DNA of 36,672 nucleotides from Bacteroidota bacterium. GTDB lineage: Bacteria > Bacteroidota > Bacteroidia > Chitinophagales > Chitinophagaceae. The notes under the pieces were generated by a model that saw only the letters and a list, made by a program, of their open reading frames with translations, did not search any database and was not told where the DNA came from. The position numbers were made by a program, and so were the translations under genes. This document shows, piece by piece, positions 1-36,672 of this stretch (position 1 is the first letter of the stretch; the number at the start of each line of letters is the position of its first letter). The stretch covers positions 1 through 36,672 of the forward strand of contig VBAQ01000150.1 in assembly GCA_005883765.1 (NCBI GenBank). The letters run 5' to 3'.

Positions 1-51
1 AATCGTTTTCCGGATAACGACATTTCAATTATTATTTGGGAAGAAGATTAA
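1..51 (+). CDS. C-terminal end of an unidentified protein
   Basis: The first frame is open from the window edge and ends with TAA at 49-51, giving a 16-residue tail, NRFPDNDISIIIWEED. The alternating hydrophobic stretch with an acidic end looks like a real C-terminus, but it is too short to assign to a family. It lies upstream of the membrane protein at 196 on the same strand, about 145 bases away. Confidence 0.4.
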   Translation, partial: NRFPDNDISIIIWEED

Positions 52-105
52 GCAGAAAATTTCACTTGTTTAAGGCTTAAACCTAGTATTTTTAAGTAGG
101 TTTTC

Positions 106-113
106 TATCTTTG
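106..113 (+). promoter_or_regulatory. Candidate -7 promoter element before the membrane protein/kinase genes
   Basis: TATCTTTG matches the Bacteroidota -7 consensus TAnnTTTG. No convincing -33 TTG lies at the usual 19-21 base spacing, so this is a partial match. It would give a leader of about 75 bases before the TTG start at 196. Confidence 0.35.
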
Positions 114-195
114 GATAAAATCCACCGATATAGAAAGCCTATTTTCATCTATAATATTAATTTCGTATCTACTACCTATTCTGGTTTTTCCATTT

Positions 196-819
196 TTGCT
201 TAAAAAGATTTATTCAGAACCAAGAGTAATTAGCGTAGTCATCTATTCTTTGATTATATTTCTTCTCCTTTACTTTCATAACAGTCTGCCCAAAGATTAC
301 AGAAAATTTTCGAGATTATTTTACACCTTCATTGAATACGTAACCTTTGCTTTTATTTTTTGGTATTCAATCAGAAATAGGAACCTTAAAAAAATTATTT
401 TAATCTTATCTCTAGGTTTTATTTCCTTTCAGTTTATAGATTATTTCGTATTCTCTTATCGCAGATTAGACTCAGTGCCTATAGGAATTGAAACCATCTT
501 GATTTTTGTTTACAGTTTCTTGTATTTGTATGAGGAATTTCGAAGGATTGAGAGTCAATCTATCATTACAAAACCAGAATTCTGGTTGATAGTCGGGATA
601 GTTTTTTATTTAGCCGGATCGTTTTTCTTTAATATTCTTGCGAACAATTTTACAACAAAAGAAATGGATGCATATTGGTACTATAGTTATTTATTTGACG
701 ACATAAAAAATATTTTATTCGTGATTTCCATTTTCTTATTTGCTAAACAAGAACGAAAAAAACCTGGGAAAAAAAATGTACCATATTTAGATATTGACCA
801 CCAGTTAATAAATAAATAA
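196..819 (+). CDS. Multi-pass membrane protein upstream of a sensor kinase
   Basis: I do not recognise a named family. The 207-residue protein is strongly hydrophobic, with about six predicted membrane segments (roughly residues 9-28, 37-57, 63-82, 90-110, 128-150 and 165-183), short loops and a lysine-rich C-terminal tail (KQERKKPGKKN). The only plausible start is TTG at 196, because no in-frame ATG lies near it. It ends one base before the ATG of the histidine kinase, so the two are very likely cotranscribed and translationally coupled. The kinase itself has almost no extracytoplasmic part, so this protein may be its sensing or signal-relay partner (inference). The gene is markedly more AT-rich than the kinase that follows, partly because of its Phe/Ile/Tyr/Lys content. 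Confidence 0.75.
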   Translation: MLKKIYSEPRVISVVIYSLIIFLLLYFHNSLPKDYRKFSRLFYTFIEYVTFAFIFWYSIRNRNLKKIILILSLGFISFQFIDYFVFSYRRLDSVPIGIETILIFVYSFLYLYEEFRRIESQSIITKPEFWLIVGIVFYLAGSFFFNILANNFTTKEMDAYWYYSYLFDDIKNILFVISIFLFAKQERKKPGKKNVPYLDIDHQLINK

Positions 820-820
820 A

Positions 821-1651
821 ATGTTCTTCTTACAAGCCACGCCACGTTCAGACGTCTCCCTTGTGCTCTTTTTGGGCACTCTAGGGATGTTAGTGCTTGT
901 AATCGGGCTTATTCTTTTTATCATTTTCCACCAGCGCAAGGTGATCCGCTACCAGCAAAAGCTGCAGCAAATGGAAATCGAGCAGCAAAAAATGATGCTG
1001 ACCGCTTCCATCAAATTGCAGGAGGAAGAAAGGCAAAGACTGGCTGCAGACCTCCATGATGATGCCGGACCTCTATTGGCCACAGCCAGGTTATATTTGA
1101 ATGAAAACCTGGTCAACCAGGACAAGGCCACTCAATTGCAGTCGATATTCCAGGCAAGACAGATCATCGACGATACCATACAGCTTATTCGCAATATCAG
1201 TCACAGCCTGATGCCTCCCACCCTCAAAAACTTTGGTTTGGAATCAGCCGTGAGCGATTTGTTTCAAAAGATCAGCGGCTCTGGTACCATCAACACCAGC
1301 AGTCGCTTTCATGATTATAGTGAAAGACTAAAACCTGAAAAAGAACTTGTGGTCTTTCGCATTATACAGGAGCTCATCAACAATATACTAAAGCACAGCA
1401 ATTCGAGCTTTATCCACCTCACGCAAAATGTTCATGGTGATAAATTTTATTTGCGCATTCACCACGATGGTCGCGGCATCATACAATCCGATTTCGAAAA
1501 ACTGAACAAAAGCAATATCGGACTAGGTCTAAAAAATATCAGCAGCCGTCTGCGCGTCGTTCATGGCAACATTAATTTTGAAAAAGATATTTCTCAAACT
1601 TATTATAAGATCACATTGGAACTTCCGAAGGACGATCCTTATGAATCCTGA
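821..1651 (+). CDS. Sensor histidine kinase, NarL/DesK type (HisKA_3)
   Basis: A 276-residue inner-membrane kinase. One membrane helix (about residues 13-37) is followed by a coiled linker (38-70) and a HisKA_3 dimerisation domain whose H-box, ERQRLAADLHDDAG, places the phosphorylated histidine at His79. The C-terminal HATPase_c domain has the N-box (QELINNILKHS) and the G-box (NIGLGLKNISSRL). Only about a dozen residues precede the helix, so no periplasmic sensor domain is present; the signal must come from the membrane, the linker or a partner. It starts one base after the preceding membrane-protein gene and is followed 38 bases later by its response regulator. The family autophosphorylates on His and passes the phosphate to a LuxR-type regulator. 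The target is not deducible here. Confidence 0.93.
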   Translation: MFFLQATPRSDVSLVLFLGTLGMLVLVIGLILFIIFHQRKVIRYQQKLQQMEIEQQKMMLTASIKLQEEERQRLAADLHDDAGPLLATARLYLNENLVNQDKATQLQSIFQARQIIDDTIQLIRNISHSLMPPTLKNFGLESAVSDLFQKISGSGTINTSSRFHDYSERLKPEKELVVFRIIQELINNILKHSNSSFIHLTQNVHGDKFYLRIHHDGRGIIQSDFEKLNKSNIGLGLKNISSRLRVVHGNINFEKDISQTYYKITLELPKDDPYES

Positions 1652-1689
1652 CCATTTTAATTGCTAACTTTACCGCATATCTGATAACT

Positions 1690-2340
1690 ATGGGAATCAT
1701 TAAAGTCGCCATTGCCGACGATCACAAAATTTTCCGAAAGGGTGTAGTCCTCTCTCTTCGTCCCTACACGAATATCAAATTTGTGCTGGAAGCCGAAAAT
1801 GGTGAAGATCTGCTGGCAGGCATTCCTGAAGCCCAGCCTGACGTGGTATTAATGGACCTTCGCATGCCGGGCAAAGATGGTATTGAAACTACCAAAGCTA
1901 TCAGTAAGCAATATCCCAATATTTATGTGATCGTGCTGAGCATGTACGAGGACGAACGCTTTGTTTATCACCTGATGGAAAATGGCGCGAATGGATACTT
2001 GTTGAAGAGTGCGGAGCCCATGGAGATTCGCCGTGCTATCATGGAAGTATATGAAAAAGGCTATTATCTCAACAATTTTGTAAATCGCATCTTGCTCAAA
2101 CGTTCACACGCCAGGCAAAAAGTGGTTCCTTCATTGAACAATGAAATAACTTTGAGCGATAAGGAAAAAGACGTGCTTCGCTTTATCTGCATGGAATTTA
2201 CCGCGCAGGAAATTGCCCAGAAGATGGAGATCAGCCCTCGCACCGTTGAAGCAATTAAAGACCGGCTAATGGAGCGCTTTGGAAGCAAGAACACGGCTGG
2301 CCTTGTATTTTTTGCGGTAAAAAATAATTTGATCGATTAA
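1690..2340 (+). CDS. Response regulator, NarL/FixJ family
   Basis: A 216-residue two-domain transcription factor. The N-terminal receiver domain shows the acidic pair Asp10-Asp11, the phosphoacceptor Asp56 in VVLMDLRMPGKDG, and the conserved Lys in YLLKSAEP near residue 106. The C-terminal part (about 150-216) is a LuxR-type helix-turn-helix, beginning LSDKEKDVLRFICMEFTAQE and containing the recognition segment MEISPRTVEAIKDRL. It is the obvious partner of the HisKA_3 kinase just upstream. The spacer carries TAACTTTA at 1665-1672, one base off the TAnnTTTG consensus, so it may also have its own promoter. It ends 8 bases from the convergent CoA-transferase gene. Confidence 0.94.
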   Translation: MGIIKVAIADDHKIFRKGVVLSLRPYTNIKFVLEAENGEDLLAGIPEAQPDVVLMDLRMPGKDGIETTKAISKQYPNIYVIVLSMYEDERFVYHLMENGANGYLLKSAEPMEIRRAIMEVYEKGYYLNNFVNRILLKRSHARQKVVPSLNNEITLSDKEKDVLRFICMEFTAQEIAQKMEISPRTVEAIKDRLMERFGSKNTAGLVFFAVKNNLID

Positions 2341-2348
2341 CTATTTCT

Positions 2349-3005
2349 TCAAAAGCTCATCTCGGGAATCTCCCCTGGAACAATAAGCTTTCCTTCCGTT
2401 TTAGTTTTTATTTCATCAATGGATATCCCCGGAGCTCTTTCTAGTAATTTAAATCCATTTTCCGTTACGTCGAGAACGGCCAGGTCAGTCACGATCTTTT
2501 TCACACACCTGACGCCGGTCAATGGCAACGTGCAATATGATAATAATTTTGATTCGCCTTTTGGGTTGGTGTGCACCATCGCCACGATGATATTTTTTGC
2601 GCTGGCCACAAGATCCATTGCGCCTCCCATCCCTTTCACCATTTTTCCCGGTATCTTCCAGTTAGCAATATCACCTTTTTCACTCACTTCCATGGCACCC
2701 AATACAGTCAGGTCTACCTTGCCTGCCCGAATCATTCCAAAGCTCATAGCCGAGTCAAAAAATGCGGAGCCGGGAATCGTCGTGATCGTTTGCTTGCCCG
2801 CATTGATCAGATCGGGATCTTCTTTGCCTTCTTCGGGAAAAGGCCCTATCCCCAACAAACCATTTTCGCTTTGCAAAACAACTTTTATCCCCGCAGGAAT
2901 ATAATTCGCTACCAGTGTGGGTATTCCAATTCCAAGGTTTACGTAGAAGCCGTCCCTGAGTTCTTTTGCTATACGTTGCGCTATTTGCTCTTTAGTGAGT
3001 GGCAT
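2349..3005 (-). CDS. scoB: 3-oxoacid CoA-transferase subunit B
   Basis: This is the beta subunit of a class I CoA-transferase, which moves CoA from succinyl-CoA (or acetyl-CoA) to acetoacetate or a similar 3-oxoacid in the cytoplasm. The 218 residues match the usual length. The N-terminal part has the GIGIPTLV glycine motif, and the catalytic glutamate is Glu47 in QSENGLLGIGP. Later conserved segments include GGAMDLVASAKNIIVAM and the C-terminal YCTLPLTGVRCVKKIVTDLAV. The alpha subunit is encoded just upstream on the same strand, separated by 109 bases, which is wider than the tight or overlapping junction common for this pair. The exact acid substrate cannot be read from sequence. Confidence 0.93.
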   Translation of the reverse strand: MPLTKEQIAQRIAKELRDGFYVNLGIGIPTLVANYIPAGIKVVLQSENGLLGIGPFPEEGKEDPDLINAGKQTITTIPGSAFFDSAMSFGMIRAGKVDLTVLGAMEVSEKGDIANWKIPGKMVKGMGGAMDLVASAKNIIVAMVHTNPKGESKLLSYCTLPLTGVRCVKKIVTDLAVLDVTENGFKLLERAPGISIDEIKTKTEGKLIVPGEIPEMSF

Positions 3006-3114
3006 AATTTTTTTGCAGCTAGAATTTTTATTGCCGATTTAGATCTTGTTGCCCTGCTGACGTTTACCAGCGGGCATTCTCGCATTGTCGTAAGGACTCC
3101 TCTGTCTATCTCGT

Positions 3115-3810
3115 TCAAGTCTTTCTCACCGTTCTTTGTTCAATTCTTTTTTCATAATTCACCCCTTGAAAAATGCGATGCACATAGATGCCCGGTGTGT
3201 GTATACAATCGGGGTCGAGCCCGCCAGCATCGACGAGGTGTTCAACTTCTGCAATGGTTACCCTACCAGCCATCGCCATCAGCGGATTGAAATTTCTCGC
3301 TGTCTCTTTGTAAATTAAATTTCCTTCTGTGTCGCCCTTCCAGGCTTTTACGATGGCATAGTGCGCCTCGAATGCGTACTCCAGCAAGTATTCCTTGCCA
3401 CTGAAGCTTCGCATTTCCTTTCCCTCTGCTACCTCCGTCCCGGCACCGGCCGGTGTATAAACAGCGGGCATTCCATAGCCTGCAGCAAGACAGCGGGTAG
3501 CAAGCGTGCCCTGCGGTATTAGTTCTACCTGGAGCTCTCCACTCAACAGTTGCCTCTCAAACTCCGCATTCTCCCCGACATAAGATGAGATCATTTTTTT
3601 CACCTGCCTTTTTTGAAGCATCAAACCAATTCCAAAATCATCAACCCCCGCATTGTTTGAAATACAGGTGAGATCTTTAACGCCTTTTCTCACCAGGGCT
3701 GCAATACAATTTTCAGGAATACCACAAAGCCCAAACCCGCCGAGCATTATCACGTTACCATCTGAAATATCCCTGATCGCTTCGTCAGCATTGGCCACAA
3801 CCTTATTCAT
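3115..3810 (-). CDS. scoA: 3-oxoacid CoA-transferase subunit A
   Basis: The alpha subunit of the same class I CoA-transferase, 231 residues from the ATG of MNKVVANADEA. A TTG 27 bases upstream would add nine hydrophobic residues that I think are not translated. Family motifs are clear: GGFGLCGIPE for CoA binding near the N-terminus, SNNAGVDDFGIGLML, and RSFSGKEYLLE with the following hydrophobic core. It begins about 35 bases downstream of the DUF4296 gene on the same strand, so it may be read from the coaBC transcript; a weak AAGTTTGC element just upstream could give independent expression. Confidence 0.93.
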   Translation of the reverse strand: MNKVVANADEAIRDISDGNVIMLGGFGLCGIPENCIAALVRKGVKDLTCISNNAGVDDFGIGLMLQKRQVKKMISSYVGENAEFERQLLSGELQVELIPQGTLATRCLAAGYGMPAVYTPAGAGTEVAEGKEMRSFSGKEYLLEYAFEAHYAIVKAWKGDTEGNLIYKETARNFNPLMAMAGRVTIAEVEHLVDAGGLDPDCIHTPGIYVHRIFQGVNYEKRIEQRTVRKT

Positions 3811-3845
3811 AAAATTAATTAGCGATAAAATTAGCAAACTTGGAT

Positions 3846-4253
3846 CTATCTTTTCTGAAATCGCTTAGGCAAAGTTGGCTTTCTCGAAGAGTCAGGAGAA
3901 GGCAGATGAATGGTAGTAGGAGGTAGCATAAATTCCGACTTACGTTTTGCGAGAGAATCTATGATTGGGCGAAACAGATCAGGTTGTGAAGTATAGTAGG
4001 CAAGACTTCGCTTGAACTGATCGCGGGTTACTTTGTGAAGATGAAATATCTCTTCGTACAACTTCACTGATTCTACTTTTTTATTTCGCGTGGAGTCCCT
4101 GGCCAGGTGGTCTGACACGTATTGGTCCGCGCGGATCATATCCCACATCACTTCCTTCATCTTACTCTCGGATAAAATGTCAGCCTTCTTCTCTCGGTTG
4201 ACGCAGGAAAACGCCAGCACCATCAGCAGGACGATGCCCAGGAAATTTTTCAT
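3846..4253 (-). CDS. DUF4296-domain lipoprotein
   Basis: A 135-residue predicted lipoprotein. The signal peptide MKNFLGIVLLMVLAFSC ends in a lipobox with Cys17, so it should be lipid-anchored in the periplasm or outer membrane. The mature part carries the DUF4296 signature MKEVMWDMIRADQYVSDHL followed by an amphipathic helical stretch (about 55-110) and a basic, Ser/Pro-rich C-terminus. DUF4296 is a Bacteroidota family of unknown function. The start codon overlaps the stop of the upstream porD-like gene by 4 bases (ATGA), which shows translational coupling. Confidence 0.85.
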   Translation of the reverse strand: MKNFLGIVLLMVLAFSCVNREKKADILSESKMKEVMWDMIRADQYVSDHLARDSTRNKKVESVKLYEEIFHLHKVTRDQFKRSLAYYTSQPDLFRPIIDSLAKRKSEFMLPPTTIHLPSPDSSRKPTLPKRFQKR

Positions 4254-5167
4254 CTCAGGTCGTTATAGGCATTTACATTTGTAATGTCGAGCTTCACCAA
4301 TAGGTCCCTTGCCCGCTTTTTAAGATCAGGGTTGGCTTTGCTGAACATTTTCACCAATTCCGTGCTTTTGCCCTGGAAAAAAAACTGTACCAGCATGGAA
4401 TTGGGATTTTCAGTATTGATCCGGTTAAGGCTGTTGAGACAGTTCAAAATCCCATTTCTCCCGGCGTCTTCATTATCATAAAAATTATCCAGACCGCTTC
4501 GATAATAAGCATACAAGGCATCATGCATCAATGCGAATCGGTTATTATTGATATTCTCCGCAAGGAAATAGCGGTTTCTCAATCCATCAAATTGTTTCCA
4601 ACCCGTAATGTCCCTTCCTTCGGGAGCGTTATTTACAATGTTCCATGCTTTTTGAAAATAGGGATCTCCACCTCGCAAAGAATAGGAGTCATAATCCATG
4701 CCCAGGATGACATAAACATAGTAAGCCAGTACTGCCGTAAGATTCGCCGCCATGGGATCGGAACCCTGTATGCGATTTTCATTAAATTCAATTGGCTGGA
4801 ATTCCAGGTAACGAAAAGTGAGATTGTCATCCTGGAAATTTATCAGGGGGGATTCGTAGGTGGTATTATAAATGGGTCTTGCCGCCTGCACGGTCAGTGT
4901 GGCCTTATACACATTGTCGCCCAGTTCCTTGTCAATATTGATCAGGAAATTACAGTTAATTCTTTCGTTAGTTTGAAAAACATCATTTGTCCATTTTCGG
5001 TTGTTGACAAAATTCATCAGGGCATTCTGCAGAGTTTGGAAGGTCTTTTTATCAACCTGGGTGCTGATCTTATTTGCCAACACCGATATCCTAGCCTGTA
5101 ATTCCTGCGCCTCCGTAAGAGCAGCCGATGAAACAAAAATCAGGATAATCAAAATTTTCTTATGCAT
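4250..5167 (-). CDS. porD: PorD-like protein (DUF4835)
   Basis: A 305-residue secreted protein. A cleavable signal peptide (about residues 1-20, ending ALTEAQ) precedes a domain typical of DUF4835: QVDKKTFQTLQNALMNFVNNR, then NERINCNFLINI, TLTVQAARPIYNTTYESPL, and YYVYVILGMDYDSYSLRGGD. Relatives next to coaBC in Bacteroidota are annotated as PorD, linked to the type IX secretion system; I recall that assignment from knowledge of the family and cannot test it here. Nothing else in the window encodes type IX components. The gene overlaps coaBC by 8 bases and the DUF4296 gene by 4, so the three form one coupled unit. Confidence 0.85.
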   Translation of the reverse strand: MHKKILIILIFVSSAALTEAQELQARISVLANKISTQVDKKTFQTLQNALMNFVNNRKWTNDVFQTNERINCNFLINIDKELGDNVYKATLTVQAARPIYNTTYESPLINFQDDNLTFRYLEFQPIEFNENRIQGSDPMAANLTAVLAYYVYVILGMDYDSYSLRGGDPYFQKAWNIVNNAPEGRDITGWKQFDGLRNRYFLAENINNNRFALMHDALYAYYRSGLDNFYDNEDAGRNGILNCLNSLNRINTENPNSMLVQFFFQGKSTELVKMFSKANPDLKKRARDLLVKLDITNVNAYNDLR

Positions 5168-6353
5168 AGAATAATTGAATGATTGTATTCACAATATCCT
5201 TCGCCACTTCCTGCTTGGACTTGGTATCGAATTGAAATTCTTTTCCACCCCTTTCAAAAATAGTTATCTTATTCGTATCCTTACCGAAACCAGCCTCAGT
5301 ATCGTTGAGTGAATTTAAAACGATCAGGTCCGCATTTTTCTTTTTTAATTTTTCCAAAGCATTCTTTTTTTCATTACTTGTTTCCAAAGCGAAACCCACC
5401 AGCACCTGCTTTTTCTTTTTTTGTTCGCCCAGCGATTTCAAAATATCCTGCGTTTGCTTCAATTCCAGTAAGAGCTCTTTTCCAGTCTTTTTAATTTTAT
5501 CCTTTTCTTTTCTTACAGGCGTGTAATCCGCCACGGCTGCTGCCATTACGCCTATATCAACATTTTTAAAAGTTCTCGTACAGGCATTGTACATCTCCTC
5601 AGCCGTGTTCACTTTTACCAGGTGCAAGCCATTGATCGAGTCAATACTTGCGGGCCCTGATATCAAAGTAACCTCTGCTCCCCTGTTGTAGAGTTCCTTT
5701 GCAATAGCCACGCCCATTTTACCGCTTGAATAATTCCCAATAAACCGCACCGGGTCAATGGGTTCGTATGTTGGCCCGGCAGAAACAAATGCTTTCTTAC
5801 CTTTCAACGATCTGATCGAAAAAAAATTCTCAACAAGGAACTGAAGGATTTTCTCCGGCTCCGCCATGCGCCCCTCGCCATGGAGCCCGCTGGCTAGTTC
5901 TCCTTTTTCAACCGGAATGATTTTATTTCCGAAAGATTCGATCTTTCTAAAGTTTTCTTTTGTCGATGGGTGATTCCACATGTCCTCGTCCATCGCAGGA
6001 GCAACGACAACAGGACAGGTGGCCGATAAATAAACGGCAAGCAGCAAGTTGTCGCAAAGCCCGTGTGCCATTTTTGCGAGGGTATTGCAACTAAGGGGGG
6101 CAATCAACATGATATCGGCCCAGCGGCCAAGCATCACATGATTAGCCCATGACTGCTCATCGAACAGTTCAGTGAGCACAGGATTTTTTGAAATGGTTGA
6201 TAAAGTAAGGCTGGTAACAAAGTCCCTGGCTGACGGCGTCATAACAACTTTGACCTCTGCACCTTCTTTTACCAGCAGGCGGATGAGGAAGATAGATTTA
6301 TATGCCGCAATGCTGCCCGTTATTCCAATCAATATTTTTTTGCCTTGTAGCAT
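5160..6353 (-). CDS. coaBC: Bifunctional phosphopantothenoylcysteine decarboxylase / phosphopantothenate-cysteine ligase
   Basis: CoaBC makes 4'-phosphopantetheine from phosphopantothenate and cysteine, two steps of CoA synthesis. From the ATG at 6353 it has 397 residues, close to the usual 400; a longer frame upstream lacks family similarity. The N-terminal flavin-dependent CoaC domain begins KKILIGITGSIAAYK, has the catalytic His72 in NHVMLGRWAD, and PAMDEDMW. In the substrate-clamp segment ELASGLHGEGRM, Ser stands where the E. coli enzyme has Cys158. The C-terminal CoaB domain shows SAGPTYEPIDPVRFIGNYSS, AAAVADYTP and LVGFALETS. It heads the coaBC-porD-DUF4296 unit and lies downstream of a terminator that closes the rpoZ transcript, so a promoter should lie in 6354-6460. 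Confidence 0.96.
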   Translation of the reverse strand: MLQGKKILIGITGSIAAYKSIFLIRLLVKEGAEVKVVMTPSARDFVTSLTLSTISKNPVLTELFDEQSWANHVMLGRWADIMLIAPLSCNTLAKMAHGLCDNLLLAVYLSATCPVVVAPAMDEDMWNHPSTKENFRKIESFGNKIIPVEKGELASGLHGEGRMAEPEKILQFLVENFFSIRSLKGKKAFVSAGPTYEPIDPVRFIGNYSSGKMGVAIAKELYNRGAEVTLISGPASIDSINGLHLVKVNTAEEMYNACTRTFKNVDIGVMAAAVADYTPVRKEKDKIKKTGKELLLELKQTQDILKSLGEQKKKKQVLVGFALETSNEKKNALEKLKKKNADLIVLNSLNDTEAGFGKDTNKITIFERGGKEFQFDTKSKQEVAKDIVNTIIQLFYA

Positions 6354-6462
6354 GCTGATTGAGTCACAAAATAGCAAGATTTTATTTTTGATACCAGCTT
6401 TATCGTCCCGTGTAGCATCAGGGCTCAGACTTTTCAATCATTCTTTTTATCCATCACAAAGT

Positions 6463-6488
6463 AAAAAAGCGTCCCGAAACTGGGACGC
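6463..6488 (-). terminator. Rho-independent terminator after rpoZ
   Basis: Read on the minus strand, a 7-bp GC-rich stem GCGTCCC/GGGACGC with a 6-base loop is followed directly by TTTTTT. It lies 34 bases after the rpoZ stop and before coaBC, so it separates the bamD-rpoZ transcript from the coaBC unit. Confidence 0.85.
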
Positions 6489-6522
6489 CGAAAATTTTTA
6501 CGATCGTCTTTGAAATATTTCC

Positions 6523-6864
6523 TCAACTGAAAAGATCGTCTTCTCCTTTGCGGAAATAGATTTTCTCGTCAAGAAATTCCTGCGTGGCCAGCAATGCCGG
6601 ATTTGGCATGCGTTCGTAAGCCCTGGATATCTCTATTTGCTCTTTGTTCTCATGAATTTCTTCCAGGCTGTCTGTATGGCTCGCAAATTCTTCAAGTTTG
6701 TTGTGCAATTCCTCTTTTAGAGAAATATTGATCTGGTTTGCCCGTTTTGCAACGATAGATATAGACTCATAGAGATTCCCGGTCTTGTCCTTGATATCAG
6801 TAAGACTTCTTGTTTCTACAATGTTCACCGTACCGGAACTAAGTTGACGCCTTAGTTTGCTCAT
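6523..6864 (-). CDS. rpoZ: RNA polymerase omega subunit (Bacteroidota type)
   Basis: A 113-residue omega/Rpb6-like protein, which helps fold and hold the beta' subunit of RNA polymerase. The diagnostic segment is TRSLTDIKDKTGNLYESIS followed by IVAKRANQINI (about residues 18-48), matching the conserved helix of the omega family; the remainder is acidic and helical. In Bacteroidota this gene commonly sits between bamD and coaBC, as here. The only possible start, at 6864, lies 26 bases inside the bamD coding region, so the two genes overlap in different frames and are probably translationally coupled. Confidence 0.9.
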   Translation of the reverse strand: MSKLRRQLSSGTVNIVETRSLTDIKDKTGNLYESISIVAKRANQINISLKEELHNKLEEFASHTDSLEEIHENKEQIEISRAYERMPNPALLATQEFLDEKIYFRKGEDDLFS

Positions 6865-7651
6865 TTGATAAGTTTTTAAGATTAGTTTGTGACAAATTTA
6901 AATAATGTTCAACATCTTTCGCCAGTTTACTTTCAGGAAAGCGATCTGTAAAATCATTGCACTCTTCAATTACTTTTTCAAATCTTTCGACTTTTTTATC
7001 CTCCACACTTAATTCAGCATACCTATAGTAAGAGCGTATCGTCATCAATTTGTATTCATCTCCCCTGGTTGACTCGGGATAGTTGTTTAAAACTTCTGTG
7101 AAGGCAACTGCAGCAGCTCTAAACTGGCCCACATCATAATAGAGCTGGGCCGCCCGATAGTCCTTTGTTTCCAGCTTAACGTGACAAATGTCAATTATAT
7201 CGTTGGCGTCTTTGATACGGGCAGAACCTGGATGTGTGTTAATAAAACTCTGCATCAAACCAATAGTCTTTACCGTATTAGTCTGATCGAGTTCCGCTTT
7301 AGGGGATTGCTTGTAGTAGCAATAAGCTCGCATGTAATCCATTTCTTCCGCCCTTGAACTGTTGGGGAAAAGCTCCAGGTATGTTTTAAAGTAATTCTCT
7401 GAGCTCAAATAATCCCGCTGATAGTAAGTGCAGTAGGCCATTTTATAATAAATGTTTTCAAATTCTTTACCCGTTTTGTAATAAGGGACTACATCTTCAA
7501 AAAGCTGGAAGGCATAGTTATACTTTTTTTTGACATAGTATTTTTCGGCCATGCGAAGTTTGTATTCCGGATCCTTGTTTTTAAGGATCTTGTTGACGCC
7601 ATGACAACCCGCCAACAAAACAATTATTGAAAGAATAAGGACAAGTCTCAT
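6839..7651 (-). CDS. bamD: Outer membrane assembly lipoprotein BamD
   Basis: BamD is the TPR-like lipoprotein of the BAM complex that folds beta-barrel proteins into the outer membrane. I start it at the ATG at 7651 (270 residues), since MRLVLILSIIVLLAGC is then a perfect lipoprotein signal with Cys16; an ATG 33 bases upstream would put extra charged residues before it. The mature part consists of helical TPR-like repeats: YYVKKKYNYAFQLFEDVV, YLSSENYFKTYLELFPNS, FINTHPGSARIKDA, GQFRAAAVAFTEVLNNYPES and CNDFTDRFPESKLA. Each has the aromatic/proline pattern of BamD. A TAACTTTG element lies only 12 bases upstream of the start. The 3' end overlaps rpoZ by 26 bases. Confidence 0.93.
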   Translation of the reverse strand: MRLVLILSIIVLLAGCHGVNKILKNKDPEYKLRMAEKYYVKKKYNYAFQLFEDVVPYYKTGKEFENIYYKMAYCTYYQRDYLSSENYFKTYLELFPNSSRAEEMDYMRAYCYYKQSPKAELDQTNTVKTIGLMQSFINTHPGSARIKDANDIIDICHVKLETKDYRAAQLYYDVGQFRAAAVAFTEVLNNYPESTRGDEYKLMTIRSYYRYAELSVEDKKVERFEKVIEECNDFTDRFPESKLAKDVEHYLNLSQTNLKNLSNEQTKAST

Positions 7652-7662
7652 AAAAAGGTCGG

Positions 7663-7670
7663 CAAAGTTA
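7663..7670 (-). promoter_or_regulatory. Candidate -7 element of bamD
   Basis: TAACTTTG on the minus strand fits TAnnTTTG exactly and is followed by CCGACC and then, 12 bases on, the bamD ATG. Transcription starting about 7 bases after the element would leave a leader of only about 5 bases. No clear -33 TTG was found at the normal distance. Confidence 0.45.
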
Positions 7671-7831
7671 ATTGATTCACGCAAATCTGTCGTAAAAAAG
7701 ATGGCCGGTCAAACGTTTGGAGTTAAGGTTTTTGTAAAGGTGGGGTGACATGTGCCTGAATGCTATATGCGTTTTAGATAACCCGGCAATCATTTGTGCT
7801 TTCAAACTCGTCATCGGCTGTAGCATCAACC

Positions 7832-7861
7832 AAAAAAAACCCTCCACGAGGGGAGGGTTTT
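7832..7861 (-). terminator. Rho-independent terminator of the OmpA-like gene
   Basis: On the minus strand a stem of six G-C-rich pairs (CCCTCC/GGAGGG), extended by four A-T pairs, has a 6-base loop and is followed by a run of eight T. It lies about 24 bases after the stop codon at 7885. Confidence 0.9.
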
Positions 7862-7884
7862 CTATCTATCAGCAAAATGTACAC

Positions 7885-9534
7885 TTACTTAGTTTTTCTC
7901 AAATTGGGGTGTGGAGCAGGTACCGTGTTTGGACCTTCCTCACCTTCCGCAGCACCGCGCAGATCAACGGTAGCGCAATCACCACCTTCCTGGCCATATT
8001 GGAAGATAAACCTGTCACCACTAATACCTTCTTTTTCTACCAGGTAATTGATCACAGCATTTACTCTATCCCAGCTGAGTTGTTGTTCTTGTTTTGTAGA
8101 GTTGCAGTAACCAACAACTACCACCTTACATTCAGGATTGTTGCGCATACGGGCACCAACACTTGCCAACAAGCTTTGTGCGTCTTTACTTAAAGTAACT
8201 GACTTACCAGTGAAGGTGACACTTGGCAATGCACCCAGTTTGGTAGCACAATCATTTGCACCCTTCATTACCAGGTTAGCATAACAACTAGTGTCAGGGC
8301 ATGGACACTTACCAACACCATCAGCATCTACGGGCTGGCAAATAGTCGGAGTAATTTTTTCCTTGTCCTTACAGTCAGGAACACCATCACCGTCTGTATC
8401 AAGGCTCACACCATGGGTATCAACAGGACAGCCTTGGGGGGTTTGTTCCTGGTCGAACTGATCAGTCACACCATCGCCGTCTGCATCAGGCAGAATTACC
8501 TTAGGCATGATCATGAGCTTTGGTTTGCGGATTTCGCTGTAAGCATAATCCAATGGATTCAGCCACCAAAGTGGTTCGACAGATTTTGCTCCCAGGTTCA
8601 CGTTCAATCCTACACTCAAAAAATTGTATGAGTCATAATCCCGCGTTTGAGCAACCGCTCCGGTATTCCCAAAACCAAAATTCTCCTGCCATTGCTGGCC
8701 ATCTAACAGATCGGTCTTTACCGAAGTAAATTTATCTTCAATTGCGATATTGAAGCGGGTAGAAAGTTTGATCTGCACACCTGCACCCACAACGAATGCG
8801 GGCTTGAAAGGATTACTACCCAGTTTGGGTTGCAACGGATCTCTTTCAGCTTTGGTTTCATAGCTATCATCGAGCATATTTTTCAAAGCTTTTATAGTCG
8901 TTTTTCTGTCGGGATAATTTGCAGACGTGATGCTCGAATAATCGTAAGGTTGACCACTCGAATTGAGGGCATTGTATTTGGCATTGTAAACCATCCCCGC
9001 TATGCCGCCAAATCCGTAAAAATTCATACCCGTTTTAGCCTTGTGAAAACGGATATTGTTTAACGTAACGATGCCATGGATCCCCAGTTCCGAGATAGTT
9101 GTTTTGTAGTTGTAAAAAATAACGGGAACTGTGCCGGGATTAGGCGCATAAATAGGTTGTAAAACATTATTTCTAACATAGCCCTGTGAACCAGAAAAGT
9201 TCAACCCCTTTGCGGTAAGATAGTCATATTCCAACCTCATCGAAAAAACGTAACCAAATGCTTTTCTTACATGAATTCCACCACCAAATGTTGGGATTCG
9301 CGCACGCACATCGCCAGAAATTGAAGAAAGACCGCCCTTAATTCCAACTTCCCATTGATTCCGAGGCTTTGCAGGATAATTATAAGTGCCATTCAAAAAC
9401 TCAGTATGCTGAGGCATTCGTTTGGTGGGAATCACAGAAGAGTCTTCGTACGACCTGATCTGTGCTTGTGAAAACGCAAAGGATACTAACAGGCAGAATA
9501 GGCCTGCTAATAGTGTGTACTTTTTGCTTGCCAT
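7885..9534 (-). CDS. OmpA-family outer-membrane protein with calcium-type repeats
   Basis: A 549-residue exported protein. The signal peptide (residues 1-23, ending FAFSQA) is followed by a barrel-like region of about 320 residues rich in aromatic strands (QWEVGIKGGLSSISGDVRAR, FNIAIEDKFTSVK, SYNFLSVGLNVNLG). Then come thrombospondin-3-type Asp-rich repeats (about 348-395: DADGDGVTDQFD, DTDGDGVPDCKD) and a C-terminal OmpA-like domain (about 438-525). The family anchors the outer membrane to peptidoglycan. The usual GHTD-type segment is here GYCNSTKQ, so the peptidoglycan-binding Asp is not conserved, while the Arg of the second motif is kept (LSWDRVNAVINYLV). A good promoter and terminator make it a single-gene unit, as expected for an abundant outer-membrane protein. 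Confidence 0.9.
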   Translation of the reverse strand: MASKKYTLLAGLFCLLVSFAFSQAQIRSYEDSSVIPTKRMPQHTEFLNGTYNYPAKPRNQWEVGIKGGLSSISGDVRARIPTFGGGIHVRKAFGYVFSMRLEYDYLTAKGLNFSGSQGYVRNNVLQPIYAPNPGTVPVIFYNYKTTISELGIHGIVTLNNIRFHKAKTGMNFYGFGGIAGMVYNAKYNALNSSGQPYDYSSITSANYPDRKTTIKALKNMLDDSYETKAERDPLQPKLGSNPFKPAFVVGAGVQIKLSTRFNIAIEDKFTSVKTDLLDGQQWQENFGFGNTGAVAQTRDYDSYNFLSVGLNVNLGAKSVEPLWWLNPLDYAYSEIRKPKLMIMPKVILPDADGDGVTDQFDQEQTPQGCPVDTHGVSLDTDGDGVPDCKDKEKITPTICQPVDADGVGKCPCPDTSCYANLVMKGANDCATKLGALPSVTFTGKSVTLSKDAQSLLASVGARMRNNPECKVVVVGYCNSTKQEQQLSWDRVNAVINYLVEKEGISGDRFIFQYGQEGGDCATVDLRGAAEGEEGPNTVPAPHPNLRKTK

Positions 9535-9580
9535 AACTAAGAATTAAAATTTTTGAAAACAACAATGTCCTAATCTTTGG

Positions 9581-9610
9581 CAAAAATATAAACTGAAAGC
9601 TAAATACCAA
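9581..9610 (-). promoter_or_regulatory. Promoter of the OmpA-like gene
   Basis: On the minus strand, TTG at 9608-9610 and TATTTTTG at 9581-9588 are separated by 19 bases. This fits both elements and the spacing of the Bacteroidota primary-sigma promoter. It predicts a leader of about 40 bases before the ATG at 9534. Confidence 0.7.
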
Positions 9611-9734
9611 ATTTTAAAATTTTTACGCAGCCGTTCTTTTGCCGTTATTTTTTTGATATTTAGGTTATTAAAAAATAGGTCTTGACCATATCTTAATCGC
9701 TTGATTTTTGAAACGTATCTTGCCGCCATTACCA

Positions 9735-10697
9735 ATGAAGCTGCCAGTCGATTTGATAGAAAATGAATTAAAAACCTTTGAAATAAAATTCAAAGAGGCT
9801 GTAAATAGCCAGGCACCCATGCTTGACCGCATCATGCGTTACATTGTAAAGCGGAAAGGAAAGCAGCTAAGACCCATGTTCGTTTTTCTTTCTGCCAAGC
9901 TCTGCGGTGAAATAAATGAAACAACTTACAGGGCAGCATCACTGGTAGAAGTTCTTCATACTGCTACGCTGATGCATGATGACGTGGTGGACGACTCAAT
10001 GGAAAGGAGGGGATTCTTTTCCGTCTACGCATTGTGGAAGGCCAAAGCGACCGTTCTTATCGGAGATTATCTCCTGGCTAAGGGATTGCTGCTTTCCCTG
10101 GACCACAATGATTACCAGATTTTGCATATACTCTCCGATGCAGTAAGAAAGATGAGTGAAGGTGAACTGCTGCAACTTGAGAAAGCTCGCAACTTAAATT
10201 TGAAGGAGGATGTTTATTATGATATCATCCGCAACAAGACTGCATCCTTAGTCGCCTCTGCCTGTGCTGCCGGGGCCTGGTCAACGACCAATGACAGTTC
10301 TGTCACAGAAAAACTTAGAGCATTTGGTGAACATGCCGGCATGGCTTTCCAGATCAAAGATGATCTGTTTGATTATGCCAACGATAATGTTGGAAAACCA
10401 ACAGGCAATGATATTAAAGAGAAAAAATTAACGCTGCCCCTCATTTATACTTTGAACAACACGGATAAAGAAACAAGAAGAAAAATTATTTTCATCATTA
10501 AAAATGAGAATAACAATCCCGAGAAAATAAAATATGTCATTGATAAGGTGATTGAGCGTGGAGGAATAAGTTATTCCATTGAAAAAATGAATGGTTTTAG
10601 GCAAAATGCGATCGACATTCTCTATCAGTTTCCTGACAATCAATACAGACAAGGCCTTCAAAATCTTGTGAACTTTGTTACGGACAGAAAGTATTAA
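9735..10697 (+). CDS. Long-chain trans-polyprenyl diphosphate synthase
   Basis: A cytoplasmic prenyltransferase that condenses isopentenyl diphosphate onto allylic diphosphates; in this phylum it most likely makes the menaquinone side chain (inference). It has 320 residues from the ATG at 9735; an in-frame TTG 27 bases upstream is less likely. The first Asp-rich motif is HDDVVDD (Asp82-Asp83...Asp86) after LHTATLM, and the second is KDDLFDY (Asp209-Asp210...Asp213) after GMAFQI. KGKQLRPM near residue 42 and TASLVASACAAGA near 170 are also conserved. The residues before the first motif resemble octaprenyl/heptaprenyl synthases (IspB-like), but product length cannot be fixed from sequence. recJ follows after 24 bases. 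Confidence 0.93.
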   Translation: MKLPVDLIENELKTFEIKFKEAVNSQAPMLDRIMRYIVKRKGKQLRPMFVFLSAKLCGEINETTYRAASLVEVLHTATLMHDDVVDDSMERRGFFSVYALWKAKATVLIGDYLLAKGLLLSLDHNDYQILHILSDAVRKMSEGELLQLEKARNLNLKEDVYYDIIRNKTASLVASACAAGAWSTTNDSSVTEKLRAFGEHAGMAFQIKDDLFDYANDNVGKPTGNDIKEKKLTLPLIYTLNNTDKETRRKIIFIIKNENNNPEKIKYVIDKVIERGGISYSIEKMNGFRQNAIDILYQFPDNQYRQGLQNLVNFVTDRKY

Positions 10698-10721
10698 ATT
10701 GAGAGTCGCGAGGGGCTTCTA

Positions 10722-12437
10722 ATGGAAAAACGCTGGACGATATTACAGACAGATGGTCAAAAAGTGGCGGCATTACAACAATCTCTAAAGATTCACTCTG
10801 CCATTTGCAAAATTCTGATCCAGAGAAATATTGAAACGTTCGAGCAGGCAAAAAATTTCTACCGGCCGCAGTTAACCGACCTTCATGACCCATGGCTAAT
10901 GAAGGATATGGACAAGGCAGTGAATAGAATTATTACCGCCATTGAAAAGCAGGAAAAAATTCTTGTGTTTGGAGACTATGATGTTGATGGTACTACTGCC
11001 GTGGCCAGCATGTATCAATTCCTTTACAAGGTTCACTCGAATCTTGATTTTTACATACCACATCGCTATCGCGAAGGATACGGTGTAAGCAAGGCCGGGA
11101 TCGATTTTGCAAAGGAAAATGATTACAGTTTGATTATCTCACTTGACTGCGGTATCAAATCTGTTGAATTGATCGCCTACGCAAAAAACCTTGGAATTGA
11201 TTTTATAGTTTGCGATCATCATTTGCCGGATGCTGAATTACCAGAGGCAGTTGCTATTTTGAATCCAAAACAGAAGGATTGCAATTATCCCTACAAAGAA
11301 TTATGCGGCTGTGGCGTTGGTTTTAAATTGATTACCGCATTGGCTGAAAAATTAAATTTGCCCAATGAGGCAGCTTTCCAATACCTGGACCTCGTAGCGA
11401 CGGCGATTGCCGCAGATATCGTTCCCATAACAGGTGAGAACCGCATACTTGCTTACTATGGATTAAAAAAAGCAAATGAAAACCCCAACAATGGCGTAAA
11501 GGCGCTCTCTCACTTAAGCGGGCTAACAAAAAAGCTTCATATCAATAACCTGGTCTTTATGATAGCGCCGAGAGTAAATGCGGCGGGAAGAATGGACGAC
11601 GCAAGGAAGGCCGTGTTAATGTTCATTGCTGAAAGTTATGAACAGGCATTGCAATACGCTGAAATGCTGCACAGCGATAATACTGATCGCAAGGAGGCTG
11701 ACAGCAGCATCACGTACGAAGCATTAGCGTTAATTAAAGGCGACGAATTTTTGATCAACAAAAAATCTACTGTCGTATTTCAGCCGCATTGGCATAAAGG
11801 TGTAGTGGGTATTGTTGCTTCGAGATTGATCGAGCATTACTACCGCCCTACCGTTGTATTGACGCAATCGGGCGAGTACGCAGCCGGTAGCGCCAGGAGT
11901 GTTCCCGGGTTTAATCTCTATGAGGCTATTCACGCTTGTAAAGAACACTTACTAGGTTACGGTGGACATTTCGCCGCGGCAGGAATGACCATTGAGTTAG
12001 ACAAAATAGATGCTTTCAGAGATAAATTTGAAGAAGTAGTTTCTACAACGATCCCGGCTGAATTATTAATGCCTGAAATTGTTATTGACAGTGAAATAAA
12101 ATTCAGAGACATCACCTGGCCATTTTACAATATTATATCGCAAATGGAGCCATTCGGACCAGAAAACCTGCGACCCCATTTTTTAGTAAAAAATGTTTTT
12201 GAGACCGGCTTTTCAAAAATTTTAAAAGAGCTACATCTTCGCTTTGTCCTGAGACAGGAGAATGTAACAATTACCGGCATTGGTTTCGGAATGGCAGACA
12301 AACTTCCATTGTTACAACTGAAAAAACCTGTAGACATTGTCTTTAAGATTGACGAAAACGAATGGAACGGTCAGAAAAGTTTGCAGCTGCGCATGATCGA
12401 CCTGCGCCTGAATGAAGATTCAATAAATAGCAATTAG
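10722..12437 (+). CDS. recJ: Single-stranded-DNA-specific exonuclease RecJ
   Basis: RecJ degrades single-stranded DNA 5' to 3' in recombination, base-excision and mismatch repair. The 571 residues match the family. The DHH-phosphoesterase core is complete: motif I FGDYDVDGTTA (Asp85, Asp87, Asp89), LDCGI (Asp142), and the DHH motif CDHHLPD (165-167). The later Asn/Arg-rich segment is APRVNAAGRMDDA, and the DHHA1 domain has GYGGHFAAAGMTIE. The C-terminal OB-fold part includes WPFYNIISQMEPFGPENLRP. It follows the polyprenyl synthase by 24 bases and is probably cotranscribed with it and perhaps with the methyltransferase 69 bases downstream. Confidence 0.96.
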   Translation: MEKRWTILQTDGQKVAALQQSLKIHSAICKILIQRNIETFEQAKNFYRPQLTDLHDPWLMKDMDKAVNRIITAIEKQEKILVFGDYDVDGTTAVASMYQFLYKVHSNLDFYIPHRYREGYGVSKAGIDFAKENDYSLIISLDCGIKSVELIAYAKNLGIDFIVCDHHLPDAELPEAVAILNPKQKDCNYPYKELCGCGVGFKLITALAEKLNLPNEAAFQYLDLVATAIAADIVPITGENRILAYYGLKKANENPNNGVKALSHLSGLTKKLHINNLVFMIAPRVNAAGRMDDARKAVLMFIAESYEQALQYAEMLHSDNTDRKEADSSITYEALALIKGDEFLINKKSTVVFQPHWHKGVVGIVASRLIEHYYRPTVVLTQSGEYAAGSARSVPGFNLYEAIHACKEHLLGYGGHFAAAGMTIELDKIDAFRDKFEEVVSTTIPAELLMPEIVIDSEIKFRDITWPFYNIISQMEPFGPENLRPHFLVKNVFETGFSKILKELHLRFVLRQENVTITGIGFGMADKLPLLQLKKPVDIVFKIDENEWNGQKSLQLRMIDLRLNEDSINSN

Positions 12438-12506
12438 GCCGTATTGAGCCAGGTGCAAGCGATGCTTATTGTGATCAACTCAAATTATAATCAGTGACCG
12501 GCAACA

Positions 12507-13181
12507 ATGAGGATCGCCTGGAAATATCTATCCCACTTTTGGTATGTTGCTATTAACTGGAATATCTGGATGGCTTTTTTCATGTTGTATGATAACATTC
12601 GGGGCTCACTAAAGTATGGTTCCAACACTTTTGCCCCGGTTGAGTTAAAAAACCTGACTATAATAGATGGAGACAAAAAGGAAGGCTCACGGTATGAAGC
12701 CGTGAGTTTTTACATGCTCGAACAATTATTCAGCGCGTTTCGAAAAATATCGGGTTGCACTTCAATTGTTGATCTTGGTTGTGGCAAGGGAAGAGTGATG
12801 ATGGTAGCAGCACACTACGGATTTAAAGAAATCACCGGGATTGATTTTGCGACGGAGCTATGCGACCAGGCTGTACTCAATATGAAAAAAAAACAGGAGC
12901 AGTTTCCTGACATAGTGTGGAGGGTAATTAATCAAAATGTAGAGAATTATGAGATCGCGCCTGGAGATTCTGTGTTTTTTTTGTTTAATCCATTTAATCA
13001 ATCTGTGTTGAAAAATTTTTTAATGAAATTGAACATTTCATGTGACCAGTTTCCCCGCACTGTGTACTTCCTTTACGCAAGTCCCCAATACCAGAAATTG
13101 TTTTTGGATAATGGTTATGCTATTATTTTCCAAAAAAAAATGATGCATTTGGAAAGCATTATTGCTCTAAGAGATCAGTGA
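12507..13181 (+). CDS. Class I SAM-dependent methyltransferase
   Basis: A 224-residue protein with a Rossmann-fold methyltransferase domain. Motif I is SIVDLGCGKGRVMMVAAHYG (about residues 86-105), the acidic end of strand 2 is ITGIDF, and the motif IV position reads FFLFNPFN. The first 35 residues are aromatic and hydrophobic (WYVAINWNIWMAFFMLYDNI) and may lie against or across the membrane. No substrate can be deduced. It is 69 bases downstream of recJ and converges with the desaturase gene. Confidence 0.82.
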   Translation: MRIAWKYLSHFWYVAINWNIWMAFFMLYDNIRGSLKYGSNTFAPVELKNLTIIDGDKKEGSRYEAVSFYMLEQLFSAFRKISGCTSIVDLGCGKGRVMMVAAHYGFKEITGIDFATELCDQAVLNMKKKQEQFPDIVWRVINQNVENYEIAPGDSVFFLFNPFNQSVLKNFLMKLNISCDQFPRTVYFLYASPQYQKLFLDNGYAIIFQKKMMHLESIIALRDQ

Positions 13182-13223
13182 TTCAGTCTCCGGCTTTAGC
13201 GAGGAAATGAAAAAATGTCCGTC

Positions 13224-14291
13224 CTAGGACTTTGACCTGAAAAAATCAAGATCGAATTTTTTTGTCCGGCTTTTTAATAAGGTGATCACATCAGCGTTAT
13301 TCGAGAACGTTCCATTGATATTGACCATGTGTTCAGCCAACTTATCATAACGCTTAAACATCAGCCAAAAGAAAATATGCAGGTAATGCACCTTCTCGAA
13401 AACAATTGTTCTGTTTTTTTGAAAGTCAGGAAGCATTTGTTTGAAGATTATGGGTAACTCCGTATAATGTGCCCCGGGGCGTATATGATGAATGGCGTGA
13501 TAGCCATCATTCCAGCATTTGTGGTTATAAGAAGTGTTTAAACAAATGATATTGCTGGCAAAATCATTCTCAGGTTCTGCAGCATCAACAAAAGCATGCT
13601 GCGCCCAGTTTCCAAGCATCATCACAAAACGGGCGAATACGAAGGGGATAACAAATATGACCAATGTCGCCTTAAAATTCAGAAAGCAAAGTGTCGTGAC
13701 GACAGCCAGAAATCCCAGCTCGCTGATCGTGACCTTTGTATACATTTTTTTCCTCTTCCTGGCAAAGAGATAAACGAAAACGTCACGAAGGCCAAGAAAC
13801 ATAAACCGCAGCCAGTATTTCATAAAATCGACGAAGCTATCCCGACTATAACCCATTGTGGAGCTTGCATCATCGGGCATATTATTTTCAATATGATGCA
13901 TTCCCATATGATGAACATGATAGGAATCCCCCAAATGGCCAAAGAATGGACAAACGAACCAAAAAAAATATTTGCTAAGAAGCCTGCCGCGAGTCTTAAA
14001 AAATTTTCTATGACAAAGACAATGAAGCATCAGGCCAAAACTTCCTTTTAGATAAAACTGGGAAAAATAAAAATAAATGATGGCAACGATCCACCACCAC
14101 CAATGAGTTAGCAGTGGTGTATATAAAAGAATAGCGACTGGGATAACGGTAAGATGAATAATGGTCAGAAGCTGAATAAAGGGCAGATCCCTTTTGTCAT
14201 GTATCCTTTTTATCCAAAACCGTTGATAGCTACTTAACTGTTGAGGTTGGTTATACACAGGATCTGTGATCAAGTCCGGAAGTGATTTCAT
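13224..14291 (-). CDS. Membrane fatty acid desaturase
   Basis: A 355-residue integral-membrane, di-iron desaturase/hydroxylase. The three histidine boxes are present: HCLCH (His90, His94), HMGMHH (His128, His132, His133, with further His at 125 and 127) and HAIHH (His266, His269, His270). Hydrophobic segments lie at about 40-60, 64-82, 105-120, 192-230, as expected for the fold with the iron site on the cytoplasmic side. The family inserts double bonds or hydroxyl groups into acyl chains or related lipids; the substrate is unknown here. It is a single gene on the minus strand and converges with the methyltransferase. Confidence 0.88.
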   Translation of the reverse strand: MKSLPDLITDPVYNQPQQLSSYQRFWIKRIHDKRDLPFIQLLTIIHLTVIPVAILLYTPLLTHWWWWIVAIIYFYFSQFYLKGSFGLMLHCLCHRKFFKTRGRLLSKYFFWFVCPFFGHLGDSYHVHHMGMHHIENNMPDDASSTMGYSRDSFVDFMKYWLRFMFLGLRDVFVYLFARKRKKMYTKVTISELGFLAVVTTLCFLNFKATLVIFVIPFVFARFVMMLGNWAQHAFVDAAEPENDFASNIICLNTSYNHKCWNDGYHAIHHIRPGAHYTELPIIFKQMLPDFQKNRTIVFEKVHYLHIFFWLMFKRYDKLAEHMVNINGTFSNNADVITLLKSRTKKFDLDFFRSKS

Positions 14292-14672
14292 TACATTTTG
14301 AAAGCGGTGATGCGCTCTATAGGGTTGGAAGGTAGGCTATTTTTGCGGGCTTAAAAAAATCTTTCGATGAAAGCGTGCCTCGGCACGTTAAGATCATCAG
14401 AATACAGGAAGAAAATCTGTTAAAAAATCTTTCAGGACACACATTTTAATAATAGGACGTTGACGGGGAAACACATTATCGCGAAGTTCCTTTTGCCGCA
14501 AATAAGATTTTACCGCAGACGCAAACATAGAAAGCACTTCCCATTTGTGATAAGAAACATGGAAGACATTATAGATCACAAATTGGGTGGAAATGCGCTG
14601 TTAATCACAGGGACACCGAATTCACTTTTCAAAATTTCTTCTTTTCCGACTCTGACATCGACCCCAAACCCC
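14292..14672. other. Non-coding region between the desaturase and the rpsF operon
   Basis: About 380 bases without a convincing gene. It contains TATTTTTG at 14338-14345 on the plus strand and TATGTTTG at 14522-14529 on the minus strand, both fitting the -7 consensus; the latter could serve the desaturase. A short perfect inverted repeat CGTGCC-TC-GGCACG lies near 14375, and the word TTAAAAAA(A)TCTTTC occurs twice about 65 bases apart. I see no RNA gene. Confidence 0.4.
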
Positions 14673-14680
14673 TATCTTTG
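14673..14680 (+). promoter_or_regulatory. -7 promoter element of the rpsF operon
   Basis: TATCTTTG fits TAnnTTTG and is followed by CGACCCC. A CTG 18 bases upstream is a possible weak -33. Transcription would begin at about 14687, leaving a leader of about 80 bases before rpsF. Confidence 0.6.
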
Positions 14681-14687
14681 CGACCCC

Positions 14688-14726
14688 AAATCTGTTTCGG
14701 CAGATTTCCCCAACTATAGGCTGGGG
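14688..14726 (+). promoter_or_regulatory. Two-hairpin leader of rpsF-rpsR, possible S6:S18 binding site
   Basis: Right after the predicted transcription start, AAATCTG/CAGATTT forms a 7-bp stem with loop TTTCGG (14688-14707). Directly next to it, CCCCA/TGGGG forms a 5-bp stem with loop ACTATAGGC (14708-14726). Autoregulation of this operon by an S6:S18 complex bound to the leader is known in several phyla. That this structure is such a site is inference; I could not align it to the known motif. Confidence 0.4.
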
Positions 14727-14767
14727 ATCCATTGGTTAAACCCGATTTTTAAATTAAAAACCATTTG

Positions 14768-15124
14768 ATGAACAATTATGAATTGATGGTGATTTTTACC
14801 CCCGTTCTCAGCGATGAGGAATTCAAAGGAGAACAAAAAAGGTATGCTACCCTCGTTAAAGACAACGGCGGTTCTATTGTAGCAGAAAATGCCTGGGGAT
14901 TAAAATCACTAGCGTATCCCATCCGGAAAAAAACCACAGGCTTGTACTGGGTTCTGGAGTATGCTGCGCCATCCGACTTCAATGAGAGGCTGAAGGTTCA
15001 GCTTCTTCGCGACGAAAATGTTCTTCGTCATCTTGTTACCAAGCTTGATAAATACGCCGTCGAGTACAACCAGAAAAAGAGAAGTGGCGTACCAACAGGA
15101 ACTGAAAAACTTGTGGAGGCGTAG
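14768..15124 (+). CDS. rpsF: Small ribosomal subunit protein S6
   Basis: S6 binds the central domain of 16S rRNA together with S18. The 118 residues show the family pattern: [16 protein letters not shown] at the N-terminus, [20 protein letters not shown] in the middle, and [12 protein letters not shown] before the second helix. I start at the ATG at 14768; the TTG just before it would only add one Met. It is the first gene of an rpsF-rpsR-rplI operon and ends two bases before rpsR. Confidence 0.97.
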
Positions 15125-15126
15125 TT

Positions 15127-15393
15127 ATGGCAAAAGCAAATGAGATAAAATACCTCACCGCCATTAAGAGCGACAAGCGGGTAAAAAAATATTGCCGTTT
15201 CAAGAAATACCATATCCGGTACATTGACTATAAAGATGTGGACTTCCTGAAAAAGTTTTTGAACGAACAGGGTAAGTTACTGCCCCGTCGTCTTACCGGT
15301 AACAGCCTGAAATACCAGCGGAAAGTTTCTGATGCAGTGAAGAAGGCCCGGCAAATGGCATTGTTGCCTTATGTAACGGACTTATTGAAATAG
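15127..15393 (+). CDS. rpsR: Small ribosomal subunit protein S18
   Basis: An 88-residue basic protein that forms a heterodimer with S6 on the 30S platform. The signatures are [20 protein letters not shown] and [20 protein letters not shown], followed by the helix [12 protein letters not shown]. The Cys in YCRF is the usual one for this family. It follows rpsF by two bases. Its spacer to rplI holds a 7-base-period repeat. Confidence 0.97.
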
Positions 15394-15419
15394 TGAACGA
15401 TGAGTGATGACGAAGTGGT

Positions 15420-15447
15420 ACCCACCACTGACAACTCACCACTCACC
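15420..15447 (+). repeat. Heptanucleotide repeat between rpsR and rplI
   Basis: Four consecutive 7-base words, ACCCACC, ACTGACA, ACTCACC and ACTCACC, fill the spacer just before rplI. The preceding 26 bases contain related words on the other strand (GTGAACG, ATGAGTG), and AGTGGT/ACCACT (15414-15429) can form a small hairpin. Similar heptamers occur at 25086, 28273 and 33240. Confidence 0.6.
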
Positions 15448-15463
15448 TCTAAAAAATACTATC

Positions 15464-15910
15464 ATGGAAGTCATATTAATTCAGGATGTCGATAACCTGG
15501 GTGGAGCGAATGAAGTAGTGAAAGTTCGCAATGGTTATGCCCGCAATTTTCTTCTTCCCCGCAAGCTGGCAATCGAAGCGAACCAGGGAAACATGAAGCA
15601 GCTCGAGGAAAAAAGAAAGCAACAGCAGAAAAAAGAAGCGGCCATGCTTGCGGAAGTAAATAGCGTTATCGAAAAACTGCAGGAAGCTCCCGTAAAAGTT
15701 GGTGCTAAAACCGGAACCAGCGGCAAGATCTTTGGTTCGGTAACCAGCCTTCAACTCAGCCGCGCCATTCGTGATCAGAAAGGATACGAGATCGATCGCA
15801 AAAAAATTACGCTGCCTGACGAAGTCAAAGAGTTGGGGACGTACAAGGCTCACATTGATTTCGGCAATGGTAAGTCAACTGACGTAGAGTTTGAAGTAGT
15901 TGGCGAGTAG
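15464..15910 (+). CDS. rplI: Large ribosomal subunit protein L9
   Basis: L9 is a two-domain 50S protein joined by a long helix. From the ATG at 15464 it has 148 residues, the normal size; an upstream in-frame ATG would add 20 residues encoded by the repeat spacer and is not credible. The N-terminal rRNA-binding domain is complete (VILIQDVDNLGGANEVVKV, NGYARNFLLPRKLA), the linker is Lys/Gln-rich, and the C-terminal domain has GKIFGSVTSLQLSRAI and ITLPDEVKELGTYKAHI. A terminator follows 27 bases after the stop. Confidence 0.97.
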   Translation: MEVILIQDVDNLGGANEVVKVRNGYARNFLLPRKLAIEANQGNMKQLEEKRKQQQKKEAAMLAEVNSVIEKLQEAPVKVGAKTGTSGKIFGSVTSLQLSRAIRDQKGYEIDRKKITLPDEVKELGTYKAHIDFGNGKSTDVEFEVVGE

Positions 15911-15936
15911 GCCATTTGTTAAAAAATAATGTTTTG

Positions 15937-15959
15937 ATCCCGACAAGTGGGGATTTTTT
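15937..15959 (+). terminator. Rho-independent terminator of the rpsF-rpsR-rplI operon
   Basis: ATCCC (15937-15941) pairs with GGGAT (15950-15954) around an 8-base loop, and six T follow. The stem is short, so the site is probable rather than certain; its place just after rplI supports it. Confidence 0.65.
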
Positions 15960-16174
15960 GCTTGTTTGAGCGGATAATTACTGTCATGCCAGGGTAAATC
16001 CCGCGAATTCAAAATGCCCTGATGATTTTTTGCGGCGGTATTTCGAAAAAACCACTAATTTCGCTGCGTTTTGGTGTTCTTTACAGTTTTACAAGTCCTT
16101 GAACGTTCTCGTAAATGTTCATTGGTTCATTGTTTCACTGGTGGCACTTATTATTGTTTTTAAATTCTCACAAA

Positions 16175-16564
16175 ATGAACATTTACGTAGGAAACCTTAG
16201 TTGGAGTCTTAAAGATCAAGACCTGTCCAACTTATTTGCACCATTTGGCGAAGTTTCATCTGCCAAGATCGTTACTGACAAATTTACCCAGCGCAGCAAA
16301 GGATTCGGTTTTGTTGAAATGCCGAACGATGCTGAGGCGCAAGCTGCTATCGCACAACTGAACGGCTCAGAAGTTGAAGGCCGTAACCTAGTTGTAAACG
16401 AAAGTCGTCCGAAGCAGGAAGGCGGCGGCGGCGGTGGATTCAAAAAACGCAACTTTGGTGGCGGTGGTGGCGGCGGCTACAATAAAGGTGGCGGCGGTGG
16501 CTACAACAAAGGTGGCGGATACAACCGTGGCGGTGGCGGTGGAGGATACAACAGGGATTATTAA
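16175..16564 (+). CDS. Glycine-rich RNA-binding protein with one RRM
   Basis: A 129-residue protein. Residues 1-78 form an RNA recognition motif with RNP2 IYVGNL (3-8) and RNP1 KGFGFVEM (42-49), with the three aromatic RNA-contacting residues in place. Residues 83-129 are a low-complexity tail of Gly runs separated by YNKG/YNRG units, encoded by imperfect DNA repeats. This architecture is common in Bacteroidota and cyanobacteria, where such proteins are often cold-induced RNA chaperones (family knowledge, not shown here). I start at the ATG at 16175; an upstream ATG gives a non-homologous 20-residue extension. The gene has its own strong terminator. Confidence 0.93.
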   Translation: MNIYVGNLSWSLKDQDLSNLFAPFGEVSSAKIVTDKFTQRSKGFGFVEMPNDAEAQAAIAQLNGSEVEGRNLVVNESRPKQEGGGGGGFKKRNFGGGGGGGYNKGGGGGYNKGGGYNRGGGGGGYNRDY

Positions 16565-16593
16565 TCTTAATCGATATAAATCTTTGTTATCGA

Positions 16594-16620
16594 AATCCTC
16601 TCTATGTGAGAGGATTTTTT
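16594..16620 (+). terminator. Rho-independent terminator of the RRM gene
   Basis: A perfect 9-bp stem AATCCTCTC/GAGAGGATT with a 5-base loop runs into six T. It lies 30 bases after the stop at 16564. Confidence 0.9.
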
Positions 16621-16653
16621 GTCACATCCGCTACGGTGCTGGCTTGTGAACAA

Positions 16654-16671
16654 TCGCAAATTAATTTGCGA
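16654..16671. repeat. Perfect 18-bp palindrome
   Basis: TCGCAAATTAATTTGCGA is identical to its reverse complement. A second small hairpin, CACATC-GTT-GATGTG, lies at 16686-16700. Both sit between two terminators in a gene-poor stretch. It could be a protein-binding site or part of a degraded element; I cannot decide. Confidence 0.5.
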
Positions 16672-16713
16672 CGAATGCGCTACTACACATCGTTGATGTG
16701 AAAAATAAATCAG

Positions 16714-16791
16714 GTCAATAGCTATAGCCCTCCCATTGCCTGCCCGTGGATTACAGACAATAGCAATATTAGTTTCACCAATGGCTCGCAT
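16714..16791 (-). pseudogene. Probable 5' remnant of a diacylglycerol-kinase-family gene
   Basis: From an ATG at 16791 the minus strand encodes about 26 residues that include IAIVCNPRAGNGRAIAI. This is the NPxxGxGxA nucleotide-binding signature found at the start of diacylglycerol/sphingosine kinase (YegS-like) catalytic domains. Beyond this point the frame stays open for about 48 residues but no longer resembles the family, and the palindrome at 16654 follows. A full enzyme needs about 290 residues, so this would be a truncated remnant. The match is short; chance similarity is possible. Confidence 0.4.
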
Positions 16792-16807
16792 GAAATCAAG
16801 CTATAAA

Positions 16808-16835
16808 AATTGCCGGGTTAAGCCTCCCGGCAATT
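16808..16835 (-). terminator. Rho-independent terminator of the alpha-2-macroglobulin gene
   Basis: On the minus strand a perfect 10-bp stem, AATTGCCGGG/CCCGGCAATT, with an 8-base loop is followed by TTT (with the A-T end of the stem making a TTTTT run). It lies about 90 bases after the stop at 16925. Confidence 0.8.
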
Positions 16836-16924
16836 CGAACAATGCAATCATTTACTGCACTACACTCATGATTGCCCGCTGCATTGCATGAATGGTACTT
16901 CTCAATTGTAACATTAAAAATAAA

Positions 16925-19900
16925 TTACTGCAGAACTCGGATTATCCCTGCCCCGTTGTATGAATGATATTCTCCATTGTACATCGCATCGGCACTCACT
17001 GGTCCCATAGCGTAACTGCCGGGTGATACTGCACGCACTGCATAATAATAGGTCTGTGGTTTGTAATAACGAATGTCAACAAAGAAATTAATGCGGTCAT
17101 CACGAACATCGAGTGCGCTGGGTTCACTTGCATTTTTTATCCAGTCCATTCCCGGTATTTCTTTTGTCCTTGGATTTTCAATTTCAAACCCAGCCGGCAG
17201 CAGATCAGTGATCACTACATTATCTAGTTCTGTCGAGTATGCATTTTCAAGTGTGATACCAACAATGATCAACTCATTTTGCTTAAATGTGTTTCTACTC
17301 AATGGATTTCCAAACCGATCATAGAAACGCTTCCTCACGCTTATGTAGTTATCTTCCTCTTTGTATTTGCCATTGGCACTAATGCCTTCCGATTGCCAGT
17401 AATAATATAATCTTCCAGTGCCTTTGGTTTCAATCTGAACATTATTTCCTTTCAATGTTGCAGCGTCTCCTTTCCATTGTCCGTTTGAAATTTTCGCAAC
17501 AGTCCTCAGCTTGCCAGAGGGTTCTGTCACTTTTACTTCAGCTGTTACGTCTGATTTGTTTGCACTTCTTGCCAGTTTACCCAATGCTAAAAATGCAAAT
17601 GCCCTTTCCTGCGTGCTGAGCCAATAGCGGGATTTTAATTTATCAGCCACGTGTTTTGCCATGATTCCAATTTGCGAATTCCCGGGATCCACATCGATCA
17701 ACGCATTTAGGGCAATGGCTTCGTCACGAACATCGGAATAATAACTTCCTCCTGTTTGTGCCACAGATTCCTCACCACTAAACGAGGTCGGCAACATGGC
17801 GCTGAAGGATTTTTTATCACCTGCCGTAGCGTAAGCCGCAGCCAACAAATACTTACTATCGAGTGCAAGAATGCCGGGAGTCGCTTTGTAGTAATTCATC
17901 GTTGAAATATTTGACCGTCCCGCCAAAGCGAGGACATACAGGCCATATGCAATTTCTTTTGGAGCGATCTTCCTGTTCTCATTTCGGTTGTAATAATAAG
18001 TGATAAGCTCCCTGTTCTTGAGCCTTGTCGCAATATAGGACAGCATGGTTTCAATCAAACTATTGTCCACATCGAAGTCAGCCTTTTTTGCCTCCAATAA
18101 AAAATGTGCCGCATAAATAGTCGCCCACCAATCTTCTTTTCCTTCTCCATCCCAAAGAGTAACGGCACCGTTATACAATTGCCGCATTTTTATTTTTCGT
18201 ATGGCCTCAATGATGTTTGTATTTGCGTTTAGTTTACGTACTGCCTGGTTTAATCCCATCAGATCCGCCATATCACCATAATACAATTGTGGAAATGCAG
18301 CCGACACTGTCTGCTCTGTGCAGCCGTATGGATATTGAACAAGATATCGCAGATGATCAGTCAGCTCAACAACCGGAGAGCGGCTTACGACCAACTGATA
18401 GTCTATGCTCCCTGGAATGAAATCGCTGGTGTTGATGTTAATAGCTTCTGTGCCGCCACCAATAACAGACCCACTGCCCGATCGTTTTTGTAAACCAGCT
18501 GGGGGGCGGACAGATATCTCCGTTTCATCATTAAATTTTTCACCGAGACCATTGACGGTAACTGTGATCTTGCCTACAGCAACGGCAGGAGCGGCAACAA
18601 CCTGGAATGTTGCGCGCCCTTCACTCTTGGCATTTAACGAAACTGATTGATTGGCACCCCCGATAATTTTCAAGGGTCCATCGACTTTAAGATTTGCTGA
18701 TACACTTGCAGGTCGCGCCGTTGTATTGCTTAACGTGACCGGAACTGTAACAGTATCACCCGGACTCAAGAAACGCGGTAAGGCAGTACTGATAACAATC
18801 GGATCGGCGACAGTCATCGTGTTTTCGGCAGAACCGAAGTTCTGATCTTTATAAGCAACCGCCATCAATCTTACTTCGCCGCTGAACTGCGGAACGTCAA
18901 ACTCGAAACTGGCTTCGCCATTTCCATTAGATTTCGCAATTCCACTCCAGTAGCTCAGGATTTTAATCCTTTTTGCAGGCATCGGGTTTACTCTTTTCTT
19001 CATTTCCAGATCACCGTCGCCACCTGTGCTGCTGAGTCCGGCTCTCACTTCGGGAAATAACAAGGGGTACAAGTCGAATGCATCAACCTGCAATGCTTTT
19101 TTCTGGTAGAAATAATCATAAGGATCCGGAGTTTTGAAATCACTTACCTGCAGCACACCATTGTCAACAGCAGCTAAGGTGATAAAGCTTCCTGGCTCTG
19201 CCTTCACTTTCACTTTTTGATGCGTGTGTGATCGGACAGATTTTTGCGCAGTGATTGCAACCGGCATCTTCCTGCTTTTCTCCTCGACCTTTACATTCAC
19301 AAAACCATGCGCTACGGTAAGAGGAATGTCCGAAACATCGTGCGGTTTGATCAGTGTAGCCGTAATATATATGTTGGGAACATTTTCACCGGATGCTTTC
19401 AATTCCACCCTGGCGGTGCGGTTTTCAATATTTACGTATTGATAAGAAAGTACATGATCAGATTCTGTTGTCACCAATAATCTTCCGCTAAATGGAGTTT
19501 TGAAAAATGCTTTCACCGTTTCGCCGCTGTAGTAAGATTTTTTATCGAGCTCGATATCCACGTGGCCCTCATTATTCACTTCAAAGGCACTATTGTCAAT
19601 TCCCCAGCTCCAGCTACCATAACTGTAAAAACTTTTGCTCACGTAAGCGTTTGAACCCGGATGGTAAACCCGCAATTCATAATCTCCCGGCGAACGCGGG
19701 ACATAAGAATAATAGGCCGTGGTACCAATACTGAGTTCGTTTTCGATCATGAGCTCATCCTGTTTTTGAGAATCATATCGAAAATAATTCCCGCTTTTCA
19801 CAAGCACAGTTTTATACTCATGTTTCACCACCTGCAATTTTGCAACTGCGGTTACTCCATTGCCATCTTTATTCACGGCTGCTAATTGGAATTTCACAGG

Positions 19901-22375
19901 CTGGTTTAGTGGATAGTAGTAAAACCAATCCGATTTTATTCCAAAAAATACGTCCTGTGTCACAAGATTGATCGATGACGAACGACTAACCGGTCTTCCT
20001 GTTTCATCAAATACAGTTGTATAGAAGTTTGCCTGGAGCAACCCGTTATTTGCATACATGCTCCGTAGCACGAATGATTGTATTGCTTCTCCGTTCTCAT
20101 TGGTTTTTCCCTCCTTCACTTCTTTACTTATTGTTGTATTGGGATTTGCCAGGTCAAAATTGTAATCACTATATTTTTCAGGTGAAAAGTATTTTGGTTT
20201 GACCTGGATCTCGCATTCGTAATTCCGGTTTGAGGCAGGTGGGCCAAAGAAATTAACTGCTGAGATATTAAGCGTCGCTGATTCGCCGGGCCTTAAAAAT
20301 TCCTTGTCCAGTTTAGTATTTACTTTTATTCTGTCAGGCACGAACTCCTCGATCATAAAATTTTTTGAACCAAGCAAAACGTCGTTCGAAGTATAAACTT
20401 CCAGTGAATAACTCCCGGTAATAGCGGAAATATCAATTGGAATATTTCCATCAACGGATCCCTGCTCACTCAGATTTTTCCTGAATGATTTTAATTCCTT
20501 GCCGTTAGGTAGAAGAAACTTGAGCTTTACAGGAATATCGCCAGGACTTTTCCATTGCTTATTGCGAAGCACGACGGAAAAATTCACTTTTTCTCCCGGC
20601 CGGTAAATATCTCTTTCGGCGTAGATAAATGCATCTAAACCGGTGCTGTTGTTTCGCTTGCCGCCCACATCAAATCGCGAGGTATTGACTCCCGTATTGT
20701 TGAAAGGAAGATAGTTGAAGTCATCCGCTGTCTTTGCTATGATCATCGCCGGTTTGAAACCACCAAATTCCTTTTTTGCACAGATAATTTCTGCCACACC
20801 ATCACCCTTTGTGGCACCAGTGCCGATCAATTGATTGTTATTTGCATACAAGGATATATTTACTCCCTCAATGGCATTAGCTGTTTTAATAGAATTGGCA
20901 AACACCAGGATCTTGTCTTCTCCTTCTTTTGCTATCAATCCAATATCGGACAGCGAAATAAAACGGGAGTCACGAACCCAATAATCTTTTGTAGATCGTA
21001 TCATCACATGATAAATGCCGCGGAAATCGGGCAAGCGGTCCTGGAACTGGGAAAAATTCAAAATGCGACTAGGCCCATTTTTGGGGAGCGAGCGAGAGTC
21101 GATTTCTTTTTCATAGATCACATCGCCCAGGGTTGTTTCATCCCTATTGCTGGCATATTCGTAGTAGTCGCCATCAAATTCACTTTCTTCGTCCGCATCG
21201 TCAGTCTTTTTTGTTTCCCTGGGAGAATACCCATAGCGCTGGGAGACCAGCAAGTTGCTTTCATAAATTTTTGAGATGATCAATTTGACCTTCGGTACGT
21301 TGGTGATCTTGACTTCAATATTTTTACCGCCTTGTTTTGACAAATAAATAGCCTTACTGTTGGTAAAGGCAATATTTGCTTCAAGTTCTCCAAAGGCTAT
21401 ACTCCCGTTAAACTGTTCTTTTAGGACACCACCTATTTTCCCGCGCAAGCCCTTGACAATGCTCAGGGCATAACTTTTTTCAACGTCAAAAGCCGAGCTA
21501 CGAATAATAAATCCGTTATCGGTCAACTCCGTGGTGTATTTTATTTTGGGATTAAACTTTACGTAAGATGAAAGATCTTCGCCCGTTAACTGCTGACTGG
21601 TTGTGATCGTTACCACGCCTTCCATGCCATCGTGTTCCGATTCCACATTCTGTACAGTGAGGACATACGGAGATGGAATAGACAAGGTAGAAGCAAGAAC
21701 GTCGCTTGTCGCATTATTTCCCTCTTCGGGTTTCAGTCCTTTTTCAATGGTGATCCTGGCCTCGTAATTTTTGTCTTCGGTTTTTGCAAGACCATTGATG
21801 CGAACAGAGATCTTATTATCCGCAGAAAGGGTCTGCATGGTATAATCCATCTTTTTTCCATCTACTTCAATGTTTAATTTCTCTTTCAGATCGGTTGGAT
21901 TGACGCGGTAATTAAAATACAGATCGATCTGGGGCACGGGAATATGTTTTTGTTCATCCTGCAACATCCACGTTACCCGGATATTTTCAAGGACAAGATC
22001 CGGTGTATGAAAATTGAGGTCATCTGAATTTTTGATCGTGCCGTATTTGCTATACCGCAATACTTCGCTGCCGATCTTTGCTTTGTATGAGGTAGCTGGG
22101 AACAATGGTCTCGACGGTGAAAACACCAACTGGTCAGGGCTTTCCCAACGAAACCGACCCGGTATGGCTGGTTGAAATGAAATGTACTCCGTAGAATCCC
22201 ATACATTCAGCATGGAGTCTTTTACCAGCGAATTGCTGAAACGAAAAACGAGATTTTCTAATCGTGGTACTTCTCCCCTGGCGTTCGTATAATCAAGTTT
22301 TACAGAATTACGATTGCAGGAATATAAAAAAATAATCCCGGTAAATAGCGGGACAAAAAGGGTTTTGATACGCAT
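16925..22375 (-). CDS. Bacterial alpha-2-macroglobulin lipoprotein with thioester motif
   Basis: A giant periplasmic protease trap of 1816 residues. The N-terminus MRIKTLFVPLFTGIIFLYSC is a lipoprotein signal with Cys20. It is followed by macroglobulin-like beta domains, including the MG2-type segment DAFIYAERDIYRPGEKVNFS (near residue 580). The bait-region/A2M part has FEFDVPQFSGEVRLMAVAYK, and the thioester motif YPYGCTEQ has Cys1352 and Gln1355. The alpha-helical thioester domain and a C-terminal domain end at residue 1816. Known biology: proteases cleave the bait and become covalently trapped by the thioester, protecting the envelope; such proteins co-occur with PBP1C. Here pbpC is the divergent neighbour 393 bases away, which fits, although in E. 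coli the pair lies on one strand. Confidence 0.94.
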   Translation of the reverse strand: MRIKTLFVPLFTGIIFLYSCNRNSVKLDYTNARGEVPRLENLVFRFSNSLVKDSMLNVWDSTEYISFQPAIPGRFRWESPDQLVFSPSRPLFPATSYKAKIGSEVLRYSKYGTIKNSDDLNFHTPDLVLENIRVTWMLQDEQKHIPVPQIDLYFNYRVNPTDLKEKLNIEVDGKKMDYTMQTLSADNKISVRINGLAKTEDKNYEARITIEKGLKPEEGNNATSDVLASTLSIPSPYVLTVQNVESEHDGMEGVVTITTSQQLTGEDLSSYVKFNPKIKYTTELTDNGFIIRSSAFDVEKSYALSIVKGLRGKIGGVLKEQFNGSIAFGELEANIAFTNSKAIYLSKQGGKNIEVKITNVPKVKLIISKIYESNLLVSQRYGYSPRETKKTDDADEESEFDGDYYEYASNRDETTLGDVIYEKEIDSRSLPKNGPSRILNFSQFQDRLPDFRGIYHVMIRSTKDYWVRDSRFISLSDIGLIAKEGEDKILVFANSIKTANAIEGVNISLYANNNQLIGTGATKGDGVAEIICAKKEFGGFKPAMIIAKTADDFNYLPFNNTGVNTSRFDVGGKRNNSTGLDAFIYAERDIYRPGEKVNFSVVLRNKQWKSPGDIPVKLKFLLPNGKELKSFRKNLSEQGSVDGNIPIDISAITGSYSLEVYTSNDVLLGSKNFMIEEFVPDRIKVNTKLDKEFLRPGESATLNISAVNFFGPPASNRNYECEIQVKPKYFSPEKYSDYNFDLANPNTTISKEVKEGKTNENGEAIQSFVLRSMYANNGLLQANFYTTVFDETGRPVSRSSSINLVTQDVFFGIKSDWFYYYPLNQPVKFQLAAVNKDGNGVTAVAKLQVVKHEYKTVLVKSGNYFRYDSQKQDELMIENELSIGTTAYYSYVPRSPGDYELRVYHPGSNAYVSKSFYSYGSWSWGIDNSAFEVNNEGHVDIELDKKSYYSGETVKAFFKTPFSGRLLVTTESDHVLSYQYVNIENRTARVELKASGENVPNIYITATLIKPHDVSDIPLTVAHGFVNVKVEEKSRKMPVAITAQKSVRSHTHQKVKVKAEPGSFITLAAVDNGVLQVSDFKTPDPYDYFYQKKALQVDAFDLYPLLFPEVRAGLSSTGGDGDLEMKKRVNPMPAKRIKILSYWSGIAKSNGNGEASFEFDVPQFSGEVRLMAVAYKDQNFGSAENTMTVADPIVISTALPRFLSPGDTVTVPVTLSNTTARPASVSANLKVDGPLKIIGGANQSVSLNAKSEGRATFQVVAAPAVAVGKITVTVNGLGEKFNDETEISVRPPAGLQKRSGSGSVIGGGTEAININTSDFIPGSIDYQLVVSRSPVVELTDHLRYLVQYPYGCTEQTVSAAFPQLYYGDMADLMGLNQAVRKLNANTNIIEAIRKIKMRQLYNGAVTLWDGEGKEDWWATIYAAHFLLEAKKADFDVDNSLIETMLSYIATRLKNRELITYYYNRNENRKIAPKEIAYGLYVLALAGRSNISTMNYYKATPGILALDSKYLLAAAYATAGDKKSFSAMLPTSFSGEESVAQTGGSYYSDVRDEAIALNALIDVDPGNSQIGIMAKHVADKLKSRYWLSTQERAFAFLALGKLARSANKSDVTAEVKVTEPSGKLRTVAKISNGQWKGDAATLKGNNVQIETKGTGRLYYYWQSEGISANGKYKEEDNYISVRKRFYDRFGNPLSRNTFKQNELIIVGITLENAYSTELDNVVITDLLPAGFEIENPRTKEIPGMDWIKNASEPSALDVRDDRINFFVDIRYYKPQTYYYAVRAVSPGSYAMGPVSADAMYNGEYHSYNGAGIIRVLQ

Positions 22376-22504
22376 ATAGATTGTCGGTTATGGTAAGAAA
22401 AATTAGGTTAAACAAAATCAGTTAAGCAAAAAATTTCGCTCATCATTCTTTTTTCACGAGAGGAAAAACAGAAATTAGTATAGTAAAACTAACTAGGGAG
22501 GGAT

Positions 22505-22523
22505 GTCACGCGTCGGTCGTGAC
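22505..22523. repeat. Inverted repeat, 6-bp arms
   Basis: GTCACG (22505-22510) and CGTGAC (22518-22523) flank CGTCGGT. It is not followed by a T-run, so it is not a terminator; it may be a repeat element or a binding site. Confidence 0.4.
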
Positions 22524-22661
22524 GGGTCTGAAGAGTCCATACAAGGATTGAAAGAATTTGACAGGAAAATTAATCAAGAAAAAAGATTGCTTGCAAATTT
22601 TTTAAGATAAATATTTGTTAAGGGAACAAGTCAAGTCGGGGACTGACATTTTTATAGAAAG

Positions 22662-22669
22662 TAAATTTG
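22662..22669 (+). promoter_or_regulatory. Candidate -7 element of pbpC
   Basis: TAAATTTG fits TAnnTTTG. It lies 99 bases before the pbpC start, so the long inverted repeat at 22730 would be in the mRNA leader. No good -33 element at the usual spacing. Confidence 0.4.
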
Positions 22670-22729
22670 GATTACAAAGAACTCCAAAGGCGGACACTAT
22701 GCCACGTCTTATTTTATAATCGCAACCGC

Positions 22730-22750
22730 GCCACGGTTTAAAACCGTGGC
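22730..22750. repeat. Perfect inverted repeat just upstream of pbpC
   Basis: GCCACGGTTT (22730-22739) and AAACCGTGGC (22741-22750) are exact reverse complements with a single A between them. The repeat directly abuts an ATG at 22751 and ends 18 bases before my preferred pbpC start at 22769. In mRNA it would fold into a hairpin next to the ribosome site. It is also possible that it is one of many dispersed palindromic repeats. Confidence 0.6.
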
Positions 22751-22768
22751 ATGGTTGTCCACACAAAT

Positions 22769-25087
22769 ATGAAATTCATAACCAAACAATATCTCATCCG
22801 CTTATTGAAAAAAACAGGAATCGTCATTACATGCCTGGCAATTATCTTTTTTCTTCTAAACTGGATATTTCCTCTTCGTGACAGGATCGAATACTCCACC
22901 ATCATCACCGATGCCAAGGGAGAAGTTATCAACGCCTATCTCACCAGCGATCAGAAATGGAGAATGAAAACGGAGTTAAACGAGATCTCGCCATTGCTTA
23001 GGAAAGCGATCATCGCTAAAGAAGATAAATATTTTTATTCTCATCCTGGGGTCAATGCTATCGCAGTGGTAAAAGCTTTTTTTAAAAATATTTTCCGCTT
23101 GAAGACCACCTCGGGAGCAAGCACCATTACCATGCAGGTGGCAAGAGCCTTAGAACACCGAAAAAGAAACATCGGCAACAAGATCATAGAAACATTCCGT
23201 GCTTTTCAACTCGAAATGAAATATAGTAAGAATGAGATTCTGCAGATGTACCTGAACCTTGTTCCATACGGAAGCAATATTGAAGGTGTAAAATCTGCCT
23301 CTATTCTTTATTTCAATAAAAATCCCGATCACCTATCCTTAGCTGAGATCACAGCGCTGTCAATTATTCCCAACCGCCCTTCTTCCCTTGTCATGGGAAA
23401 AAATAATATACTAATCGTGCAGGAAAGAAATAAATGGCTGAGAAAGTTTGCCGCCGAAAAAATTTTCGCCCAAAAAGAAATTGAAGATGCTCTTGCCGAA
23501 CCCCTGACTGCTGCACGAGGAACAGTGCCCCACTACCTTCCTCATCTTTCGTACAAATTAAAAAAGCGGGGTGGCGACATTATCCGGACCAATATAATCA
23601 TGAATACTCAAATGAAAACAGAAAAGCTGGTCGGAGATTATGTCAGAACACTTCGGTTGAAGAATATTAAAAACACTGCGGTAGTCGTCATCGATAACAG
23701 AACGCATAAAGTAGTAACCTACGTCGGCTCTTCTGATTTTAAAGACACCACTGATGGTGGCCAGGTGAATGGCGCAGCCGCTGTTCGCGAACCAGGCAGC
23801 ACGCTAAAACCTCTGCTCTATGGCCTATGCATTGATGAAGGTTTAGAAACTCCTAAGATGGTCGTTACAGACGTGGGTGTAAATTATGCCGGCTATTCAC
23901 CGGAGAATTATGACAAGAAATTCAACGGCTATGTTACCGTCGAATATGCATTAGAGCATTCACTAAATATCCCTGCGGTGAAAAGTTTAAAGCTACTGGG
24001 TAAAGACAAGTTGATCCAAAAATTAGCCGCGTGCAACTTCAACCAAATAAAGAAAGATCAGAATAAACTTGGATTGTCAATGATCCTCGGTGGTTGTGGT
24101 GCAAGTCTCGAAGAACTTACAGGGCTATTCTCTGCTTTTGCCAATGATGGAGCTTATGTGACACCGGCCTACACGCAGGCCGACACAAATTTTGTGAAAA
24201 CAAAACTGATCAGCGCTGCTGCGAACTATATGATCACCGATATTTTATCCAGGGTGAATCGTCCCGACTTTCCTTTGAACTGGCAAGCGACGGAGCATAT
24301 GCCCCGGATCGCCTGGAAAACGGGCACCAGCTATGGCAGACGCGATGCCTGGAGCATCGGCTATGATAAGAATTACACCGTCGGTGTTTGGGTGGGAAAT
24401 TTTTCTGGTGTCGGCGTAAGTGAACTCAGCGGAGCAAATGTGGCGACGCCATTACTATTTAAAATTTTCAATACAATAGATTATGACAGCGATGAAGAGT
24501 GGTTTAGTCAGCCCACAGATTGTGAGCAAAGACAGGTGTGCAGTGAAACCGGCCTTCTTCCCACAGATCATTGTACCAATATCGTGATGGACTATTTTAT
24601 TCCGATGATCTCCCCTACCAAACGATGCGACAACTGGCAGGAAATGATGGTAAGTGCTGATGAAAAAATCTCTTATTGCAAAAACTGTGCTCCTGAAACC
24701 GGTTACAAGAAGAAATGGTATAAGATCATTGAACCGGAAATGCAAGCGTGGCTGCAAGAGAATAAATTGACCTACGAAAAAATCCCTCCGCACAATCCCG
24801 GCTGTGAAAAAATATTCAAAGATGGGATCCCGGATATTACTTCACCCACAAGCAACACGGAATATTTGATCAACAGGAAAGACAGGGAACCACTTCAACT
24901 AGTCTGTAAAACTTCAAATGATGTGAGCAAGGTGTATTGGTACATCAATAACAAATTTTACAAGTCAAGTGACGTTGGCGAAAAGCAATTTTTCGTTCCC
25001 GAGGAAGGGCCTGTGAAAATTTCATGTACCGATGATAAGGGAAGGAACAGGGATATTTGGATCAAGGTAAGGTATGTTGATCTTTGA
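22769..25087 (+). CDS. pbpC: Penicillin-binding protein 1C
   Basis: A bifunctional peptidoglycan glycosyltransferase/transpeptidase-like protein, 772 residues. An N-terminal membrane anchor (about 14-35) precedes the GT51 domain, with catalytic Glu85 in AKEDKYFYSHPG and the motifs GASTITMQVAR and LEMKYSKNEILQMYLN. The penicillin-binding domain has SxxK in PGSTLKP (Ser344, Lys347), SxN in EHSLNIP (Ser398) and KTG in WKTGTSYG (Lys517). The C-terminal BiPBP_C domain (about 690-772), typical of PBP1C, is present. I start at the second ATG (22769), since MKFITKQYLIRLLKKTG begins like family members; the ATG at 22751 abuts a palindrome. The gene pairs functionally with the divergent alpha-2-macroglobulin. 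Confidence 0.95.
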   Translation: MKFITKQYLIRLLKKTGIVITCLAIIFFLLNWIFPLRDRIEYSTIITDAKGEVINAYLTSDQKWRMKTELNEISPLLRKAIIAKEDKYFYSHPGVNAIAVVKAFFKNIFRLKTTSGASTITMQVARALEHRKRNIGNKIIETFRAFQLEMKYSKNEILQMYLNLVPYGSNIEGVKSASILYFNKNPDHLSLAEITALSIIPNRPSSLVMGKNNILIVQERNKWLRKFAAEKIFAQKEIEDALAEPLTAARGTVPHYLPHLSYKLKKRGGDIIRTNIIMNTQMKTEKLVGDYVRTLRLKNIKNTAVVVIDNRTHKVVTYVGSSDFKDTTDGGQVNGAAAVREPGSTLKPLLYGLCIDEGLETPKMVVTDVGVNYAGYSPENYDKKFNGYVTVEYALEHSLNIPAVKSLKLLGKDKLIQKLAACNFNQIKKDQNKLGLSMILGGCGASLEELTGLFSAFANDGAYVTPAYTQADTNFVKTKLISAAANYMITDILSRVNRPDFPLNWQATEHMPRIAWKTGTSYGRRDAWSIGYDKNYTVGVWVGNFSGVGVSELSGANVATPLLFKIFNTIDYDSDEEWFSQPTDCEQRQVCSETGLLPTDHCTNIVMDYFIPMISPTKRCDNWQEMMVSADEKISYCKNCAPETGYKKKWYKIIEPEMQAWLQENKLTYEKIPPHNPGCEKIFKDGIPDITSPTSNTEYLINRKDREPLQLVCKTSNDVSKVYWYINNKFYKSSDVGEKQFFVPEEGPVKISCTDDKGRNRDIWIKVRYVDL

Positions 25088-25127
25088 TTTTAGATTTTTG
25101 ATTGCAGAAGGTAGATTTTAGACTGTA
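25086..25127 (+). repeat. Heptanucleotide repeat starting in the pbpC stop codon
   Basis: Six consecutive 7-base words follow the pattern GAnnnnA: GATTTTA, GATTTTT, GATTGCA, GAAGGTA, GATTTTA, GACTGTA. The first G is the middle base of the pbpC TGA stop. The period is strict over 42 bases although the inner bases vary. Confidence 0.65.
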
Positions 25128-25148
25128 GGTAATCCAAACCCGAAATGG

Positions 25149-26048
25149 TCATGGATAAATGCACTCGATTACCTCTTCACCCATGAATTTACCGCCTGGG
25201 TATCCTGCAGTATAATCGAGATTTACCCAAATATTTCCATCTTCGTCCTGGTGATAATGAATCGTTCTGCGGTTACTCTCTTTAGGAAACAGTTTTTCAT
25301 GTATCAGCTTGCTTATGTGATCAAGGTCTTTCTTATTTCCGATTAGCAACTCAGGATAAATATGTCCATTTGTATAAACAAGTCTTGGGATGCCGCCAAT
25401 TGATTTTACGGCAGCAGCCATCAAAATGGAGTGATCGTCACAATCACCGGCAAGAAGATTTACAGATTCGCTGGCTTTGGCTATGTATTCTTCATCCTGG
25501 GGATCACTCACATAGTTCCAATTCTCATTTATTTTTTTAAAGATAGCTAAGCACTGAATAAGGATGCGATACTTCATTTTCGTTCCCTGTTGCTCGTCTG
25601 CAAAATATTCATTCGTAGCATCTACTGCAAAATCTCTTACAACAGGATTCTTGTAATCGATCGCTCTTAGAATTTCGCGATCGGTAGACAGAGAACGGGT
25701 ACCTGTAAACACAAACTCTTTTTCATTCGAGCTTTTCATGCCGTAGATCATCGCTTTTCCGTCTTGGTAAAATTCTTGAAATCCATATTTACCGGTAATG
25801 GTGCCGTACCACAGCCAGCCAACGGTGGCGACTGCGCAGGTGACGAAGATGAATTTAAATGAACGAACCATCAGGAATAACAAAGCGGCGATCAGAAAAA
25901 AAATTAAAACTTTATCCGTATGGTAAGGCCAGTCCAGATCCGGTAACCGGTGATAAGCTAGTATGAATAAGGGGATTGCAAGTAAAGCACTGAGAAAGCC
26001 CACAAGGACACTGGGTACGAAGGACAGGGAGCGGACGAGGGCTTTCAT
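25149..26048 (-). CDS. Membrane protein with a transglutaminase-like domain
   Basis: A 299-residue protein. Three membrane segments lie near the N-terminus (about 8-30, 46-62 and 64-82). The remainder carries a transglutaminase/papain-like core with the expected triad: Cys203 in AGDCDDHSILMAA, His229 in YTNGHIYPEL, and Asp278 in WVNLDYTAGYPGG. Bacterial members are usually proteases or peptide cross-linking enzymes acting in the envelope, but no substrate is known here. The C-terminal HYHQDEDGNIWVNLDY arrangement fits the active-site strand. It stands alone between the pbpC repeat and the GIN-domain gene, with a terminator upstream separating it from the latter. Confidence 0.82.
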   Translation of the reverse strand: MKALVRSLSFVPSVLVGFLSALLAIPLFILAYHRLPDLDWPYHTDKVLIFFLIAALLFLMVRSFKFIFVTCAVATVGWLWYGTITGKYGFQEFYQDGKAMIYGMKSSNEKEFVFTGTRSLSTDREILRAIDYKNPVVRDFAVDATNEYFADEQQGTKMKYRILIQCLAIFKKINENWNYVSDPQDEEYIAKASESVNLLAGDCDDHSILMAAAVKSIGGIPRLVYTNGHIYPELLIGNKKDLDHISKLIHEKLFPKESNRRTIHYHQDEDGNIWVNLDYTAGYPGGKFMGEEVIECIYP

Positions 26049-26157
26049 CTAAGGTAGTTTTTCAAATTAATAACGCTAATATCGATGAAAAAAGTCTGTA
26101 GAAAAAGCTAAAAAATGTTAGTAATGGCCTCGGGCGGGTATTTTACGAACTATCTAT

Positions 26158-26190
26158 AGAAAAAAGGGCTGTTGAAATAGTCAGCAGCCC
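26158..26190 (-). terminator. Rho-independent terminator of the GIN-domain gene
   Basis: On the minus strand a 10-bp stem (GGGCTGCTGA/TCAACAGCCC, one G-T pair) with a 5-base loop is followed by a run of at least six T. It lies about 22 bases after the stop at 26212. Confidence 0.88.
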
Positions 26191-26211
26191 CTTGAATCAG
26201 AATTTGACCTG

Positions 26212-26934
26212 TTAATCTATTTTTTTAACGGTCGTAGCGCCGCTCGTGTGAATGTCTGTTTGCGCACTTCCCTTATAATTTACACTGGCCGCTCCGCTTA
26301 TAGTCCCGGAGAGTTTTACGCTTGCATAAACGTCCGCATCCCCGGCACCGGAAATGTCGAGGTCAACATTCTCTGCTAAAAGTTCGAAGCTTTTGATATC
26401 TGTGCTACCCGAACCACGCACGTGAAAGTCTTTGACTTCACCCCGTAACTTTAAACTACAAGCGCCTGAGGCTTCAGCGGCTATTTTTGGCGCATTCACA
26501 TCCATGGTCACATCGCAACTCCCGCTCAGATCAAAGTTAATAGCTGAGGAACTGGAGATCTTACCCTGGCTAAAAATGTTGCATGCTCCCGAAGCCTCAA
26601 ATTTTTGAAACATCGGTGAGGAGACGTAAACCTTGATCTGCCTGCTTGACCTTAAATTGAACCCTTCTTCTGTTTTTATGCGGAGCACATTTCCTTCGTT
26701 TACTGTCTCCACGTATTGCTGCAGATTTTCATCCGCCTCGACCTTTATAGAGTAGGACGAATCCTGCCTGGCATATACATCAATGCTTCCACTTACATCA
26801 ATACTGTTAAATTGGCCGGCTGATCGGTTTTGGGTGGTAATGTTCCCATTGCCACGTATTCTCTTGGCAAATATTTCACGACAGGAAGAAAAAACGAGCA
26901 AGGATGAAACCGCTACAATGAAGAATTGTCTCAT
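26212..26934 (-). CDS. GIN-domain (DUF2807) lipoprotein
   Basis: A 240-residue protein starting at the ATG at 26934; upstream in-frame codons give a non-hydrophobic extension and are rejected. MRQFFIVAVSSLLVFSSC is a lipoprotein signal with Cys18. The rest is a single-stranded right-handed beta-helix-like GIN domain: GNGNITTQNRSAGQFNSIDV, then repeated short strands with Gly/Ala-Ser-Gly turns (FEASGACNIFSQG, FDLSGSCDVTMD, AEASGACSLKLRG, VRGSGSTDIKSF, LDISGAGDADVYA). Such proteins are very common in Bacteroidota and of unknown function; the name reflects fold only. It is followed by a strong terminator. Confidence 0.88.
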   Translation of the reverse strand: MRQFFIVAVSSLLVFSSCREIFAKRIRGNGNITTQNRSAGQFNSIDVSGSIDVYARQDSSYSIKVEADENLQQYVETVNEGNVLRIKTEEGFNLRSSRQIKVYVSSPMFQKFEASGACNIFSQGKISSSSAINFDLSGSCDVTMDVNAPKIAAEASGACSLKLRGEVKDFHVRGSGSTDIKSFELLAENVDLDISGAGDADVYASVKLSGTISGAASVNYKGSAQTDIHTSGATTVKKID

Positions 26935-27065
26935 GTCAAAATGATTTAATAACAAATATTGTAAAATGGTTTTGTATTCCGCCTGATTTGACGCGGTATT
27001 TTTGAAAGAGGTTACAGTGGAGATGAAATTTTTTTTCATTGACCGATCGTAGTATCATTTCGCCT

Positions 27066-27365
27066 TCACGGATTCAATATCTTCAGGACCAAAATGCCGA
27101 TGCCGTAGATTACGGTGGTGAGAAAAATTCCTTTAGCAGTATTATCGCGATGTGTATTGATGTAAAGAGTAAAAAGCACGGCATTGGCCAGCAACGATAA
27201 GGCCCCGATAGAAGTAATTCTTTTGTTGTCTGTGATAAAAAAATTGAAAAACTCGCCAAAAGTGAAAGAGCGGTAACTGACAAGATAAACCACCGCAAGA
27301 CCAATAATTGGACCCAGTAAACCAAGCACCAGGCCAAATTTGAGATTGTCTTTTTTTAGTAACAT
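27066..27365 (-). CDS. Small membrane protein downstream of surE
   Basis: A 99-residue integral-membrane protein with three hydrophobic segments (about 10-30, 50-68 and 78-96), starting MLLKKDNLKFGLVLGLLGP. I place the start at the ATG at 27365, which forms a TAATG stop-start junction with surE; another ATG 9 bases upstream is possible and would add three residues. It is translationally coupled to surE. The family is unnamed; I cannot assign a function. Confidence 0.72.
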   Translation of the reverse strand: MLLKKDNLKFGLVLGLLGPIIGLAVVYLVSYRSFTFGEFFNFFITDNKRITSIGALSLLANAVLFTLYINTHRDNTAKGIFLTTVIYGIGILVLKILNP

Positions 27366-28204
27366 TAACGCCATAGTTTTTCAAGTTTGGTTTTTAAAAC
27401 GTAATTGGTCAGATCAAATTGCACCGGAACCACACTTACATATTGATTTGCCAATGCCCACACATCAGTATCTTTTCCCCTGTCGAAGTTAACAAACTCA
27501 CCGGTTAGCCAATAATATCTTCTGCCATTGGGATCCTTGCGTTCAATAAAATCCTCTTCGTATTTGGCGTAAGCTTGCCGGCAAATTTTGATGCCCCGGA
27601 TCAACTCCGCTGGCAGGGCCGGAATATTTACATTCAACACCGTGTGCTTGTTTTGTTTTCTTTGCAAGAGTCTTTCAACGATGATGCGGGCATATTTTCT
27701 TGAAGCGGAAAAATCTGCTTCGATATTAAAGTCCAGGAGCGAGAATCCAACTGACGGAATACTTTCAATGGCTGCTTCGACCGCTGCAGACATAGTTCCT
27801 GAATAAATTACATTGATGCTGTGATTGGCGCCATGATTGATACCGCTGAGGCAGAGGTCCGGTTTGCGATGCAAGACTTTGTCGACAGCCAGCTTGACAC
27901 AATCCACGGGTGTTCCCGAGCACTGCCATGCTTCGATATTTTCGAATGCATTTACTTTATGAAGTCGAAGCGGTGTTCCAATTGTGATAGCATGGCCCAT
28001 GCCCGACTGTGGTTTGTCCGGCGCGACTACGACAATTTTACCAAGATCTTTCACAGCTTCTACAAGATTGTGAAGACCGGGTGCTGTAATTCCATCATCA
28101 TTTGTGATCAGGATGATCGCTTGTTCTTTCTTGGAAACTTTTGCTTTGCCTGGAGATTTTTGTTTATGCTTTGTAGTTTGCGATTTCTTTTTTGTTTTTA
28201 CCAT
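27365..28204 (-). CDS. surE: 5'/3'-nucleotidase SurE
   Basis: SurE is a metal-dependent phosphatase that removes phosphate from nucleoside monophosphates and some short polyphosphates. The core motifs are ILITNDDGITAPGL (metal-binding Asp pair), SGMGHAITIGTPLRL and SGINHGANHSINVIYSGT (Asn). The protein has 279 residues from the ATG at 28204; a TTG 15 bases upstream is an alternative. Before the core lies an extension of about 33 residues that is very rich in Lys, Gln and Ser (MVKTKKKSQTTKHKQKSPGK and onward), unusual for a family that normally begins directly with the first strand. It heads a two-gene unit with the small membrane protein. Confidence 0.93.
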   Translation of the reverse strand: MVKTKKKSQTTKHKQKSPGKAKVSKKEQAIILITNDDGITAPGLHNLVEAVKDLGKIVVVAPDKPQSGMGHAITIGTPLRLHKVNAFENIEAWQCSGTPVDCVKLAVDKVLHRKPDLCLSGINHGANHSINVIYSGTMSAAVEAAIESIPSVGFSLLDFNIEADFSASRKYARIIVERLLQRKQNKHTVLNVNIPALPAELIRGIKICRQAYAKYEEDFIERKDPNGRRYYWLTGEFVNFDRGKDTDVWALANQYVSVVPVQFDLTNYVLKTKLEKLWR

Positions 28205-28253
28205 AATCAACTTCGGCAAAAGTGCCGATAATTTTTGGATGTGTCAAATTGTA

Positions 28254-28286
28254 TCCCGATAGCTATCGGGAGGTGAATGGTGAATG
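28254..28286 (+). repeat. 18-bp palindrome with adjoining heptamers
   Basis: TCCCGATAGCTATCGGGA (28254-28271) is a perfect palindrome, followed by two GTGAATG heptamers (28273-28286). The larger 39-base unit 28247-28285 reappears with about 36 matches in 40 aligned columns inside the helicase gene at 34461-34499 on the other strand. It therefore looks like a member of a dispersed repeat family rather than a regulator site for surE. Confidence 0.75.
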
Positions 28287-28341
28287 GATGTACTCACTTG
28301 AGGAAACGTATAGTTCTTAAAAAAAAAATTCGATCTTATCC

Positions 28342-28379
28342 TTTATTTAGCAAAATTTAGTATTTTGCAGCTAAATAAA
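28342..28379 (+). promoter_or_regulatory. Long dyad, candidate operator of the XRE/S24 gene
   Basis: TTTATTTAGCAAAAT (28342-28356) and the right arm 28362-28379 are inverted copies, apart from a 3-base insertion in the right arm; five bases (TTAGT) separate them. The inner arms GCAAAAT/ATTTTGC are perfect. The dyad ends 7 bases before the ATG and overlaps a -7-like TATTTTG. Self-binding by the encoded repressor is inference. Confidence 0.6.
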
Positions 28380-28386
28380 TTAGCCG

Positions 28387-29136
28387 ATGTCAGTCGCCAA
28401 TCAAAATTTAAAATATCTGCGCAAGTTGCGCGGATGGACGCAGGAGGAGTTTGCACAGAAGCTGCGTATCAAAAGATCTCTTTTAGGTGCTTACGAAGAA
28501 GAAAGAGCTGAACCGCGAATTGAGGTACTGGAAGTAGTGTGTGATATTTTTAAGTTGACGCTCGATGAGATCCTGCGAAAAGATTTAAGTGATAACAAAG
28601 GCAACTATATCGCCAAACGGAGAGCCATGAAATTGGCTGGAGGAAGACCCGACATTCCTTTTGTTCCTGTTAAGGCCGCGGCTGGCTACCTTGCCGGTTA
28701 TGGAGACCCTGAATTTGTAGATGAACTTAACACATTTACTTTGCCTATGCTCTCGGGCGGGAACTACCGCGCCTTTGAAATAGTTGGTGATTCGATGATG
28801 CCCACGCCGAGTGGGTCTGTGATAGTAGGTGAAAAAGTAGACAACGTTGACGACGTAAAAAACAATATGACCTACGTTGTTGTTTCGAGAAATGAGGGGA
28901 TCGTTTATAAAAGAATACTAAAAGGAAATCGGACAAAAAATAAGCTCACCCTGGTAAGTGATAATCCGGCGTATAAACCCTATACGATAAATGCGGAAGA
29001 AATATTAGAAATATGGCAAGCACAATACATAATTGCCAAGGCCACACAGCAACAGAGGTGGGATGTCGACCATCTTGCCAATGTAGTTAGCTCACTTCAT
29101 CAGCAGGTCTCTATATTAAAAAAAAGAATGAATTGA
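28387..29136 (+). CDS. LexA-like repressor: XRE helix-turn-helix plus S24 peptidase domain
   Basis: A 249-residue transcription factor. Residues 6-60 form an XRE-type helix-turn-helix (LRKLRGWTQEEFAQKLRIKR and the following LLGAYEEERAEP). The C-terminal S24 domain has the serine nucleophile Ser136 in GDSMMPTPSG and the general-base Lys175 in IVYKRIL. An Ala99-Gly100 bond in KAAAGYLAG is placed where LexA/CI proteins cleave themselves. The last 24 residues look like a coiled coil. Proteins of this shape are either self-cleaving SOS-like repressors or non-cleaving variants; the intact Ser/Lys pair permits cleavage. It is a single gene with no phage genes around it, so a prophage repressor is unlikely. 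Confidence 0.9.
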   Translation: MSVANQNLKYLRKLRGWTQEEFAQKLRIKRSLLGAYEEERAEPRIEVLEVVCDIFKLTLDEILRKDLSDNKGNYIAKRRAMKLAGGRPDIPFVPVKAAAGYLAGYGDPEFVDELNTFTLPMLSGGNYRAFEIVGDSMMPTPSGSVIVGEKVDNVDDVKNNMTYVVVSRNEGIVYKRILKGNRTKNKLTLVSDNPAYKPYTINAEEILEIWQAQYIIAKATQQQRWDVDHLANVVSSLHQQVSILKKRMN

Positions 29137-29197
29137 TTCGTTAAATTACCAGTTCACGCAGCGATATTTGCTATAGGCTGTCAATATATAATTACTC

Positions 29198-29205
29198 TAT
29201 ATTTG
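29198..29205 (+). promoter_or_regulatory. -7 promoter element of the DUF5916 gene
   Basis: TATATTTG fits TAnnTTTG and lies 19 bases before the TTG start at 29225. A CTG at 29178-29180 is 17 bases upstream, a weak -33. The short leader supports the TTG start. Confidence 0.55.
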
Positions 29206-29224
29206 TTGTTGACCTAAACGGATA

Positions 29225-31666
29225 TTGCTGAGGAAATTAATTTTTATACCTCTTTTACTGCTTTGCACAATTGCTCTTCCACAACAAAAATCATTGGAAG
29301 CCGTAAAAGCAGAACAGGCACCAAAAATTGATGGCGAACTGGATGACCCTGTATGGAAAAATGCTCCCGCCGTGACTGACTTCATTCAAAATTTTCCAAA
29401 TTATGGCTCTCCTTCCCTGGTAAAAACTACAGTCAAAATATTATACGATAATTCGGCCGTTTATATCGGTGCCTACTTATACGATGACCCAACATTGATC
29501 CGCAAACAGCTCACTGCACGCGATGAAGAACAACAAACCGATGCAGATTATTTCTCTGTGTTTTTTGACACCTATGATGATAAGCAAAACGGCTTTCAGT
29601 TTTTAGTTACATCGCGTAACGTCCAAACGGATGCTCGGCTTGGTCCCAATCTTGGCGGCGATTTCCACAATTATGGAGACAAAACCTGGGATGCAGTTTG
29701 GGACAGCCAGATACAAATAAAGAATGATGGTTGGACCGTAGAGTTGAAAATTCCTTATATCTCTCTTCGTTTTGCAAAGAAAGACATGCAGGATTGGGGA
29801 TTGCAATTTCTTCGCTTTACCAGGCGCTACAATGAAACCTCATTTTGGAACCCTGTTGACCCGAATATAAATGGCCTGGTAAACCAGTTCGGCGAATACA
29901 AAAATTTGAAAAATATCCAGCCTCCCTTGCGGCTCAGTTTCTCACCTTATGTTACGGGAGGGGCTCGGGTGACTCCCGAAAAAGGCGGCGACCGCACGGA
30001 ATGGTTACGTAATGGCGGGATGGATGTGAAATATGGCATTAATGAAAGTTTTACTCTTGATGCCACGCTCATTCCCGATTTCGGACAAGTAGTTTCAGAT
30101 AATGTGATCAATAATCTTTCCCCATTTGAAGTAAAGTTTGAAGAGCATCGGCCTTTTTTCACGGAGGGAACAGAAATATTCAACAAGGCGGGCCTCTTTT
30201 ACTCACGCAGAGTCGGCGAAACACCGAAAGGATATCAATCGATAGTGAGGCTGGCGGAATCAGATCCAAATCTTGAGATCATAAAAAATCCAACGGTAAC
30301 CCAACTTTACAATGCCATTAAATTCTCCGGACGAACAGAAAATAAATTAGGGATTGGTGTGTTTAATGCACTGGGTGCCCAGATGAACGCAACCATACGG
30401 GATAGAATGACTGGTAACGAAACTAAAATTGAAACAGAACCCTTGACGAATTACAACATCGTTGTTCTTGACCAGGCACTCAAAGCCAGATCGTACCTGA
30501 CGTTTACCAATACCAACGTGATCCGCGAAGGAAAGGATCAAAGGGACGCCAATGTATCCGCTTTTGATTTTAGTTTGTACGACAACAACAATCGGTTTAA
30601 CGTAAAAGGAACGGGACGCTACAGTAAAATTTTCGGGCTGGCTCCTTATGATGGATTTAATACCATGCTTCGCGCCGGAAAAGTGAGTGGCAAATTCCAA
30701 TATTTTTTGCAGAATGTTATCAAATCTGACAAGTATGATCCCAATGACCTGGGATACCAGCAATTTGCCAATGAAATTTCTTATTCCGGTGAATTTGGTT
30801 ATTATCAATTTACTCCGACCAAACGTTTCCTGAACTACCATTATAAGCTTGGCTTTCGCTATGCGAGGCTTTATGATCCCAACGCATTTTCAGATCTTCA
30901 TGTTTTTGCCGAGTCGTTCTGGTGGTTCAGAAATTTCTGGGATGTGACTCTGACTGTTGGTGCATTTCCGGAGGATCAACGCGATTATTTTGTGCTGAAT
31001 ACGCCCGGTAAATTTGTCAAAAGGCCTGCCTATTCATTTGCCGAAATCGAAGGCAGTACAGATAGCAGGAAGCGCTTGTTTTTTAGTTACGAACTCCTTC
31101 TTGCTAAATTCAATGTGCCCCATAAAAATTATCACATTGCCGAAGGGGGTTTGCGTTACCGCTTCAGCAACCGGCTAAGCATAGAATTATCGTGCAGGCA
31201 CGAGGCAGAAAAAAATTACATCATCTATGCCGGCAGTTCTGCCGGAGAACCAATCATAGGTTTCGTAAACTTCACAGAGATCCAAAGCATACTTTCAGCC
31301 ACCTATAATTTTGCCTCCCGGCTAAACCTTACGTTGAGGACAAGACATTACTGGAGCAAGGTGCCTTATAACAGGTTTGCAAAAGTCACGAGCACCGGAG
31401 ACTATGATTTCAACACTTCGTTTACGACGCCAGATGAAAACGTAAACTACTTTAATCTTGATGCATTTCTTACCTGGGATTTCAGGCTTGGCAGCCGTGT
31501 TGTCGTCGGCTATAAAAATTGGTTGGGCGACAACGAATTCTTAGATCCTCTTGCTAATAAAACTTATTTCAGGAATCTTACACGATCATTTGACCTTCAG
31601 CATGCAAATGAATTTACAGTGAAGTTTATTTATTTTCTTGACTATAATCAGCTGCGTAAAAAATGA
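29225..31666 (+). CDS. DUF5916 outer-membrane protein with a CBM9-like N-terminal domain
   Basis: An 813-residue exported protein. It starts at TTG (29225), because an in-frame stop precedes it and no nearby ATG exists. The signal peptide (LRKLIFIPLLLLCTIALPQQ) is followed by a carbohydrate-binding-module-9-like domain: APKIDGELDDPVWKNAPAVT near 32-51 and VKILYDNSAVYIGAYLYDDP near 72-91. The rest matches DUF5916: TRRYNETSFWNPVDPNINGL, then FTLDATLIPDFGQVVSDN and PFEVKFEEHRPFFTEGTEIF, followed by many amphipathic strands that suggest a barrel. The terminal residues (FLDYNQLRKK) end in Lys, not aromatic. Function is unknown; a role in envelope polysaccharide handling is speculative. It ends flush against the convergent pdeM gene. 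Confidence 0.88.
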   Translation: MLRKLIFIPLLLLCTIALPQQKSLEAVKAEQAPKIDGELDDPVWKNAPAVTDFIQNFPNYGSPSLVKTTVKILYDNSAVYIGAYLYDDPTLIRKQLTARDEEQQTDADYFSVFFDTYDDKQNGFQFLVTSRNVQTDARLGPNLGGDFHNYGDKTWDAVWDSQIQIKNDGWTVELKIPYISLRFAKKDMQDWGLQFLRFTRRYNETSFWNPVDPNINGLVNQFGEYKNLKNIQPPLRLSFSPYVTGGARVTPEKGGDRTEWLRNGGMDVKYGINESFTLDATLIPDFGQVVSDNVINNLSPFEVKFEEHRPFFTEGTEIFNKAGLFYSRRVGETPKGYQSIVRLAESDPNLEIIKNPTVTQLYNAIKFSGRTENKLGIGVFNALGAQMNATIRDRMTGNETKIETEPLTNYNIVVLDQALKARSYLTFTNTNVIREGKDQRDANVSAFDFSLYDNNNRFNVKGTGRYSKIFGLAPYDGFNTMLRAGKVSGKFQYFLQNVIKSDKYDPNDLGYQQFANEISYSGEFGYYQFTPTKRFLNYHYKLGFRYARLYDPNAFSDLHVFAESFWWFRNFWDVTLTVGAFPEDQRDYFVLNTPGKFVKRPAYSFAEIEGSTDSRKRLFFSYELLLAKFNVPHKNYHIAEGGLRYRFSNRLSIELSCRHEAEKNYIIYAGSSAGEPIIGFVNFTEIQSILSATYNFASRLNLTLRTRHYWSKVPYNRFAKVTSTGDYDFNTSFTTPDENVNYFNLDAFLTWDFRLGSRVVVGYKNWLGDNEFLDPLANKTYFRNLTRSFDLQHANEFTVKFIYFLDYNQLRKK

Positions 31667-32323
31667 TCAGTGAACTTTCATCAGGTCATTTTCCACAATC
31701 GCAAAAACCGCTTCTTTAGCATTGGGCTTAATTAGTGCAAGCCCGGTAAACTTGCTGAACGCGGGAAGCACACAATACTTATCTGTAAAATAGAAACAAG
31801 GAAAGCTAAGAGACTGTTTGGCCATTCCCCTGATCTTCACCCCGGGATGCATATGGCCACTGAAAATATATTTTCCTTTTCTCTGTTCTTTGAGGCAAGC
31901 GTCATGGCAAAAGCAAAAATCCGCGACACAGAGTTTGTCATGATGAACAGTGATGCTGCATTCTTTGTACCATGCTTCGCTAAGAATATCGTGATTACCT
32001 TTGACGAGGTGAATTTTCAGAGACGGAAAATCGTTTCTCCATTTCTTAAACAGATCAAGCTCTTTATTTGAACGGCTGTGAGAAAGATCTCCTACAATGA
32101 TTAGTTTATTTACTTTAAAAAAAAGAATACATGAAAGTAGCCTCCGGAGATCTTCTGTGTAGACCCGCTGCGAGATAGGTATGCCTGATTTTCTGAAATG
32201 CCCGGTTTTGCCGATGTGCAGGTCACAAACAATGAGGGTATTTTCTTCCTCCCAAAAAATACAGCGTTGTGAACTGAGCCAGAAGTGATGCTCATTGATG
32301 ATGTGCGGAACTGGATACTGCAT
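31667..32323 (-). CDS. pdeM: Ligase-associated DNA damage response endonuclease PdeM
   Basis: A 218-residue calcineurin-like metallophosphoesterase. Metal-ligand motifs are CDLHIGK (Asp34, His36), VGDLSHS (Asp79), KGNHD (Asn110, His111), FCHDAC (His140) and SGHMHPG (His157, His159). PdeM belongs to a bacterial repair cluster with an Lhr-type helicase, an ATP-dependent DNA ligase and a beta-lactamase-fold exonuclease. Only the helicase gene lies nearby, 199 bases upstream on the same strand. I start at the ATG at 32323; a TTG 15 bases upstream is less likely. TAGATTTG at 32336-32343 lies 12 bases before this ATG, which suggests a promoter with almost no leader. Confidence 0.88.
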   Translation of the reverse strand: MQYPVPHIINEHHFWLSSQRCIFWEEENTLIVCDLHIGKTGHFRKSGIPISQRVYTEDLRRLLSCILFFKVNKLIIVGDLSHSRSNKELDLFKKWRNDFPSLKIHLVKGNHDILSEAWYKECSITVHHDKLCVADFCFCHDACLKEQRKGKYIFSGHMHPGVKIRGMAKQSLSFPCFYFTDKYCVLPAFSKFTGLALIKPNAKEAVFAIVENDLMKVH

Positions 32324-32335
32324 AGATAAGGTTCG

Positions 32336-32343
32336 CAAATCTA
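32336..32343 (-). promoter_or_regulatory. Candidate -7 element of pdeM
   Basis: TAGATTTG on the minus strand fits TAnnTTTG and is followed by CGAACC, much like the element before bamD (CCGACC), at the same 12-base distance from the ATG. It suggests that pdeM can be expressed apart from the helicase gene upstream. Confidence 0.4.
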
Positions 32344-32522
32344 AGGAAACTGAGTATGAGGCCGATTATTTGACTATATTAAATTTCCTTACATCGCGAT
32401 TTTCATGATGATTGTTTTAAGCTAAGTCCGGACAAGGGTGGTTCTAATACAACTTCCATCTAATTTACCTGAGGGAAATTTGTAATCAGGCTCTTCTTAT
32501 CCACATGTCTTAATTTGTGGTT

Positions 32523-35051
32523 CTAGCCCTGTAATTGCATTTGCATTCTGCGAACACGCTCCTCGAGTTTCTCTGAAGAAAGATCCTCACGCATACTGTC
32601 CACTTTTATGGGAAAACAGAAAGGTGTCAATTGCTCTGGAAACCTGATAATGATTTTTGATTGCTGAATGCGATTGAGCATATCGCGCAGGCGGGCCTCT
32701 TCCATCTGCTGCGCAAACACTTCGCTGTATGCCTGTCGCAGCAGCAAATTTTCGGGCTCATACTCCGAAAAAACGTTGAACAATAAAGAAGCGGAAGATT
32801 GCAGGTGTCGTGCTTTTTTCTGCTCACCCGGATAACCCTGGAAAACCAAACCACCGATAACCGCAATATCCCGGAATTTTCTTTTCGCCATTTCAGTAGC
32901 ATTCACGCTGCGCTGAATATCCTGGAAAAGATCTTCAGTCGAAAATAGATCATAAGCATTCGTATCGTCTACGGGGATTGGTCTGTCACTCAAAAGCTCA
33001 AAGCCATAATCATTCATGGCAAAGGAAAAGGTGATTGGCATGATCCGGCTAATGCGATACGCGAGAATCGCAGCCATGGCCTCATGTACCAGCCTGCCTT
33101 CAAAAGGGTAAACAAACAAATGAAACCCATCATCCGTTTCAATTTGCTCCACCAGCAATTCATTTGCTCTGGGCACATGCGATATTTTTTCCTGTAACTC
33201 AAAGAGCGGTTGAAGAACTTGCAGCTCAATATCTATCCCGTGAGACGTGAAACGTGAAACGTGAGAACTTTCACTTTTCACCCTATTCAAAGTCTCTCTC
33301 AATTTTTTTCCCAGGTTAGCACTTAGGGGCATCCTTCCTCCCTGCCAACTCGGTACGAGCGATTTCTTTGCGTTCGATTTTCTTGCCAGCACCGTCATAT
33401 CCTTGATCATGATGAATTCCAGCCGGCGACCTGCCAGGGTAAAAACATCCCCCGGCTCCAGTCGTGAAACAAACCATTCTTCGATCATCCCGATATACCC
33501 GCCACTGACAAACTTTACCCTCAACATCGCTTCGCTCACAATAGTACCGATCTGTAGCCGATGCCGCATTGCAATGCGACGATTTTTTATTCTATAGATC
33601 CCATTTTCGATCTCGATCTTTTTAAATTCATCATATTGCTGCAGGGCTGTTCCGCCGATAGTAATGTGTGCAAGAATATTCTGCCACTCATCCCTGGTCA
33701 TTTCGCGAAAACAATATGCTGACTTCACTTCCTCAAAAATTTCATCGGGCCTAAATCCTTCAGAAATCGCCAATGTGCAGAGATATTGAACCAAAACATC
33801 AAAACACAACAGCATAGGGTCGCGGCTTTCAATAAAATTTTCTTCTACAGCATTCTTCAATGCTGCGGCTTCAACCAGTTCCAGCGAATGCGTAGGCAAA
33901 AAATAGATTTTGCTGATCGCATCGGGGCTGTGGCCACTTCGTCCTGCCCGCTGTAAGAACCGTGCAACACCTTTTGGCGAACCTACCTGTATCACCGTTT
34001 CTACCGGCCGAAAATCAACTCCAAGATCAAGACTTGCCGTACACACTACTGCTTTTAATTTTTCTGCATGCAATGCCTCCTCCACCCAAATTCTTAGTTC
34101 GTGCTCAATGCTTCCGTGATGGAGGGCAATCGCGCCCGCCAGTTCTGGTGCCCGGCTCAACAAGGTTTGATACCAGATCTCACTCATGCCCCTTGTGTTG
34201 ATAAAGATGAGGGTGGTTTTACTGTTATTGATAATGGGAATTACTTTATCGATCAACTTAATTCCGAGATGACCAGCCCATGGAAATTTTTCTATCTCAT
34301 CCGGAAAAATAGATTCGATCTCAACTTTCTTTTGCAATTCCGCTTTGACAATGATGCCTTTCGCCTTTTCCTCTTTGAAATCTAAAACAGACAAGAGAAC
34401 TTCTTTCGCCTGCTCCAGGTTTCCTATTGTTGCACTAATTCCCCACACTTGTGTCCTGCGATTCACCATTGACTCCCGATCGCTATCGGGATGACAATTC
34501 ACAACTCTTGAAATCGCGAGCTCAACCTGCACGCCTCTTTTACTGCCCAACAGTTCATGCCACTCATCAACGGCAATTATTTTAAGCGTTTTGAAAAACT
34601 CGGGGTAATTTTTCTGCCCAAGCAAGAGATGTAAACTTTCAGGAGTGATGATAAGGACCTCGGGCATTTGTTTTGTCTGTCTCTGCCTTTCATTGATCTC
34701 AGTATCGCCGTTCCGGATGCCGATTTTCCAGCTCAGCCCCAATTCATTTATGACTTCGTCCATTGCCCGGCCAATATCTTTTGCCAATGCACGAAGAGGG
34801 GTGATCCAAAGAAGCTGCAAACCAACCTTTGATCTTTTTTTATAATCACCGGCATGCTGATTAATAAAATCAATTAATGCACCCAGGAAAACAGAAAATG
34901 TTTTCCCGCAACCCGTCGGCGCATTTACTAAACCACTTTCCCCATCGATGATATGTTGCCATGCCTCTTCCTGGAACCGGAAAGGGTAAAGACCCTTAGC
35001 GGTAAGCCAATCTCTGATCACTTTATATCCTGGCGACTGATAAACTTCCAT
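32523..35051 (-). CDS. Ligase-associated DEXH-box helicase (Lhr type)
   Basis: An 842-residue superfamily 2 DNA helicase. Helicase motif I is NAPTGCGKT (43-51), Ia PLRALA, motif II VDEWH (Asp162), motif III GISATIGN (204-211). The second RecA-like domain has TLIFINTRGMSEIWYQ, VVCTASLDLGVDF and QRAGRSGHSP. The C-terminal part is the Lhr winged-helix and DUF4011-like region (FHLFVYPFEGRLVHEAMAAI). Such helicases unwind 3'-tailed duplexes in a DNA repair pathway with PdeM. Oddities: residues about 184-201 and 591-604 are encoded by dispersed repeat DNA. I start at the ATG at 35051; the TTG at 35060 would add three residues. Confidence 0.93.
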   Translation of the reverse strand: MEVYQSPGYKVIRDWLTAKGLYPFRFQEEAWQHIIDGESGLVNAPTGCGKTFSVFLGALIDFINQHAGDYKKRSKVGLQLLWITPLRALAKDIGRAMDEVINELGLSWKIGIRNGDTEINERQRQTKQMPEVLIITPESLHLLLGQKNYPEFFKTLKIIAVDEWHELLGSKRGVQVELAISRVVNCHPDSDRESMVNRRTQVWGISATIGNLEQAKEVLLSVLDFKEEKAKGIIVKAELQKKVEIESIFPDEIEKFPWAGHLGIKLIDKVIPIINNSKTTLIFINTRGMSEIWYQTLLSRAPELAGAIALHHGSIEHELRIWVEEALHAEKLKAVVCTASLDLGVDFRPVETVIQVGSPKGVARFLQRAGRSGHSPDAISKIYFLPTHSLELVEAAALKNAVEENFIESRDPMLLCFDVLVQYLCTLAISEGFRPDEIFEEVKSAYCFREMTRDEWQNILAHITIGGTALQQYDEFKKIEIENGIYRIKNRRIAMRHRLQIGTIVSEAMLRVKFVSGGYIGMIEEWFVSRLEPGDVFTLAGRRLEFIMIKDMTVLARKSNAKKSLVPSWQGGRMPLSANLGKKLRETLNRVKSESSHVSRFTSHGIDIELQVLQPLFELQEKISHVPRANELLVEQIETDDGFHLFVYPFEGRLVHEAMAAILAYRISRIMPITFSFAMNDYGFELLSDRPIPVDDTNAYDLFSTEDLFQDIQRSVNATEMAKRKFRDIAVIGGLVFQGYPGEQKKARHLQSSASLLFNVFSEYEPENLLLRQAYSEVFAQQMEEARLRDMLNRIQQSKIIIRFPEQLTPFCFPIKVDSMREDLSSEKLEERVRRMQMQLQG
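33240..33281 (+). repeat. Heptanucleotide repeat inside the helicase gene
   Basis: Six 7-base words on the plus strand: GTGAGAC, GTGAAAC, GTGAAAC, GTGAGAA, CTTTCAC, TTTTCAC. They are 42 bases, so exactly 14 codons of the minus-strand helicase gene (residues 591-604), and the frame stays open. The same kind of repeat is intergenic elsewhere in this window. Confidence 0.7.
34461..34499 (-). repeat. Copy of the 28247 repeat unit within the helicase gene
   Basis: The minus strand carries AATTGTC, then the palindrome TCCCGATAGCGATCGGGA (one base from perfect) and CAATGGTGAAT. It matches 28247-28285 in about 36 of 40 columns. It encodes the segment NCHPDSDRESMVN, where related helicases normally have a short loop before the strand leading to motif III. 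Confidence 0.7.
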
Positions 35052-35191
35052 GAAAAACAATTTAAAGAAGGATGTAACAACTAAAAAATTTATTTACCGA
35101 AAACAATTTGTTTGCCCACCCGCCATTGTTACTCGTTGCACTCATAAAAACTTTAGGTTTGCTCACACGATTTTTAATTAACCTTGATAAC

Positions 35192-36418
35192 ATGAGTAAA
35201 AAACTATTTTACACCATCCTGTTTTTAGCTTCATCTTTCTGCTATGTGCAAGGACAAATGTTTTTTTCTACAAAAGGAAAATACATCACCGGTCCTGACG
35301 GCAAACCGTTTCAAATAAAAGGAACCAACCTGGGCAACTGGCTTGTGCCGGAGGGATATATGTTCCTGTTTGCAGATGCCAATTCTCCGCGACTCATCAA
35401 TCAAACTCTCACCGAGTTGGTAGGTCCCGAACAAACAAAAACTTTCTGGAAAAAATACCTGGATACATACATTACCGACGAAGATATTCGCTATCTCAAA
35501 TCAATCGGCGTGAATTCAATTCGTGTGCCCTTCAACTACAGGCTATTCACCAATGAAAATTATATGGGTGATAATGATTCAACCCGCGGCTTCAAATATT
35601 TTGACCGCCTGATTGGCTGGTGCAAAAAAGACAGATTGTATGTGATACTTGACATGCATTGTGCACCGGGAGGACAGACGGGTGATAATATCGATGATGG
35701 GTTTGGATATCCTTTTTTATTTGAGAGTGCACAATGCATAAGGCAATGTTCCAACATCTGGAAGCGCATTGCGGCTCATTACAAAAACGAAAGCATCATC
35801 ATTGGCTATGATCTGCTTAATGAGCCCATTGCTCATTATTTCAATAAAGAACAACTAAATCCCTTACTGGAACCTGTTTACAAACAGATCACCAAAGCCA
35901 TTCGCGAAGTGGACAAGAATCATATTCTTTTTTTAGGAGGTGCTCAGTGGGATTCTAACTTCCAGCCGTTTGGTCAACCCTTCGATGCAAAACTTGCTTA
36001 TACTTTTCATAAATACTGGACGGCTCCCACCAGGTCAGTGATACAGGATTATATCGATTTTAGTGACAAATACAATACTCCAATCTATTGCGGTGAGACG
36101 GGAGAAAATAACGATGCCTGGGTGGAAACATTCAGGAAGATGCTGGATTCAAATTTTATCGGGTGGCATTTCTGGCCGTACAAAAAACCCAACAACCCTA
36201 GAGGGATCGTTACATTCAATAAACCCGCTTACTATGATTCCGTAATTGCCTATGCAAACACGCCGAAGAAAAATTTCGAAGACATCAGGAAACATCAACC
36301 AGCCGATAAACTAGAAATACTAAAGGCATTAGATGGATTTCTTGAGAACTGCCAGTTCAAAAACTGTACGCAGAACATGGGGTATATTAAAGCGCTTGGC
36401 TTTGTTCCAAAAAATTAA
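35192..36418 (+). CDS. Secreted GH5-like glycoside hydrolase (cellulase family)
   Basis: A 408-residue exported enzyme, from the ATG at 35192. A signal peptide (residues 1-22, ending CYVQGQ) precedes a (beta/alpha)8 glycosidase domain. KGTNLGNWLVPEG (43-55) and SIRVPFNYR (109-117) are typical of family 5. The acid/base is Glu211 in YDLLNEP, and the nucleophile is Glu302 in IYCGETGEN. His155 in VILDMHCAPGG and His273 in TFHKYW are also conserved. Family 5 enzymes act on beta-1,4- or beta-1,3-glucans or mannans; the preference here is not evident. Its start faces the helicase gene, with about 140 bases between them. A longer upstream reading frame lacks a credible signal peptide. Confidence 0.9.
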   Translation: MSKKLFYTILFLASSFCYVQGQMFFSTKGKYITGPDGKPFQIKGTNLGNWLVPEGYMFLFADANSPRLINQTLTELVGPEQTKTFWKKYLDTYITDEDIRYLKSIGVNSIRVPFNYRLFTNENYMGDNDSTRGFKYFDRLIGWCKKDRLYVILDMHCAPGGQTGDNIDDGFGYPFLFESAQCIRQCSNIWKRIAAHYKNESIIIGYDLLNEPIAHYFNKEQLNPLLEPVYKQITKAIREVDKNHILFLGGAQWDSNFQPFGQPFDAKLAYTFHKYWTAPTRSVIQDYIDFSDKYNTPIYCGETGENNDAWVETFRKMLDSNFIGWHFWPYKKPNNPRGIVTFNKPAYYDSVIAYANTPKKNFEDIRKHQPADKLEILKALDGFLENCQFKNCTQNMGYIKALGFVPKN

Positions 36419-36453
36419 ATGGTGTCAGGCGAACTGGAGCTCACTTTATAGAA

Positions 36454-36580
36454 CAACCTTATTACCTTATCAAAAGTCAAGATGATATTCGAATACCGCT
36501 TTTCTTCCCACCCTGAAAATGGAGAATAAGGTAATAAGGTTGAAAAATTTTTTAACAATTTCCTACTAAGGTAATAAGGT
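36454..36580. repeat. Repeated TAAGGTAATAAGGT words downstream of the GH5 gene
   Basis: A 17-base sequence, CAACCTTATTACCTTAT, at 36454-36470 is exactly inverted at 36526-36542. A third, 14-base copy on the plus strand lies at 36567-36580, exactly 40 bases after the second. Each copy itself contains two AAGGT words separated by AAT. A shorter inverted pair (TACTAAGGT at 36564, ACCTTAGTA at 36637) lies nearby. The purpose is unknown; no gene is visible in 36419-36672. Confidence 0.7.
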
Positions 36581-36672
36581 CTGCATCCTCTCCTCTACTG
36601 AGAAAAAACAAAAACCTTTGCGAAAATATCGTGGGACCTTAGTAATGGGACTTACCATAGAAAATACCTTAG

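Follow-up and report, generated by a model that had tools for sequence, protein, structure and literature searches.

The window, by which we mean the whole 36,672-nucleotide stretch of Chitinophagaceae DNA analysed here (contig VBAQ01000150.1), is contig C37 of our source genome G000, a 4.67-Mb draft. Two stretches of it resemble each other. Positions 28,247 to 28,285 of the plus strand and 34,461 to 34,499 of the minus strand aligned with 36 of 40 columns identical, two mismatches, and two single-base gaps, which reproduced the match described in the original prediction. The first stretch lies between genes and contains the exact 18-mer TCCCGATAGCTATCGGGA, while the second lies inside a helicase-like gene and contains TCCCGATCGCTATCGGGA, in which one central mismatch removes the perfect palindrome (Table 1). 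Shuffling of the window gave an expectation of 0.01 matches at three or fewer mismatches, and none of 100 shuffles held two matches. The 39 bases had been taken for a single repeat unit. When the flanks of 56 distinct copies (three or fewer mismatches, in the DNA examined at that point) were listed, only the 18 bp recurred; the remaining bases of the similarity belong to a 7-bp array of the word GGTGAAT that is present at both window sites. Since the flanks of the other copies differ, we rejected a 39-bp unit and describe the repeat as an 18-bp hairpin.

Table 1. Hairpin units, neighboring 7-bp arrays, and host gene in the window (positions count from the first base of the window).
Feature	Position	Strand	Remark
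18-bp hairpin unit, exact	28254..28271		between divergent ORFs 27365-28219 (minus) and 28387-29136 (plus)
7-bp array GGTGAAT, 2.3 repeats, adjoining the intergenic copy	28272..28287	+	
845-aa helicase-like ORF with the second copy	32523..35060	-	name based on the motifs DEWHE and SAT
Second 7-bp array, CGTGAAA	33239..33264	+	in another variable loop of the helicase gene
Left part of the 7-bp array hosting the helicase copy, ATTCACCATTGAC	34461..34473	+	
18-bp hairpin unit in the helicase gene, TCCCGATCGCTATCGGGA	34474..34491		minus strand encodes PDSDR; replaces 3 bp compared with G001 and G014
Right part of the 7-bp array hosting the helicase copy, TGACAATTCACAAC	34492..34505	+	

The helicase copy sits in a variable loop between the DEWHE and SAT motifs. 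Across the 29 aligned loci of relatives, this loop varies both in sequence and in length, and the segment is thus not one conserved in distant relatives, an objection that the original prediction had itself raised. Where G000 carries the hairpin, CAT is found in the sister species G001 and CAC in G014; two more distant relatives, L105 and L102, showed other lengths in the alignment. The protein of G000 is five residues longer here than that of G001 (VNCHPDSDRESMVNR versus VNGQWSMVNR), so that the predicted in-frame insertion is supported as a gain of five codons relative to the sister species. In G001, the same loop holds a GGTCAAT array without interruption, and different 7-bp arrays occupy it in G000, G001, G008, G013, G014, and G028. 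Two repeat types had been noted in the helicase gene. A second repeat does exist, and it is a 7-bp array in a separate variable loop, which in G001 carries an array together with a hairpin copy (encoding IPIAIG). Elsewhere in the window, a 7-bp array of CACCACT (15,423 to 15,447) lies near the start of a 168-aa ORF (15,404 to 15,910) and gives a leader peptide, PPLTTHHSPL, that is perhaps upstream of the true start of this ORF.

RNA folding of the 18-bp unit gave a 7-bp stem with a 4-nt loop (AGCT) and a free energy of -9.1 kcal/mol. Read on either strand, the unit lacks a stop codon in two of three frames, which encode PDSYR or PIAIG. Among 351 distinct copies at two or fewer mismatches, 286 were exact, many of them fetched with the exact pattern, and 65 changed, the mismatched copies stemming from an uneven sample. 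The stem is conserved: 26 of the 41 single changes fell within the 4-nt loop, and 13 of the 24 double changes were compensatory, 11 of these 13 at the outer pair.

Screening of G000 revealed 23 exact copies and 76 at two or fewer mismatches, compared with 0 for the reversed pattern. The unit is therefore not limited to the two copies in the window, and the idea that such elements spread in this genome was upheld. Of 79 genomes, comprising G000 and relatives, 12 carried exact copies, 1 to 36 each and scattered over families; the exact 18-mer was absent from the other 67, and the reversed control gave 0 in all 79. A class-wide sample yielded the exact 18-mer in 97 of 395 genomes, with up to 53 copies. 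When the sample was phylum-wide, 28 of 395 genomes carried it, all of them among the 98 that belong to the class of G000, and it was found in 0 of the 297 genomes of other classes (class membership counted from the rows of the sample). Because 79 of the at least 80 loci listed in a scan of named genomes (at least 118 stretches) bear Bacteroidota names, we take this class to be Bacteroidia; the names among the matches listed include Flavobacterium, Mucilaginibacter, Chitinophagaceae, and Cyclobacteriaceae, and one further locus is labeled "uncultured bacterium." The 18-mer was also present in 37 stretches of viral contigs. Thus, the hairpin is dispersed and patchily distributed.

Some loci hold more than one copy. 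A long ORF of G013 (C167, L091), presumably UvrA, carries three copies, at positions 939, 1048, and 1077, two of them 29 bp apart, and the G000 gene in L045 likewise has two copies 29 bp apart. On C44 of G077 (L071), exact hairpins recur at a regular spacing of 403 bp (positions 1501, 1904, and 2307), and a variant hairpin follows the first two by about 260 bp, a tandem repeat that carries the unit. Two similar long ORFs of G000 have the hairpin at the same position (L002 1501 and L022 1501), which implies either that it was copied along with the gene or that two insertions took place.

What the hairpin displaced is best seen at empty sites. All 30 aligned orthologs of a gene of Flavobacterium sp. 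UBA5153 (L225) have 3 bp at the position of its 18-mer, which makes this the cleanest empty site; these were the best 30 of 118 matching genomes among the 121 searched from the genus of G392, which was taken as Flavobacterium. The change leads from GAAG-AAT-TGGATT to GAAG-18-mer-TGGATT and, in the protein, from E-EL-D to E-VPIAIGM-D. As 3 bp are replaced by 18, the gene gains a net 15 bp and the protein five amino acids, so that the reading frame survives, and the site shows no target duplication. With blastn, the 3-bp gap was recovered in 30 of 30 comparisons, 29 times at the junction and once five bases away from it. We count the L225 case as a single insertion event. Comparison of L245 with L223 likewise gave a replacement of 3 bp, and the nested copies of L032 fit a 3-bp replacement inside an older copy. 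Arrays flanked 30 of 282 copies, and their register was readable in 18; 12 of these fit 3 missing bp and 6 fit 4, 5, or 6, with the proviso that, in a 7-bp array, register alone makes a 3-bp replacement indistinguishable from a 4-bp duplication.

Other sites were less uniform. Rough homologues indicated losses of 4, 5, 6, 8, or more bp. In G000, a phosphoesterase gene (L010) showed a net gain of 36 bp over five aligned relatives, and the kynureninase gene (L003) showed a net gain of 21 bp, its length exceeding that in 15 of 16 aligned relatives by 7 codons (of the 30 loci fetched, 13 were left unaligned). In the 16th relative, the sister species, there seems to be a decayed copy of the hairpin. 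At the intergenic locus L223, a copy bearing two changes is present in the closest relative. These three loci, together with the Cu-ATPase L131 and AroA L164 (the latter compared at the protein level only), are consistent with inserts in variable regions and give no clean length. A 3-bp replacement is what the best-resolved sites show, and three is the commonest and best-resolved loss seen, not a universal rule. Some copies in hairpin loops, such as L251, could reflect insertion without loss.

The original prediction had also pointed to target duplications, and at first sight the flanks of copies do share 4 bp directly (z 5.9 in G000 and 5.1 elsewhere), as well as 11 bp. The apparent 4-bp repeat is largely confined to 7-bp arrays, in which replacement of 3 bp predicts the same signal. 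Outside arrays, a full 4-bp match of the flanks was found for only 3 of 152 exact copies, and the excess of flank identity was weak, with z values of 2.0 to 2.7 at 4 to 6 bp, no more than 2.7 over lengths of 1 to 12, and 1.7 and 2.9 in low-periodicity subsets. Given this low number and the replacement seen at the L225 empty site, we rejected a 4-bp target duplication as a general rule.

Arrays are favored as targets, yet they host only a minority of copies. Flank identity at a lag of 7 was 0.36 in G000 and 0.35 elsewhere, compared with 0.27 and 0.28 at other lags, and 27 of 326 copies had period-7 flanks, compared with 0 to 5 at random positions in the same loci (20 draws). Such arrays are common in G000: in the DNA examined for them (the window plus 11 long stretches, 255,672 bases, mostly from copy-carrying contigs and with a few copies inside), we counted 17 period-7 arrays and 0 in a first-order Markov control; other periods gave 0 to 7 arrays, except period 14 with 11. 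At L054 (G000 C144, positions 5477 and 5549), two 7-bp arrays of opposite orientation, with the words GAGTAAT and ATTACTC, lie about 70 bp apart, which means that arrays can form long hairpins.

Loops of existing hairpins are a second favored location. Among 285 exact copies, 14 lay within the loop of a further hairpin whose stem measured 7 bp or more, compared with a mean of 2.4 and a maximum of 8 after shuffling; for stems of 10 bp or more, the count was 8, compared with a mean of 0.1 and a maximum of 2. Some of these host loops are terminator-like. The majority of copies lie outside both arrays and hairpin loops. Of 282 copies, 63 fell within open frames of 150 aa or longer, which are not all genes, and were read as PDSYR in 34, as PIAIG in 25, and in the third frame in 4 (variants without a stop). 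The hairpin was also found inside the RNase P RNA of G183 (L134 1252-1668) and inside a Flavo-1 RNA (RF01705) of G097 (L143 1468-1554).

We consider it probable that the 18-bp hairpin constitutes a minimal mobile unit in Bacteroidia and is pasted into DNA, commonly replacing about 3 nt without duplication. Its mobility is read from sequence comparison, no movement having been observed. New copies would be pasted preferentially where DNA slips or turns single-stranded, that is, in 7-bp arrays and in the loops of existing hairpins, and plain coding and spacer sequence would also serve as targets. The commonest outcome would be the exchange of about 3 nt for the hairpin with no target duplication and a gain of 15 bp; with this gain and the stop-free frames of the unit, reading frames would survive. 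We infer that the copies move in folded, single-stranded form and are pasted by an activity acting in trans. A more specific version, which we put forward tentatively as one possibility, is that the 18-nt hairpin is the whole element and that Bacteroidia have a dedicated trans-acting system by which it is copied as a folded single strand and swapped for three nucleotides.

Errors of replication or repair offer a different account, in which the hairpin is copied from another site in the cell when the template is switched at hairpins and at slipping 7-bp arrays, with no dedicated enzyme. The enrichment of copies in arrays and hairpin loops would be expected from such errors, and the nested and closely spaced copies in L032, L045, and L091, as well as the varying loss at some sites, point in the same direction. 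However, one and the same sequence recurs class-wide, yet G014 and G008 lack an exact copy despite having arrays in the same helicase loop, and in L225 plain coding sequence was entered as well. We regard template switching as unlikely to be the source of the copies.

It is less likely still that the hairpin is a selected site, for instance a terminator, a protein-binding site, or the tip of an RNA, that was raised by mutation and selection and not by movement. HIP1 of cyanobacteria is a selected site that rises in this manner. The compensatory double changes would suit such a site, as would the copies in the Flavo-1 RNA, in the RNase P RNA, and in terminator-like loops. On the other hand, the empty sites of the helicase gene and L225 show block replacement instead of substitutions, copies occur in enzyme genes, where a terminator or binding site is unexpected, and the occurrence is patchy.

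REP elements with their TnpA_REP (RAYT) transposases are short dispersed hairpins, present in many copies and mostly extragenic, and a transposase of this Y1 type had been suggested as the source of the repeat. The 18-bp unit resembles REP and BIME sequences in being a short, dispersed, imperfect palindrome with many copies (76 against 0 in the control, as given above), and Y1_Tnp matches exist in G000. A RAYT-type Y1 transposase would, however, be expected near REPs, and we found neither association nor proximity for the hairpin. Y1_Tnp occurred in 8 of 12 carriers as well as in 49 of 67 noncarriers; it was not found in the carriers G013 (36 exact copies; genome 72% complete), G050, G075, and G077; and the 16-bp core of the unit had no match at four or fewer mismatches in the four Y1 loci of G000 searched, including about 1.5 kb on either side. 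As the presence of the transposase does not track the hairpin, we rejected it as the source, and a REP element moved by a Y1 enzyme appears highly improbable. One Y1 match of G000 (C317, L018/L019) is split between two frames, and the gene looks broken. The original interpretation as a whole is thus partly supported, in that spread and in-frame gain stand and the 39-base unit, target duplication, and TnpA_REP do not.

It is equally hard to credit that the unit derives from a larger transposon ending in TCCCGATAG...CTATCGGGA, whether as its footprint or as an internally deleted MITE: its two 9-bp inverted halves would fit, but half-sites outside copies are not enriched (13, compared with 16 and 18 in two controls) and none form an inverted pair within 3 kb in the 2.47 Mb examined, so that remnants of a longer element with these ends are not supported by the sequences, and where a MITE is expected to leave a target-site duplication, the 152 non-array copies show no clear fixed one (a 4-bp match in 3) and L225 is a replacement.

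Among known systems, the GC clusters of yeast mitochondria are very short mobile palindromes of many copies that merge and shuffle, differ between related genomes, and have an unknown enzyme, and the abundant ones have direct repeats, AG or ACT, on their flanks, according to a report on them (PMC4478555). The hairpin resembles these clusters (GC42) in its very short palindromic unit, its many copies, and its presence or absence at homologous sites (L225; the helicase of G000 versus G001), and it differs in that it replaces about 3 bp at clean sites with no duplication there, in contrast to the AG or ACT repeats. The clusters also belong to an organelle, whereas the 18-bp hairpin resides in a bacterial chromosome. 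The PstI palindromes of Neurospora mitochondria are dispersed units with an 18-nt palindromic core and are suspected to be mobile. They share dispersal and an 18-nt palindrome with our unit, and they differ from it in their mitochondrial compartment and in their sequence.

Rickettsia palindromic elements are palindromic, dispersed, and inserted in frame inside genes, with a length of about 150 bp (PMC10969869). The hairpin is similar in being palindromic, dispersed, and in frame within protein-coding genes (helicase, L225), and unlike them in its length of 18 bp and in its hosts, which belong to another phylum, with Bacteroidota names at 79 of the at least 80 loci listed instead of Rickettsia. 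For the 7-bp arrays, one survey gives heptamers as the most abundant class of 5- to 11-nt repeats in most genomes and places TAACTGA arrays in some Bacteroidetes (PMC4679880). The arrays that host some hairpin copies resemble such heptanucleotide repeats, whereas the hairpin is a separate unit with most copies outside arrays. The STRR sequences of cyanobacteria are also heptanucleotide tandem repeats.

The sequence CCCGATAGCTATCGGG had no match in the literature searched, with subscription journals and preprints outside its coverage, and, among the papers listed on palindromic or heptanucleotide repeats of Bacteroidetes or Flavobacterium, no title or opening line of an abstract describes the 18-bp unit. 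The replacement of about 3 bases, with its net gain of 15, is unlike the MITE or yeast GC-cluster pattern against which we compared it. If a dedicated exchange is at work, insertion would preserve the reading frame by design, and the hairpin could live in conserved genes and structured RNAs. The unit would be among the shortest mobile DNAs known in bacteria and, throughout a whole class, would supply proteins with short peptides and functional RNAs with loops. The hairpin makes it testable how tiny repeats with no known transposase spread and how the variable loops of conserved proteins gain new sequence.
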